Positions 1-64,000 of a stretch of DNA of 64,000 nucleotides are shown in pieces. This DNA is from Neisseriaceae bacterium JH1-16 (GTDB lineage: Bacteria > Pseudomonadota > Gammaproteobacteria > Burkholderiales > Chromobacteriaceae). The stretch is from positions 1 through 64,000 of the forward strand of contig JAPDNP010000004.1 of assembly GCA_025989215.1 (NCBI GenBank), read 5' to 3'. The notes under the pieces were generated by a model, which was not told the DNA's origin, ran no database searches, and worked only from the letters and a program-made list of their open reading frames with translations. The first letter of the stretch is position 1; each line of letters opens with the position of its first letter. The position numbers and the translations under genes were made by a program.

Positions 1-133
1 CTGCGATTTCCTTAATCTTGCGGCATGAGCACCCATTCAAACCAGGCACTCACACCTATCGGTTGTTCGTTCTGTTAAAGAGCAGTTGCGGCTGACTGGC
101 TTCGTTTTGCTGTGTCAGCAGCAGAGGAGGCGA
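1..133 (-). promoter_or_regulatory. rRNA operon leader with boxA antiterminator
   Basis: Read leftward, this stretch contains TGCTCTTTAACA (positions 84 down to 73), the classical boxA antitermination element of proteobacterial rRNA leaders. It is followed by text typical of the 5' flank of 16S rRNA, including an AACCGATAGGTGTGAGTG-like stretch. The 16S gene would lie beyond base 1 on the minus strand. No mature rRNA sequence is inside the window. Confidence 0.8.
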
Positions 134-162
134 ACTATACCGGCCCGACCCCACCTCGTCAA
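134..162 (-). promoter_or_regulatory. Probable rRNA operon promoter (sigma70)
   Basis: On the minus strand a TTGACG -35 box (162-157) is followed by a 17-base GC-rich spacer and a TATAGT -10 box (139-134), then a GC-rich discriminator. This is the canonical spacing and layout of a strong stringently controlled promoter. It lies just upstream of the boxA leader, which supports assignment to the rRNA operon. Confidence 0.8.
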
Positions 163-367
163 CACCCATCGGCGAAGAAAATGCCAGAAACCCGCCCTGC
201 CAGCCCACAGATGGAGCCAAGTCGCTGATCGGCCAGGAATTATCTGTTTGGACTGTTTTAAGAAAAACTCAACAAAGCGCCGCAATCCCTGCCAGGACGG
301 CGCTTTCGGCCCTGCCGTCGCCCGAAAAACCGGCCATGACACCTGCCGCATTACCCCGAAAAAGCAA

Positions 368-402
368 AAAGCTTGGCCGAACTGTCGTTCGGCCAAGCTT
401 TA
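368..402 (-). terminator. Stem-loop terminator made of an inverted pair of the DUS-like word
   Basis: The arms AAAGCTTGGCCGAAC and GTTCGGCCAAGCTTT pair perfectly around a 4-base TGTC loop. Read leftward, the stem is followed by TTTTTGCTTTTT, so it looks like an intrinsic terminator for minus-strand transcription. It may insulate the rRNA promoter. No protein gene on the minus strand lies immediately upstream, so either read-through or an unannotated small RNA from about 580-403 would be its client. Confidence 0.75.
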
Positions 403-581
403 ATGACATATATAGAGGGTAACAGCCGTCGCTGACCCCGACATTGTATGGCACGGTGTTCAGCGGACGCAGCCCCTGAGTACCATGCATCATAGGTCGC
501 AACGCCCCTGCTCCTTGGCACAGCACAAGCACGGACCGATTTCGCTATCCTGATGCTCTACACAGACCATTCGGGTGCCTC

Positions 582-1322
582 ATGTTCCTCGGGCTCATTC
601 TCATCGCCGGCCTCTGGGCCGGTTTGCAAAACGCACTGGCCGGCGGCGGCTCCTTCATTACCTTGCCGGCACTGATCTTGTCCGGCATGCCGCCATTGGC
701 CGCCAATATCACGTCCACCGTGGCGCTCTTTCCGGGACAGATGACTTCCGGCCTGGCGGGACGCCGCCTGGTGACTGGGGCGGGCCGCTTGCCGTTCTGG
801 GCCCTGTTCGTGATTAGCATCCTTGGCGGGGCGGTGGGCGGACTACTCTTGCTGAAGACCTCCTCGGCGGTGTTCGCCCGCCTCGTGCCATGGCTGGTAC
901 TGTTCGCGACTGCTGTGTTCGCCTGGGGCAGCTTCTTTCGCAAGCGCAGCGACGCCACGGTGCACCTCGGGGCCATCAACACCGCGTTCGCTCAGTTCAT
1001 CATCGCGATCTATGGCGGCTACTTCGGGGGCGGCATCGGGTTTCTGATGATCGCGGCGCTGACGATGGCGGGACTGCCGACTCGAAATGCCGGCGCCACC
1101 AAGAACGCGCTGGCCGGTGTGATGAATGCTTCGGCGGTGGCGCTGTTCGTGACCTCGCCGCTATTGCATTGGCGCGAGGCGATCACGCTGGGCGCCGGGG
1201 CCATCGTGGGGGGCTTGCTGGGATCGTGGGCTCTGCATCGGGTCAATGAACGATGGCTGCGGATCGCCATTGTCTGTATCGGGATTGCCCTGACCATCGG
1301 CCTGTTTCTGAAGCCGATCTGA
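582..1322 (+). CDS. Sulfite exporter TauE/SafE family membrane protein
   Basis: This is a 246-residue polytopic inner-membrane protein of the TauE/SafE family, whose members export sulfite, sulfoacetate or other small anions. The sequence is almost continuous hydrophobic helices. The typical N-terminal glycine motif GGGSF lies near residue 21, and a second glycine-rich copy (GGYFGGGIGF) near residue 145 starts the repeat half. Length fits the family (about 240-260). The ATG at 582 gives a clean membrane start but has no strong ribosome site. The gene is monocistronic and faces the next gene tail to tail. The substrate cannot be told from sequence. Confidence 0.9.
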   Translation: MFLGLILIAGLWAGLQNALAGGGSFITLPALILSGMPPLAANITSTVALFPGQMTSGLAGRRLVTGAGRLPFWALFVISILGGAVGGLLLLKTSSAVFARLVPWLVLFATAVFAWGSFFRKRSDATVHLGAINTAFAQFIIAIYGGYFGGGIGFLMIAALTMAGLPTRNAGATKNALAGVMNASAVALFVTSPLLHWREAITLGAGAIVGGLLGSWALHRVNERWLRIAIVCIGIALTIGLFLKPI

Positions 1323-1449
1323 ACACCTCGTAAAGAGCATGGCCCTGCCCGACTGCCGCAGCCCCTCATAATATAGAGTGTGTGACGCCGCGATCCGGCG
1401 GCTCAATGAGCCAGCCCCGGGTATAGCGAGACGGGCAGCGTTGCCACAC

Positions 1450-2244
1450 CTAGGCGATGGTACGTACCACGCCGCCATCGACACGCAGGGCGGCACCGTT
1501 AGTGGCCGAGGCTTCGCGCGAGCAGGTGTAGACCACCATATTGGCCACTTCCTCGACGCTCGCCAGCCGGCGCAGCAGCGAGCTTGGCCGATGCATCGCC
1601 ACGAAGTCCCGCTCCACCTGCTCCTGCGAGCGCTCCTGCATTTCCGACATCTTGGCGAAGAACTCCGCGACGCCATCCGAACGCGTCGGTCCCGGCAGCA
1701 CGGCATTCACCGTCACACCCGAGCCCTTGGTCAGTTCGGCCAAGCCTCTCGACACCCCCAGCAACGCCGTTTTGCTGACACCGTAATGGATCATCTCGGT
1801 CGGAATATGCAGGGCCGATTCGCTCGAGATGAATACGATGCGCCCCCAGTCCATCTGCAGCATCAATGGCAGATAGTGGCGCGACAGCCGCACGCCGCCC
1901 ATCACGTTGACATCAAACATCCGCTGCCATTGTTCGTCGCTGGTTTCGGTGAATGCCCGCTGTTCGAAGAAACCGGCGTTGTTCACCAGGATATCGACCC
2001 GGGGATGGGCATCGATGATGAGTTGCGCGCCACTGGCGGTCGCCAGGTCGGAGGCGATGCTGGCGATGTTGATGGAGGGGTATGCCTGGGCAAGCGCCGA
2101 CTGGGCCTGGGCGAGCTTTTCCAGATTGCGACCGTGCAGCACGATGTCCGCCCCGCAGGCCGCCAGGCCTTTGGCAATCGCCAGACCGATGCCCGCCGAA
2201 GAACCGGTCACCAGCGCTTTCTTACCAGCAAGATCGATATGCAT
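1450..2244 (-). CDS. SDR family NAD(P)-dependent oxidoreductase
   Basis: A classical short-chain dehydrogenase of 264 residues. The TGxxxGIG cofactor loop is at residues 13-20, NNAG at 88-91, the catalytic serine near 140, and the YxxxK pair at Tyr154/Lys158. The C-terminus carries the usual VDGG segment. The ATG at 2244 is chosen because GAGGAGG lies 8 bases upstream; an in-frame TTG five codons earlier would put the ribosome site inside the gene. It stands alone, so the substrate is unknown. A DUS-like copy (1735) falls in the coding region and reads as Leu-Ala-Glu. Confidence 0.9.
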   Translation of the reverse strand: MHIDLAGKKALVTGSSAGIGLAIAKGLAACGADIVLHGRNLEKLAQAQSALAQAYPSINIASIASDLATASGAQLIIDAHPRVDILVNNAGFFEQRAFTETSDEQWQRMFDVNVMGGVRLSRHYLPLMLQMDWGRIVFISSESALHIPTEMIHYGVSKTALLGVSRGLAELTKGSGVTVNAVLPGPTRSDGVAEFFAKMSEMQERSQEQVERDFVAMHRPSSLLRRLASVEEVANMVVYTCSREASATNGAALRVDGGVVRTIA

Positions 2245-2423
2245 GTCATGCCTCCTCAACTGGAAGCTTAGTCGGAGCTAGCCCGGTTTGTCGGTCGGGT
2301 CATTCCCGTTTTGCCGCAGCTTACAATGGCAAGACTCCGCGACACCATGTTGACGCGTGGCTCGTCGAACACGCCAAGGCTTCGGCCAACCGTGTGCGCG
2401 ATGACCCGCGCCCGGGCCGCCGT

Positions 2424-2567
2424 TCAGACCAGATCGGCCGGGCCGGTGCCGTCCAGGGTTTCGCTCGGGGCGGGGTGGTCGATCAGCCGTTCGGTGTAAT
2501 GGGTCAACAAGCCGAGCAACAGATAGATCACGATGATCAACAGCAGTAGCAATCCGGTCAGCAACAT
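2424..2567 (-). CDS. Small single-pass membrane protein (47 residues)
   Basis: A 47-residue reading frame starts with ATG at 2567, behind a good AAGGAG site spaced 7 bases away. Residues 2-21 are almost all Leu/Ile/Val, forming one transmembrane helix. A polar 25-residue tail containing THYTERLIDHP follows and probably lies in the cytoplasm. I do not recognise the family. The strong ribosome site and clean hydrophobic/polar split argue that it is real. The upstream region (2568-2700) would carry its promoter. Confidence 0.65.
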   Translation of the reverse strand: MLLTGLLLLLIIVIYLLLGLLTHYTERLIDHPAPSETLDGTGPADLV

Positions 2568-3001
2568 GATTCGCTCCTTGCCGTCGGCCCCTAGGAGGGT
2601 AGCGGCCTCATGCCCGGGAAGGGTTTCTGGGCAATTCAAGTTAAGGATCGATGGGATTAAGCCTGCGTAAATTTGCGCAACTGCCGGATAAAAAAACCGT
2701 AAACGACCTCGTGCGCGCAGAGACGGCATGGCGGGTGACGGCAACCGGCGAGCCCCGCTCGGCCCTTCCCGCCGGGACCGGCCTCGGGACCCGATGCGGG
2801 GGCACCTTGCCGCTTGCCTGTTCTCGGGCGGATTCATCGGACCGGCCGAAGCCCATCACGGCGGGATGGATCGCTTAAACGAAGTTTCAACGAGGTTTCC
2901 CCACCATGGACCGTCATCGTGGCGTAACACCTCGGATGGCAAAATCGACCAATAGCCCTCGACGCGCGTCGTCACTTTCCTGCCCTGCCGGTAACGCCCT
3001 C
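2568..3001. other. Gene-free stretch between divergent genes
   Basis: About 430 bases separate the small membrane protein (leftward) from the Ppx/GppA gene (rightward). An AT-rich island at 2640-2710 is the likely promoter area for one or both. An in-frame upstream extension of the Ppx gene to 2906 exists, but its residues do not resemble the family. I see no repeat or RNA gene here. Confidence 0.5.
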
Positions 3002-4000
3002 ATGAATACGGACCCCACTCTCTTCGCCGCCATCGATCTCGGTTCCAACGCCTTTCGGATGATGATCGGCCAACAGGACGGCGCGGGCGCGGTCCGCCAG
3101 ATCCAGCCGGTGGAAACCCTGCGCGAACCGGTGCGCTTGGCCGAGGGTCTGCAAGGCGAGGCCTTGGATGCCGGCGCCTTGCAGCGGGGCTGGCAGGCGC
3201 TGGAGCGTTTCGGCAAACGCCTGCGCGGTTTTGATGCCACCCAGGTCAGGGCGGTAGCCACCAATACCGTGCGCGTGGCGGAAAATGCGGCCGAGTTTCT
3301 GGCCGGGGCCGAACAACGACTCGGCTTTCCAATCGAGGTGATTTCCGGGCACGAGGAAGCGCGGCTGGTCTACACAGGGGTGGCGCACACCATGCCCGAC
3401 CAAGGCTCGACCCGGCTGGTGGTCGATATCGGTGGCGGCTCCACCGAGCTGATCATCGGCTGTGGCGATCGCCCCTTGCTGATGGAGAGCCTGCCGATGG
3501 GCAGCGGCGTGTACAGCAAGCGCTACTTTGCCGATGGCCGCATCGACAGCCGTGCCCTACAGTTGGCCGAACGGGCCGCGCTGCACGAAATCGAGAAAGT
3601 CGCCCAGCGCTACCACGAGCTGGGCTGGCAACAGGCAATCGGCTCTTCCGGGACCGCACGCATGCTGGCCAAGGTGCTCAAGGCCGGCGAACTGAACGAC
3701 AAGGGACGTAGCGGGATCACTTACCAAGGCCTGCTGCGCCTGTCGCTCGCGCTGCTCGATGCCGGTCGGATGGATCGCCTGGCGCTGCCGGGGCTCGCCG
3801 AACAGCGCGCCGGCACGCTGCCAGGGGGCTTGGCGGTGATGCTCGCGGTGTTCAAGTCGCTGGGACTCGACGAGATGACGCCTTCCGAACCGGCGCTGCG
3901 CCTGGGCGTGCTGCACGGCCTGATCCATAGCCCCTCCCCTCGCCGTTCACGGTGCGAGCCCACTGAGCGCGACGCGGTGTACGGCCCGGCGCAGGACTGA
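3002..4000 (+). CDS. Ppx/GppA family phosphatase (exopolyphosphatase-like)
   Basis: A member of the Ppx/GppA branch of the ASKHA ATPase fold, which hydrolyses inorganic polyphosphate and/or pppGpp. The N-terminal phosphate-binding loop AIDLGSNAFR is at residues 10-19, the catalytic-glutamate segment SGHEEARL at about 116-122, and the second phosphate loop DIGGGSTE at 142-149. At 332 residues it is the short two-domain form, lacking the C-terminal helical domain of the ~500-residue enterobacterial Ppx. The ATG at 3002 is preferred because homology begins right after it. A DUS-like copy at 3563 reads Leu-Ala-Glu. Which substrate it prefers cannot be decided here. Confidence 0.88.
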   Translation: MNTDPTLFAAIDLGSNAFRMMIGQQDGAGAVRQIQPVETLREPVRLAEGLQGEALDAGALQRGWQALERFGKRLRGFDATQVRAVATNTVRVAENAAEFLAGAEQRLGFPIEVISGHEEARLVYTGVAHTMPDQGSTRLVVDIGGGSTELIIGCGDRPLLMESLPMGSGVYSKRYFADGRIDSRALQLAERAALHEIEKVAQRYHELGWQQAIGSSGTARMLAKVLKAGELNDKGRSGITYQGLLRLSLALLDAGRMDRLALPGLAEQRAGTLPGGLAVMLAVFKSLGLDEMTPSEPALRLGVLHGLIHSPSPRRSRCEPTERDAVYGPAQD

Positions 4001-4151
4001 GGCCTGCTGGCCGGCAAGGTTGGCCGAACGCGGCAGCCTTGCCACACCCGCCGGTGCGGTTATGGGCCGAGGCTCGCCGCACCTTGTTGCGACATGCCAA
4101 CGAAATATACACTCCGCATGATTCGATCCAGTCCCTTTCCATGGAGCCATC

Positions 4152-4826
4152 ATGCGCCCGCACCTGCTCGCCCTCTTGCTCGGCACCGTTACCCTGTCCG
4201 CCGCCGCCTTCGACCTGAACGGCGCACTCAACTCGCTGAATCAGACCCTCGACGCGGCGAAGGGGCTGGGAGTCAGCCTGCCCGGCAGTGGCAGTGCCAC
4301 CGGCGTGGTCAAGGCCAACCAGACCTGCAACGGCCCGGCCACTCCACCCGCCGCGCAATTCGAGCCGGTGGGCGACGGCGTCCAGGTGCGCGACCTGAAG
4401 ACCGGGCTGATCTGGCAGCGCTGTATCGAGGACCAGGAATGGACCGGCTCGGTGTGTCGTGCCCGCAATTCGCAGGCGGTCAATCCCGGCCCGCGGCTGA
4501 GCTATGCCGACGCCCAGCAACTGGCCCAGCAGCTGAGCACCCCGACCGAGCAGTGGCGATTGCCGACCCGGCGCGAGCTGCAGACGCTGCGCGCCGCCAG
4601 CTGCTACAACCCCTCGCTGAACCTGGCGGTGTTCCCCACCGCGCCGGCCTGGTCGTCCGACGGCGCATTCTGGAGCGCGACCCCGCAGAGCGAGGGCAAG
4701 CGCCGCGGCGTCTGGCTGGTCAGCGCCATCGGCACCAGCGACAGCTGGGAGGAGACCGGTCCCGAACACCTCAACCATGTGCGGCTGGTGCGCACCGAGC
4801 CGGGCAACCGCGCCAGCGCCCAGTAA
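4152..4826 (+). CDS. Exported DUF1566 (Lcl C-terminal-like) domain protein
   Basis: A 224-residue protein with a clear Sec signal peptide (about residues 1-19, cleavage after SAAA). Residues ~75-220 form a DUF1566 domain, marked by TGLIWQRC, a TEQWRLPTRREL segment and the closing FWSATPQSE...VRLVR pattern. Proteins of this type are secreted or periplasmic, and their biochemical role is not established. GGAG lies 6 bases ahead of the ATG. The gene appears monocistronic and is followed by a GC-rich terminator. Several cysteines in the mature part could form disulfides. Confidence 0.85.
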   Translation: MRPHLLALLLGTVTLSAAAFDLNGALNSLNQTLDAAKGLGVSLPGSGSATGVVKANQTCNGPATPPAAQFEPVGDGVQVRDLKTGLIWQRCIEDQEWTGSVCRARNSQAVNPGPRLSYADAQQLAQQLSTPTEQWRLPTRRELQTLRAASCYNPSLNLAVFPTAPAWSSDGAFWSATPQSEGKRRGVWLVSAIGTSDSWEETGPEHLNHVRLVRTEPGNRASAQ

Positions 4827-4830
4827 GCGA

Positions 4831-4856
4831 CCGGGCGCCGCGGCGCCCGCCTTTTA
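4831..4856 (+). terminator. Intrinsic terminator after the DUF1566 gene
   Basis: GGGCGCC and GGCGCCC (4833-4848) form a GC-rich stem with a 2-base loop, followed by GCCTTTT. A DUS-like copy begins 5 bases further on at 4861. Confidence 0.7.
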
Positions 4857-5022
4857 GCCGTTCGGCCAAGTCCCTTTCCGTTCATACCTGAAAAACCACC
4901 GTTCATCGCCATCCGGCCGGCACGTCGAAAAAAATTTCGCCCGCGTGTCGATTTCGCGTCCGCCCATTCGACGTGTCGATAGGAAGGCCACAAAGCGCCT
5001 TCATCCACCAGGGAGTAAAGAG

Positions 5023-5466
5023 ATGCGATTCATGATTCTGCGCCGGGCCGACCCGGATACCGAAGCCGGCACGCTGCCGAGCGAAGCCCTGCTGAGCGCG
5101 ATGGGCGACTACATCACCGCAATGAACCAGGCCGGCATCCTGCTGGCCGCCGAGGGATTGCAGCCCAGCGCCAAGAGCACGCTGGTGCGCTTCCAGAACG
5201 GCCGGCCCACCGTGCTGGACGGCCCGTTCGCCGAGACCAAGGAGCTGATCGCCGGCTACTGCCTGATCCAGGTCGGTTCGAAGCAGGAAGCGCTCGACTG
5301 GCTGACGCGCTGGCCGGCGCTCGACGGGCACGGCAACGTGGTACTGGAGCTGCGCCCGCTGTTCGAAGCCGACGACTTCGGCGAGGAATTCACCCCGGAA
5401 CTGCGCGAGGCCGAGGAACGGACCCGTGCCGATCTGCACACCCGCACGCAACAGCAGCAAGCCTGA
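5023..5466 (+). CDS. YCII/DGPF domain protein, first copy
   Basis: A 147-residue YCII-related protein with the signature DGPF at residues 66-69 inside VLDGPFAETKELIAGY. These small ferredoxin-like-fold proteins have no settled enzymatic role but are the standard neighbours of ECF42 sigma factors. The start at 5023 is chosen because GGGAG lies just upstream and the family begins MRFMILR; an extension to 4945 is unrelated sequence. It is the first gene of a four-gene rightward operon ending in the sigma factor. It is longer than many members because of an acidic and charged tail. Confidence 0.9.
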   Translation: MRFMILRRADPDTEAGTLPSEALLSAMGDYITAMNQAGILLAAEGLQPSAKSTLVRFQNGRPTVLDGPFAETKELIAGYCLIQVGSKQEALDWLTRWPALDGHGNVVLELRPLFEADDFGEEFTPELREAEERTRADLHTRTQQQQA

Positions 5467-5503
5467 ACCATCGGTTCGGCCAACCTCTATCAGGAGACAC
5501 CCC

Positions 5504-5920
5504 ATGCAAGTTCAACCCTATCTGTTCTTCGCCGGTCGCTGCGACGAGGCGATCGCCTTCTACCAACAGGCGCTCGGCGCCAAGGTCGAAATGCTGATGC
5601 GCTTCAAGGACAGCCCGGAGCCGCCGCCGCCCGGCCAACTGCCGCCCGGTTTCGAGGACAAGGTGATGCACGCCAGCCTGCGCATCGGCGACAGCATCGT
5701 GATGGCGTCGGATGGCAGCACGCCTGGCGAGGAGCGTTTCCAGGGCGTCTCGTTGTCGTTGTCGCCGGCCACCCTGGCCGAAGCCGAGCAGCGGTTCACC
5801 GCGCTGGCCGACGGTGGCGAAGTGCGCATGCAGCTCACCCCGACCTTCTTCTCGCCGGGCTTCGGCATGGTCAGCGACCGCTTCGGCCTGACCTGGATGG
5901 TGATGGTGGCCGCCAGCTGA
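5504..5920 (+). CDS. VOC family protein (PhnB-like)
   Basis: A 138-residue vicinal-oxygen-chelate fold protein of the PhnB/glyoxalase-like type. It opens with a PYLFFAGRCDEAIAFY segment and closes with SDRFGLTWMVM, both typical of the family. Metal-binding residues are not conserved well enough to predict an enzyme reaction. CAGGAG precedes the ATG by 8 bases, and the gap from the YCII gene is only 37 bases, which holds a DUS-like word (5475). It sits between two YCII genes in an ECF42 operon, an arrangement known for this sigma-factor group. Confidence 0.88.
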   Translation: MQVQPYLFFAGRCDEAIAFYQQALGAKVEMLMRFKDSPEPPPPGQLPPGFEDKVMHASLRIGDSIVMASDGSTPGEERFQGVSLSLSPATLAEAEQRFTALADGGEVRMQLTPTFFSPGFGMVSDRFGLTWMVMVAAS

Positions 5921-6004
5921 CCCAGCAGCTCGGCCAGGCTTATCTATATAGATGTGACAGACTGCGGGGCGGGCGTCGCCCCGCCCCAGCACCAGGAGAC
6001 GACG

Positions 6005-6433
6005 ATGCGATTCATGATGATCATGATCCCTAAGGGCTACGAAAGCGCCGAGGCCGGCACGATGCCGAGCGCCGAAGCGGTGGCGGCGATGATGAAATAC
6101 AACGAGGACCTGCGCAAAGCCGGCGTGCTGCTCGCGCTGGACGGCCTGCACCCGCCGTCGATGGGCGCCCGGGTCAGCTTCGAGGGCGGTAAGGCCAAGA
6201 TCACCGACGGCCCATTCGCCGAGGCCAAGGAAGTGATCGGCGGCTATTGGATGATCCAAGTGAAGTCGCGCGAAGAGGCGATCGCCTGGGCGGCGCGCTG
6301 TCCGGGTTCGCCCAACGAGGTGATCGAGGTGCGCCAGGTACAGGAGTTCGAGGACTTCCCGGCCGACGTGCAGGCCGAAGTGGCCGCCTACCCCGAGGTG
6401 CAGTCGCAGCTGGCCGGCGGCGACCCAGCGTGA
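6005..6433 (+). CDS. YCII/DGPF domain protein, second copy
   Basis: A 142-residue paralogue of the first YCII protein, with DGPF at residues 68-71 (TDGPFAEAKEVIGGYW). CAGGAG lies 8 bases before the ATG. Its TGA stop overlaps the GTG start of the sigma factor (GTGA), so translation of the two is probably coupled. Tight coupling to the sigma-factor gene suggests it acts with, or is controlled by, that regulator. The molecular function is unknown. Confidence 0.9.
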   Translation: MRFMMIMIPKGYESAEAGTMPSAEAVAAMMKYNEDLRKAGVLLALDGLHPPSMGARVSFEGGKAKITDGPFAEAKEVIGGYWMIQVKSREEAIAWAARCPGSPNEVIEVRQVQEFEDFPADVQAEVAAYPEVQSQLAGGDPA

Positions 6434-7707
6434 GCGACGCCACCCGCCGCGCCATCGAGGCGGTATGGCGGATCGAGTCCGCCAAGATCATCGCCACGCT
6501 GACGCGGCTGGTGCGCGATGTCGGCCTCGCCGAAGAGCTGGCGCAGGACGCGCTGGTCAGCGCGCTGGAGCAGTGGCCCGAGTCGGGCATTCCGGATCGG
6601 CCCGGCGCCTGGCTCACCACCGCCGCCAAGTACCGCGCGCTCGACCAGCTGCGCCGCCGCAAGCTGTTGGAGCACAAGCACGAGGAGCTGGGCCGCGAGC
6701 TGGAGATCGCCGAGGAGCTGGCCCATGACGTGGGGGAGCAGCGCCGCGACAAGGACATCGACGACGACCTGCTGCGCCTGGTGTTCATTTCCTGCCACCC
6801 GGTGCTGTCGAGCGAAGCGCAGGTGGCGCTGACGCTGCGCCTGCTCGGCGGCCTGAGCACCGACGAGATCGCCCGCGCCTATCTGGTGCCCGAGCCGACC
6901 ATCGCTCAGCGCATCGTGCGCGCCAAGCGCACGCTGGGCGCGGCGCGGGTGCCGTTCGAGCTGCCGCCGCGCGAGCAGTTGGCCGAACGGCTGGCCTCAG
7001 TGCTGCAGGTGCTCTACCTGATCTTCAACGAGGGCTATGCGGCCAGTGCCGGCGAGGACTGGATGCGCCCGTCGCTGTGCGAGGAGGCGCTGCGGCTGGT
7101 GCGCATCGTCGCCGAGCTGCTACCCGGCGAGGCCGAGGTGCACGGACTCGCCGCGCTGATGGAATTGCAGGCCTCGCGGCTGGCGGCGCGCTGCGCGCCG
7201 GACGGCGCGCCGATCCTGCTGCTGGAACAGGATCGCGGCCGCTGGGACCCGCTGCTGATCCGCCGCGGCTTCGCCGCGCTGCAACGCGCCGCGGCGCAGG
7301 GCCAGGCGCTCGGCCCCTATGCGCTGCAGGCCGCCATCGCCGCCTGTCATGCTGGAGCGCTCAGCGCCACCGACACCGACTGGGCGCAGATCGCCGCGCT
7401 GTACGATGCGCTGGCCCAGTTGAACCCGTCGCCGGTGGTGGAGCTGAACCGCGCGGTGGCACTGGCGATGGCGTTCGGCCCGGCGGTGGGGCTGGAACTG
7501 GTGGACGCGCTCGTCGAGCTGCCAGCGCTGCAGGACTACCACCTGCTGCCCAGCGTGCGCGGCGACCTGCTCGCCAAGCTGGGCCGCCACGCCGAAGCGC
7601 GCGTCGAGTTCGAACGCGCTGCTTCTCTGACCCGCAACGACCGCGAGCGCACGCTGTTGCTGGCGCGCGCCCGCGACTGCCAGGCCCGGCTCGACGCGGC
7701 ACGCTAA
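6430..7707 (+). CDS. ECF42-type RNA polymerase sigma factor with C-terminal extension
   Basis: A 425-residue extracytoplasmic-function sigma factor of the COG4941/ECF42 type. Sigma region 2 lies near residues 10-75 (ELAQDALVSALEQWP; PGAWLTTAAKYRALDQLRRR) and region 4 near 130-180 (LGGLSTDEIARAYLVPEPTIAQRIVRAKRTL). A long DUF6596/TPR-like helical extension of over 200 residues follows, which in ECF42 factors replaces an anti-sigma partner. The GTG start at 6430 overlaps the preceding stop by four bases and matches the family N-terminus. No separate anti-sigma gene is present. Predicted targets include its own operon. Confidence 0.9.
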   Translation: MSDATRRAIEAVWRIESAKIIATLTRLVRDVGLAEELAQDALVSALEQWPESGIPDRPGAWLTTAAKYRALDQLRRRKLLEHKHEELGRELEIAEELAHDVGEQRRDKDIDDDLLRLVFISCHPVLSSEAQVALTLRLLGGLSTDEIARAYLVPEPTIAQRIVRAKRTLGAARVPFELPPREQLAERLASVLQVLYLIFNEGYAASAGEDWMRPSLCEEALRLVRIVAELLPGEAEVHGLAALMELQASRLAARCAPDGAPILLLEQDRGRWDPLLIRRGFAALQRAAAQGQALGPYALQAAIAACHAGALSATDTDWAQIAALYDALAQLNPSPVVELNRAVALAMAFGPAVGLELVDALVELPALQDYHLLPSVRGDLLAKLGRHAEARVEFERAASLTRNDRERTLLLARARDCQARLDAAR

Positions 7708-7912
7708 GCGGCTGTTTACCGTCCTCGACGGTCGGTTTCCAAACTGTGGTCCTGCGTTGCAAGAGCGCTCGCCATGCTTGCCGATCCAGCATGTCGAGTT
7801 CGCTTTTCACCTAACTCACCGGGGCAATGCCTGCGTTCCCACTAGCATGGGCAGGTTCCCAGGCCGGCATCGGCTATATCTCTAGCATCCCGCCCCCAGA
7901 AACGAATCGCCG

Positions 7913-8542
7913 ATGCGCACTATCCACAACGACGCCCTGGTGCTGGCCGCCGACCTGATCGGCACACTGCTGTTCGCCATCGAAGGTGCGATCGTCGCGA
8001 TGCACAGCGGCCTCGACCTGCTCGGCGTGATGGTGGTCGCTTTCGTGTCGGCGCTGGGCGGCGGGGTGATCCGCGACCTGCTGATCGGCGCCAGCCCGCC
8101 GAGCGCGATCCGCGACTGGCGCTATCCGGCGCTGACATTCGGCGCCGGTTTCGTCGCCTTCGTGTTCCACGGAGCGATGCAGCATTTCACCGGCCCGGCC
8201 ATCATCGTGCTGGATGCGGCGGGCCTCGCGCTGTTCGCCGTGGCCGGCGCGGAAAAAGCGACCCAGTTCGGCATCAAATCCTTCGTCGCCGCGTTGATGG
8301 GCACCGTCACCGGCGTCGGCGGCGGCTTTCTGCGCGACATCCTGCTGGCGAAAATCCCCGCGGTACTGGTCACCGACATCTACGCTACCGCCGCCTTCGT
8401 CGGCGCAGCGGCGCTGGTGACGCTGCGCCGGCTGGGCTGGAGCGCAAGCCACGCCTCGTTCGCCGGCGGCCTGTTGTGCTTCGCCGTGCGCCTGCTCGCA
8501 GTGTGGCAGCATTGGCAGTTGCCCAAGGCGCCGAGCTGGTGA
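7913..8542 (+). CDS. UPF0126 / TRIC-like membrane protein
   Basis: A 209-residue protein with seven predicted membrane helices, built of two similar halves. The family glycine motifs are GGGVIRDLLIG (about residues 49-59) and GGGFLRDILLA (about 137-147). Related bacterial TRIC proteins are trimeric cation channels; YicG-type members have been proposed to carry small molecules such as glycine. Length matches the family (about 205-210). It is preceded by 205 bases without a gene and followed by the ada regulatory region. The ribosome site is weak. Confidence 0.9.
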   Translation: MRTIHNDALVLAADLIGTLLFAIEGAIVAMHSGLDLLGVMVVAFVSALGGGVIRDLLIGASPPSAIRDWRYPALTFGAGFVAFVFHGAMQHFTGPAIIVLDAAGLALFAVAGAEKATQFGIKSFVAALMGTVTGVGGGFLRDILLAKIPAVLVTDIYATAAFVGAAALVTLRRLGWSASHASFAGGLLCFAVRLLAVWQHWQLPKAPSW

Positions 8543-8738
8543 GCGCTTCCCCCTAGAGTCTGAGCCGCGAATAAGGCCAGCCGGTTCAGTTCCGGCCGAG
8601 TACGGTCGCAGGCACGGCCAGGCGACAACGCCGAATGGTTTGGTCGGTCGCACTTGGCTGACCAACCTCAACAGCTTGGCCAGCCCCCGTCCAGACCGGG
8701 TTCCTCCCGTCATTGCGACGGCGAGTCCGGCGCTATCG

Positions 8739-8751
8739 AATTCGAGCGCAA
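8739..8751 (+). promoter_or_regulatory. Candidate Ada box upstream of ada
   Basis: AAT-TCGAGC-GCAA matches the AATnnnnnnGCAA pattern bound by methylated Ada in Escherichia coli. It lies 74 bases before the ada start codon. Candidate -10 boxes follow at 8783 (TATCTT) and 8795 (CATACT), giving a layout like the E. coli ada promoter. A single exact match to a 7-base gapped pattern could arise by chance; its position raises confidence. Confidence 0.55.
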
Positions 8752-8824
8752 GCGCCGGGATGCGCGCCACTGGTGCCACCGCTATCTTCAGGGTCATACT
8801 GAAGCGAGTCGGAAGGATCACACC

Positions 8825-9904
8825 ATGAACGCCGCTACCACCAAGGCCGAACAGGCCGCCGCCACCGTCAGCGATCCGCGCTGGGCCGCCATCGTCACCC
8901 GCGATGCAGCGGCGGACGGCAGTTTCTATTACTCGGTGCAGACCACCGGCGTGTACTGCCGCCCCTCCTGCGGAGCGCGGCGCGCCCGCCCGGAAAACGT
9001 GCGCTTTTACACCAGCTGCGCCGACGCCGAACGCGCCGGTTTCCGCCCCTGCAAGCGCTGCCGCCCCGACCAGCCGACCCTGGCCGAACAGCATGCCGCC
9101 AGGGTCACCGAGGCGTGCCGGATCATCGAGGCGGCCGAAACCCCGCCCAGCCTCGCCGAGTTGGCCGAACGGGTCGGCATCAGCCCCTATCACTTTCATC
9201 GGGTGTTCAAGCAGATCACCGGGCTGACGCCGAAGGCCTACGCCGCGGCGCACCGCGAGCGCCGGGTGCGCGACGAACTCGGCCGCCGCGACACGGTGAC
9301 CGAGGCAGTCTTCGGTGCCGGCTACAACGCCAACAGCCGCTTCTACGAACAGGCCGACGCGGTGCTGGGCATGACGCCGCGCGCCTACCGCAGCGGCGGT
9401 GCCAACACCGCGATCCGTTTCGCCATCGGCCAGTGCTCGCTCGGCGCCATCCTGGTGGCGCAAAGCGAGCGCGGCGTCTGCGCCATCCTGCTCGGCGACG
9501 ACCCCGAGCTGCTGATTCGCGACCTGCAGGACCGCTTCCCCCGCGCCGAGCTGCTCGGCGGCGACACCGACTTCGAACAGCTGGTCGCGCAGGTGGTCGG
9601 CTTCGTCGAGGCGCCGGCGCTGGGCTTGGCCCTGCCGCTCGACGTGCGCGGCACCGCCTTTCAGCAGCGCGTCTGGCAGGCGCTGCGCGAGATTCCGGCC
9701 GGCGAAACCGCCAGCTACACCGACATCGCCCAACGTATCGGCTCGCCGCGCGCGGTGCGTGCGGTGGCGCAGGCCTGCGCGGCCAATGCGCTGGCGGTGG
9801 CGATCCCCTGCCATCGGGTGGTGCGTACCGATGGCGCGCTGTCCGGCTATCGGTGGGGGGTGGAGCGCAAGCGTGCGCTGCTCGACCGGGAGGCCGAGGC
9901 ATGA
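8825..9904 (+). CDS. ada: Bifunctional Ada: transcriptional activator and DNA alkyltransferase
   Basis: A 359-residue protein with the full Ada architecture. An N-terminal zinc domain carries Cys45, Cys49, Cys76 and Cys79, one of which takes methyl groups from phosphotriesters. An AraC-type helix-turn-helix region spans about residues 90-190, and a C-terminal O6-alkylguanine transferase domain has the active site PCHRV (Cys329). It repairs alkylated DNA and then activates its regulon. GGA precedes the ATG at 8825; the ATGA overlap with the next gene marks an operon. A DUS-like copy at 9161 reads Leu-Ala-Glu within the HTH region. Confidence 0.95.
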   Translation: MNAATTKAEQAAATVSDPRWAAIVTRDAAADGSFYYSVQTTGVYCRPSCGARRARPENVRFYTSCADAERAGFRPCKRCRPDQPTLAEQHAARVTEACRIIEAAETPPSLAELAERVGISPYHFHRVFKQITGLTPKAYAAAHRERRVRDELGRRDTVTEAVFGAGYNANSRFYEQADAVLGMTPRAYRSGGANTAIRFAIGQCSLGAILVAQSERGVCAILLGDDPELLIRDLQDRFPRAELLGGDTDFEQLVAQVVGFVEAPALGLALPLDVRGTAFQQRVWQALREIPAGETASYTDIAQRIGSPRAVRAVAQACAANALAVAIPCHRVVRTDGALSGYRWGVERKRALLDREAEA

Positions 9905-10638
9905 ATGCGCCGCTGACGTACCATCTGCACGCCGACCTTGCCGCGCGGGTGGCGGCGCTCGACTGGGCGGCCATCGCCGCCGTGCTCGATGCCGACGGCC
10001 ATGCGCTGATCCCCGGCCTGCTCGATGCGGCCGACTGCGCGGCACTGACCACGCTGTATGAACAGACGGCGCGGTTCCGCAGCCGGGTGGTGATGGCGCG
10101 GCACGGCTTCGGCCAGGGCGAGTACCAGTATTTCGCCTATCCGCTACCCGAGCCGGTCGCCACGCTACGCGAGACCTGTTACCCGCACCTGGTAGCGATC
10201 GCCAATCGCTGGAATGCGGCGATGGGTATCGACACCCACTATCCGGAACGGCACGCCGACTACCTGGCCCGCTGCCAGGACGCCGGCCAGCTTCGGCCAA
10301 CCCCACTGCTGCTGCAGTACCAGGCCGGCGACTACAACTGCCTGCACCAGGACTTGTACGGAGACGAGGTGTTTCCGATTCAGTTGGCCGTGCTGCTGTC
10401 GGCACCGGGGCGCGATTTCAGTGGCGGTGAATTCGTGCTGACCGAGCAACGCCCGCGCAGGCAGTCGCGGCCGATGGTGGTGCCGCTCACTCAAGGCGAC
10501 GCGGTGCTGTTCGCGGTAAACCAGCGCCCGGTGCCGGGCACGCGCGGCAGCTACCGCGTCACGCTGCGCCACGGCGTCAGCCAAGTGCGCAGCGGGCAGC
10601 GCCACACGCTCGGCATCATCTTCCACGACGCGCGGTGA
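9901..10638 (+). CDS. 2OG-Fe(II) oxygenase of the COG3826 type
   Basis: A 245-residue non-haem iron, 2-oxoglutarate-dependent oxygenase. The iron-binding HQD (His149, Asp151 in NCLHQDLYG) is visible, and a C-terminal RHTLGIIFHDA region supplies distal residues. The family (Pfam Oxygenase-NA/DUF2086 as I recall it) is described only as probably acting on damaged DNA or proteins. Here it overlaps ada by four bases (ATGA) and alkB by a possible GTGA, which places it firmly in an alkylation-damage operon. Its substrate is not known to me. Confidence 0.85.
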   Translation: MNAPLTYHLHADLAARVAALDWAAIAAVLDADGHALIPGLLDAADCAALTTLYEQTARFRSRVVMARHGFGQGEYQYFAYPLPEPVATLRETCYPHLVAIANRWNAAMGIDTHYPERHADYLARCQDAGQLRPTPLLLQYQAGDYNCLHQDLYGDEVFPIQLAVLLSAPGRDFSGGEFVLTEQRPRRQSRPMVVPLTQGDAVLFAVNQRPVPGTRGSYRVTLRHGVSQVRSGQRHTLGIIFHDAR

Positions 10639-10643
10639 CGGCG

Positions 10644-11291
10644 ATGACGGCGGATCTATTCGCAGACCAGAGCCGCACTTGGCGCGAGGAACTGTGCGCC
10701 GGCGCGGTGGTACTGCGCGGCTTCGCGCTGGCCGACGAGGCGGCGCTGCTAGCGGCGGTACAGGCGGTGGTCGCCGAGGCGCCGCTCCGGCAGATGGTCA
10801 CGCCGGGCGGCTATTTGATGTCGGTGGCGATGAGCGGCTGCGGCGACTACGGCTGGGTCAGCGACAGCAGCGGCTATCGTTACGACCCGATCGATCCGGA
10901 ACGCGAACGACCGTGGCCGGCGATGCCGGCTCTGCTGCGCAGCCTGGCCGAGGATGCGGCGGCCAGCGCCGGCTTTGCCGGTTTCGAGCCGGATGCCTGC
11001 CTGATCAATCGCTATGTGCCGGGCGCCCGGCTGTCGCTGCACCAGGACCGCGACGAGCGCGATATGTCGGCGCCGATCGTGTCGGTATCGCTAGGCCTGC
11101 CGGCGGTGTTCCAGTTCGGCGGAGCGCGGCGCAACTCGCCGACCCGACGGGTGCCGCTGGCGCATGGTGACGTGGTGGTGTGGGGTGGGCCGGCGCGGCT
11201 GTATTACCACGGGGTGCTGACGTTGAGGGATGGCGAGCATCCGCTGCTGGGGGCACAGCGGATTAATCTGACGTTTCGCAAGGCGATGTGA
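10644..11291 (+). CDS. alkB: AlkB, 2OG-Fe(II) DNA/RNA demethylase
   Basis: A 215-residue oxidative demethylase that removes 1-methyladenine and 3-methylcytosine. Residues align almost one for one with E. coli AlkB: NRY at 122-124, the iron ligands His133 and Asp135 (LHQDRDE), His189 (YYHGV), and arginines 206 and 212 in RINLTFR, which hold 2-oxoglutarate. The ATG at 10644 is used; a GTG at 10635 overlapping the previous stop (GTGA) is an equally plausible start. It is the last gene of the ada operon and is followed by repeat locus 1. Confidence 0.95.
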   Translation: MTADLFADQSRTWREELCAGAVVLRGFALADEAALLAAVQAVVAEAPLRQMVTPGGYLMSVAMSGCGDYGWVSDSSGYRYDPIDPERERPWPAMPALLRSLAEDAAASAGFAGFEPDACLINRYVPGARLSLHQDRDERDMSAPIVSVSLGLPAVFQFGGARRNSPTRRVPLAHGDVVVWGGPARLYYHGVLTLRDGEHPLLGAQRINLTFRKAM

Positions 11292-11347
11292 GGGGGTTTT
11301 GCTTCGCCCCCTTGCTTCGGCCAACGCTGGTGAGCGCTGATGCTTTT

Positions 11348-11570
11348 GTCGGTCTCGCCCGACCGGCGAGGTACTTTCTTTGCTTCGTCAAAGAAAGTAC
11401 CCAAAGAAAGACGACCCCACGACGCCGGCCCGCTTTCGCGGGCTGCCCTGCGGGCGCCACGGCCAACGGGCGGCTGCGCAACTCGCGCCGGCTAACGCCG
11501 GCACTCGGACAGTGCTCGCCGACATCCCCCGTTGGCCGCGCCGTCCTCGGCGGCGTCGAAGGGGGATGGG
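11348..11570 (+). repeat. Composite repeat locus 1, module A (A1)
   Basis: This module of about 223 bp begins GTCGGTCTCGCCCGACC and soon forms a perfect hairpin from TACTTTCTTTG and CAAAGAAAGTA. It then runs through GC-rich palindromic phrases and ends AAGGGGGATGGG. The same module occurs inverted at 45952-46175. Its outer ~70 bases are also shared with module B. Repeats with this TTTCTTT hairpin signature occur in many beta- and gammaproteobacterial genomes. Open frames here are by-products of GC content. Confidence 0.85.
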
Positions 11571-11807
11571 AGCGCTCATCGGCAACCGTCGTGAATAGGG
11601 GCGAGGCAAACCACTTTTCTATTTGTTCTTTTAGAGGCAATCCACCAGCCGGCACCAACCTGTTAGGTACTCCATCAGGTTGGCCGAAGCACCACGAAAG
11701 CTTCCCTTTATTTCTGGCCACCGCTTCGGCCAACCCTAGCCTCTGCCAGTTCAGCCACCGCACTGCATTTTCCCGCCCCAGAATCCAGAACCGCCACAAT
11801 CTGCCTG
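11571..11807. other. Spacer of composite repeat locus 1
   Basis: This segment between modules A1 and B1 is not shared with locus 2. It holds two DUS-like copies (11680 and 11725, opposite orientations) and no convincing gene. Confidence 0.6.
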
Positions 11808-12030
11808 CCCATCCCCTTTGCGCTGCAGAGCGATCGTCAAGCGGCCAGGTCTTAAGCCGCCGCTTGTTCGAGTGGGCGGACGTTAGCCGCCCGCGAGTTC
11901 GGCGGTGCCTGGCCGCTTGGCAGGCGCGAGGGAAGCCGAAGGCCAGTGCATCGGGGTCGCCTTTTCTTTGGTTACTTTCTTTTGGCGAGGCAAAAGAAAG
12001 TAACCCGCCCCGCCGGGCGGGACCGGCGCT
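11808..12030 (-). repeat. Composite repeat locus 1, module B (B1)
   Basis: An inverted counterpart of A1: it starts CCCATCCCC and ends with the same outer hairpin block in reverse (TTACTTTCTTTTGGCG / GCAAAAGAAAGTAA). Its central part differs from A, with phrases built on AAGCGGCCAGG. The same module occurs in the opposite orientation at 45485-45701. DUS-like copies flank it at 12050, 12096 and 12140. Confidence 0.85.
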
Positions 12031-12173
12031 GCCACAACCCTCAGCCACGTTGGCCGAACAAACAATGGCCCAGAGCTTTGCTGATTTGCGAAGCGTTCGG
12101 CCAACCTGCTGCCCCGCTACCTCTCCGCCCTCTTCAAGGTTGGCCGAAAGACAAACCACCCAACCCCCAAACG

Positions 12174-12207
12174 CAAAAAAGCCGTGGATCACTCCACGGC
12201 TTTTCAA
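12174..12207 (-). terminator. Intrinsic terminator of the cyo operon
   Basis: AAAAGCCGTGG and CCACGGCTTTT form a strong stem around a short loop. Read leftward it ends in seven T residues, 17 bases past the cyoE stop codon. The stem is symmetric and could also stop rightward transcription from repeat locus 1. Confidence 0.85.
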
Positions 12208-12223
12208 GACTGCATTGGATCGC

Positions 12224-13114
12224 TTACAGCGCAAAGGACAACACCCCCTGCGCCGGCGTCTGGAAGTCCACCGCCATCATCACCGACAAGGAAGTGATGG
12301 TGATGATGGAGAAGAAGAACACCTGACGCGCCCAGACACGGTCGTCGGTGCTGCTCTTGTAACCGGACAGCGCCATCTTCAGCCACCACAGGCTGGTGGC
12401 ACAGGCCACCGCCAGGTAGCCGTAGCCGACGTAACCGCCCAGCGCCAGCATCACCGTCGCCGCGGCGAAGGCCAGGATGTACAGCACGATCTGCTGCTTG
12501 GCTTTCGAGATGCCCTTCACCACCGGCAGCACCGGGATATTGGCGGCCTCGTAATCCTTGAAGCGGAAGATCGCGATCGCGTACGAGTGCGGCATCTGCC
12601 ACAGGCTGAACATCACCAACAGGATCAGCGCGCCCATGTCGAAGCGACCGGTCACCGCGCAGTAGCCGGCCACCGGCGGCACCGCGCCGGACAGGCTGCC
12701 GACCAGGGTGCCGTACACCGAGTTGCGCTTCATGTACAGGCTGTACACGCCGACGTAGATGATGAAGCCGAACAGCGCGCAGGCGAACGCCAGCGGGTTG
12801 GTCCAGTACCACAACGTCCCGAAACCAGCGATACCCAGCAACAGGCCGTGCGTCAGCGCCGCCCGGAACGACATGGCGCCGGTGACCAGCACGCGGTTCT
12901 TGGTGCGTGCCATCTTGCAGTCGATGTCGCGGTCGATGCAGTTGTTCAGCGAACAACCGGAAGCAACGACCAAGGACAGGCCGATCACCGTTGCCAGGAA
13001 CACGCCCAGGTCGCCGTGACCCTTGGCGGCGAGCAGGAAGCCGCCCGCCGTCGAGATCAGGTTACCGAAGATGATGCCAGGCTTGGTGACCTGCAGGTAT
13101 CGCTTGAATTTCAC
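12224..13114 (-). CDS. cyoE: Protohaem IX farnesyltransferase (haem O synthase)
   Basis: A 296-residue UbiA-superfamily prenyltransferase that adds a farnesyl group to haem B, making haem O for the oxidase encoded upstream. About nine membrane helices are visible, and the conserved prenyl-diphosphate motif [17 protein letters not shown] lies near residues 60-76. The GTG at 13114 is chosen because an AGAGAGAAG ribosome site precedes it and homology starts with [13 protein letters not shown]; it begins 11 bases after cyoD ends. This is the last gene of the leftward cyoABCDE operon and is followed by a strong terminator. Confidence 0.95.
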
Positions 13115-13125
13115 GAGCTTCTCTC

Positions 13126-13455
13126 TTACCGCATCATCAGCGCATCGGCGCTGAAGATGATCCACACCGACAGGCCGATGATCATGACGATGATCAGCGC
13201 GGTGAACAGGAAGGTCAGACTGTTGAGGCGGCCCTCCTCGCTGAAGTTCAGGTGCAGGAAGTACTTCAGGTGCACCAGAATCTGCACTACGGCGAAGCCG
13301 ACGATGCCGATCAGCGTGTCGTGCGAGCTGAACTTGCCGCTCATCACCATCCAGAACGGGATGACCGTCAGGATCACCGACAGCAAGAAGCCGATGCCGT
13401 AGGACTTTACGCTGCCGTGGTCGGCGGCATGGTCGTGGCTATGTGCATTGCTCAT
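13126..13455 (-). CDS. cyoD: Cytochrome o ubiquinol oxidase subunit IV
   Basis: A 109-residue small subunit of the cytochrome bo3 quinol oxidase with three membrane helices and a His-rich N-terminus ([11 protein letters not shown]). It helps assemble the CuB site in subunit I. The ATG at 13455 overlaps the cyoC stop (TAATG), implying coupled translation. Size and position match the family exactly. Confidence 0.95.
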
Positions 13456-14072
13456 TACATGGCCCCTTTCAGGTAGACGACGGTAAACACGCAGATCCAG
13501 ACGATGTCCAGGAAGTGCCAGAACAGGCTCAGGCAGTTCAGACGGGTCAGCGAACGCGAGGTCAGACCGGTCTTGACCACTTCGGTCATCATCACCGCCA
13601 TCCACACCAGGCCGGCGGTCACGTGCAGGCCGTGCAGGCCCACCAGTGCGAAGAACGACGACAGGAAGGCGCTGGTCTGCGGGCCGTGGCCCTCGGCGAT
13701 CAGGTGGTGGAACTCGTTCAGTTCCATGCCGATGAAGGTGGCGCCGAACAGGAAGGTCACCGCCAGCCAACCGAGCACCGCCGACTTGTTGCCCTTGTGG
13801 GCCGAAATCATCGCGAAGCCGTAAGTGATACTGGAGAACAGCAGCGCGAAGGTTTCTACCAGCACGTACTTGAGCTCGAAGATGTCCTTGCCGGACACAC
13901 CGCCGTTGACGTTGCCGAACAGTACTGCATACGCCGCGAAAGCACTCGCGAACAGGATGCAGTCGGTCATCAGGTAGATCCAGAAGCCCAAGACGGTGCT
14001 GGGGCCGCTGTCGTGATGCTCATGCTCGTCGTGAGCGTGAGCGCCGTGCACTAGGTTTGCGTTAGATGCCAT
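13455..14072 (-). CDS. cyoC: Cytochrome o ubiquinol oxidase subunit III
   Basis: A 205-residue five-helix membrane subunit of the haem-copper quinol oxidase. A His/Asp-rich N-terminus ([10 protein letters not shown]) precedes the first helix [21 protein letters not shown], as in other CyoC proteins. It contains the family's glutamate-histidine stretch ([10 protein letters not shown]). Only six bases separate it from cyoB upstream, and it overlaps cyoD downstream. Confidence 0.95.
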
Positions 14073-14078
14073 GACTGC

Positions 14079-16130
14079 TTACACCTGCTCCAGAGTTTTT
14101 GCCTTGCTCGGACGAGCCGCAGATTTACCGGTGTCGCGCTCGTCGTAGCGCTCCACGTCGATGCCGAGTTTTGCCAGGCGCTGACGCTCGATCCGTTCGA
14201 TCTCTTCCGGCTGCACGTAGTAGTCGATGTCGTTGTCGTAGGCACGCGCCAGCATGCTGGCCAGGATGCCGACGAAGCCGACGATCGCCAGCCACCAGAT
14301 GTGCCAGATCATCGCGAAGCCGAACACGGTGCAGAAGGCACCAATGTAGACGCCAGCCGAGGTGTTCTTCGGCATGTGGATCGGCGCGTACTTGGCCGGG
14401 GCCACATAGGCAATGCCCTTTTCCTTCATGTCGGTGAAGGCGTCGATGTCATGCACCTGCGGCACCACCGCGAAGTTGTAGAACGGCGGCGGCGACGAAG
14501 TCGACCATTCCAGAGTGTGGCCATTCCACGGGTCGCCGGTTTCGTCGACCAGTTTCTTGCGGTCGCGCAGGCTGACCACGATCTGCAGTAGCTGGCAGGC
14601 GATACCGCAGGCCACCAGCACCGCACCGAACAGGGCCACGTACAGCCACGGATCCCAGGCCGGGTTGTCGGTGTGGTTCAGGCGACGGGTCATGCCCAGG
14701 AAGCCCAGCACGTACAGCGGCACGAAGGCGAAGAAGAAGCCCGACTGCCAGAACCAGAACGCCGCCTTGCCGATCTTCTCGTTCAGCTTGAAGCCGAACG
14801 CCTTCGGGAACCAGAAGGTGAAGCCGGCCAGATAGCCGAACACCGCACCACCGATGATGGTGTTGTGGAAGTGCGCGATCAGGAACAGCGAGTTGTGCAG
14901 CAGGAAGTCCGCACCCGGTACGGCCAGCAGCACGCCGGTCATGCCACCGATCGAGAAGGTGACCATGAAGCCCAGGGTCCACAGCACCGGCGTGGTGAAA
15001 CGCAGACGGCCGCGGTAGATGGTGAACAGCCAGTTGAACAGCTTCACCCCGGTCGGGACCGAGATGATCATGGTCGCGATGCCGAAGAACGCGTTGACGT
15101 CGGCGCCCGAACCCATGGTGAAGAAGTGGTGCAGCCAGACGATGAAGCCCAGCACCGAGATCACGCCGGAGGCGATGATCATCGAGGTATGGCCGAACAG
15201 ACGCTTGCCCGAGAAGGTGGAGATCACTTCCGAGAAGATACCGAACGCCGGCAATACCAGGATGTAGACCTCGGGGTGACCCCAGGCCCAGAACAGGTTG
15301 ATGTACATCATCGGGTTGCCACCGGCTTCACTGGTGAAGAAGTGGAAATCCAGATAACGGTCCAGGCTCAGCATGGCCAGCACGCCGGTCAGGATCGGGA
15401 ACGACGCAACGATCAGCACGTTGGCCCAGGTGCAGGTCCAGGTGAAGATCGGTATCTGCATCAGCTTCAGGCCCGGGGCGCGCATCTTGATGATGGTGAC
15501 CAGGAAGTTGATCGCCGTCAGCGTTGTCCCTATGCCTGATATCTGCAGGGCCCAGATGTAGTAATCCACCCCCACGCCTGGGCTATAGGACAGCTCGGAC
15601 AGCGGCGGATAGGCCACCCAGCCGGTGCGGGCGAACTCACCCACCCCCAGCGACAGGTTGACCAGCACCACGGCCGATACCAAGAGCCAGAAGCTCAGCG
15701 AGTTCAGGAACGGGAACGCCACGTCGCGGGCACCGACCTGCAGCGGCACGACGATGTTCATCAGGCCAGTCATGAACGGCATGGCCATGAAGATGATCAT
15801 GATCACACCGTGGGCGGTGAAGATCTGGTCGTAGTGTTCAGGCGGGAAGATGCCCATGTGGCCGTTGGTGGCCAGCGCGAGCTGGGTACGCATCATCGCC
15901 GCATCGGCAAAGCCGCGCAGCAGCATGATCAGCGCCACGACGATATACATCACGCCGATCTTCTTGTGGTCGACCGAGGTCAGCCACTCTTTCCACAGAT
16001 AGCCCCATTTGCCGAACTTGGTGATCAGGGCAAACACCACCAGCCCCATCAGGCCGGCGCCCGAGAGCGCCCCCATGATGATCGGCTCGTGAAACGGTAT
16101 CGCGTCGAGCGTCAGTTTACCTAACAACAT
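14079..16130 (-). CDS. cyoB: Cytochrome o ubiquinol oxidase subunit I
   Basis: The 683-residue catalytic haem-copper subunit, which reduces oxygen to water with ubiquinol electrons and pumps protons. Length and motifs match CyoB: the [10 protein letters not shown] helix carrying a low-spin haem ligand, the [17 protein letters not shown] segment with the cross-linked His/Tyr and proton-channel Glu, and an [11 protein letters not shown] segment with high- and low-spin haem histidines. AAGGAG precedes the start. The operon order cyoA-B-C-D-E is complete. Confidence 0.97.
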
Positions 16131-16137
16131 TTCTCAT

Positions 16138-17073
16138 TTACTCCTTAACAACCGGCGGCGTGATGCACAGGCTCTTGGCGAGCGCGGCAAGCTGGAAGGA
16201 GCTAAGACCCGATTCCATGGCAGTCTGATGGCTGGCCATGTACTTGTTCAGGACTCCGTAGAACAGGTTCGGCGTCACCGACGCATAGTATTGAACCGGG
16301 TTGTTCTCGCTCCGCTTGAGCAGCTGCTGATAAGCACCCGCATCGAGGGTCTTGCCCTCACGCGCTTTCTTCACCCAGGCATCGAATTCGCCCGGGGTCG
16401 CGGTGGCGATGGCCTTGAACTTCATGCCGGAGAAACCGCCGCCGCTGTAATTGGAGGAAATGCCGTTGAACGTGCCCGGCTCATTGGCGATCAGGTGCAG
16501 CTTGGTCTGCATGCCCGCCATCGCGTAGATCTGGCCGCCCAGCTGCGGGATGAAGAACGAGTTCATCGCCGCGTCGGAGGTGATCTTGAAATTCACCGGG
16601 GTGTTGGCCGGGAAGGCGATTTCGTTGACGGTGGCGATGTTCAGATCCGGGTAGATGAACAGCCATTTCCAGTCGAGCGCTACCACCTGGATATTGATCG
16701 GCTTCTTGTCCGAGTCGAGCGGACGATACGGGTCGAGCTTGTGCGTGGTGTTCCAGGTCAGAATGGCCAGGAAGGTCACGATGATGATAGGGATGATCCA
16801 GACCACCGCCTCGATCTTGTTCGAGTGCGACCATTTCGGGGTGTAGGTGGCTTTTTCGTTGCTGGCACGATATTTCCAGGCGAAACCCAGCGTCATCAGA
16901 ATGACGGGGATGACCACCAACAACATCAGCACGGTGGCCGTGATGATCAAGGACTTCTCATCCGCCCCGACCTGCCCCTTCGGATCGAGAACGCCCCCTT
17001 GGCATCCCGTCAGCAAAGCGGCGGCAGTGAGAGAAAGTCCCCGTAATAGGCGGGGGTATTTTCTGAATATCAT
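16138..17073 (-). CDS. cyoA: Cytochrome o ubiquinol oxidase subunit II (lipoprotein)
   Basis: A 311-residue membrane-anchored subunit with a type II signal peptide and lipobox LLTGC (Cys24). Two more helices and a periplasmic cupredoxin-like domain follow. The CuA-binding cysteines of cytochrome c oxidases are absent, as expected for a quinol oxidase. A COX_ARM-like C-terminal region is present. AAGGT lies seven bases before the ATG. It is the first gene of the operon, with its promoter somewhere in 17074-17400. Confidence 0.95.
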
Positions 17074-17114
17074 CTTACGACCTTAGTGGATTGAAAGTGG
17101 CTTTTGTCGTACCC

Positions 17115-17185
17115 CAGCGAAGCAAACGTCGTTAGCCCCCACAACGTCGCTGGACGCAATGGGGGCTAGCGGTTACTTCGCTAAG
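17115..17185. repeat. Long imperfect palindrome upstream of cyoA
   Basis: Two arms of about 26 bases (17115-17141 and 17160-17185) share the inner perfect block GCCCCCA/TGGGGGC and outer AGCGAAG/CTTCGCT stretches, with an 18-base loop. It lies between the cyoA start and the gene-free region, in the untranslated leader of cyo or just upstream of it. It could be a terminator-like leader structure or a degenerate mobile hairpin. No second copy was noticed in the window. Confidence 0.55.
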
Positions 17186-17820
17186 ACGAAATAACGTGGC
17201 CAACTGCCGCAGTTCCGATCACCCTAAACCGCGCGATCGAAGCAGACATGAATCCATCTCAAGATCGCGCGCGGGCGATGGTGATCACATGACAGGGTGG
17301 TCGATAACCGCCCCGGATAGATGGCGTGACTGTAAGAAAAGCAGGACTCGCAATATTGCAAATCGCACTGCCGCGCCCGCGCTGAATTTCTTCCATTCGG
17401 AATAATTCGCATTATTGGCTTGTGCACTGGCACGGCATTGCTATGCTATTCAAATCGGTTCCCCACCGACTGAAAAGCAAATGGAATTAGGGTATTCCAT
17501 CCTGGATCTGAACTGGACGGGGGGTATTGAAAGCCATTTCAGCCACATCTTCAATGGCCCCCTGCGACAGTTTGTCGCAAAAACCGCCCTTGATAGACAT
17601 CAATACCGGCTACCCTCGTGTGCAGAAGTGCTGCAAGTTGTTGCCCCACCACCGTTTAGGCTTTTCGCATATTCATAATGGATTGTTGCGCTTTGTTACA
17701 ATTTGATACATTTGCGTGACTGATTCTTGCTGTCTGTCCTCATGACTGTGTGCAAAGCGCAAATGACCGCTTTGCCAAGCGGCTCCACCGCCCCCTCCTC
17801 CACCCCGACCGAGATGCCCC
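17186..17820. other. Gene-free region between cyoA and a LysR gene
   Basis: About 630 bases between divergent genes, lower in GC than its surroundings. An AT-rich stretch near 17675-17720 is the likely promoter area of the LysR gene. A possible 87-residue frame (17415-17678) lacks a ribosome site and recognisable features and is not called. Respiratory or iron control of cyo would have to act through this region, but I cannot name a site. Confidence 0.5.
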
Positions 17821-18753
17821 ATGTCCGCCCCCGCTGCTCCGCTGCCCAACGCCACCCGCCATCTCGACGACCTGCTGCTGTTTCTCCAGGTGGTCGACGC
17901 CGGCGGCTTCAGCGCGGCCGAGCGGCGCACCGGCATCCCCAAGTCGCGGCTGTCGCGGCGCCTGGCGACGCTGGAGGCCGAGCTCGGCGTGCGCCTGCTG
18001 CACCGCTCTGCCCAGAGCTTCGGCCTGACCGCGCTGGGTGAGGAGATCGCCCGCCATGCGCGCGAAGCCGCCGCCCAGGTCGAGCGGATCACCCAGCTGA
18101 GCCAGGACAGCCTGGTCGAGCCGAACGGGGTCGTGCACCTGCACACCTCGGTGCTGATCGGCGAAACCACGCTGCCGCCGCTCTTGGCCGAGTTCTCGCG
18201 GCGCTACCCACGGGTGCGGGTGCAACTGACGCTGTCGAACCGCTTCGTCGACCTGGTCGAGGAGCGGCTCGACCTGGTGATCCGCGCCGCCGCCACGCCG
18301 CTGGCTTCGGCCGACGTGATCGCCCGGCCGCTGGCGAGCACCGCCTCGGTGATCGTCGCCCACCCTGCCCTGCTCGACGCCGGCGTGCCGGATTCGCTCG
18401 ACGCGCTGAGCGCCCACCCCTGCCTCGCACAGGGCACGCTGCTGGCGCCGCGCCCCTGGCAGTTCATCGATGAAAACGGCACGACGCTGGACTGGCCGGT
18501 GTCGCCGGTGATCGCGGTCGACAACCTGCTGGCGGTGCGCGAGCTGGCGCTCGGCGGGGCCGGCTTTGCCCAGCTGCCGATCCATCTGTGCGAAGCGGCG
18601 CTGGCCGACGGCCGGCTGGTCCGCGTGCTTGACCAGTTGTGCCCGCGTCCGGCCACGCTGTACGTGATGTATCCCAGCCGCCACGGCATGAGCTCGGCAG
18701 TACGCGCACTATTGGACTTTCTGCAACAAGGTTGGCCGAACGGCGGGCACTGA
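17821..18753 (+). CDS. LysR family transcriptional regulator
   Basis: A 310-residue LTTR with the N-terminal winged helix-turn-helix near residues 15-75 (DDLLLFLQVVDAGGFSAAERRTGIPKSRLSRRLATLEAELGV-type pattern) and a substrate-binding domain after residue ~100. The EERLDLVIR phrase is typical of the CrgA/AaeR-like subgroup. It runs in the same direction as an SDR gene 260 bases downstream rather than divergently. The last codons contain a DUS-like copy (18732) read as Trp-Pro-Asn. The ligand is unknown. Confidence 0.9.
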   Translation: MSAPAAPLPNATRHLDDLLLFLQVVDAGGFSAAERRTGIPKSRLSRRLATLEAELGVRLLHRSAQSFGLTALGEEIARHAREAAAQVERITQLSQDSLVEPNGVVHLHTSVLIGETTLPPLLAEFSRRYPRVRVQLTLSNRFVDLVEERLDLVIRAAATPLASADVIARPLASTASVIVAHPALLDAGVPDSLDALSAHPCLAQGTLLAPRPWQFIDENGTTLDWPVSPVIAVDNLLAVRELALGGAGFAQLPIHLCEAALADGRLVRVLDQLCPRPATLYVMYPSRHGMSSAVRALLDFLQQGWPNGGH

Positions 18754-19013
18754 GCCGACACGTTCCGCCACACTCGGGTGATGCCGGCGGCGTAGTTATG
18801 CCGCTCGAACCGCTCGTGTCCGTCCCGGCCGTGCCGCTGGGGCGTTACTCCAGGCCCTGCACTCGCCGGCTAGCACGCCGCCGCCAGCTCCATGGCGTTC
18901 CATTTCTGCAACGCGTCGTTGCGCCGCCGCATCTCGACGCCGTCGCCCTGGCTTCCGTACTGTCATCCCCATCGACGGGCACTTCCGCCCACCAGGCAGA
19001 CAGGAGTTTCAAC

Positions 19014-19754
19014 ATGACGGCAGCACAGAAAATCGCAGTAATCACCGGCGCTTCGCGCGGCATCGGCAAGGCCACCGCCCAGGCCTTGGCCGCCCGCGGC
19101 CACCAGGTCGCCATCGTGTTCAAACAGCAGCGCGCCGCCGCCGACGCGGTGGTCGCCGAGATCATCGCCGCCGGCGGGCACGCCGAAGCCTTCCAGGCCG
19201 ATGTCGCCGACGCCGGCTCGGTCGATGCGCTGGCCCACGCCATCGCGCGCCGCTACGGCCATATCGACGTGCTGGTCAACAGCGCCGGCGTCTACGGCGC
19301 CCGCCCCTTGGCCGAACTCGACCCGGCCTTCTTCACCGAGCAGTTCCACAACAACACCTTGAGCGTGCTGCTGACCACCCGGGCCTTCGCGCCGCTGTTC
19401 GGCGCCGCGGGCGGCAGCATCGTCAACCTGTCGAGCAACCTGGCGCGCGCGCCGCAGGCCGAGACCGCGGTGTATTCGGCCAGCAAGGCGGCGGTCGACG
19501 CGCTGACCCGCGGCTTCGCGATCGAGCTCGGCCCGCGCCAGATCCGCGTCAACGCGGTCGCCCCCTTCATCACCCGCACCGACATGACCGCCGGCATCCC
19601 GGACGAGCTGCGCCAGCAGTTCGCCGCCCAGACCCCGCTGGGCCGCCTGGCCGAACCGCAGGACATCGCCCGCGCCATCGTCGCCCTCGCCTCCGACGAT
19701 CTGGCCTGGGTGACCGGCCGCACGCTGTTGACCGACGGCGGCTTCACCGACTGA
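19014..19754 (+). CDS. SDR family oxidoreductase (3-oxoacyl-reductase-like)
   Basis: A 246-residue classical SDR. The cofactor loop TGASRGIG is at about residues 11-18, NSAG near 88, the catalytic Ser near 140, and YSASK near 153. The C-terminal TGRTLLTDGGFTD is typical of FabG-like enzymes. CAGGAG sits eight bases ahead of the ATG at 19014. The upstream 260 bases hold no gene. A hairpin element (19757) begins two bases after the stop. The substrate is unknown; a quinone or aldehyde reductase role would be a guess. Confidence 0.9.
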   Translation: MTAAQKIAVITGASRGIGKATAQALAARGHQVAIVFKQQRAAADAVVAEIIAAGGHAEAFQADVADAGSVDALAHAIARRYGHIDVLVNSAGVYGARPLAELDPAFFTEQFHNNTLSVLLTTRAFAPLFGAAGGSIVNLSSNLARAPQAETAVYSASKAAVDALTRGFAIELGPRQIRVNAVAPFITRTDMTAGIPDELRQQFAAQTPLGRLAEPQDIARAIVALASDDLAWVTGRTLLTDGGFTD

Positions 19755-19756
19755 CT

Positions 19757-19873
19757 TAGAGCCGCTAACAGAACCCTCCCGGCGTCGTTGCGCTGCCTTG
19801 CCGTACTAGCTGTACTGTCTGCGGCAGCGCGCCTAGCCGGGATCGCTTCGCTGGGCTTTGTTAGCGACTCTTA
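19757..19873 (+). repeat. Hairpin element E1 (about 117 bp, MITE-like)
   Basis: The ends GAGCCGCTAACA and TTTGTTAGCGACTC are inverted repeats. An inner palindrome (GCGCTGCC...GGCAGCGC) lets the whole element fold back on itself. It is flanked on both sides by TTA, a likely 3-base target duplication. Copies: E2 26405-26516, E3 26846-26950 and E4 49908-50015 (reverse orientation). It starts right behind the SDR stop codon. It encodes no protein. Confidence 0.8.
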
Positions 19874-19932
19874 ATCCCATGCCATCGAGCCCGCCCTCCT
19901 CGCACGCTCGGCGGCGCAGCCCCGGAGTTTCC

Positions 19933-21077
19933 ATGCCCTTTGCCATTCTGCTGCTGGCCGCCGCCGGCTTTACCGTGCTGACCACCGAGTTCCTGATCAT
20001 CGGATTATTGCCGGCCTTGGCACGCGACCTGGGGGTCGGCGTCGCCCAGGCCGGCCTGCTGGTGTCGCTGTTCGCGCTGGTGGTGGCGCTGACCGGCCCG
20101 CTCTTGACCGCCCGCGTCTCCCGCATCGAACGGCGCCGGCTGTTCGTCGCACTGCTGGTGCTGTTCGGCGCCGCCAATCTGCTCGCCGCGCTGGCGCCCG
20201 ATTTCGCCACCATGGCGGTGGCGCGGCTATTGCCGGCGCTGGGGGTGGCGGTGTTCTGGTCGATGGCCTGCGAGACCGCGGTGGACATGCTCGGATCGGC
20301 CCAGGCCGGCCGGGCGCTGGCGATGATGGCCTATGGCATGGTCGCGGCCACCGTGTTCGGCATCCCGCTGGGCACCCTACTCGGCGAGGCGTTCGGCTGG
20401 CGCTGCTGGCCTTCGCCAATGCCGCGCTGCTGACAAAGCTGCCCACGGTCCGTCCGGCCCAGGCGACGCTGAGCTTGGCCGAACAACTGCGCCTTGCTCG
20501 CCGGCCGGCGCTGCTTGGCCATGTGTCGCTGTCGGTGCTGTCGTTTACCGGCATGTTCACCGCCTACACCTATCTGGCCGACCTGCTGGAACGCCTGGCC
20601 GGCCTGCACGGCCCCCTGGTCGGCTGGGCCTTGATGGTATTCGGCGCGGTGGGGCTGATCGGCAATGGCTTGGGCGGGCGGCTGGTCGACCGCAGCGCCA
20701 GGCGCGCGATGCTGCTGTTCAGCCTGGTGCTGGCGCTCGGCCTGTTGGCACTGGTGCCGGCCAGCGGCAACTATCTGACCCTGGCCGTGGTACTGGGCAC
20801 ATGGTGGATCGCGCAGGCGGCGCTGTTCATCGTCAACAACGCGCGGCTGATGCAAGCGGTGCCCGAGGCACCGGCCTTCGGTTCGGCGTTGAACATCGCC
20901 GGCGCCAATGCCGGCATCGCGCTGGGCGCGCTGCTCGGCGGCCGGGTGATCGATGCCATCGGCCACGCCTATCTGGGCGAGGCCGCCGCGCTGCTGATCG
21001 GCCTGTCGATGCTGCTGGCGCTGCGGCTGATGCCGGCCCGGCCAAGCCTGATGCCAACGTTGGCCGAACGTGGCTGA
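19933..21077 (+). pseudogene. MFS drug/H+ antiporter-like gene broken by a frameshift
   Basis: Two frames make up one DHA1-type (AraJ/YdhP-like) transporter. The N-terminal half runs from 19933 (CGGAG six bases upstream) through six helices to FGWR, then leaves frame and stops at 20433. The C-terminal half continues in another frame from about 20401 as LALLAFANAALL, through SLAEQ, to 21077. A few residues normally found between FGWR and the next helix are missing, so a short deletion near 20398-20403 that is not a multiple of three explains the shift. As read, no full transporter is made. A sequencing error remains possible. Confidence 0.75.
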
Positions 21078-21210
21078 ACACCGACTCACGGCCCTCGTAC
21101 CGGTCCGCGTGGGCTGGCCGTACGCCGAGCGGGACGACTCGATGAGTCCCCCCTCTTTATACCTGTCCCATTCGCCCTTGCAGCCACCAGCGCGCAGTCA
21201 GATTTCGCGC

Positions 21211-23262
21211 TTACAGATCGAGCACCAGCTCACTTGCAGGTCGCGCGCAGCAGATCAGCGCCTCGCCCGGCGCGGGCTGCGCCAGCGGTGGGCTTGGATA
21301 GGCCACCTCGCCCGTCACGACCCGAGTGGCGCAGCTGCCGCACAGGCCGCTGCGGCAACTGTACGTCGGGCTCAGTCCGGCCTGTTCGGCCAAGGTCAGC
21401 AGGCTGCCCTGCTCCGGCAGCCACTGCGCCGTCTTGCCCGAGCGGGCGAAATGCACCGTCTGCGGCGCCGACTCGATCGCCCCCTCCACCGCAACCGCCG
21501 GCTCGGCACTGTCGTCGAGCGAGCCCCCCGGGCCGAAGAACTCGTAGTGGATGCGCTCCTTCGCCACGCCCAAGCGCCGCAGCGCCCAGAACACCGCCCT
21601 CATGAAGCCGTCCGGCCCGCACAGATAGACCTCGTAGTCGTCGAGCGGCAACACGCGCCGCAACAGCTCCGCATCGATGCGCCCGGCGCTGTCGTAGCCG
21701 ATCCCTTGCACGTCCGCCTCGTCCGGCTGCGACAGGCACAGGTGCACGTTCAACGGCGAATACCGCTCGGCCAGCGCGCGCAGCGGTCGGCCGAACGCCA
21801 GCTCGCGACCATTGCGGGCGGCATGGATGAACCAGGTTGGCCGAAGCCGGTGAGCAATGCCGTCATCGGGAAACAGCGCGCCGAGCATCGCCAACATCGG
21901 CGTGACGCCCACCCCGCCTGACAGCAACAGCACCGGGCGATTGCTCGCCGTATCCAGCGTGAACACCCCGCGCGGCGCCTGCGCCTCGATGCGGTCGCCG
22001 ACGCCGACTTGGTCGTGCAGATAGGCGGACACCCCGCCGGCACGCTTGATCGTGAGCCGGTAATCGCGCCCGTTGGCCGCCTGCGACAGCGTGTAGGTGC
22101 GCGAGCGCATGCCCAGCCCCGGCAGTTCAACACGGATCGGCAGGAACTGGCCGGGCCGATACGGCGCCAGCCCCTGCTCGTCGTCCGGCTGCAGGTAGAA
22201 GGACTTGATCGTGGCGCTTTCCTGTTCGATGCGCACCACGCGAAACGGCCGGTAGTGGTCGGCCTGCTGCGCGAGCCGGGTCGCCTCGGCCACCGCCTGC
22301 CAGTCGCCGGTGGCGGCCAACATCGGCGAGGCGTCCTCCAGCTGCCAACGCAGCGGCAAGCGACCCACCAGCCGCAACACCCGCTCGATGCGAAAGCGCA
22401 CCAGCCGCTCGGCGCCCGCAAACGCGCGCAGTTCCTCGCCGTCCCACAGCACCTCGCCGCGACCGGCCAGGTACAGCAGCTCACCGGTGGCGAAATCGGG
22501 AAACAGCAGCCCGGCGCGCGGTTCGAGCAGCAGGTTGCCCAGCGTATTGAAATGGAAGTTGCCGCGAAAATCGGGCCAGGTCAGCGTGCGCTCGTCGTCG
22601 ACGCGCACGAAGCCCGGCTTGCCGCCGCGATGCGACACGTCGGTGCCGAAAGCGGCGCCGTCGCCCGTTTCCGGCGCGGCATGGGTGGCGATGAAAAAGG
22701 TATCGGCCGCGGCGATGCGAGCGGCGGCGGCCGCGTCCAGCGTGTCCCGCCACTCGGGCGCCGGCAACGGCGCGCCGTCATCCGGCGCTATCGCGTAATG
22801 CCGCCGCTGGATGTACTGCGGGCAGTTGCCGAAGCTCTGCGTCACCGACACGGCCAGGCCGCGCGCATCCCGGCCCGCGACCGTGCCGTTCAGGCGGTTG
22901 CGCCGACGGGTGTGCAACTCGATGCCCAATAGGCCCAGTGCCGCACCCGGCCTCAGCGCCCCGGCTAGCGGGTCGCCGTCGACCGGCGTGGCCGCGATCT
23001 GCAGCAGCGCAGGGTCGGGCGAATGGGCAAAGCCGGGTTGGCCGAACAGCAGCGAGGCCCAGGGCTGGCCGGCCTCGTCCAGCGCGCCGATCACCACGAA
23101 CGGCAGCTGAGCGAAGAAGGTCCGGTGCTGCTCGGGCATCACCCCGCGCACCACCCGGCGGCCAACCGCCTCGACCTGCTCGCGCACGCCGGCGCGGCGC
23201 TGGGCCTCCTGCTCGCCGGGATGGAAGGGGGACGTGGAATGGGGCCAAGCGGGCAATGTCAT
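21211..23262 (-). CDS. Pyridoxamine-phosphate-oxidase-fold / FNR / ferredoxin fusion oxidoreductase
   Basis: A 683-residue three-module protein. Residues ~1-310 form a flavin-binding split-barrel (PPOX) region containing GFVRVDDERTLTWPDFRGN. About 335-575 are an FAD/NAD(P) reductase domain (RSRTYTLSQ for FAD; LLSGGVGVTPMLAML for the nucleotide). The C-terminal ~90 residues are a plant-type ferredoxin with CRSGLCGSC plus a distal ICC. It probably passes electrons from NAD(P)H through flavins to a 2Fe-2S centre. The ATG at 23262 has GGAG ahead of it. It lies downstream of a GST in the same direction, with a hairpin between. Substrate unknown. Confidence 0.88.
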   Translation of the reverse strand: MTLPAWPHSTSPFHPGEQEAQRRAGVREQVEAVGRRVVRGVMPEQHRTFFAQLPFVVIGALDEAGQPWASLLFGQPGFAHSPDPALLQIAATPVDGDPLAGALRPGAALGLLGIELHTRRRNRLNGTVAGRDARGLAVSVTQSFGNCPQYIQRRHYAIAPDDGAPLPAPEWRDTLDAAAAARIAAADTFFIATHAAPETGDGAAFGTDVSHRGGKPGFVRVDDERTLTWPDFRGNFHFNTLGNLLLEPRAGLLFPDFATGELLYLAGRGEVLWDGEELRAFAGAERLVRFRIERVLRLVGRLPLRWQLEDASPMLAATGDWQAVAEATRLAQQADHYRPFRVVRIEQESATIKSFYLQPDDEQGLAPYRPGQFLPIRVELPGLGMRSRTYTLSQAANGRDYRLTIKRAGGVSAYLHDQVGVGDRIEAQAPRGVFTLDTASNRPVLLLSGGVGVTPMLAMLGALFPDDGIAHRLRPTWFIHAARNGRELAFGRPLRALAERYSPLNVHLCLSQPDEADVQGIGYDSAGRIDAELLRRVLPLDDYEVYLCGPDGFMRAVFWALRRLGVAKERIHYEFFGPGGSLDDSAEPAVAVEGAIESAPQTVHFARSGKTAQWLPEQGSLLTLAEQAGLSPTYSCRSGLCGSCATRVVTGEVAYPSPPLAQPAPGEALICCARPASELVLDL

Positions 23263-23346
23263 GTCGTTCTCCAAGGCTTGCGATGCGGCTTCGCTTCGGC
23301 CATTCCGCCTTGCCGAACACGGCAGGTAAATGGGGGGGCGACATAG

Positions 23347-23391
23347 GCCTTGCCCCCGTCCCGGCATTAGGTCGGGACAAGGGCAAGGCCG
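23347..23391 (-). terminator. Hairpin between GST and fusion oxidoreductase genes
   Basis: GGCCTTGCCC...GTCCC and GGGAC...GGGCAAGGCC form a long stem with an 11-base loop. There is no T run on either strand, so it may attenuate or protect mRNA rather than terminate fully. Confidence 0.5.
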
Positions 23392-23423
23392 CTAACTGGC
23401 CGACGCGACCCGTTGTGCGGAGG

Positions 23424-24062
23424 TCAAGCCGCCAGCCCTACCGGCGTGCGGACCATCGGCACGAAGCCCGGCAACGCCTCGATACGCGCGAGCCACGCAC
23501 GGAGCTGCGGATAGCCGTCGAGCGCCACATCGCCTTCCGGCGCATGCGCGATGTAGCTGTAGCAGGCGATGTCGGCGATGGTCGGTGCCGCCCCGACGAG
23601 GTAGGCCGATTCGGCCAACTCCTGCTCCATCACCGCGAACAGCGCATGGCTCCTGGCGATCAGCGACTCGGCGTCGAGCGGCGCGCCGAACACCCGCACC
23701 AGCCGTGCCGCGGCGGGGCCGGCGGCGATCTGCCCGGCCGCCACCGACAGCCAGCGCTGCACCCGGGCAGCGGCGAGCGGGTCGCGCGGCAACCAGCGCC
23801 CATCGTCGTAACGGCTGGCGAGATAGACCAGGATGGCGTTGGAGTCGGCCAGGATCGTGCCGGCGTCGTCGATCACCGGCACTTGGCCGAACGGGTTCAG
23901 GCTCAGGAAGGCGGCGCTCTTGTGCTCTTTGGCCGCCAGATCGACATCGATCAGCTGGCAAGGCAGGCCAAGCAGCGACAGGAACAACTCGACGCGATGG
24001 CTATGGCCGGACAGGTGGAAGCGGTACAGCTTGATCGGCTGGGTGGGGGTAGCGGTACGCAT
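23424..24062 (-). CDS. Glutathione S-transferase family protein
   Basis: A 212-residue cytosolic GST. The N-terminal thioredoxin-like domain ([20 protein letters not shown]) has Ser/His where the catalytic residue is expected, followed by the cis-proline QVPVI and the [11 protein letters not shown] glutathione-binding motif. The C-terminal half is all-helical. GGAG lies seven bases before the ATG. It is divergent from a LysR gene, a common regulator-target pair. DUS-like copies at 23610 (LAE) and 23883 (FGQ) lie within it. Confidence 0.92.
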
Positions 24063-24173
24063 GATCGACTCCGGATGACGGTTGGGGTGACGTCATTATC
24101 GATAGCACCGACAACCGGATAAATGAGCCAATCCGTATTTGACTACTCCGGTTTTCGGATCAATGATCCGGAC
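24063..24173. promoter_or_regulatory. Divergent promoter/operator region between GST and LysR
   Basis: This 111-base gap contains repeated CCGGAT/ATCCGG-like blocks (near 24071, 24114, 24130, 24150 and 24165). These could form inverted pairs suitable for a LysR-type dimer. An AT-rich patch at 24093-24105 offers -10 elements. Assignment is from position and symmetry only. Confidence 0.4.
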
Positions 24174-25067
24174 ATGGACAAACTACGCGCGATGCAGACC
24201 TTCGTCGCCATCGTCGAGCAGGGCAGCCTGACCGCCGCCGCCCGGGCGCTCGACTCCTCGCTGCCGGCGGTGGTGCGCACCCTCGCCGCGCTGGAGGACA
24301 CGCTGGCGGTGCGGCTGCTCAACCGCACCACCCGGCGCCTGTCGCTGACCGCCGAGGGCCAGGCCTATCTCGACAGCTGTCGCCACATCCTCGGAGCCAT
24401 CCAGGAAGCCGAACAGCGCCTCACTGTGCAGCAGGGCGAACCGAGCGGCACGCTGGTCGTCACCGCGCCGGTGCTGTTCGGCCAGATGTACGTCGCACCG
24501 GCCGTCACCCGCTTCCTCCAGCACTACCCCGGGGTGAGCTGCCGGCTGGTGCAGCTCGACCGGGTGGTGAACCTGCTGGAGGAAGGCATCGACGTCGGCA
24601 TCCGCATCTCGCCGCTGGAGGACTCGACGCTGATCGCGCAGACCATCGGCGCCATCCGCCGCGTGGTGGTGGCGAGCCCGGCTTTCCTCGCCCGACAGCC
24701 CGAACTGCACCATCCGCGCGAGCTGCTTTCGGCCAACTGCATCCGCTCGATCGGCACCGGGCGGGCCAGCTGGACCTTCTTTGAAAACGGCCGGGAAACC
24801 GCCCAGTCGGTCTCCGGCAATCTGGAGCTGAACCACAGCCTGACCGCGGTCGAAGCCTGCGTGGCCGGCATCGGCTACGGTCAGTTTCTGTCCTACCAGG
24901 TAGCGCCCTACCTGGCGGACGGGCGCTTGCGGGTGGTGCTGGAGGCGTTCCAGCCGCCGGCCAGGCCACTGAGCATCGTCTACCCGCACGCCCGGCTGCT
25001 GCCGTCGCGCACCCGGCTGTTCGTCGACTGGATGAAGCGCGAACTGGGCACTACGCTCGGCGGTTGA
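24174..25067 (+). CDS. LysR family transcriptional regulator
   Basis: A 297-residue LTTR: N-terminal HTH (MDKLRAMQTFVAIVEQGSLTAAARAL, residues 1-60) and a C-terminal effector domain with NLLEEGIDVGIRI typical of the DsdC/CrgA-like group. The start at 24174 matches the family; an in-frame ATG at 24123 would add 17 residues that overlap the probable operator. It most likely regulates the divergent GST gene. It ends eight bases before the convergent DUF1289 gene. Confidence 0.9.
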   Translation: MDKLRAMQTFVAIVEQGSLTAAARALDSSLPAVVRTLAALEDTLAVRLLNRTTRRLSLTAEGQAYLDSCRHILGAIQEAEQRLTVQQGEPSGTLVVTAPVLFGQMYVAPAVTRFLQHYPGVSCRLVQLDRVVNLLEEGIDVGIRISPLEDSTLIAQTIGAIRRVVVASPAFLARQPELHHPRELLSANCIRSIGTGRASWTFFENGRETAQSVSGNLELNHSLTAVEACVAGIGYGQFLSYQVAPYLADGRLRVVLEAFQPPARPLSIVYPHARLLPSRTRLFVDWMKRELGTTLGG

Positions 25068-25074
25068 AACGGCG

Positions 25075-25254
25075 TCACCCTAGCTTGGGTAACTTGGCCT
25101 GCCGCCGGGTCCTGTCCTGCAGGATCTGGTGGCGGCGATGATCCTTCATCTTCCTCCACTCCCGACACTCCTCGCGGGTGCGCAGGCAGGCGACGCAGTA
25201 GCCGCTCTTGCCGTCGAAACGACACAGCTCGACGCAGGGGGATTTGACCGCCAC
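25075..25254 (-). CDS. DUF1289 small cysteine protein
   Basis: A 59-residue protein with the DUF1289 pattern: CVELC, then YCVACLRTREECREW, giving five cysteines that probably bind a metal. The GTG at 25254 lies one base after the TGA stop of the CDF transporter, so the two are co-transcribed and translationally coupled. Function unknown. In many proteobacteria this domain accompanies redox or RNA-related genes, which does not help here. Confidence 0.8.
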   Translation of the reverse strand: MAVKSPCVELCRFDGKSGYCVACLRTREECREWRKMKDHRRHQILQDRTRRQAKLPKLG

Positions 25255-25255
25255 C

Positions 25256-26290
<1,035 letters not shown>

Positions 26291-26404
26291 GGCAGACGCT
26301 TTCATCGTGACGCCCATCCCCATCCGGCCGGATAGGCTGCCGGCCAGGGGGCATTTGGATAGAATGAGACACAGTCAGGGCGGCATACTGCCGCCCCACC
26401 TAAC

Positions 26405-26516
26405 AGAGCCGCTGACAAGCACCCTTGGCGCTGTTGCGCTGCCTGGGCGTACTTCTTGTAGCGCCTACGGCAGCGCGCCTAGCCAAGGCCGCTAAGCTGA
26501 GTGTTGTCGACGGCTC
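26405..26516 (+). repeat. Hairpin element E2 (about 112 bp)
   Basis: A copy of the E1 family with ends AGAGCCGCTGACAA and TTGTCGACGGCT and the inner GCGCTGCC/GGCAGCGC palindrome. It occupies most of the divergent dmeF-dmeR gap, ending just upstream of the dmeR operator, so it may affect promoter activity. Confidence 0.75.
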
Positions 26517-26518
26517 AA

Positions 26519-26548
26519 CATATACTATACCCCACTATACTAATTGGG
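26519..26548. promoter_or_regulatory. Candidate RcnR/FrmR-type operator and promoter
   Basis: ACTATAC occurs twice (26524-26530 and 26534-26540) around a CCC core, giving an AT-rich/C-tract/AT-rich pattern like operators of the CsoR/RcnR family. TATACT boxes inside it could serve as -10 elements. It lies 30 bases before the regulator start. Confidence 0.5.
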
Positions 26549-26569
26549 TTCCACCCAGGGACGAACGAC

Positions 26570-26845
26570 ATGCCGCATACCGTCAAAGGCAAGAAACAAC
26601 TGCTCACCCGTGTACGGCGCATCAAGGGTCAGGCGGAAGGGCTGGAGCGGGCGTTGGAGGCGGAGACCGACTGTTCGGCCATCCTGCAACAGATCGCCGC
26701 GATTCGCGGCGCGGTGAACGGCCTGATGACCGAGGTACTGGAAGGACACTTGCGCGAGCACCTGGGCGCGGAGGCGGTCGACCCGGCGCAGCGCGACGAG
26801 GATCTGGAGCAAGTGGTGCGAGTGCTGCGCTCCTACCTGAAATAA
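26570..26845 (+). CDS. Metal-sensing repressor of the CsoR/RcnR family (DmeR-like)
   Basis: A 91-residue all-helical regulator. His3, Cys35, His60 and His64 coincide in number and spacing with the nickel/cobalt ligands of E. coli RcnR, which separates it from formaldehyde-sensing FrmR and copper-sensing CsoR. The start at 26570 puts the ligand His at position 3, supporting that choice. It is divergent from the dmeF-like exporter and presumably represses both genes until Ni or Co binds. A hairpin element starts directly after its TAA stop. Confidence 0.9.
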   Translation: MPHTVKGKKQLLTRVRRIKGQAEGLERALEAETDCSAILQQIAAIRGAVNGLMTEVLEGHLREHLGAEAVDPAQRDEDLEQVVRVLRSYLK

Positions 26846-26950
26846 GAGCCGCCAATGACACCCTCCGGGCATTGTGCTGCCACCCTGCCGTACTGTCTGA
26901 GACAGCACGCCTGGCCGGGGCCAGCTTCGCCGAATTGAGCTGACAGCTCG
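26846..26950 (+). repeat. Hairpin element E3 (about 105 bp)
   Basis: A diverged member of the E1 family starting GAGCCGCCAATGACA immediately behind the dmeR stop and ending TTGAGCTGACAGCTCG. The inner GTGCTGCC...GACAGCAC palindrome is kept. It could terminate or stabilise the dmeR mRNA. Confidence 0.65.
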
Positions 26951-26995
26951 AAGTGCCCGGCCCCGATGCGAAAGTCGCGTCGGGGCCGTCGAGGC

Positions 26996-28096
26996 TCAGC
27001 CGCCCGGTTTGGGCGTTTCCCCCTGCGGCGCCGAGGCATCCCCAGGCACGCGGGCGCCCGGCACCATCGCGTTGTTGGCGTCCTGGCTATAGGGCGGGAA
27101 GTTGTAGGCTTCGACCGGCAGTGTCTTCAGCCAGTGCTTCAGATCGGGCTGCGCGGACGACAGCGCCACCGGCACCGACTGAGGGGTATGGGTCAGCCGC
27201 GCCAACCGTGCCGGGTCGGCGTCGATCGGCGCCACGGCGGCCTGGGCATCCCGTTCGGCCAAGGCGCTCAGTATGGCCTTGGCCCGTTCGGCCAACGGCC
27301 GCTTGTCCGGATATTCCTTCACCGGTTCGTAGGTGCTCATCACCCAGCGGCCGCGGTCACTGCCCACCATGACCGGCTCGTCGATGATGCGCACCGCCGT
27401 TCCCTTGGCGATCATCGGGAAGATCTGCGCGGCGTCCTCTGGATAGAGGTGGATGCAGCCGTGGCTGGTGCGCAGCCCCACGCCCCAGGGCTTGTTGGTG
27501 GCATGGATGAAGATGCCGGGGAAACCGGTCTGCATGGCCAGCATGCCCATCGGGTTATCCGGCCCCGGTGGCACATACTCGGGCAACTCGATACCCTCTT
27601 CCTTCATGTGCTCGGCGCGGATGCTGGTCGGCACGAACCAGCCCGGGTCGCGGAATTTAGCGACGATCCTGGTGGCACCGAGCGGAGTCGACCAGCCCTC
27701 CCGCGCTATACTGGTCGGATAGGTGATGACCTGCTGCGGTTTGCCCTTGCCAGCTGGCGGGAAATAGTAGAGTCGCCGTTGCGGGATGTTCACCACCACG
27801 CCCTTCCACGGCTTGGGCGGCAGGATGAACTGGCTCGGCACGACGACGCGCTTGGCTCCCAGCCATACCGATACGCCGGGGTTGGCTGCAACGATTTCCT
27901 CGTAGCCCACGTCGAAGTGACGGGCGATGTCCAGCAGCGAATTGTCCGGCGTCGGGCTGACCACTTGCACTTTGCCGACCACGGTGGAGCCGTCGGTCGG
28001 CAGCGTGAAAGTCGCGGCACTTGCCTGGCCGGCCAGCAGGGCTGCGGCTATCGCGATACTGGCCCTGCGCTGGTGAAATATTCTGATCATACTCAT
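26996..28096 (-). CDS. L,D-transpeptidase (YkuD/ErfK type)
   Basis: A periplasmic L,D-transpeptidase of about 366 residues with a signal peptide (cleavage after QASA). A LysM-like segment (DNSLLDIARHFDVGYEEIVAANP) follows, and the YkuD catalytic domain shows SHGCIHLYPED with the active-site Cys. Such enzymes attach Braun-type lipoprotein to peptidoglycan or form 3-3 cross-links. The C-terminal ~100 residues are Ala/Pro-rich. The ATG at 28096 is chosen to avoid overlap with the divergent gene; 28090 and 28117 are alternatives, and none has a good ribosome site. Two DUS-like copies (27254, 27287) both read Leu-Ala-Glu. Confidence 0.9.
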   Translation of the reverse strand: MSMIRIFHQRRASIAIAAALLAGQASAATFTLPTDGSTVVGKVQVVSPTPDNSLLDIARHFDVGYEEIVAANPGVSVWLGAKRVVVPSQFILPPKPWKGVVVNIPQRRLYYFPPAGKGKPQQVITYPTSIAREGWSTPLGATRIVAKFRDPGWFVPTSIRAEHMKEEGIELPEYVPPGPDNPMGMLAMQTGFPGIFIHATNKPWGVGLRTSHGCIHLYPEDAAQIFPMIAKGTAVRIIDEPVMVGSDRGRWVMSTYEPVKEYPDKRPLAERAKAILSALAERDAQAAVAPIDADPARLARLTHTPQSVPVALSSAQPDLKHWLKTLPVEAYNFPPYSQDANNAMVPGARVPGDASAPQGETPKPGG

Positions 28097-28111
28097 GAGT
28101 TGACAATACTG

Positions 28112-28666
28112 ATGCATAGAGTGATTCGACTCGCGTCGTTACTACTGTGGCTGGTGGTCTGCGTACCGTCCTGGTCCGCCCCAGCCCCCTGGGTATTGGT
28201 AGATACGGCGGCACACACGCTGACCGTGTATTCCCACACCGATAAACCGCTCGCCACCTTCGACAACATCTCGCTCGGCCGCGGCGGCGTCGTGCCCTTG
28301 CATTACCACGGTGACGAGACCACGCCGCTGGGCGACTACCGCATCGTGCGGATCAGGCCGTCCACGCGCTTCGACACCTTCATCGAACTGGACTACCCCA
28401 CGCCCGAGCATGCCGAACTGGCCGTCGAAGCCCACCAACTCGATGTCGACAGCTTCGATGCCATCGTCGACGCGCGTCGTAGTCACCAACAGCCACCCCA
28501 GGACACCCCGCTCGGCGGCGGCATCGGCATCCACGGTGTCGGCGAGGGCGACCGGGACGTTCATCAGCAATTCGATTGGACGGAAGGCTGCGTCGCGCTG
28601 AGCAATGCACAACTGCATCGCTTCGCGCATTGGGCAAGAGTCGGAATGCGGGTGGTCATCCGCTGA
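28112..28666 (+). CDS. Small exported L,D-transpeptidase-like protein
   Basis: A 184-residue protein with a signal peptide (residues ~1-22, WSA/PAP) and a minimal YkuD domain: GIGIHGVGEG, then WTEGCVALSN with the catalytic Cys. It is shorter than its divergent neighbour and lacks a LysM-like part. Probably cross-links or trims peptidoglycan in the periplasm. The two start codons are only 15 bases apart, with TTGACA at 28100, so the mRNAs may be leaderless or starts may differ. Start position is uncertain. Confidence 0.85.
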   Translation: MHRVIRLASLLLWLVVCVPSWSAPAPWVLVDTAAHTLTVYSHTDKPLATFDNISLGRGGVVPLHYHGDETTPLGDYRIVRIRPSTRFDTFIELDYPTPEHAELAVEAHQLDVDSFDAIVDARRSHQQPPQDTPLGGGIGIHGVGEGDRDVHQQFDWTEGCVALSNAQLHRFAHWARVGMRVVIR

Positions 28667-28708
28667 ACGCCAGTTGCGCGTCCCGCATGCGGCGCCACCC
28701 GCCAGACC

Positions 28709-28990
28709 TCACTTCATCATGGTCTTCTTGAACATCCGGTTGAGTTTTTCGTTGGTGTCGTTAGCGGTCTGGTTGGCCTGATTTGCTACGCTCAGAGCCT
28801 GATCGGCCTTCTGGTTCGCCGCCGCAGCCGCCTGATTGGCTTGATCGGCACTCTGCTGTGCCTGCGCAGCCTGGGCCTGTACTTTGGCTAGATCATCTTT
28901 GCTGACGCTGGCGCAACCGCCCAGCAACAGTAACGACGCACACGCGACCGAGGCAAGCAACGCGGGACGAACGGACAGAGATCGAAGCAT
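28709..28990 (-). CDS. Lpp/OprI-like small outer-membrane lipoprotein
   Basis: A 93-residue lipoprotein precursor with lipobox LGGC (Cys26) and a mature part of Ala/Gln/Asn-rich heptads (AQAQQSADQANQAAAAANQKADQ), predicted to be a coiled-coil or alanine-zipper trimer. It ends in lysine, as Braun lipoprotein does; that residue is the attachment point for peptidoglycan. GGAGGA precedes the ATG by six bases. It lies convergent to the small L,D-transpeptidase, and the enzyme class that would link it is encoded next door. Confidence 0.88.
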   Translation of the reverse strand: MLRSLSVRPALLASVACASLLLLGGCASVSKDDLAKVQAQAAQAQQSADQANQAAAAANQKADQALSVANQANQTANDTNEKLNRMFKKTMMK

Positions 28991-29870
28991 GGCATTCCTC
29001 CAAAGGAAAAGTGAGACTTGCACACAGGCGCACGCTGCCGCCGGGGTAATAAGGCCCAGACGGCAGCATGCACTTCCCGCACGATAGAACCCGCAGGAGC
29101 CTGCCCTTTCAGGTCGGGCTGCAACGGCCTCTATAGACGGTTCTTGCGGCAGCACCCCCTTGGTGCTTTGCTGCGCGACTTAACGCTTAACGACCCGCGC
29201 CTCCGCTAGACCCCATCGTCCCGGACTGCAGCGCGTCGTGTTATTCGTGGCAAAGATGCTTAACCACGCGATTTTTTTGAAGCGTAGTCGATGGCAACGG
29301 CAAGTGGTAGGCAAGTCGCACGATCGGCAGGGTGCAATGCGGACACGTAGATAGCGCATAGGCGACTCCGACTCGGCCGAAAACGCCGCCACGGTTATCG
29401 ATCCGGAGCAAGGAAATCATTGGCCAGCCCCTGCTATCGCGAAAGAAAAAGACGTTGGAATAACAGCGAGCCCGCGCGGACGAACGCGCCTTAGCGACGT
29501 AGACAAGGCTCGGCGGGACACTCCCGGCATGGCAGAGCAGCAATGCCGGAGGCGTTTTTCTTGCGGCATTCAGCGGGCTCAGGCAAGCGGCGGATTCCCG
29601 AACGCCCCCTTCTTAGCCAGCGCATGCCGGCGCGACGCCGGCCCAGCATCGTCAGCAGATACGTGCAGCCCTCATCGCGGTGACCCAGAAGCAGTCGGTA
29701 TAGAACACCAGCGTGATCCCCGGCCACGCTTCGGCCAGGGCCAACAGCGCCATGCTTCAGCCGACCGGGCCAGTCTCGGTTGCTGTGCACCTATAGCGGC
29801 CCCGCACCGAGTGGCTGCTGGCGCTGGATGCGCTATGGTGAGGGGGATTCGAATGCCGCAAAGGACACAA
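28991..29870. other. Long gene-free stretch with a terminator-like hairpin
   Basis: About 880 bases with no frame I can support. Rightward, CCGGCAT/ATGCCGG (29524-29549) forms a stem followed by AGGCGTTTTT, which looks like an intrinsic terminator with no protein gene in front of it. Small frames (for example 29241-29543 on the minus strand) lack ribosome sites. It could hold a small RNA or the remains of a lost gene. Confidence 0.45.
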
Positions 29871-30485
29871 ATGATGACGAACACACATTCGGACGCGCGC
29901 CTGTTTGCACCGGCCACCGAGCGCAACCGCGCGGCGATCCTCGCGGTATTACGGCGAGTCCTGCCCGGCAGCGGCACGGTGCTGGAAATCGCCAGCGGCA
30001 CCGGCCAGCACGCGGCCTATTTCGCCGCCGCACTGCCACAGCTTACCTGGCAGCCGAGCGACCCCGACGCCGCCTCGCGCGCATCGATCGCGTCCTGGGC
30101 GGCCGAGGCCGGGCTCGCCAACCTGCTGCCCCCGCTGGCACTGGATGTGTGCCGCGAGCCGTGGGACGTCGCCGAAGCGCAGGCGATCGTCTGCATCAAC
30201 ATGATCCACATCGCACCGTGGGCGGCGGCCGAGACGCTGTTCGCCGGGGCCGGCCGCCTGCTGCCGCCGGGCGGAGTGCTCTACCTGTACGGCCCGTACA
30301 AGCGTGGCGGCGTGCATACCGCGCCGAGCAATGCGGCGTTCGACGCACAACTGCAAGCCAGCAACCCGGACTGGGGCGTGCGCGATCTGGTCGACGTGAC
30401 GATGTTGGCCGAACAGGCTGGTCTTCGTCTCGCCGAGGTGGTGGAGATGCCGGCCAACAACCTGAGCGTGGTATTCCATCGCTAA
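29871..30485 (+). CDS. DUF938 family SAM-dependent methyltransferase
   Basis: A 204-residue class I methyltransferase-like protein. The SAM loop VLEIASGTGQHAAYFA is at about residues 36-51, and the INMIHIAPW and YGPYK phrases mark the DUF938 family. The substrate is unknown. AAAGGA precedes the ATG by six bases; a second ATG directly follows it. It stands alone ahead of a convergent hydrolase gene, with DUS-like copies at 30405 (inside, LAE) and 30493 (just after the stop). Confidence 0.88.
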   Translation: MMTNTHSDARLFAPATERNRAAILAVLRRVLPGSGTVLEIASGTGQHAAYFAAALPQLTWQPSDPDAASRASIASWAAEAGLANLLPPLALDVCREPWDVAEAQAIVCINMIHIAPWAAAETLFAGAGRLLPPGGVLYLYGPYKRGGVHTAPSNAAFDAQLQASNPDWGVRDLVDVTMLAEQAGLRLAEVVEMPANNLSVVFHR

Positions 30486-30600
30486 CCGGCCGTTCGGCCA
30501 ACTTGCTCTCGACCCGAGCTCGGACCGCCTGCGCCCCCATCAAGTTGCGACGGCGGCCTGCCCCAGTGACACTGCCGCGCCGCTCAGCGAAGCGATGAGC

Positions 30601-31389
30601 TCAGTCGAAGGCGTGCTCGCAGCGCGCCAGCCGCCCACCCTGCTGGCGGAACTCGGCGACGAAGGCGTCGCCCAGCGCCTCGAAGCCCGGCACCGGGCTG
30701 GCAGCGTCTTCGAGTAGCACCAGCCGGGCGGCGAAGTCCGGGCCCAGGTGGCGGATCAAGCTGCGTACCGAACTCGCCACGCAATGCGACAGCGCCTCGC
30801 CGGCCACCAACACCCGGTCGGCGTCGCGCAGTTGGGCGATGCGGCGCGCATCGAAGCCGGTGTCCGGGTCGTCGGCCTGCGGCCGGTCGGCCTCGAAGGC
30901 GGAGAAGTGCTCGGTATCGGGGTTGAGCCCCTTGAACAGCGTCGTCACCGTCTGGTGACGCTGCCGCTCCCAGCCCTGCAGCGCGGCGTTGAGCGGCGCG
31001 TAGATATTGTGGCCCCAGCTGCCGACCAGGCAGTGCTCGGGCCAGATGAACAGCTCGACCTCGGCCAAGTAGGCACGCACGTGGGCCAGCTTGGCCTCGT
31101 CGACCGGCTGCCAACGGCCGGCCTCGACATCGGCCAGCATGATCGGCGTGAACAGCGGCGCATTGCCCTCGGCATCGCGCCAATAACTGCCGTGGGCGAT
31201 GTCGTAGCTGTGGTGGCTGTCGAGCGTCACCGTGATGCCGGACAGCCGCTCGCCGTGGCGCTCGATCAGCTCGGCCACACGCTGCAGATCGGCGCTGGCA
31301 TCGGCCACCGGCAGAGCCGCACCGGGCAGATCGCAGAAGTCGTTCTGCGGGTCGATGATCAACAGATGGATGTTGTCGGGGCTGGCCAT
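30601..31389 (-). CDS. Nicotinamidase-like cysteine hydrolase
   Basis: A 262-residue member of the isochorismatase/PncA superfamily. The catalytic Asp13 (IIDPQNDFCD), metal-site DSHHSYDIAH, the WPEHCLVGSWG strand and the nucleophile segment ALSHCVASS are all visible. These point to nicotinamide or a related amide as substrate. It is longer than E. coli PncA (~213) because of inserts around residues 150-180. GGAGG precedes the ATG by six bases. It is divergent from sodC. Confidence 0.85.
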   Translation of the reverse strand: MASPDNIHLLIIDPQNDFCDLPGAALPVADASADLQRVAELIERHGERLSGITVTLDSHHSYDIAHGSYWRDAEGNAPLFTPIMLADVEAGRWQPVDEAKLAHVRAYLAEVELFIWPEHCLVGSWGHNIYAPLNAALQGWERQRHQTVTTLFKGLNPDTEHFSAFEADRPQADDPDTGFDARRIAQLRDADRVLVAGEALSHCVASSVRSLIRHLGPDFAARLVLLEDAASPVPGFEALGDAFVAEFRQQGGRLARCEHAFD

Positions 31390-31512
31390 GGCCGCCTCCT
31401 GTGCTGGCGATGAGAGCGCCATCATGGCGCATTTGCCGGCGTGCCGGAACTCCCGGCGCACGCCACCGTCAATGACTTTGGCATTATCGCCTCAGCCTAT
31501 CAGGAGCACTGC

Positions 31513-32025
31513 ATGATCCGTCTCGCCCTCGCACTCGGTCTCGCCTCCGGCGTCACGCTGGCCCAGACCGTGGACCTGTCGTTCGTCGATGCCTACGGCA
31601 GCGCCGGCCGCGCCGGCACCGTCACCATCGAGGACACGCCCTACGGCGCGCTGCTGACCCCCAGGCTGACCGGGCTTGCGCCCGGCCTGCACGGCTTCCA
31701 CCTGCACGAGCACCCGTCCTGCGCGTCGGGACTGACCGATGGCAAGCCGGTCGCGGCGCTGGCCGCCGGCGGCCATTGGGATCCCGACAAGACCGGCCGC
31801 CACGAGGGGCCGTACGGCAACGGCCACAAGGGCGACCTGCCGGCGCTGTATGTCGCCGCCGACGGCCGGGCCGACTATCCGGTGCTGGCGCCGCGCCTGA
31901 AGGCGGCCGACTTCGCCGGACACGCGCTGATGGTGCATGTCGGCGGCGACAACCACAGCGACCACCCGGCCAAGCTGGGCGGCGGCGGCGCGCGGCTCGC
32001 CTGCGGCGTGGTCGGCGCCGGCTGA
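31513..32025 (+). CDS. sodC: Cu/Zn superoxide dismutase
   Basis: A 170-residue exported superoxide dismutase. Signal peptide ~1-17 (TLA/QTV). Copper ligands His63 and His65 lie in GFHLHEH, the zinc loop in [24 protein letters not shown], and a further His in [13 protein letters not shown]. Two Cys (70 and near the C-terminus) form the family disulfide. It removes periplasmic superoxide. CAGGAG precedes the ATG by seven bases. Confidence 0.95.
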
Positions 32026-32037
32026 GTCCCATAGACA

Positions 32038-32073
32038 GAAGCCGCGACTGGATCGCTCCGGGCGCGGCTTTCG
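32038..32073. terminator. Hairpin between convergent sodC and Mo-hydroxylase genes
   Basis: AAGCCGCG and CGCGGCTT form a stem with a loop of about 16 bases followed by TCGGCC; a DUS-like copy overlaps its right end (32070). It is placed to stop both converging transcripts, though T runs are short. Confidence 0.55.
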
Positions 32074-32089
32074 GCCAACCTTGAAGGGC

Positions 32090-34327
<2,238 letters not shown>

Positions 34328-34341
34328 CAGTAGTCTCCTTA

Positions 34342-34609
34342 TAGAGCCTGTTCAACGTCTTTTTGCGACTGCGGCCGGCCCCTGCCGGATGCAGCGCTAG
34401 GAGAAAGTCCCGCCGCAGTGTCATTCACTGCCAGGAACGAACGACAACACGATGCGCCGGCAGGGGCCGGCCCCGGAGGGCTGGCCCGGCAAACGGCCAA
34501 CTGCGTTGTTGGTCGGCTTGACCTTAGAACGACTAAGGTCAAGCCGCCCGCCTAGCATCTGGCCATTTGCCGGGTCAGCGCAGTCCGTAAAAAGACGTTG
34601 AACAGGCTC

Positions 34610-34613
<4 letters not shown>
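34342..34613. repeat. 270-bp inverted-repeat element (non-autonomous, IS-like ends)
   Basis: The ends AGAGCCTGTTCAACGTC are inverted repeats of about 30 bases; the interior contains further nested palindromes (GCCGGCCCCTGCCGG region; GGTCGGCTTGACC region). There is no transposase frame. The ends resemble IS5-group termini. It lies exactly between two subunit genes and its right edge supplies the TAA stop codon of the 2Fe-2S gene. It is probably a MITE mobilised in trans. Confidence 0.8.
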
Positions 34614-35068
<455 letters not shown>

Positions 35069-35143
35069 CGGAATCGTCCTTTTGCTGTGAGAGCCAGCCT
35101 GATGCGCCAGAGGCCGGTAGCGAGAGGCTGGATGCGACTGCCG

Positions 35144-35734
35144 TCACTCCCCCGGGCACGGCGCACCGGCCGCGACCCAGGCCTTGACGGTGGCCACCGT
35201 CTGCTCTTTCGTCAACGGCGGCAGCGTACGCTTGGCGCCCGGGTTCCATCCCCATGCGACGAGCTGATCCTCGCCGAAGTGCTGGACGAGGTCCTGCAGG
35301 CTCTTCCCGCCGTTGCGCTCCGGGTCCCGCAGGCCGACGCACAGCTCGTGCGGCGACAGCCCGATAAACACCAGCTTCAGATTGGCCGGCGGCAGCTGCC
35401 AGTGCGGTGCCCCCGGCGGTGCATGCTCACCCATCGACGGCGACGCGTTCTGCGTCTGGTGGCAGATCGAGCACATCATGCCCGGCATCCCCTTGCCGTC
35501 GGGGCCGCGCTTCACGTTTTGCGCATGGATCTTGCCGATATCGAACTGCAGCGGGCTGTCGCCGGGGATATGGCAGTTCTGGCAGCGCGGAGACTGCAGC
35601 ACCGAGCGGATAGGCTCGAACAACTTGTCGCTGGCCGCGCCGGCCGCCGTTTGTGCGAAGAGCGGTAGCGTACAGACAACCGCCAGCAGCGCGCCGGGCG
35701 TCCACCAACGATGCCTTTGGTATTTTTTTGCCAT
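35144..35734 (-). CDS. Diheme c-type cytochrome partner
   Basis: A 196-residue exported protein (signal peptide to about residue 33) with two CxxCH haem motifs, CQNCH at 51-55 and CSICH at 88-92. It sits in front of the 2Fe-2S and Mo subunit genes, so it is the likely electron acceptor for a periplasmic hydroxylase. The remainder, rich in Trp and Pro (HWQLPPANLKLVFIGL), is unlike monohaem cytochromes. GGAGAAGG precedes the ATG. Confidence 0.85.
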   Translation of the reverse strand: MAKKYQRHRWWTPGALLAVVCTLPLFAQTAAGAASDKLFEPIRSVLQSPRCQNCHIPGDSPLQFDIGKIHAQNVKRGPDGKGMPGMMCSICHQTQNASPSMGEHAPPGAPHWQLPPANLKLVFIGLSPHELCVGLRDPERNGGKSLQDLVQHFGEDQLVAWGWNPGAKRTLPPLTKEQTVATVKAWVAAGAPCPGE

Positions 35735-35976
35735 CTGGATCGCCTTCTCCGCCGAGTGGTGAGAGGGAACCGCGAAGCGCCGTGAAGCATTGAAATGGCG
35801 CGTGCTCGCGTCGAGGCACCGCAGATCAAGGGGGCATGCCGAAAGGGAAAGCAGGCTCGCTCTCTTGTCGAACGCCGTCAGGCGACCGTCGCGGCCACGG
35901 CCACCTGTTCTGATTTTCTAGAAGGGTTTCAATCGTTTTGCAAACCGACAGGAAGGCTCAGCGCGACGGGGTAGCG

Positions 35977-37077
35977 CTAGTCCTTGCCCGGCAGCACCAG
36001 GAACTCGGCCGCCTGCAACGCACTGTCCTGCCACGGTGCCGCCGCGGCACTGCGCCACCACGGGCTGGGCAATTCGGCGTGGGCGGGCTCGATCGCCTCG
36101 CCCAGACGCGGCATCAGCAGCAGCTCGGGCTGCGGCGCTTCGGCCAGCAGCACTTCGGCCGGCTGGTCCCAGCGGTGCATCGCCAGATTGAAGGTGCCCC
36201 AATGCACCGGCAGCAGCCGGCCGCTGCCCAGTTGCTGCCAGGCGAGCAGCGCATTCTCTGGCCCCAGGTGCACATTGCCCCAGGACGGGTGGAAGGCGCC
36301 GACCTCGATCATCACTAGGTCGAACGGCCCGAGCCGCTCGCCGATCTCGGCGAAGGCCGGCGACAGGCCGGTGTCGCCGCTGAAGAACACCGAGTGGCGC
36401 TCGCCCTGAATGACGAACGACGACCACAGCGTGCCGTTGCGGTCGTGCAGGCTGCGCCCGGAAAAATGGTGGGACGGCGCGGCGGTGAAGCTCAGCCCGC
36501 CCGGCAGCTCGGTGCGCTCCCACCAATCGAGCTCAGTGATGCGCTCGGCCGGCACGCCCCAGGCCTCCAGATGCATGCCCACCCCGAGCGAGGTAATGAA
36601 CGGCACCGGCAGCTTAGTCAGCGCGCGAATGGTCGGGTAGTCGAGGTGGTCGTAGTGGTCGTGCGAGATCAGCACCGCATCGAGCGGCGGCAAGGCGGCG
36701 ATATCCACCGGCACCGGCTGGAAGCGCTTGGGCCCCATGAACGAGAACGGCGAGGCGCGCGGCCCCCACACCGGGTCGGTCAGTACCCGCAGGCCGTCGA
36801 TCTCCAACAGCACGGTGGAGTGGCCGAGCCAAGTGGCGCGCAGACCGCTATCGATGGGGCGCAGCCAGGCTTCGCGCGGATCGAGCGACGGCAGCGGCCG
36901 CGTCGGCACCCGTCCCTCGCCGCCGAACAGGAAGTCGCGCAGCGTCGGGCGCGGCTCATCGCTGTGACGTACCGCACTGGACGGGTAGGTGTTGACGAAG
37001 CCGCCGTCGGCATACTGCCCGGAGGCCTGCATACGTTCGAGCCTGAGCCCCTCGGCCCGTCTGGCAAACAAAGCCAT
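35977..37077 (-). CDS. MBL-fold metal-dependent hydrolase (UlaG/NAPE-PLD-like)
   Basis: A 366-residue metallo-beta-lactamase-fold protein of the RomA/NAPE-PLD-like group. It contains ATWLGHSTVLLEIDG, the metal motif SHDHYDHLD, PSHHFSGR and FFSGDTGL. These proteins hydrolyse phosphodiester or lactone bonds; substrate unknown. The ATG at 37077 follows GGAGGTGGAGG directly; an extension to 37104 would lose it. It is divergent from the chemoreceptor gene across 276 AT-rich bases. Confidence 0.88.
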   Translation of the reverse strand: MALFARRAEGLRLERMQASGQYADGGFVNTYPSSAVRHSDEPRPTLRDFLFGGEGRVPTRPLPSLDPREAWLRPIDSGLRATWLGHSTVLLEIDGLRVLTDPVWGPRASPFSFMGPKRFQPVPVDIAALPPLDAVLISHDHYDHLDYPTIRALTKLPVPFITSLGVGMHLEAWGVPAERITELDWWERTELPGGLSFTAAPSHHFSGRSLHDRNGTLWSSFVIQGERHSVFFSGDTGLSPAFAEIGERLGPFDLVMIEVGAFHPSWGNVHLGPENALLAWQQLGSGRLLPVHWGTFNLAMHRWDQPAEVLLAEAPQPELLLMPRLGEAIEPAHAELPSPWWRSAAAAPWQDSALQAAEFLVLPGKD

Positions 37078-37353
37078 CCTCCACCTCCTCGTCGGTTGGC
37101 GCACTCAGCGCACGGCTTGGACCGCTGCGAGCTCGCCCTTGTTCTACATCGTAATCATGCGCCACGACGGCGACGCCGACTGCTCGAAGCTGGCATTTTT
37201 CGACGATGCAAATCATTCAATATGGGTAATTTTACTTCTAGCCGTAAGAGGATATGTCAACTGAAAATCGTCTGTGGTACATGTGCGTAATAAAACCAAT
37301 GCGAATAACGCATCCAGTTTCAACAAGCACAGCACAGACTGTCGAGGGAAGGT

Positions 37354-39432
37354 ATGGAGCAACAGGATAAATGGGGGCATCTGCGCACCAAGATCGTCTT
37401 GGTCGCCGCCGCGGCCATCTTTGTCGGCTTTGCCGTGATGGTCGGACTGATCGTCAAGATGAGCTACAGCCGCGCCGAAGAGGCCGGCTACCAACAGGCC
37501 CAGCAACAGGCCGATCGCTATGCCCAGCAGGTTCAGACCAAGCTCGATACCACGCTGCTGCTACCGCGCCACTTGGCGCAATCGGTGCTGGCGTTGAAGG
37601 TCGCTGGCCACGCCGAGCGTAAGAGCGTCGACAATCTGATCCTGGGCCTGCTCAACGACGCACCGGGCATCACCGGCCTGTGGATGCTGTGGGAGCCGAA
37701 TGCCTTCGACGGCAATGACAACGCCTACCGCTTCGACTGGCCCAAGCAGGACCCGACCGGCCGCTACACCCCGTACATGACACGCGGCAAGGACGGCAAG
37801 GCGACCGTCGACGTGATGATGTCGTCCGACCGGGTGAAGGCCTTCCCCCAATACAAGGAACACCCGGAAACCTATCAGCCGGACTACGAAAAGCCGGGCT
37901 GGGGCGACTTCTACTACACGCCGAAGAAGCGCCAGCAGGACACCATCACTGAGCCCTACCCCTACGAGGTGAACGGCCAGAAGGTGCTGGAAAGCTCGCT
38001 GGTCTACGCCATCAAGGATGCCAGCGGTCGCTTCCTCGGCGTCGCCGCCGCCGACCTGATGCTCGACGATCTGCAGAAAGACCTCGGCGCCCAGCACCCC
38101 TACGATACCGGCTTCATCCAACTGGTTTCCGAAGCCGGCCTGTACGTGGTCAACCCCAACGTCCAGCAGCTCGGCAAACCGGTCGAAACCGGCACCGATC
38201 TGGCTCAGGCGCTGCCCAAGGTGAAACAGGGCAGTGGCTTCGTGTTCGAGTCGGACGGCTTCACCCACTTCTTCCGTCCGATCAAGGTCGGCGACACCGG
38301 CCAGTACTGGTCGCTCGGCGTCAGCCTGCCCACCGCGGCGATCACCGCCCCGGCCGTCACCCTGCGCAATACCGCGATCGCGATCGGCGCGGTGGCGCTG
38401 CTGGCGATCCTGGCTGTGCTGTATTCGGTAGTGAGCTACCTGACCCGGCCGCTCGCCACCTTGGCCGAAACGATGGAGGCCCTCGCCTCGGGCAAGGGCG
38501 ACCTGACCGCCCGCATCGACATCGCCCAGCGCGATGAGATCGGCCGCACCGCCGACGCGTTCAACCGCTTCATCGTCAGCCTGCGCGAGATGTTTATCGA
38601 GGTGCGCAGCCAGAGCGAGGCGGTGTCGCGCTCGGCGACGCAGCTGGCCGCGTCGGCCGAAGCGGTGCAGGCCTCGTCCCGACAGCAGTCCGAAGCGGCC
38701 AGCGCCACCGCGGCCGGCGTCGAGCAGGTCACCGTCAGCGTGCAGCACATCGCCGACACCGCGCAGCAGGCCGAAGACATGGCGCGCGACACCGGCGAGC
38801 TGACCGAGCGCAGCGTCGCCACCGTCGCCCGGGTCAGCAGCGACATCGCCCACGTCACCGAGACCATGCACGCGCTGAACGAGCGCATGGCGGGCCTCGG
38901 CCAGCGCTCCGAAGAAGTGAACACCATCCTGCGAGTCATCAAGGACATCGCCGACCAGACCAATCTGCTGGCGCTCAATGCCGCGATCGAGGCGGCGCGC
39001 GCCGGCGAGAGCGGGCGCGGCTTCGCGGTGGTGGCCGACGAGGTGCGCCAGTTGGCCGCCCGCACCGCCGAGGCGACGCTCGACATCGGCCGCATCGTCA
39101 CCGCAATCCGCGCCGAGACGCGCGACGCGGTCGCCGAGGTGGAACGCACGCGCGGCCTGGTGGTCAACAGCGCCGACGTCACCTCCACCGCCAACCAGAG
39201 CATGCGCCAGGTCAGCGAGCGCACCGACGAGCTGATGACCCGCATGGTCGACATCGCCGCGTCGACCCGCGAACAGTCGGCCGCCAGCGTCGACATCGCG
39301 CAGAACATCGAGCGGATCAGCAATATGGCGCAAGCGAACGGCGAGGTGATCGGCGAGGTGGCCACCTCGGTCGCCCAGCTGCGCATGCTGTCGGACAAGC
39401 TCGAGAGCCTGGTGGGCAATTTCCGCTTGTGA
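37354..39432 (+). CDS. Methyl-accepting chemotaxis protein with a Cache sensor
   Basis: A 692-residue transmembrane receptor. One membrane helix lies at about residues 12-34, followed by a periplasmic dCache domain of about 270 residues (including [15 protein letters not shown]), a second helix near 330-350, HAMP, and a long cytoplasmic signalling coiled coil. The hairpin tip [16 protein letters not shown] is well kept. It would signal through CheW/CheA to steer swimming. AGGGAAGG precedes the ATG. Transcribed alone, with a strong terminator. The ligand (often amino or organic acids for dCache) is unknown. Confidence 0.95.
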
Positions 39433-39453
39433 TCGACTGCCGCAGCTAAACGC

Positions 39454-39480
39454 AACGCCGGGGCCCTCCCCGGCGTTTTT
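39454..39480 (+). terminator. Intrinsic terminator of the chemoreceptor gene
   Basis: AACGCCGGGG and CCCCGGCGTT pair around a short loop and are followed by TTT, 22 bases past the stop codon. Confidence 0.85.
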
Positions 39481-39503
39481 CATTGCCCAGTCCGGCTAAA
39501 CGC

Positions 39504-42500
39504 TCAGACCGCCTTGAGTTCACTCAGCAGCGCCTGCACCGGATGCGCCAGCCGCACCCCGTCGATCAGCTCGACCTGGCAGCGACAGGAATAACCGGTG
39601 GCGAGCAGCCGGTCCTGGCCGCGGTCGGCCTCGACCTGCTTCGCCCAGCTCATGCCGTACAGAGTCTTGGACAGCTCGCGCTTGTCCGCCTCGTGGCCGA
39701 AGGTGCCGGCCATGCCGCAACAGCCGGCGCTCTTGCTCGTGAGCTGCACGCCCAGCGCGGCGAACACCTTCTGCCAGTCGCCCGCCGCGGCCGGCGCATT
39801 GGTCTTCTCGGTGCAGTGCGGCAGCAGCGCGTAGCCGCTGCCTGCGCTGGCCTCCCGCTGGGGCAGGTCGGCCAGCCGGCTTGCCAGCCATTCCTGCAGC
39901 AACAGCACCGGCGGCGCCGCCTCCTTGCCCAGCGTCTTCGCGTACTCGGCGCGGTAGGTCAGCGTCATCGACGGGTCGAGCCCGACCAGCGGGATGCCGC
40001 TGGCGGAGAGCGCCCGCAGCGCCTCGGCATTGGCGGTGGCGACCTTCTTGAACGCGCCGAGGAAGCCGTGCACATGCAGCGGCTTGCCGTTGGCCGAAAA
40101 CGGCGCCAACAGCGGCGTGAAGCCGAGCGTGCGCAGCAGCTCGAACAAGTCGAGCAGCAGCGGGGTCTCGAAATAGCTGGTAAACGCATCCTGCACTACG
40201 ATCACCGCACGTGCGCGCTCGCCTTCGGCCAAGCTTTGCAGTGCCTCGGGGGTCGCCAGCGCATAGCCGCGACGACGCAGCTCCGCCACTGGGTCGATGC
40301 CGGAGAGCAACGGGCTCTCGACCAGCCCCGCCCGACGCATCACCGCCCGGCCGGCGCGGCTGCCGAGCGCGGCGTTGTACAGCCCCGGCAGACGCGCCAC
40401 CAGCGGCAGCATGAATTCCAGCGAGCCGATCAGATAGTCCTTCACCGGCCGCAGGTAGCGGCCGTAGTAGAGCTCCAGGAACTTGGCGCGGAACTCCGGA
40501 ACGTCGACCTTGACCGGACACTGGCCGACGCAGGACTTGCACGCGAGACAGCCCTGCATCGCCTCCATCACCTCGTGCGAGAAGTCCGCCTCGCCGCGGC
40601 GCTTGGCCAGCGTGTTGCGCAGTCGGCCGAACAGGCCGCCGAACCCCGCACCGCGCCGCAGCCGCGCGCTTTCGGCCAACGGGTCGACGCCGGAGAGCGC
40701 CAGCTGGCGCAGCCACTCGCGCAGCAGCGAGGCGCGGCCCTTCGGCGAGTGGCGCCGCTCGCGCGTGCCCTTCCACGACGGGCACATCGCGTCGTCAGGG
40801 TCGAAGTTGTAGCAGGCGCCGTTGCCGTTGCAGTGCAGGCCCTCGTCGAAGCCCTGGCGCACCGCGATCGGGATCGTCCGGTCGTGCTGGCCGCGCGTCG
40901 GCACCGCGTCGATCTTCAGCAATTCGCCGCCCGGCGGCGCGGCGATCTTGCCGGGGTTGAGCTGGTTGTGCGGGTCGAACGCCGCCTTGATGTCCTGCAG
41001 GCGCGGGTAGAGCGGGCCGAAGAACGCCGGAGCGAACTCGGAGCGCACGCCCTTGCCGTGCTCGCCCCACAGCAGGCCGTGGTACTTCTGCGTCAGCGCC
41101 ACCACGCCGTCGGTGATCGCGCGCACCAGCTTTTCCTGCTCCGGGTCCTTCATGTCGATCACCGGGCGCACGTGCAGCACCCCGGCGTCGACATGGCCGA
41201 ACATGCCGTAGGCGACGCCGTGGCTGTCGAGCAGCGCGCGGAATTCGGCGATGTAGTCGGCGAGGTTTTCCGGCGGCACCGCGGTGTCCTCGACGAACGG
41301 GATCGGCCGCTTGTCGCCCTGTAGGTTGCCGAGCAGGCCGACCGACTTCTTGCGCATGCCCCAGATGCGGCCGACCGCCGCCGCGCCGCGCGCGACGGTG
41401 TGGCCGCAGCGGCCGTTGGCCGAACCCTCGGCCGCCAGCTTGTCCGTCACCGCAGCGAGCTGGCGCTCCAGATCGTCCTCGTCATCGGCGAGAAACTCGA
41501 CCAGGTTGATGCCCTGTGCCGCGACGTCGTCGTCGGGGAAGAACTCGCGCACGCCGTGCCAGACGATGTCCTGACGCGCCAGCCCCAGCACCTTGGAATC
41601 CACCGTCTCGATCGACGCGGCGTTCAGCGCCATCAGCGCCGGCGCGTCGCGCAGCGCGGCGTCGAAGCTGGTATAGCGCACGTTGACCAGCGCGCTTGCA
41701 CGCGGAATCGGCAGCACATTGAGCTTGGCCTCGGTGATGAGACCCAAGGTGCCCTCGGCGCCGCACAGAATGTTGTTGAGGTTGAAACGGCCTTGCTCGT
41801 CGCGGATGTGCGCCAGGTCGTAGCCGGTCAGGCAGCGGTTGAGCTTGGGGAATTTCTCGGCGATCAGCGCCGCGTCGTCGCGGCGGATTGTGTCGAGCAG
41901 CCGGTGCACCGCGCCGACCCGGTCGTCGCGCTGCTTGATGACGTCCAGCTCCGCTTCGGCCAAGGGCAGCGAGTGCCACAGCGTGCCGTCGAGCAGCACG
42001 GTGCTCAGCTCCAGCACATGGTCGCGGGTCTTGCCGTACAGGCAGGAGCCCTGGCCGCTGGCGTCGGTGTTGATCATGCCGCCTATCGTCGCACGGTTCG
42101 AGGTGGACAGCTCCGGTGCGAAGAACAGCCCGTGCGGCTTCAGCGCCGTGTTGAGCTGGTCCTTCACCACCCCGGCCTGCACCCGCACCCAGCGCTGCTC
42201 GACGTTGATCTCGAGGATGCGGTTCATGTGCCGCGACACGTCGACAATCACCCCGTCGGACAGCGACTGGCCGTTGGTGCCGGTGCCGCCGCCCCGCGGA
42301 CTGAGTCGCAGCGACTGGAAGCGCGGCTCGCCGGACAGCTTGGTGATGCGGATCAGGTCGTCGGCGTGCTTCGGAAACGCGATCAGCTGCGGCCACACCT
42401 GGTAGATCGAGTTGTCGGTGGCCAGCACGGTGCGGTCGGCATAGCTGGAACTCAGCTCCCCCTCGAAGCCGCGCAGGCGCAGTTCGGTAGCAAAGTCGAG

Positions 42501-42545
42501 GTAAAGCGAATCGGAGACGGGGCGGTCGTTCAGGCGTGGAATCAT
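39504..42545 (-). CDS. ydiJ: FAD-linked oxidase / Fe-S protein, YdiJ-type D-2-hydroxyacid dehydrogenase
   Basis: A 1013-residue fusion of a glycolate-oxidase-like FAD domain and a C-terminal Fe-S/CCG-domain half. The FAD-binding core is near residues 60-280 (SPRGGGTGTNGQSL; NTDASGQGS; GAEGTLGLI). A 4Fe-4S ligand set CLACKSCVGQCP lies near residue 670, and cysteine-rich CCG-like motifs (SAGCCGMAGTFGHE; YSCRCQ) near the end. E. coli YdiJ acts on D-2-hydroxyglutarate, the best guess here. Six DUS-like copies fall inside the gene (40090, 40224, 40671, 41416, 41955 and nearby), more than in any other gene of the window. Confidence 0.88.
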   Translation of the reverse strand: MIPRLNDRPVSDSLYLDFATELRLRGFEGELSSSYADRTVLATDNSIYQVWPQLIAFPKHADDLIRITKLSGEPRFQSLRLSPRGGGTGTNGQSLSDGVIVDVSRHMNRILEINVEQRWVRVQAGVVKDQLNTALKPHGLFFAPELSTSNRATIGGMINTDASGQGSCLYGKTRDHVLELSTVLLDGTLWHSLPLAEAELDVIKQRDDRVGAVHRLLDTIRRDDAALIAEKFPKLNRCLTGYDLAHIRDEQGRFNLNNILCGAEGTLGLITEAKLNVLPIPRASALVNVRYTSFDAALRDAPALMALNAASIETVDSKVLGLARQDIVWHGVREFFPDDDVAAQGINLVEFLADDEDDLERQLAAVTDKLAAEGSANGRCGHTVARGAAAVGRIWGMRKKSVGLLGNLQGDKRPIPFVEDTAVPPENLADYIAEFRALLDSHGVAYGMFGHVDAGVLHVRPVIDMKDPEQEKLVRAITDGVVALTQKYHGLLWGEHGKGVRSEFAPAFFGPLYPRLQDIKAAFDPHNQLNPGKIAAPPGGELLKIDAVPTRGQHDRTIPIAVRQGFDEGLHCNGNGACYNFDPDDAMCPSWKGTRERRHSPKGRASLLREWLRQLALSGVDPLAESARLRRGAGFGGLFGRLRNTLAKRRGEADFSHEVMEAMQGCLACKSCVGQCPVKVDVPEFRAKFLELYYGRYLRPVKDYLIGSLEFMLPLVARLPGLYNAALGSRAGRAVMRRAGLVESPLLSGIDPVAELRRRGYALATPEALQSLAEGERARAVIVVQDAFTSYFETPLLLDLFELLRTLGFTPLLAPFSANGKPLHVHGFLGAFKKVATANAEALRALSASGIPLVGLDPSMTLTYRAEYAKTLGKEAAPPVLLLQEWLASRLADLPQREASAGSGYALLPHCTEKTNAPAAAGDWQKVFAALGVQLTSKSAGCCGMAGTFGHEADKRELSKTLYGMSWAKQVEADRGQDRLLATGYSCRCQVELIDGVRLAHPVQALLSELKAV

Positions 42546-42585
42546 GCGAGGCTCGAAACGGTGGCGTTGACGTCAGACTAGCGCG

Positions 42586-42623
42586 TCGGACAGAAAAAAG
42601 GGCCCGTGCATCAGCACGGGCAC
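42586..42623 (-). terminator. Intrinsic terminator downstream of the DUF1338 gene
   Basis: Leftward, GCCCGTGC/GCACGGGC forms a stem closed by TGAT and followed by CCTTTTTT. It lies between the DUF1338 gene and ydiJ, separating their transcription. Confidence 0.8.
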
Positions 42624-42726
42624 CCAACGTTGCCACTCAAGGAAACAACTGTGCTGCACAGAAACACGGTAAAGAGCAATCGACCGGCCGGCGCGGAACC
42701 CTGTCCGTGCGGCCGGTGGGCAATGT

Positions 42727-43773
42727 TCAGCAGGCGGCCGCGGTCATCTTGAAGATGCCCTGCGCGTTCGAGCTGTCGAAGCGCAGATCGCGCTTCTGCT
42801 CGCCGGTGGCCGGGTCGGCGATCACGTCGCGGGTGATGAATTCGTAGAACGAACCCGGCACCACGCGGCTCACCAGCGCGCCGTCGGCGACGCGGAACTG
42901 GCGCTCGACCTGGGTGGCCTTGAACGCGGTCTGGCGCACCGAGCCGTTGGCCGACACCTCGACCTTGTCCTTGATCGGCAGGCCCTGGGCGCGCAACACG
43001 TCGGCCACCGCGAACACGTCGTCGACATGGTCGGTGGCGTGGTTGAAGCAGTTGCCCTCGGTAGAAATCCAGGCCATCTCGGCCGATTCGGCGAGCAGCG
43101 TCTCATAGTCGGCCATCGCCGGCGTGTCGTGCTGCACGGCGAAACAGCCGACCAGCTTGGGCAGCAGTTCCACCGCCTCGGCGAACGGCAGCACACGCGC
43201 ATCGGCCAGCTTCACCAGCAGTGCCTTGTCGCGGTCGTTCAGCGGGTCGCGCGAGCCCTTCACCACATTGTCCACCGCCTTCTGGAACGCCGGCGAGAAC
43301 TGGTCGACGTGCAGCTCGGACACGAAGAACTGCGCCACCGATTCCGGGGCGTCGACGTGGCAGTAGGCGCGGCCGGTCATCTTCAGGCGGGCCAGCGGGT
43401 AGAGGCCGGCCACCGCGAAGCCGAGCGGCTCGAGGAAGCGCTTGAAAGCCAGCTCGCCAATCGGCAGCGCGCCGGTATTGGCGGCGGCGACGGTGCGCAG
43501 CGCGCCGTGGTCGAACACCACCTGGCCGCCGGCGGCCAGCTTCTCGTCGACATAGCGCTTGCCCTCAGGTACCACGTCCAGGTTCTTCGCGAACAGCAGC
43601 ATGTTCATCGCCTGGGCCAGGATCACGCGCGGCACACTGTCGCCCGCTTCGGCCAACAGCGGCGCGTCGACCGCGATCATCTCGAACAGCGCGGCGGCGC
43701 TGTCGCGGCCGGCGCTCGCCTCCAGAAGACGCCACAGTTGACTGCGTTCGATCTGTGCCTGGGTGTGTGCCAT
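42727..43773 (-). CDS. DUF1338 domain protein (2-oxoadipate dioxygenase/decarboxylase-like)
   Basis: A 348-residue DUF1338 protein. Characterised relatives (HglS/YdcJ) are Fe(II) enzymes converting 2-oxoadipate to 2-hydroxyglutarate in lysine breakdown. Candidate metal residues are the histidines in NHATDHVDD and the Glu in GSFYEFITRD. It is about 100 residues shorter than HglS, so it belongs to the shorter branch. AAAGG lies nine bases before the ATG at 43773. It is divergent from a LysR regulator. Its neighbour ydiJ could oxidise 2-hydroxyglutarate, a suggestive pairing. Confidence 0.8.
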   Translation of the reverse strand: MAHTQAQIERSQLWRLLEASAGRDSAAALFEMIAVDAPLLAEAGDSVPRVILAQAMNMLLFAKNLDVVPEGKRYVDEKLAAGGQVVFDHGALRTVAAANTGALPIGELAFKRFLEPLGFAVAGLYPLARLKMTGRAYCHVDAPESVAQFFVSELHVDQFSPAFQKAVDNVVKGSRDPLNDRDKALLVKLADARVLPFAEAVELLPKLVGCFAVQHDTPAMADYETLLAESAEMAWISTEGNCFNHATDHVDDVFAVADVLRAQGLPIKDKVEVSANGSVRQTAFKATQVERQFRVADGALVSRVVPGSFYEFITRDVIADPATGEQKRDLRFDSSNAQGIFKMTAAAC

Positions 43774-43922
43774 TTCGGAATACCTTTCGTGCGGGGGACC
43801 ACAATTCGTGAATCGGACCGGCGCCATAGCCGGCCACGCAATGATGCAAAGTCTCGGCCGATTCCCGCCGCCTCTCAAGCGATGTATTCTGCTGACTTCA
43901 TTCCTAAAACTCATCAACTACG

Positions 43923-44840
43923 ATGCGCCGCACTCTTCCCTCGCTGATGGCCCTGCAATGCTTCGAAGCAGCGGTCCGCCACCTGAGCTTCACCCGCGCC
44001 GCCGAGGAGCTGAACCTGACACAGAGCGCGGTCAGCCGGCAGATCCGCGCGCTGGAAGACTTCCTCGGCCGCGCGCTGTTCGAACGGGTGAAGCAGCGGC
44101 TGGTGCTGACCACAGCCGGCGAGGCGTACGCGGCGGCGATCCAGGACGTGCTCGACCGCGCCGAGGCGGCGACCTTGCAGCTGATGGCGTACAGCGGCGA
44201 GGGCGGCGTGCTGACGGTGGCGATCCTGCCGACCTTCGGCTCGCGCTGGCTGGTGCCGCGCCTGGGCGACTTCACCGCGCGCCATCCGGAGATCCAGCTC
44301 AACCTGGTCACCCAGGTGCGGCCGTTCGACTTCGACAAGGTCGACGCCGACGTGGCGATCCACTTCGGCCCGGCACTGTGGCCGGGTGCGATCTGCCACC
44401 GCTTGATGGGCGAGGAGATCGTGCCGGTATGTGCGCCATCGCTCTTGGCCGGCCGCGTGCTCGGCGACCCGCACGAGCTGTTCGACTACACGCTGCTGCA
44501 GCACGCCACCCGGCCGCAGGCGTGGAACGACTGGCTGCACGCGGTCGGCGTCGCCGAGGTGGAGGGCGGCCTGCGCGGCCCGCGCTTCGAGCATTTCTTC
44601 ATGGTGATCCAGGCGGCGATCGCCGGCCTGGGCATTGCGGTGCTGCCGCAGTTCCTGGTGCAGGACGAGCTCGACAAGGGCTTGCTGGTCAAGGCGATCG
44701 ACAAGCCGGTGGCCAGCCTGCACGCCTATTACCTGGTGCACCCGGCCACCAAGGCCGACCTCTACAAGGTACGGGTGTTCCGCGACTGGGTGCTCGCGCA
44801 GGTGGCCGAGGATGCCGCCGACGGGGCCACGCCGCGCTGA
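43923..44840 (+). CDS. LysR family regulator (GcvA-like)
   Basis: A 305-residue LTTR of the GcvA/AmpR subgroup. The HTH (LMALQCFEAAVRHLSFTRAAEELNLTQSAVSRQIRALE pattern) occupies residues 8-65, and the effector domain contains VDADVAIHFGP. The start codon lies 149 bases from the divergent DUF1338 gene, and control of that gene is the natural reading. Ligand may be a lysine-pathway intermediate, an inference from the neighbour alone. Confidence 0.9.
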   Translation: MRRTLPSLMALQCFEAAVRHLSFTRAAEELNLTQSAVSRQIRALEDFLGRALFERVKQRLVLTTAGEAYAAAIQDVLDRAEAATLQLMAYSGEGGVLTVAILPTFGSRWLVPRLGDFTARHPEIQLNLVTQVRPFDFDKVDADVAIHFGPALWPGAICHRLMGEEIVPVCAPSLLAGRVLGDPHELFDYTLLQHATRPQAWNDWLHAVGVAEVEGGLRGPRFEHFFMVIQAAIAGLGIAVLPQFLVQDELDKGLLVKAIDKPVASLHAYYLVHPATKADLYKVRVFRDWVLAQVAEDAADGATPR

Positions 44841-44920
44841 TCGCCAGCTCGCACCGTGGCCGTACGCTGCTCGCCCCAGGGCAACGTTGGCCGAAGTCGC
44901 CTAGCGCTACCGGCGAGCGT

Positions 44921-45262
44921 TCAATCGACGAAGGTCAAGTAGCCCCAGATCGCGGCGATATTGGCCATCAGCGCCGCGCCGACCGCGAAGCTGACGCCGG
45001 CGAACATCTCGATCGCCCAGTACAGGCTGGGAAAACCGGCCCCCACCGCATGCGCGAACTGGTAACTCGTCAGCAACAGCGCACACAGCACCGTCCACTT
45101 CAGCAGGTAGCCCGGCAGGTACTTGCGCTGCTCGCGGTTGTAGCGGTAGTTCTGCTCGCGCAGCAGGAAATCGCCGCGCGAGGCGTCGCGGAACAGCCAG
45201 AACGGGATCAGGTAGAGGTACAAGAGGTACAGCAGGCCACGGTCGTCGCTGCTCGTTTCCAT
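44921..45262 (-). CDS. Small integral membrane protein of unknown function
   Basis: A 113-residue protein with three hydrophobic segments: about residues 10-26 (Tyr/Leu-rich), 51-72, and 79-110. A basic, tyrosine-rich loop (REQNYRYNREQRKY) lies between the first two. GGAG lies nine bases before the ATG at 45262; the in-frame extension to 45304 is not homologous in character. I do not recognise the family. It is convergent with the LysR gene and upstream of repeat locus 2. Confidence 0.7.
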   Translation of the reverse strand: METSSDDRGLLYLLYLYLIPFWLFRDASRGDFLLREQNYRYNREQRKYLPGYLLKWTVLCALLLTSYQFAHAVGAGFPSLYWAIEMFAGVSFAVGAALMANIAAIWGYLTFVD

Positions 45263-45484
45263 GGTGGTGTCTCCATTTTTTCTTGCGCGGGCGGTGCCTC
45301 CCACCCGGTCGCGGCGACGCCAACGCTCCGACGGGCGTCGCTGTCTGAACTATAGGCGGTGGGGATTGGAGGCGTGCGCAGTGGAAGCGCTGGCTCTTTT
45401 GGATGGCGATGACCGGTGTGTCTAAACGGCCAGACATCGAAAGGATGGAGCCTTTAAGGTAACGCTTGTTCGCGCTGCGACCTT

Positions 45485-45701
45485 GTCGGTCTCGCCCGAC
45501 CGGCGAGGTACTTTCTTTGCTTCGTCAAAGAAAGTACCCAAAGAAAGACGACCCCACCGCGCTGGCCTTCGGCTTCCCTCGCGCCTGCCAAGCGGCCAGG
45601 CGCCGCCGAACTCGCGGGCGGCTAACGTCCGCCCACTCGAACATGCGGCGGCTTAAGACCTGGCCGCTTGACGATCGCTCGGCAGCGCAGAAGGGGGATG
45701 G
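45485..45701 (+). repeat. Composite repeat locus 2, module B (B2)
   Basis: The reverse complement of B1 (11808-12030): the shared outer hairpin block GTCGGTCTCGCCCGACC...TACTTTCTTTG leads into the B-specific GCGCCTGCCAAGCGGCCAGG part and ends AAGGGGGATGG. Similarity to B1 is near-complete by eye. Confidence 0.85.
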
Positions 45702-45951
45702 ACAGGTCGACTGCAGCGATTGTGACTAGGTAGGGAAAGCGTCACGGCCACTCTGTCCGCACCAACGTTGGCCGAACAGCGACAGTCTCTTGAGTGGGTC
45801 ACCAAATCGAAACTGAAACCGCCCTATTCGGCCAACCTTCACTTATGCACAGCACGTCACCACCATGGCCCTTACCCACAGCCACCGGAAACACTGCGAC
45901 TAAGCAACAAGGGGGGCAGACTGGCCCCTCACGCCGGTTACAGCCGGTCAC
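45702..45951. other. Spacer of composite repeat locus 2
   Basis: Unique sequence between modules B2 and A2 with two DUS-like copies (45768 and 45827). No gene is supported. Confidence 0.6.
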
Positions 45952-46175
45952 CCCATCCCCTTCGACGCCGCCGAGGACGGCACGGTCAACGGGGGAAGTC
46001 GGCGAGCACTGTCCGAGTGCCGGCTTTAGCCGGCGCGAGTTGCGCAGCCGCCCGTTGGCCGTGGCGCCCGCAGGGCAGCCCGCTCAGCGGGCCGGCGTCG
46101 TGGGGTCGCCTTTTCTTTGGTTCCTTTCTTTTGGCGAGGTAAAAGAAAGGAACTCGCCGGTCGGGCGAGACCGAC
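45952..46175 (-). repeat. Composite repeat locus 2, module A (A2)
   Basis: The reverse complement of A1 (11348-11570), beginning CCCATCCCCTTCGACGCC and ending CGAGACCGAC, with the hairpin TTCCTTTCTTTTGGCG in the outer block. A DUS-like copy follows 22 bases later (46198), mirroring 12050 beside B1. Confidence 0.85.
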
Positions 46176-46233
46176 AAAGCCACAGCCCCCGCTAACGTTG
46201 GCCGAACAACAGGGAATCCCACGACCACCAAAC

Positions 46234-46266
46234 AAAAAAGGCAGCCCGGCCACGCCGGACTGCCAA
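46234..46266 (-). terminator. Intrinsic terminator of the aru/ast operon
   Basis: Leftward, GGCAGTCCGGC and GCCGGGCTGCC form a stem with a 3-base loop (one mismatch) followed by TTTTTTG. It lies 27 bases past the astD stop codon and ahead of repeat locus 2. Confidence 0.85.
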
Positions 46267-46292
46267 ACGCCAACAACAGGGACAGGAAAAGC

Positions 46293-48794
<2,502 letters not shown>

Positions 48795-48798
<4 letters not shown>

Positions 48799-49841
48799 GC
48801 GGCAGCTCCTTCGGGTTGCAGCGGCACGCAGCGCACGTCGTCGCCGTCGGCGATCTCCAGCACGTCGGCGGCGGCCTGCGGTAGTGTCAGTTGGGCCGGC
48901 AGCGCGGCCGGCAGGGTGACCAGCACGCAGCGGAACGCGTTGGCGGTCTGGGTATTGCTGACCAGGTACGGCACGCCGTCGCTACAGGCGTCGCCGCGCA
49001 CCGCGGTGCGGCGGCGGCTGAAGCGCACCGAATTGCACACGTCGAGCGGCGCGGTCAGCACCGGGCCGGCGTCGAAGATGTCGACGAAGCGGTCCGGCTC
49101 CAGCCCCTCGGCGACGTGGCACTGGTAGTTCAGGCGCGCGCCGACGTGCGGCTCGCCCATCACCCGCTGCGCCTCCTCATTCAACAGCGGCACGTACAGC
49201 GGGTCGACCGGCATCATCTCGGCGATGAAGGTGCGGCTGCGGCCGCCCGACTCCAGCTCCATCTCGCGGAAGTCACGCTGGAAGAACTTGTAGCCGACGC
49301 CCTCCCAGAACGGCGAGCGCCCGGCCTCGTCGGCCACGCCCGGCAGCACCGAGAAGATGTCGTGGGCGAAGCGTTCGCGGTGCTGGGCGGCAAACAGCAT
49401 GCGCGCCCGCGACAGCAGGTGCGCCGGCTGCACGCCCTGCTGCAATGCGGCGGCGTCGACGTGGAAGCCGGTCAACCGAGTGCGGCCGGTCATCTCGTGC
49501 GACAGCGCCAGCGCGTGCACGCGGTGGTTCACCTGCAGCTCGCGCGAGGCGTGCACCACCACTTCGTTGCGGAATACGTAGAACGGCTCGGAGAACCCGG
49601 CCATCGCCAACAAGCCGGCGGTACCGTGCAGCTTGCCGGTGTCGGAATCCTCCAGCACGAACAGATAGCTTTCCTCGCCGGGGAATTCGACGTCGGCGGC
49701 GAGGGAATTGATCGATTGGGTCACCAGCTGCTGCAGCCGCGCCCTGTCGGGCGGCAACGAGTGCAGGATGGGGCCGGTGGAGCGCGCCATGCGCTCGATT
49801 TGGTCCAGATCGGACAGCTTGCTCGGTCGGACAAAGAGCAT
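48795..49841 (-). CDS. aruF: Arginine/ornithine N-succinyltransferase, alpha-type subunit
   Basis: A 348-residue paralogue of AruG with the same fold marks: MLFVRPSKLSDLDQIERMA, PFWEGVGYKFFQRDFREME, FIAEMMP and FDAGPVLTAPLD. Together they form the heteromeric succinyltransferase. It is separated from aruC by about 180 bases that hold a hairpin element and an inverted DUS-like pair, so read-through from aruC may be reduced. The start is ATG at 49841, next to AGAGGGTG. Confidence 0.92.
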
Positions 49842-49867
49842 GACACCCTCTTCTGTATGGTGGGTGG

Positions 49868-49897
49868 AGGTTGGCCGAACACCTGTTCGGCCAACCT
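49868..49897. repeat. Inverted pair of the DUS-like word, perfect stem-loop
   Basis: AGGTTGGCCGAAC and GTTCGGCCAACCT form a 13-base-pair stem with an ACCT loop. No T run follows on either strand. It lies inside the aruC-aruF gap, where it could attenuate transcription. Confidence 0.8.
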
Positions 49898-49907
49898 TAA
49901 AACCTAT

Positions 49908-50015
49908 GAGTCGCTAACAAAGTCCAACATAGTGGTCCCGGCTAGGCGCGCTGCCGCAGACAGTACGAGTAGTACGGCAAGGCAGCGCAACAACGCCGGG
50001 AGTTGTTAGCGACTC
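49908..50015 (-). repeat. Hairpin element E4 (about 108 bp)
   Basis: The reverse-orientation copy of E1: ends GAGTCGCTAACAA and TTGTTAGCGACTC are perfect inverted repeats, with the inner CGCGCTGCC...GGCAGCG palindrome. It lies seven bases behind the aruC stop codon, within the arginine operon. Confidence 0.85.
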
Positions 50016-50021
50016 AGGCGA

Positions 50022-51251
50022 TCAGGCCGGCTGAGCTGCCTTCTCGACGATCTCGGCGGTCACCGCCTCGAAACGCTTCAGGCCTTCGGCGAGGTCGGCT
50101 TCCGGGATGATCAGCGACGGCGCGAAACGCACCACGCTGGTACCGGCCACCAGCACCACCAGGCCGTGGCGAGCCGCGGCGTTGACGAAGTCCTTGGCCT
50201 TGCCCTGCAGCGCCGGCACCAGCTCGGCGCCGATCAACAGGCCCTGGCCGCGCACTTCGGTGAACGCCTGGTACTTGTCGTTGATGCGCTTCAAGCCATC
50301 GACCAGCAGCTGGTGACGCGCCTTGACGCCTTCGAGCAGCGCCGGCTGGCTGATCAGCTCGATCACCTTGTCGGCCACCGCGCAGGCCAGCGGGTTGCCG
50401 CCGTAGGTCGAACCGTGGGTACCGACCACGAACGATGCGGCGATCTTCTTGGTGGTCAGCATCGCGCCGATCGGCATGCCGTTGCCCAGCGCCTTGGCGC
50501 TGGTCAGGATGTCCGGAGTGACGCCGTAGCCTTGGTACGAGAACAGCTGGCCCGAGCGGCCCACGCCGATCTGCACTTCGTCGAAAATCAACAGTGCGTT
50601 GTGCTTGTCGCACAGCTCGCGCAGCTTCTGCAGATACGCCGGGGTCGCCGGCGTCACGCCGCCCTCGCCCTGCACCGGCTCGACGATCACTGCGCAGGTG
50701 CTGTCATCGATCGCCGCTTCGGCCGAGGCCAGGTTGTTGAATTCGATGTGGGTCAGGCCGCCCGGCAATGGGGCGAAGCCTTCGGTGTACTTCGGCTGGC
50801 CGCCGACCGACACGGTGAACAGGGTGCGGCCGTGGAAGGCCTGCTTGCAGGAGACGATCTTAGTCTTGTCGGCGCCGAAATGGTCGTGCGCATAGCGGCG
50901 TGCCAGCTTCAACGCGGCCTCGTTGGCCTCGGCGCCGGAGTTGCTGAAGAACACGCGCTCGGCGAAGGTGGTCTCGGTCAGGCGGCGCGCCAGACGCAGT
51001 GCCGGCTCGTTGGTGAAGGTGTTCGACAGGTGCCAGAGTTGGTCGACCTGGGCGTGCAGCACGGCGGTCAGTTCCGGGTGCAGGTGGCCGAGGCTGGTCA
51101 CCGCGATGCCGCAGGCGAAGTCGACATATTCCTTGCCGCTCTGGTCCCACAGGCGTGAGCCTTTGCCGGAAACCGGAATGAACGCGGCCGGGGCGTAATT
51201 GGGCACCATCACTTCATCAAAGGTCTGGCGGCTGACTGGGGCGGTCGACAT
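50022..51251 (-). CDS. aruC: Succinylornithine/acetylornithine aminotransferase
   Basis: A 409-residue class III PLP aminotransferase. The cofactor lysine is Lys253 (TSAKALGNG), with the FDEVQ aspartate at about 224 and [13 protein letters not shown] near 107. AruC/AstC converts succinylornithine to the semialdehyde and is close to ArgD; the neighbouring aruFG-astD genes favour the catabolic enzyme. The ATG at 51251 follows GGAGAACTCC; an ATG four codons earlier has no ribosome site. It is first in the aru operon, behind a 325-base leader region. Confidence 0.93.
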
Positions 51252-51576
51252 GGAGTTCTCCATTGGCAGGCATTGAGGAAAGCCCATTCTAGGGGCGCCG
51301 CTCTGAATAACCTTCCAGAAAAACGACAAAGTGCTTTCTGTTTGAGGCAGGGCGGGCCGCATTCAACTGTCGACAAGGTGCACCGCTCCCGCCGACCGCG
51401 CCGTCGGGATCAATCGGGGCGATTCGGCCAAGTTTCTTGGTTCGAAGCCAAGTTCCGCGAATCAGACTCACGAAGCCGATCCCAGCCAAGCTTGATGCCT
51501 CAGACAGAACCAGCCGCACGGCTGGTGCGGCACCACAGATACACAGAGCCTTAGCGACGCTAAATGGGGAATAGAA
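51252..51576 (-). promoter_or_regulatory. Upstream region of the aru operon
   Basis: 325 bases between argR and aruC without a gene. Read leftward it holds two TTGTCG words (near 51372 and 51330), which resemble the TGTCGC half sites of Pseudomonas ArgR. DUS-like copy 51423 lies between argR and these words. The match is partial. Confidence 0.35.
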
Positions 51577-52566
51577 CTACTTGGCCGAACCGGCGGCGGG
51601 GATGTCGACAGCGCGCGTCTCGTTGGAGAAACGCTCCTCGCGCGGCGCGATGCCGAAGTGGGCGCGGTAGACGGTGGAGAAATGCGGGCCGGACGAGAAG
51701 CCGCAGGACAGGCCGATCTGCACCACCGACTTGCCGGTGTTGCGCAGCAGGCTGCGCGCCTTTTCCAGTCGCAACTGCAGGTAGTAGCGGGTCGGCGCCA
51801 TATCGAGATGCTGCTTGAACAAGCGCTCCAGCTGGCGACGCGACTGCCCGGTGAGGCGGGCAAGCTCGTCGGTGGTCAATGGCTCTTCGAGGTTCGCTTC
51901 CATCAGCATCACCGCCTCGGTGACCTTGGGCTGCTTCTCGCCGAGGCGCGCCATCAAGGGCACGCGCTGGCGCTCGTCGCCGCCGCGCAGCCGCTCCAGG
52001 CACAAATGACCGGCGATCGCTTCGACCAGCGGCGCGCCGTGCTGGCGGCCGATCAAAGCCAACAGGCCGTCGAACAGCGCCAGGCCCCCGCCGCAGCTGA
52101 AGCGGTCGCGGTCGAGTTCGAACACATGCTGGCTGACCAGCACCTGGCGGAAGCGCTCGCCGAACGCCGCCGCCTCGGGCCAGTGAATCGCGGCACGGTA
52201 GCCGTCGAGCAGGCCGGCGCTGGCCAGCCACCAGGCGCCGGTACCGAGGCCGCCGAGCAAGGACAGCCGCGGCGCCTGGCGCGCCAGCTCGCCGGTGAAG
52301 ATGCCCGCGTCGGCGAAGCGCTGCACGCCCTCGCTCAGCACGAACAGCCAGTCGCCCGGCGTCACGTCGCGCAAGGCGCCGCGCACCGGAAAGGCCAGGC
52401 CGTTCTGCAGCATGAGCGGCTGACCGTCGCGGCTATAGAAGGACAACTCGTAGAGACGCTTGCCGGCCAGGCGGTTGGCCGCGTCGAACAGTTCGGCCAC
52501 CGCGCCGACCCCCAGCATGGTGCAGGGGGGCAGCAGCACGACGGCGACACGCTCGCAGAAGCTCAT
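51577..52566 (-). CDS. argR: AraC-type arginine regulator ArgR (GlxA family)
   Basis: A 329-residue regulator with an N-terminal DJ-1/PfpI-like amidase fold (residues ~5-180) and a C-terminal AraC double helix-turn-helix (about 225-320; LTTDELARLTGQSRRQLERLFKQHL and SVVQIGLSCGFSSGPHFSTVYRAHFG). This is the architecture of Pseudomonas ArgR, which sits at the end of the aot operon and activates aru. Here it follows the importer genes and precedes aruC, the same logic in one block. It is unrelated to the E. coli ArgR repressor. A DUS-like copy forms its last codons (51581). Confidence 0.88.
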   Translation of the reverse strand: MSFCERVAVVLLPPCTMLGVGAVAELFDAANRLAGKRLYELSFYSRDGQPLMLQNGLAFPVRGALRDVTPGDWLFVLSEGVQRFADAGIFTGELARQAPRLSLLGGLGTGAWWLASAGLLDGYRAAIHWPEAAAFGERFRQVLVSQHVFELDRDRFSCGGGLALFDGLLALIGRQHGAPLVEAIAGHLCLERLRGGDERQRVPLMARLGEKQPKVTEAVMLMEANLEEPLTTDELARLTGQSRRQLERLFKQHLDMAPTRYYLQLRLEKARSLLRNTGKSVVQIGLSCGFSSGPHFSTVYRAHFGIAPREERFSNETRAVDIPAAGSAK

Positions 52567-52596
52567 CGACGCATCCCCGCCGTGTCCTCGCGGGTA

Positions 52597-53364
52597 TTAC
52601 TTGAGACTGCCATTGAGGAACTGCTTGAGACGCTCGCTCTTGGCTTGCTTGAACAGCTGGTCGGGGTGGCCTTCTTCCTCGATCTTGCCCTGGTGCAGGA
52701 AGATCACGTGGTTGGACACCTCGCGGGCGAAGCCCATCTCGTGCGTCACCACCACCATGGTGCGGCCCTCTTCGGCCAACGATTGCATCACCTTCAGCAC
52801 TTCACCGACCAGCTCAGGGTCGAGCGCCGAGGTCGGCTCGTCGAACAGCATCACCTCCGGCTCCATCGCCAGCGCCCGGGCGATCGCCACGCGCTGCTGC
52901 TGGCCGCCGGACATGTGCGACGGGTACTTGTCCTCGACGCTCTGCGGCAGGCCGACCTTGGCCAGGTACTTACGGGCACGCGCCACCGCCTCGTCGCGGC
53001 TGATGCCCAGCACGTGCATCGGCGATTCGATGATGTTCTCCAGCACCGTCATGTGCGCCCACAGATTGAAGTGCTGGAACACCATAGCCAGCTTGGTGCG
53101 CATGCTCTGCAGCTGCTTCTGGTCGGCGACGCGCAAGGCGCCCTTCTTGTCCTTGGCGGTGCGGATCTCCTCGGCGTTCACCGTGATACGCCCGGCACAC
53201 GGCTGCTCCAGGAAGTTGATGCAGCGCAGAAAGGTGCTCTTGCCCGAGCCGGAGGAGCCGATGATGCTGATCACATCGCCGGCCTTGGCCTTCAGCGACA
53301 CGCCCTTGAGCACTTCGTGATCGCCGTATTTCTTGTGCAGATCGTCAACAGCAAGCTTGTACAT
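52597..53364 (-). CDS. aotP: Basic amino-acid ABC transporter, ATP-binding protein
   Basis: A 255-residue HisP-type ATPase: Walker [10 protein letters not shown] near residue 38, signature [10 protein letters not shown] near 160, and Walker [14 protein letters not shown] near 180. It energises arginine/ornithine import with the two permeases upstream. A DUS-like copy (52771) reads Leu-Ala-Glu near the C-terminus. It is 180 bases downstream of the permease gene; that gap contains a short palindrome near 53464. Confidence 0.93.
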
Positions 53365-53544
53365 GGTCTTGATTCTCTCGTGATTCAGACGGCAGGACGC
53401 TTAGATCCTATTCACGATTGCGCGAACGAAGGGTCAGACAAGGCGGAATGTCGCGAAACAGCGGAATGGACATGGAGTCCATGAGCATGTTGAGCGGCAT
53501 TCCAACGCAGGATCACCCAAGTGCAGCAGATCGTGACGCAGTTC

Positions 53545-54258
53545 TTAGGCGCGCTGGGGTTGCAGGAAAGCCAGCCAGCGGGCTTCGCCCTTGCGGAACA
53601 GCCAAACCAGCGTCAGCGCGATCGCGGCATACAGCACCGCGGCGATGCCGAACGCCTCGAACGACGAATAGGTCGCCGAGTTGACGTCGCGGGCGATCTT
53701 CAGGATGTCCGGCACGGTGGCAGTGAACGCAACCGTGGTCGCATGCAGCATCAGGATCACCTCGTTGCTGTAGAACGGCAGCGCACGACGCAGCGCCGAG
53801 GGCAGGATGACGCGGCGGTACAGGGTGAACTTCGACATGCCGAAGGCGCGCGCCGCTTCCACTTCACCGTACGGCACCGAGCGGATCGCGCCGGCGAAGA
53901 TCTCGGTGGTGTAGGCGCAGGTGTTCAGCGCAAACGCCAGCACCGTGCAGTTGAAGCCCTCGCGGAAGAACATGTCGAGGAATTCGTGATCGCGCACCAC
54001 GCTCAGGCTGTAGATGCCGGTGTAGAACAGCAGCAGCTGGATATACAACGGAGTGCCGCGGAACACATAGGTGAAGAACCACACCGGGCCGCGCAGCACG
54101 GGGTTGTTCGATACCCGCGCCACCGACAGCGGAATCGACAGCACGAAGCCGATCGCGATCGACAGCACCAACAGCCACAGCGTCATCGCCATGCCGGTCA
54201 TGTGCAGGCCGTCGCTCCACAAATAGGCCTTCCAGTAGTCGTGGATGATCTCGTTCAT
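53545..54258 (-). CDS. aotM: Basic amino-acid ABC transporter permease (M type)
   Basis: A 237-residue HisM/AotM-like permease with five hydrophobic segments and the EAA loop (GEVEAARAFGMSKFTLYRRVILPSALRRALP), which docks with the ATPase. It overlaps the preceding permease gene by four bases. Together they form the heterodimeric channel. Confidence 0.93.
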   Translation of the reverse strand: MNEIIHDYWKAYLWSDGLHMTGMAMTLWLLVLSIAIGFVLSIPLSVARVSNNPVLRGPVWFFTYVFRGTPLYIQLLLFYTGIYSLSVVRDHEFLDMFFREGFNCTVLAFALNTCAYTTEIFAGAIRSVPYGEVEAARAFGMSKFTLYRRVILPSALRRALPFYSNEVILMLHATTVAFTATVPDILKIARDVNSATYSSFEAFGIAAVLYAAIALTLVWLFRKGEARWLAFLQPQRA

Positions 54259-54944
54259 AGCTCGGCCTTTCTGACGCCGACGGAATAGCGCTGTTCAAGC
54301 CAGATCAGCACGCCGTTCGACACGGTGGTAATCACCAGGTAGATCAATGCGCCGACCAGGGTGAAGTAGAACAGCTGCATCGAGCTCTTGCCGGCATCCT
54401 GGGTGGCCTTGACGATGTCGGACAGGCCGATGATCGACACCAGTGCGGTCGCCTTGACCAGCACCTGCCAGTTATTGCCGATGCCCGGCAGCGCGAAGCG
54501 CATCATCTGCGGGAACAGGATGCGGTGGAACACCTTCCACGGCGCCATGCCGTACGACACGGCGGCCTCGATCTGGCCGCGCGGCACCGACTGGAACGCA
54601 CCACGGAAGGTTTCGGTAAAGTAGGCGCCGTAGATGAACGCCAGCGTCACCACCCCGGCGACGAACGGATCGATATCGATCTGGTCCATCTGCAGCCAGT
54701 CGGTCACCTGGTTGAGCAGCAATTGCAGGCTGTAGAACAACAGCAGCATGATCACCAGGTCGGGCACGCTGCGGATCAGCGTGGTGTAGCCGGTCGCGAT
54801 GCCACGCAACAGGCGGTTATTCGATAGTTTGGAGCTGGCGCCGATCAGACCGATCAGCACCGAGGCCAACACCGAGAGCACGGCCAGCTTGATCGTCGCC
54901 CACGTACCGACGAGGATCAGCGGCCCATAGCCTTCCAGAAACAT
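54255..54944 (-). CDS. aotQ: Basic amino-acid ABC transporter permease (Q type)
   Basis: A 229-residue HisQ/AotQ-like permease with the matching EAA loop (GQIEAAVSYGMAPWKVFHRILFPQMMRFALP). The order binding protein, Q, M, P is that of the Pseudomonas aot and the enteric his transport operons. A 194-base gap with two hairpins separates it from the binding-protein gene, so it is probably expressed at a lower level. Confidence 0.93.
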   Translation of the reverse strand: MFLEGYGPLILVGTWATIKLAVLSVLASVLIGLIGASSKLSNNRLLRGIATGYTTLIRSVPDLVIMLLLFYSLQLLLNQVTDWLQMDQIDIDPFVAGVVTLAFIYGAYFTETFRGAFQSVPRGQIEAAVSYGMAPWKVFHRILFPQMMRFALPGIGNNWQVLVKATALVSIIGLSDIVKATQDAGKSSMQLFYFTLVGALIYLVITTVSNGVLIWLEQRYSVGVRKAEL

Positions 54945-55059
54945 GATTCACTCCTTCCTAACCCGCACCGCCGCAACTCCATGGATACGGCGATCGGGCG
55001 CACTTCGACTGGCGGGGGCATGAACCCCAGCCGTCACGACGCAGGGGCAGCCCCCGGTT

Positions 55060-55125
55060 ACTTGCTCTCACGAAGAGCAAGACACCGGGAGTCCCCCTTT
55101 AAACGGCCCTGTTCACAGGGCCGTC
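55060..55125 (-). terminator. Partial terminator(s) behind the binding-protein gene
   Basis: Leftward, ACGGCCCTG and CAGGGCCGT (55103-55124) form a perfect stem with a short loop and a weak TTTAAA tail. A second stem, TTGCTCTTCG/CGAGAGCAA, lies at 55061-55082. Such leaky hairpins between binding-protein and permease genes commonly set their expression ratio. Confidence 0.65.
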
Positions 55126-55138
55126 TCTAGTCGACTGA

Positions 55139-55909
55139 TTACTTGTAGATGTCGAAGGAGAAGTATTTCTTGGACAGGCGATCGTAGGTGCCGTCCTTGT
55201 GGATGGCGGCGAGCGCCTTGTTGATCTGCTGACGCAGGTCAGCATCTTCCTTGCGCAGGCCGATGGCGGTACCGGTACCCAGGGTCTTCGGATCCTTCAG
55301 TTCCGGGCCGGCAAAGCCAAAGCCTTGGCCGCGCGGGCTCTTCAGGAAGCCGATGTCGGCCTGTACTTCGTCCTGCAGCGAGGCATCGAGACGGCCGGAG
55401 GCCAGGTCAGCCAGCACCAGGTCTTGGTTCTGGTAAGGAACCACGCTCACGCCCTTCGGCTCCCAGTAGGTCTTGGCATAGGTTTCCTGGATGGTGCCCT
55501 GCTCCACGCCAATGCGCTTGCCCTTGAGCGACTCGGCGGTCGGCAGCAGCGGGGACCCCTTCTTGGCGACCATGCGTACCGGCGCGTTGAACAGCTTGTC
55601 GGTGAACGCGATCTGCTCTGCACGCTTCTCAGTCACCGACAGCGAGGACAGGATGCCGTCGAACTTCTTGGCCTTCAGAGCCGGGATCATGCCGTCGAAG
55701 TCGTTTTCGACCCAGACGCACTTGGCCTTCATCTTTTCACAGACGGCGTTGCCCAGATCGATGTCGAAGCCGATCAGTTTGCCGTCCGGCGCCTTCGATT
55801 CGAACGGAGCGTAGCTGGCATCAACACCGAAACGCACGGTGGTCCAGTCTTTTGCAAAAGCACCGGCGGAAGCCAGGCCGATTACAACCGCGAGGGTAAG
55901 CTTCTTCAT
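55139..55909 (-). CDS. aotJ: Lysine/arginine/ornithine-binding periplasmic protein
   Basis: A 256-residue solute-binding protein of the ArgT/AotJ cluster (SBP_bac_3). Signal peptide 1-19 (AFA/KD). The ligand-pocket phrases VDASYAPFESK, GFDIDLGNAVCEKM and DGMIPALKAKKFDGILSSLSVTEKR match arginine/lysine/ornithine binders. Two Cys form the usual disulfide. GGAGAAAG directly precedes the ATG at 55909. First gene of the leftward aot-argR-aru block. Confidence 0.93.
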   Translation of the reverse strand: MKKLTLAVVIGLASAGAFAKDWTTVRFGVDASYAPFESKAPDGKLIGFDIDLGNAVCEKMKAKCVWVENDFDGMIPALKAKKFDGILSSLSVTEKRAEQIAFTDKLFNAPVRMVAKKGSPLLPTAESLKGKRIGVEQGTIQETYAKTYWEPKGVSVVPYQNQDLVLADLASGRLDASLQDEVQADIGFLKSPRGQGFGFAGPELKDPKTLGTGTAIGLRKEDADLRQQINKALAAIHKDGTYDRLSKKYFSFDIYK

Positions 55910-56401
55910 ACTTTCTCCATGACATGCTGACAGCCATCTGTCCAAGGCGGCTGGGCGCCGCCCCCAGTGGCCATTTTCTTGTGGGGCTGTTGATGCACCA
56001 GGTCGACAGCTCTACGGCTCCCGTTCAATATCCTGAAACACTGAGCGCCGATAGTTTCAGTAATTGCGCGGTCAGACAATCGCCCAATCCGACGCCCCCG
56101 TCACCATGACGCACCGCAACACACCACCACAAAAATCAAAAAAACTGTTCTTTATCAACAATTTGAACAGTAATAACCATGTAAAAACCCTGCCAAACAT
56201 CCCAGCAGAGTTACCTTATTTTTGTACGCCATTGTCGCTTTTGCGCAATGCATAATCCAGCTGCTTGTAGCACGGCCGCCAAGCCGCCTAATGCTCTTGT
56301 CAACAAGGCGGCCTCTGGGTATTCCAACTACAAAAAATCTAACTTGATGTTTTCCATTCTGAATTCAGAATGAAAACTCCACCAGGCAACCGGAGGTCAC
56401 C
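55910..56401. promoter_or_regulatory. Divergent promoter region of the aot operon
   Basis: About 490 bases, strikingly AT-rich at 56120-56235 for this genome. It must hold the aot promoter (leftward) and that of the small gene at 56402. One TGTCGACC word (read leftward, near 56003) resembles an ArgR half site. No other gene seen. Confidence 0.45.
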
Positions 56402-56596
56402 ATGTCGAACTACCATGTCGATCGGGTATTCGATCCGAAGGGCAAGTTTGTGGGCTGGGCCGTGATCGGGCTTCAGGGGCAACATCGAGCGGGTCCGTAT
56501 CCGTTCCATTCGATGGCTGAAGACGAAGCCTACAGGCTGTCGCTGCGCGATGAGCAGGCGCGACGACAGCGCGAAGAGTACGCACTGGATGAATGA
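56402..56596 (+). CDS. Small soluble protein of unknown function (64 residues)
   Basis: A 64-residue protein with no signal or membrane segment. An N-terminal beta-like stretch (YHVDRVFDPKGKFVGWAVIG) is followed by a charged helix (EDEAYRLSLRDEQARRQREEYALDE). GGAGG lies five bases before the ATG and a good terminator follows, so it is a well-formed monocistronic gene. I do not recognise the family. Confidence 0.7.
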   Translation: MSNYHVDRVFDPKGKFVGWAVIGLQGQHRAGPYPFHSMAEDEAYRLSLRDEQARRQREEYALDE

Positions 56597-56603
56597 ACCA
56601 TCA

Positions 56604-56630
56604 GGGCCGGTTAAACCGGCCCGATTCCTT
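56604..56630 (+). terminator. Terminator of the small gene
   Basis: GGGCCGGTT and AACCGGCCC pair (56604-56622) with almost no loop, followed by GATTCCTTTCC, ten bases past the stop. Confidence 0.75.
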
Positions 56631-56878
56631 TCCACCCCACACCAGTCCGCCGCCCGATCGGTTTCCCCGCCCTCGTCGCAACGACGACAAAACAGCACAG
56701 TCCCTTCGCAATAATGCATCAGGCATTTATTGCCCAGTTATATCAACGACATAACGAATCATCTCCTTCGAACGGGCGATTTACGGTGTCGACGCCCGCG
56801 CCGTCATCAGGTAAAACGACCCCCATACCATTTCGTTGACCGCACCTTGTTTGCTTCAACCGCTGTGCAGGAGCCCCG

Positions 56879-57379
56879 ATGACCTCTCTCTCCCCGCGTC
56901 CCTGGTCGTGGATCGCGCTGTGCATCGCGTTGAGCAGCTCATCGGCATGGGCTGTTGGGCTGCCGGTGAACCTCGATGCACCGGTACTGAGCATCTCGGG
57001 ACCTTCGACCAAAACGCATACATTTACCCTGCACCAACTCGCCGCACTGCCGGCCCGCCAGATCACCACATCGACGCAATGGCACTCAGGCCCCCAGCAG
57101 TGGGAGGGCGTACCCATCAAGGCGCTGCTGGCCGGCATCGACGCCACCGGCAACAGCCTGCACGTGTCCGCGCTGAACGACTATGCAGTCGACATCCGCA
57201 TCGCCGACATCCGCAAATATGATCCGATCCTGGCCTACAAGGTGAACGGCCATTACATGCCGGTGCGCGACAAGGGCCCGCTGGTGGTGATCTATCCCTA
57301 CGACAGCCTGCCGACACTGAACGTGCAGTACTATCACAACCAGTCCGTCTGGCAGGTGAACCGCATCCGCGTGCAATGA
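56879..57379 (+). CDS. Periplasmic oxidoreductase-molybdopterin-fold protein
   Basis: A 166-residue protein with a signal peptide (to about residue 25, SAWA/VG) and a fold like the sulfite-oxidase molybdopterin domain (TLHQLAALPARQITT; WEGVPIKALLAG; YMPVRDKGPLVVIYPYD). The cofactor-binding cysteine of true sulfite oxidases is not present, so it is probably a sensor or binding protein rather than an enzyme. Its stop overlaps the start of the GGDEF gene (ATGA), which implies a functional pair. No obvious ribosome site beyond GGAG at -10. Confidence 0.75.
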   Translation: MTSLSPRPWSWIALCIALSSSSAWAVGLPVNLDAPVLSISGPSTKTHTFTLHQLAALPARQITTSTQWHSGPQQWEGVPIKALLAGIDATGNSLHVSALNDYAVDIRIADIRKYDPILAYKVNGHYMPVRDKGPLVVIYPYDSLPTLNVQYYHNQSVWQVNRIRVQ

Positions 57380-58947
57380 AAACAGCCCCCCCATCTCGCT
57401 GGCGTAGCCGCTCGCTGTGGTTTTCCGCTCTGCTGTGCGTGTTCGCGGTGGCGATGACCTCGCTGTCCTTTTCGGCACTGCGCCTGGCCGAGAGCCAGGC
57501 TAGCCGCCTGGCCATCCCCACGCTGAAGAACAATATCTGGGTCGTCAGCCAGCTGCAGCTCGAAACGCTGCGCTTTCGCCAGGCGATGGACGACTACCTG
57601 CTCGACCGCCAGCCCGCCGACACAGTGAGGCTGCGCCTCGAACTGCTGGCCAGCCGCTTCGAAGTGCTCAAGGAATACGATGCCGACCAGCATATGTCGG
57701 CCGAAACCAGGCAGCAGATGGCCGCATTGCGCACCCAGCTGGACGACTGGAGCCAGCGCCTGGCCCGGCTGTCCCCCAATCCGGCCCAGGCGCGCCGCCA
57801 GGTCCAGGCGATCGAAGCCGAACTCGACAGCCACCTCGATGCCGTCCACCAGATGACGCTGGAAGTCCACTTGGACATGACCCAGGTGGTGGACAACGAC
57901 CGCATCGGCACCAAGACCACCTTCACCACCCTGGCCAAGGCGCTGAGCGGCCTGGGCATCAGCGTGCTGACAATGCTGCTGTTCCTCATGGCGCTGCTGG
58001 CGCGCACTCGCCGGCTGTCGCGCCACCTGGCCGGACTCAACGACACCCTGGAGGCTCAGGTCGAACAACGCACCCGTGCCCTGCTCGACAGCGAGGAACA
58101 ACTGCGCCTGATCCTGGCTGCCAGCCCGATCGGCGTCGCCCTGATCCGCGATCGCGACGGCCGGCTATTGTTCGCCAACCACCAGTTGGCCGAACGGCTG
58201 GGGCTGAACGATGCAACCGACGGCCTGTCGCTGACCGCACTGCTGGCGCGTCCCGACCTCTACCTAGAGCTCTACCGGCGCTACCGACGCGAACACGAAC
58301 TGCGCGACTGCGAGGTGGTGCTGCGCGGCCAGCAAGGCGACTTCCCCAGCCTGATCACCGCGCAGTCGCTGGCGATCAACGGCGAAGCGGCCAGCCTGAT
58401 CTGGGTGTACGACAACTCGCGCCGCCAGCAACTCGAGGACGAGCTGCGCCGACTCGCCACGACCGATGCGCTGACCGAGCTGCACAACCGGCGCGCCTTC
58501 CTGGCCGAGGCCGAGCCGCTGCTGCAACGCGCGCGGCAACAGGGGCGTCCGGTATCGCTGATCATGCTCGACATCGATCACTTCAAGCAGATCAACGACA
58601 GTTACGGCCACCCGGCCGGCGACCAGGCGCTGCGCCGGCTTGCCGATGCGCTGCGCGAAGTGCTACGCGCCTCCGATATCTGCGGCCGGCTCGGCGGCGA
58701 GGAATTCGCCGCACTGTTGCCCGGCACCGCCCTGCCCGACGCGATGCGCATCGCCGAGCGGCTGCGTCAGCGCGCCGCGGCGATCGATGTCGTCCTGCCC
58801 TCAGGCCATGCCGCGATGACGATCAGCCTCGGTGTCGCCGAGCTCAAACCCTCCGACCTCGACCTGGCAGCCCTGTTCGCCCGCGCCGACCAAGCGCTCT
58901 ACGACGCCAAGCACCAGGGCCGCAACCGCATCCGCAGCCTGAACTAG
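57376..58947 (+). CDS. Membrane-bound PAS-GGDEF diguanylate cyclase
   Basis: A 523-residue sensor enzyme. Membrane helices lie at about residues 13-34 and 188-212, flanking a helical periplasmic domain of ~150 residues. A PAS domain (about 235-350) and a GGDEF domain follow. The active site reads GGEEF (440-444), and the inhibitory RxxD (RASD, 431-434) is intact, so it should make cyclic di-GMP under product control. The preceding exported protein probably feeds the periplasmic domain. A DUS-like copy at 58186 reads Leu-Ala-Glu in the PAS domain. Confidence 0.93.
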   Translation: MKTAPPSRWRSRSLWFSALLCVFAVAMTSLSFSALRLAESQASRLAIPTLKNNIWVVSQLQLETLRFRQAMDDYLLDRQPADTVRLRLELLASRFEVLKEYDADQHMSAETRQQMAALRTQLDDWSQRLARLSPNPAQARRQVQAIEAELDSHLDAVHQMTLEVHLDMTQVVDNDRIGTKTTFTTLAKALSGLGISVLTMLLFLMALLARTRRLSRHLAGLNDTLEAQVEQRTRALLDSEEQLRLILAASPIGVALIRDRDGRLLFANHQLAERLGLNDATDGLSLTALLARPDLYLELYRRYRREHELRDCEVVLRGQQGDFPSLITAQSLAINGEAASLIWVYDNSRRQQLEDELRRLATTDALTELHNRRAFLAEAEPLLQRARQQGRPVSLIMLDIDHFKQINDSYGHPAGDQALRRLADALREVLRASDICGRLGGEEFAALLPGTALPDAMRIAERLRQRAAAIDVVLPSGHAAMTISLGVAELKPSDLDLAALFARADQALYDAKHQGRNRIRSLN

Positions 58948-59032
58948 CCGGCCCCAATCATGGGTAACAAGCAACGCTCCTCCCCGATCGGGGTAGCGAC
59001 GCTCGAACGGCCACACCTCTTGCCCGCCCCAC

Positions 59033-59072
59033 AACGAACAACGCCCACCATGCTGGTGGGCGTTGTTCATTT
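59033..59072. terminator. Bidirectional terminator between GGDEF and NCS2 genes
   Basis: AACAACGCCCACCA and TGGTGGGCGTTGTT form a perfect 14-base-pair stem. Rightward it is followed by CATTT and leftward by CGTTGT. It serves the two converging genes. Confidence 0.8.
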
Positions 59073-59090
59073 AGTACTACTACAGAGGAA

Positions 59091-60422
59091 TCAAGCAGCT
59101 TCGCGGGCGATCTCGGCGAAGGACTCGCCGTCTTCCTCGTCGATCACTTCAACCGGACGATCCGGCAGGATCAGGTTCAGCGTCACCGCCACCAACGCGC
59201 CGACGGTAATGCCCGAACCGAACACTTCCTTCACGAAGGCCGGCAGCTTGCCGAGCAGTTCCGGACGCACTGTCACCGCCAGGCCGCAACCGATCGATAC
59301 CGCAATGATCAGGCCGTTACGCTTGGAGTGTTCCACCTTGCCCAGCATCTGGATGCCGGCCGACACGATCATCGCGAACATCATCAGCCCGGCGCCGCCG
59401 AGCACCGGCTGCGGAATCGTCACCACCAACGCACCCAGCACCGGGAACAGGCCGGCCAGCAGCAGCATCACGCCGGTCAGCGCCACCACGTGGCGGCTGG
59501 CCACGCCGGTCAGCGACACCACGCCGACGTTCTGCGCAAAGGTCGACACCGGCGGGCTGGACATCAACGCGGCAAAGGCCGAGCCCACGCCGTCGCACAA
59601 AATGCCGCGCGCCAGTTTCTTGCCCGGCATCTTGGTCTGGGTGGCCGCGCTCAGCGCCATGAAGGTGCCGGTGGTTTCCACGATGGTCACCAGGAAGGCG
59701 ATCGACATTGCCACGATGCCCGAGATCGGGAAGCTCAGCCCGAAGTGCATCGGCTGCGGCAGCGCGAAGATCGGCGCGCTGTTGACCTGGGAGAAATTGA
59801 TCATGCCCAGCGCCAAGCACACCAGGTAGCCGACGAAGATGCCGATCACCACGGCCGAGGCGGAAATGATGCCCTTGCCCCACTGTACCAGTGCAATCAC
59901 CAGCAACAGCACCATGCCGGCGATGCCCAGATTGCTCGGTGCGCCGTAATTGCTGCTGCCAAAGCCGCCGGCGGCCCAGTCGATCGCCACCGGGGTCAGC
60001 GACAGGCCGATCATCGTCACCACCACACCGGTCACCGCATGCGGAAACAGCTTGCGGATGGTCGGCATGAAGTAGCTGCCGATGATCATCACCAGCGACG
60101 AGCCCAGGATGCCCGGCACGCCGTGCTCGAGACCGACGCTGATGCCAGCCCCGACGAAGGCGAAGCTGGTGCCCATTACACAGGGCAGGCGGATACCGAT
60201 CGGCCCGACCCCCTTGCACTGGATGATGGTGACAACCCCGGACCCCAGTAATGCGGCGTTAACTAGCGCCACCACCTGATCGGCGGGCAGTTTCAGTGCG
60301 CCGCCGACCACCAATGGCACGGCGATGATGCCGCCGAGAGCGGCCAACAAATGCTGGGCTGCCAGCAGAAAGGTCGTTAGTACGGGAGGACGATCCTCCA
60401 CCTTGAAGAGCAGTTGTTCCAT
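59091..60422 (-). CDS. NCS2 nucleobase:cation symporter (xanthine/urate type), copy 1
   Basis: A 443-residue purine permease. The family signature AQNVGVVSLTG (Q-N-x-G-x4-T-G) is the xanthine/uric-acid version rather than the uracil one. The N-terminal QHLLAALGG motif and the ALEHGVPGILGSS-like core are present. It is about 95 percent identical to the next gene by hand count (22 substitutions and one 4-residue gap). AAGGAGAAA precedes the ATG at 60422. A conserved dyad (60513-60536) lies 91 bases upstream, shared with copy 2. Confidence 0.92.
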   Translation of the reverse strand: MEQLLFKVEDRPPVLTTFLLAAQHLLAALGGIIAVPLVVGGALKLPADQVVALVNAALLGSGVVTIIQCKGVGPIGIRLPCVMGTSFAFVGAGISVGLEHGVPGILGSSLVMIIGSYFMPTIRKLFPHAVTGVVVTMIGLSLTPVAIDWAAGGFGSSNYGAPSNLGIAGMVLLLVIALVQWGKGIISASAVVIGIFVGYLVCLALGMINFSQVNSAPIFALPQPMHFGLSFPISGIVAMSIAFLVTIVETTGTFMALSAATQTKMPGKKLARGILCDGVGSAFAALMSSPPVSTFAQNVGVVSLTGVASRHVVALTGVMLLLAGLFPVLGALVVTIPQPVLGGAGLMMFAMIVSAGIQMLGKVEHSKRNGLIIAVSIGCGLAVTVRPELLGKLPAFVKEVFGSGITVGALVAVTLNLILPDRPVEVIDEEDGESFAEIAREAA

Positions 60423-60512
60423 TCCGGTTTCTCCTTGATCACGGCCAGTGTCCCCTGGCTTGAAAGGGTTATTGGTATTGCGCCCCCATCTTTGCAATTC
60501 CGCATTGCGGAC

Positions 60513-60536
60513 GTCAATTCCATTTGGAGAATTTTC
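60513..60536 (-). promoter_or_regulatory. Conserved dyad upstream of NCS2 copy 1
   Basis: Leftward the block reads AATTC-N8-GAATT followed by GAC, so that ATTGACG could serve as an overlapping -35. It is nearly identical in sequence and distance to the block upstream of copy 2, while the bases between block and gene have diverged. This points to a kept operator, perhaps for a purine-responsive regulator. Confidence 0.55.
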
Positions 60537-60908
60537 TTACAGAGAAAAGATTCTGTACTAAAAGTAACTAGCAATCACGTGAGTAATGATGCCAACCCGA
60601 CGTGCCACAGCCCTTACAGAACAAGGGATAAAAACGGAATTTGATTCCACAAATTTGCAAAAATCGACAAAGACAATCCGCGCAACACTCGACGAAACGT
60701 GGGCGACCGAGCCGACGCAATCGGCCACTTACCATCGCTGTGCTCTACCCGGACGAGCGCTCCAACGGCAGCGGCGGCTCGGCGGGATGAACACGAACAC
60801 CGTCGCCATTAGGACATCACTTGGTTGCGATCGCGGCCCGGAGGTGGGCGATGACGCCGCAGCCCGGAAAGCCGGCAAACTGGCCGGCCAGGCGCTCGCT
60901 GCGCAAAA

Positions 60909-60938
60909 CAAAACGCCCACCAGAAGGTGGGCGTTTTG
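60909..60938. terminator. Bidirectional terminator of NCS2 copy 2
   Basis: AAAACGCCCACC and GGTGGGCGTTTT pair around a 4-base loop. Leftward it gives a T run right behind the copy 2 stop codon. Confidence 0.85.
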
Positions 60939-60962
60939 GCATTATGGCGAAGCCGGGATAGG

Positions 60963-62306
60963 TCAGGCTGCCTCGCTGGCGATCTCGGCAAAGTCGCTGC
61001 CGTCTTCCTCGTCGATCACCTCGACCGGGCGATCCGGCAGGATCAGGTTCAGCGTCACCGCCACCAGCGCGCCGACGGTAATGCCCGAGCCGAACACCTC
61101 CTTCACGAAGGCCGGCAGCTTGCCGAGCAGCTCCGGACGCACGGTCACCGCCAGGCCACAACCGATCGACACGGCGATGATCAGGCCGTTGCGCTTGGTG
61201 TGTTCCACCTTGCCGAGCATCTGAATACCGGCCGACACGATCATCGCGAACATCATCAGCCCGGCACCGCCGAGCACCGGCTGCGGAATCGTCACCACCA
61301 GCGCACCCAGCACCGGGAACAGGCCGGCCAAGAGCAGCATGACGCCGGTCAGCGCCACCACGTGGCGGCTGGCCACCCCGGTCAGCGACACCACGCCGAC
61401 GTTCTGCGCAAAGGTCGACACCGGCGGGCTGGACATCAACGCGGCAAAGGCCGAGCCCACGCCGTCGCACAAAATGCCGCGCGCCAGCTTCTTGCCCGGC
61501 ATCGAGGTCTGGGTGGCAGCACTCAGCGCCATGAAGGTGCCGGTGGTTTCCACGATGGTCACCAGGAAGGCAATCGACATCGCGACCATGCCGGACACCG
61601 GGAAGCTCAGCCCGAAGTGCATCGGCTGCGGCAGCGAGAACACCGCCGCGTTGTGGACCTGAGTGAAGTCGATCATGCCCAGCGCCAAGCACACCAGGTA
61701 GCCGACGAAGATGCCGATCACCACCGCCGAGGCAGAAATGATGCCCTTGCCCCACTGCACCAGCACGATCACCAGCAGCAGTACCATACCAGCGATGCCC
61801 AGATTGCTCGGCGCGCCGTAATTGCTGCTGCCGAAGCCCCCTGCGGCCCAGTCGATCGCCACCGGGGTCAGCGACAGGCCGATCATCGTTACCACCACGC
61901 CGGTCACCGCGTGCGGGAACAGCTTGCGAATGGTCGGCATGAAGAAGCTGCCGATGATCATCACCAGCGACGCGACCAGCGACGAGCCCAGGATGCCCGG
62001 CACGCCGTGCTCGAGACCGACGCTGATGCCGGCCCCGACGAAGGCGAAGCTGGTGCCCATCACGCAAGGCAGTCGAATGCCAACAGGGCCGACGCCCTTG
62101 CACTGGATGATGGTGACGACGCCCGAACCGAGCAGCGCCGCATTCACCAGCGCCACCACTTGGTCGGCGGGCAGCTTCAGCGCACCGCCGATCACCAGCG
62201 GCACGGCGATAATGCCCCCCAGCGCCGCCAGCAGGTGCTGCATAGCAAGCAGGACGGTAGTCAGCAGCGGAGGACGATCCTCCACCTTGAAAAACAGTTG
62301 TTCCAT
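60963..62306 (-). CDS. NCS2 nucleobase:cation symporter (xanthine/urate type), copy 2
   Basis: A 447-residue near-twin of copy 1 with the same AQNVGVVSLTG signature. It carries an extra Val-Ala-Ser-Leu after GSSL, caused by a 12-base tandem duplication (around 61965-61990). Substitutions cluster in the stretch following VCLALGM (an external loop or helix end) and at the C-terminus, which may tune specificity. Its own ribosome site and upstream dyad show it is separately transcribed. Confidence 0.92.
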   Translation of the reverse strand: MEQLFFKVEDRPPLLTTVLLAMQHLLAALGGIIAVPLVIGGALKLPADQVVALVNAALLGSGVVTIIQCKGVGPVGIRLPCVMGTSFAFVGAGISVGLEHGVPGILGSSLVASLVMIIGSFFMPTIRKLFPHAVTGVVVTMIGLSLTPVAIDWAAGGFGSSNYGAPSNLGIAGMVLLLVIVLVQWGKGIISASAVVIGIFVGYLVCLALGMIDFTQVHNAAVFSLPQPMHFGLSFPVSGMVAMSIAFLVTIVETTGTFMALSAATQTSMPGKKLARGILCDGVGSAFAALMSSPPVSTFAQNVGVVSLTGVASRHVVALTGVMLLLAGLFPVLGALVVTIPQPVLGGAGLMMFAMIVSAGIQMLGKVEHTKRNGLIIAVSIGCGLAVTVRPELLGKLPAFVKEVFGSGITVGALVAVTLNLILPDRPVEVIDEEDGSDFAEIASEAA

Positions 62307-62395
62307 TCCGGTTTCTCCTAGTGTCGTGGCCGGTATCACCCGGCTCTGCAATGGTCATTCAGCCACCGCTATATTCTTTAATTTATATCGTGGCG

Positions 62396-62419
62396 GTCAA
62401 TTCCATTTAAAGAATTTTT
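62396..62419 (-). promoter_or_regulatory. Conserved dyad upstream of NCS2 copy 2
   Basis: AATTC-N8-GAATT followed by GACC on the minus strand, 90 bases ahead of the start codon, matching the copy 1 block at 20 or more of 24 positions. An AT-rich run (62370-62390) just downstream is the likely -10 region. Confidence 0.55.
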
Positions 62420-62619
62420 ACGAGAAGCTAAGGTTCCGAGAGCCCGCCAGGAAACCCAATAATGACCAGCCTGTCGCCGTGCGATCGACCAGGGCCTTGT
62501 CAGACAAGGATAAAATCGGAAATATTTTCCGAAAAATTGCAAATCAGCCTGTAAACCATTCCTGCAACAACGCTGGCGCAGTTCTTCGGCCAACCCGGCT
62601 CGCCCCACCGACTACGCCA

Positions 62620-62650
62620 TTGACATTGCCCGTAGGACAGACTCTAGAGT
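62620..62650 (+). promoter_or_regulatory. MerR-type promoter with a 19-base spacer
   Basis: TTGACA (62620-62625) and TAGAGT (62645-62650) are separated by 19 bases, the overlong spacing corrected by MerR-family activators. ATTGCC and GGCAAT (62625-62630 and 62652-62657) flank the spacer region as an outer dyad. It lies 31 bases before the merR-family gene, so autoregulation is expected. Confidence 0.7.
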
Positions 62651-62680
62651 AGGCAATCCCCATCCCATCGAGGACACCCC

Positions 62681-63487
62681 ATGCTGACCATCGGGAAGCT
62701 CGCCAGCCTGTTGGGCATCACCCCCAAGACGCTGCGCCATTACGAGACGCTGGGCATCGTCGCCCCGGCCAGCGTCGGCGATCACAATGGCTACCGCTAC
62801 TACAGCACCGCGCAGTTCGAGCGCCTGGAGCGGGTCGTCGCCTGGCGCCGCTTCGGCGTGCCGCTGAACGAGATCGCGACGCTGGTCCAGGCCGGCGGCC
62901 TGGCCGATGCGGAAGCGGAACGCCAACTGCTGGCCGAGCAGCGCCAGCGCCTGCTCGACGACATCGCCGCCCAGCAGTGGCGGCTGGCGGCACTGGACAA
63001 CTGGCTGACCCGCCCCGCCACCCCGCTCGGCATCGAACTGGTCGAGCTCGCCCCGTTCAGCGTCACCGGCCTGGCCTGCCGCCTCGGCCAGGAAGACACC
63101 GACATCCCCGCGCTGTGGCAGCGCTTCATCCCGCGCGAGCACGAGCTGACCGTCGCCGGCGCCCCCGATGCCAGCTACGGGGTGTGTTTTCGCGACGCCG
63201 AGCAGCAGGACGGCTACCTGGCCGGGCTGGCCACCGCCGCCGATGCACCTCTGCCCGCCGGCATGCAACGGCTGACGATCGACGGCGGCCCCTATGTCCG
63301 CGCGCTGCACCACGGGCCGGTCGACAACCTGCCCGGCAGCTTCCGCCGCGCGCTGGAAGCGATCGAAGCCCGCGGCAACCTGCGGCTGCGCCCGGGCTGC
63401 GACTTCGAACGCTACGACGCGCGTTTCGTCGGCCCGAGCTCGCCCGACAGCGTCATCGAGCTCTACCTGCCCGTCGCGCTCGCCTGA
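62681..63487 (+). CDS. MerR family regulator with GyrI-like effector domain
   Basis: A 268-residue regulator. The winged HTH (LTIGKLASLLGITPKTLRHYETLGIVAPA, residues 2-70) and an alpha-helical dimer linker (75-110) precede a GyrI/AraC_E-bind-like ligand domain of about 150 residues (FSVTGLACRLGQEDTDIPALWQRFI and a C-terminal SVIELYLPV). This BmrR-like layout suggests sensing of small aromatic or cationic compounds. No transporter or enzyme gene follows in the same direction, so it may regulate itself or distant genes. Confidence 0.9.
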   Translation: MLTIGKLASLLGITPKTLRHYETLGIVAPASVGDHNGYRYYSTAQFERLERVVAWRRFGVPLNEIATLVQAGGLADAEAERQLLAEQRQRLLDDIAAQQWRLAALDNWLTRPATPLGIELVELAPFSVTGLACRLGQEDTDIPALWQRFIPREHELTVAGAPDASYGVCFRDAEQQDGYLAGLATAADAPLPAGMQRLTIDGGPYVRALHHGPVDNLPGSFRRALEAIEARGNLRLRPGCDFERYDARFVGPSSPDSVIELYLPVALA

Positions 63488-63493
63488 CGCAAA

Positions 63494-63520
63494 ACGGGCC
63501 ACCCCGCAGGGTGGCCCGTT
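63494..63520. terminator. Bidirectional terminator between merR-like and pirin genes
   Basis: ACGGGCCACCC and GGGTGGCCCGT pair around CGCA. Leftward a TTTTG tail follows, serving the pirin gene; rightward it ends the MerR gene. Confidence 0.8.
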
Positions 63521-63543
63521 GTCCTGACTAGCCGAAGCCGGCC

Positions 63544-64000
63544 TTACATCTGCGGCTGCTCGTTCGGGCGCAGCTCGAACACCAGCACCTCGGCGGCCTC
63601 GCCGTTGCTAAAGCGCAGCGCCTCTTCCTCGCGCACTCGGGCGCCATCACCCTCGTTGAAGCGGACGCCGTTCACCTCGATGCTGCCGCGCGCCACATGC
63701 ACATAGGCATAGCGCCCCGGCTCCAGCGCCAGTTCTGCCGACTCGGCACCGTCGAACAGCCCGGCCCATACCCGCGCCTCCTGGTAAACCGACAGCGAGC
63801 CATCAGCGCCATCCGGCGAAATGATCAAGCGCAGGCGGCCGCGCTTGTCCGCTTCGGTGAAATGCTGCTGCTGATAGCGCGGCTCCACGCCGCGCCGGTT
63901 CGGCACGATCCAGATCTGCAGGAAGTGCACCGGCGCCACCTCGGACGGATTGAACTCGCTGTGGCGAATGCCGGTGCCGGCGCTCATCATCTGCACGTCG
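63544..64000 (-). CDS. Pirin family protein, N-terminus beyond the window
   Basis: The C-terminal ~152 residues of a pirin-like bicupin; the start lies to the right of base 64000. The visible part begins VQMMSAGTGIRHSEFNPS, which carries the metal-binding His and precedes the metal Glu region of the first cupin. It continues through HFLQIWIVPNRRGVEPRYQQ to a second cupin. Related E. coli YhhW has quercetinase activity; the in vivo role is unclear. The complete protein would be about 230 residues. Confidence 0.9.
   Translation of the reverse strand, partial: DVQMMSAGTGIRHSEFNPSEVAPVHFLQIWIVPNRRGVEPRYQQQHFTEADKRGRLRLIISPDGADGSLSVYQEARVWAGLFDGAESAELALEPGRYAYVHVARGSIEVNGVRFNEGDGARVREEEALRFSNGEAAEVLVFELRPNEQPQM

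Follow-up and report, generated by a model that had tools for sequence, protein, structure and literature searches.

What does a pair of divergent genes for YkuD-family enzymes do next to a small lipoprotein that ends in lysine, and do the two enzymes work on that lipoprotein in the same way? The question is raised by three genes in the window (the whole stretch of 64,000 nucleotides that was analyzed), which is part of contig 13 in the 4.6-Mb genome of a Crenobacter-like betaproteobacterium of the Neisseriales. All three open reading frames were found where an initial annotation had placed them (Table 1), and its description of two divergent YkuD genes adjoining a lipoprotein gene was borne out, with both products far above the PF03734 cut-off of 23.4 bits (77.4 bits for the ErfK-type protein and 76.3 bits for the small YkuD protein). 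The genome encodes four YkuD proteins (Pfam PF03734) and one alanine-zipper lipoprotein above cut-off; its closest named relative is Crenobacter oryzisoli, whose ErfK-type protein is 78% identical.

Table 1. Features of the gene cluster, in positions of the window
Feature	Position	Strand	Remark
ErfK/LdtPae2-type YkuD gene	26996..28096	minus	likeliest start ATG 28096, which precedes the signal peptide
Small YkuD gene	28112..28666	plus	184 aa
Lpp/OprI-family alanine-zipper lipoprotein gene	28709..28990	minus	93 aa
Gap between the divergent YkuD start codons	28097..28111	none	15 bp
Codon of C-terminal Lys93, proposed attachment residue	28712..28714	minus	read from sequence

The gap between the divergent YkuD starts is so short that ordinary promoters have no space there; a scan for promoters and terminators performed at chance level and did not explain the arrangement. 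An upstream ATG at 28117 is an alternative start for the ErfK-type gene (373 aa; open reading frame 26996-28117, minus strand) and, if used, makes the starts of the two YkuD genes overlap; near-abutting or overlapping YkuD starts are also present in a relative of the same genus (G001) and in G012. Beside the cluster lie a gene for a CDF cation-efflux transporter (25256-26323), whose product has a long loop of His-Asp repeats, and, divergent from it, a gene for a CsoR/RcnR-type metal-sensing repressor (PF02583; 26570-26845); the two are probably a metal efflux pair.

A check of cluster conservation covered 61 relatives. All three genes occur together in the window's genome and seven others (G000, G001, G002, G008, G010, G011, G012, and G018). 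In a genome of another family (G051) the lipoprotein gene adjoins the small YkuD gene and the ErfK-type genes lie elsewhere, and in four genomes of one further genus (g9) it adjoins the ErfK-type gene and the small YkuD gene is missing. The same partners were found among 80 named loci in Chromobacteriaceae, Chitinibacteraceae, Thiobacillus, an Oxalobacteraceae metagenome-assembled genome, Porticoccaceae, Halieaceae, Halomonas, and Ectothiorhodospiraceae, the 80 loci listed including none from Pseudomonas. Two gene orders occur: the lipoprotein gene, a reversed small YkuD gene, and the ErfK-type gene; or the ErfK-type gene followed by the lipoprotein and small YkuD genes on the opposite strand. 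The ErfK-type genes of Nitrosomonas, in contrast, have neither partner nearby. The initial annotation called such a system better known in Gammaproteobacteria. This fits the published record, but among genomes the pair is widespread in betaproteobacteria as well as in gammaproteobacteria.

In a class-wide test of 143 genomes sampled evenly over the class, the lipoprotein scored above cut-off in 30; an ErfK-type gene was present in all 30 and less than 3 kb away in 24. The small YkuD protein was found at a strong score in 32 of the 143 genomes, including 24 of the 30 with the lipoprotein (Fisher P = 3.7e-15, or 1.4e-6 within ErfK-positive genomes; both values are optimistic because the tests ignore the shared ancestry of the genomes). 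The two genes were within 3 kb of each other in 13 cases and were often unlinked. When weak lipoprotein matches are counted, 29 of the 32 genomes with a small YkuD protein have the lipoprotein; in the other three, the small YkuD gene stands at a contig end (two genomes) or carries a stop (one genome). The association between the small YkuD protein and the lipoprotein is strong and holds also where the genes are unlinked. Such co-occurrence shows a shared pathway, not a particular reaction. Since the same genes recur as a cluster in other genera and families, and given the class-wide sample, a chance arrangement is excluded.

The lipoprotein belongs to the Lpp/OprI family: it scores 65.6 bits against the NCBIfam model NF040598, "Lpp/OprI family alanine-zipper lipoprotein" (cut-off, 43), and 50.2 bits against PF11839 (cut-off, 23.1). 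Its lipobox, LGGC, ends in Cys26 (codon 28915-28913) with Ala at +2, the residue associated with sorting to the outer membrane, and the mature protein of 68 aa has the C terminus ...MFKKTMMK, in agreement with the initial description of an alanine-zipper lipoprotein with Lys as its last residue. "Lpp-like," as it had been called, is right at the level of the Lpp/OprI family, but the protein is kin to OprI, with its alanine zipper, and not to E. coli Lpp; PF04728 (Lpp sensu stricto) matched nothing in this genome at an E value of 0.001, and the E. coli control was positive. A search for homologues without the C-terminal Lys, which the initial annotation had named as counterevidence, found none: all 51 homologous lipoprotein loci end in Lys, next to a penultimate position that takes ten identities, and all 51 have Ala at +2 after the lipid-bearing Cys. 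Mature lengths among the homologues range from 59 to 108 residues and equal 3 modulo 7 in 30 of 44 distinct sequences, a pattern in which the rod lengthens and shortens by whole heptads; the window's lipoprotein has two additional residues near its N terminus, not within the heptads. The protein might instead be a free coiled coil with no covalent bond, its Lys being retained for some other reason, and there are precedents, in that licanantase, a trimeric alanine-zipper lipoprotein, is reported to have been recovered from the Acidithiobacillus secretome (PMC4137666), and even in E. coli the bound share of Lpp is only about one-third (PMC8263019). We consider this very improbable given the invariance of the terminal Lys beside a variable neighbor and the linkage of the lipoprotein to ErfK-type genes.

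The ErfK-type protein (366 aa) comprises a signal peptide, a weak LysM-like segment, the YkuD domain with catalytic Cys214 in the motif SHGCIH (codon 27457-27455), and a C-terminal extension. It matches the NCBIfam models LdtE, PRK10190, and PRK10260 over some 230 aa with E values of 1e-43 to 1e-48, at scores that do not reach the E. coli equivalog cut-offs of these models (149 to 165 bits versus 480 to 583); the nearest solved chains are 9tyw and 4lzh (over 230 to 280 aa). We propose, by analogy, that it is a lipoprotein-anchoring L,D-transpeptidase: this role is drawn from LdtPae2, an ErfK-lineage enzyme of Pseudomonas aeruginosa and the sole one there to attach OprI, through the C-terminal Lys of OprI (PMC10434034). 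The two remaining YkuD proteins of the genome, at contig 15:144860-145267 (SHGCVR; a second ErfK-like protein) and contig 16:104556-105026 (SLGCVR), both have Arg in the motif and are candidates for 3-3 cross-linking or for a second anchoring enzyme. 3-3 cross-links are made by YnhG in E. coli, and it is improbable, but conceivable, that the ErfK-type protein is itself such a cross-linker, or is inactive with His for Arg, so that the lipoprotein is anchored by the ErfK-like protein of contig 15 or by none. The motif of the ErfK-type protein departs from the published one for L,D-transpeptidases, (S/T)XGCh(R/N), in having His in place of Arg/Asn, and the functions of these enzymes do not track their lineages (PMC10434034). 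Nevertheless, 33 sequences retain intact Cys and Ser residues alongside this His (a Gln in one of them), Thiobacillus has Arg in an identical gene arrangement, and the ErfK-type gene remains beside the lipoprotein gene; that the ErfK-type enzyme would anchor the lipoprotein covalently is very probable. Within its clade the exceptions to His are the Arg of Thiobacillus and the Gln of Laribacter, and on a tree of 80 ErfK-type sequences the His (with the one Gln) requires two changes; the motif reading of the 80 loci left out 11, whose codons fell beyond the region matched or whose motifs escaped an overly stringent pattern.

Two further observations concern the distribution of this gene. Three Acidithiobacillaceae loci (L088, L093, and L096) have His-type ErfK genes with no lipoprotein detected in their flanks; Acidithiobacillus is known for licanantase, an alanine-zipper lipoprotein. 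The clade of the window's ErfK-type gene also includes one from the bin named Desulfobacteraceae bacterium UBA5616 (L081), which suggests a transfer or a mixed bin.

The small YkuD protein differs at the active site. It has a signal peptide and, like the ErfK-type protein, the catalytic Cys and His of the family (here Cys160 and His141), and Cys160 lies within DWTEGCVA (codon 28589-28591), so that Ala162 occupies the position of the transpeptidase Arg. An alignment of 36 homologues has in common W-T-x-G-C-h-A, HG, and a G-[DE]-x-x-TP-x-G loop, and Ala at Cys+2 is present in all 36; among the YkuD proteins of the genome, only this one has it. Absence of the transpeptidase Arg is a feature of DpaA and of L,D-carboxypeptidases (PMC8263019). 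This invariant Ala led to rejection of the view of both YkuD proteins as transpeptidases: only the larger protein is ErfK-type, and the small one looks hydrolytic. That the small protein is after all a second transpeptidase, acting in lipoprotein anchoring or 3-3 cross-linking, is quite unlikely; it has the domain and catalytic residues for this and lies near the B. subtilis transpeptidase YkuD in structure (Z, 14.4), but Ala replaces Arg/Asn in 36 of 36 homologues, and Craterilacuibacter and two Crenobacter species have an ErfK-type gene beside the lipoprotein gene without any small YkuD.

A profile of the small YkuD family aligned with E. coli DpaA at an E value of 2.7e-5 and 25% identity, with the catalytic Cys residues matched, and the aromatic residue at the position of DpaA Tyr109 is present (Phe87; Phe or Tyr in 36 of 36). 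DpaA of E. coli is inactive without Lys83 (PMC10653827), which in the profile alignment is Leu63 here and hydrophobic or variable in the family, a His or Arg following one residue later in all 36 homologues; Lys130 and Tyr131 of DpaA loop L3 are likewise absent, position 136 being an invariant Gly and position 137 variable in the 36 sequences. With the Lys83 and Lys130/Tyr131 positions occupied by other residues and an extra segment (about 23 residues), the protein was not filed as DpaA. DpaA proper was not found when the E. coli protein was searched against the genome (best E value, 0.4), and plasmid records yielded no useful relatives of the small YkuD protein. Among the nine genomes with the lipoprotein but without the long form, six have shorter GCIA proteins with a DpaA-type Lys (in GHKQ or a similar sequence), a comparison made post hoc; such proteins are also present in three genomes that lack a match to the lipoprotein. 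The pattern fits replacement of one form, the shorter DpaA-like protein or the longer small YkuD protein, by the other.

Because phmmer found no match to the small YkuD protein in the PDB under an E value of 0.05, fold prediction and a structure search were used. The AlphaFold2 model (pLDDT, 93.8) was closest to Pgp2 (Z, 16.2; root mean square deviation [rmsd], 1.9; 129 residues), followed by Csd6 (Z, 15.3, but rmsd 6.4), YkuD of B. subtilis, Bd1075 (Z, 14.3), and mycobacterial transpeptidases (Z, 13.7 and below); DpaA ranked 45th (Z, 11.8). The modeled protein thus looks nearest to hydrolytic YkuD enzymes. The presence of Pgp2, Csd6, and Bd1075 among these neighbors, together with the lack of the Arg in L,D-carboxypeptidases, could mean that it acts on tetrapeptides, shortening them to tripeptides and thereby restricting the donor supply of the anchoring enzyme, and leaves the lipoprotein bond untouched. 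We consider this unlikely. Csd6 Trp158 is the D-Ala-pocket Trp of the carboxypeptidase (PMC10653827), and its position, two residues before the catalytic His, is taken by Gly139 in all 36 homologues (the equivalence of Gly139, Csd6 Trp158, and DpaA Met133 being aligned by sequence, not by coordinate superposition); moreover, trimming by itself offers no obvious cause of the co-occurrence with the lipoprotein. Release of the lipoprotein is preferred over carboxypeptidation because, by the published criterion, the invariant Gly leaves no D-Ala pocket, and we give about an even chance to the reading that the small YkuD enzyme hydrolyzes the bond between lipoprotein and peptidoglycan.

Our combined results suggest the following mechanism. 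The lipoprotein and both enzymes are inferred from their signal sequences to be exported; the lipoprotein would be acylated on Cys26 and, with Ala at +2, sorted to the outer membrane, where its heptad-repeat part would fold as an alanine-zipper coiled coil. From a tetrapeptide stem the ErfK-type enzyme would remove D-Ala4 and bond diaminopimelate, through its L-center carboxyl, to the amine on the side chain of Lys93. Hydrolysis of the Lys93-diaminopimelate bond, with release of the lipoprotein, would most likely be the task of the small YkuD enzyme without the Arg, which would also be secreted. On balance, the cluster is probably a reversible tether of the OprI kind between outer membrane and peptidoglycan, with one anchoring and one releasing YkuD enzyme. 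The outer-membrane tethering module named in the initial annotation therefore remains likely as far as the Lys-ended lipoprotein and the anchoring-type YkuD beside it are concerned, but with a second YkuD that looks hydrolytic. More tentatively, and with a somewhat less than even chance of being right, the small YkuD proteins may form a separate subfamily of peptidoglycan-protein amidases for OprI-type lipoproteins, which would recognize their substrate without Lys83 and take over in part from DpaA-like enzymes in beta- and gammaproteobacteria; with lipoproteins whose lengths change by heptads, the tether would then be both reversible and, over evolution, adjustable in length.

Linkage and co-occurrence point to an enzyme family that is uncharacterized but has a known partner, so that its reaction is directly testable. 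If the small YkuD proteins release OprI-type lipoproteins, reversible tethering would be general in beta- and gammaproteobacteria and not a peculiarity of E. coli. The lipoproteins also offer a natural length series, mostly in steps of seven residues, for the relationship between tether length and periplasm size, which has been studied with Lpp in E. coli (PMC5736177, PMC8824477).

The core of the cluster, lipoprotein plus ErfK-type enzyme, is a system of the OprI/LdtPae2 kind and is not new, since that system is known from P. aeruginosa. What goes beyond it is the linked Arg-less YkuD subfamily, for which a releasing role is about as probable as not. In both species an alanine-zipper lipoprotein with a C-terminal Lys is paired with an enzyme of the ErfK lineage (LdtPae2, PA14_27180), but OprI ends in Arg-Lys and the window's lipoprotein in Met-Lys, and the P. 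aeruginosa enzymes follow the motif (S/T)XGCh(R/N), in contrast to SHGCIH here. P. aeruginosa also has a separate YkuD protein with an SXGChA motif, the Arg-less LdtPae3, to which a role in release was assigned tentatively (PMC10434034), so that each of the three roles put forward for the cluster has its counterpart in P. aeruginosa; LdtPae3 is described as closely related to YafK, whereas the small YkuD protein is divergent, has an extra segment, and is encoded inside the cluster. Pgp2 of Campylobacter jejuni and Csd6 of Helicobacter pylori, the closest solved structures to its model, share the Arg-less active site but are longer (286 to 316 aa versus 184 aa) and have the D-Ala-pocket Trp where the small YkuD proteins have an invariant Gly. 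The Lpp system of E. coli, with LdtA, LdtB, and LdtC, differs from the one described here, where PF04728 is absent, the cut-offs of the ErfK/LdtE models are not reached, and Lys83 of DpaA is missing. It is nevertheless alike in plan: a lipoprotein rod is linked by its C-terminal Lys to diaminopimelate, as proposed here from sequence, and the enzymes that attach it and detach it (DpaA, also called LdtF or YafK) both belong to the YkuD family.
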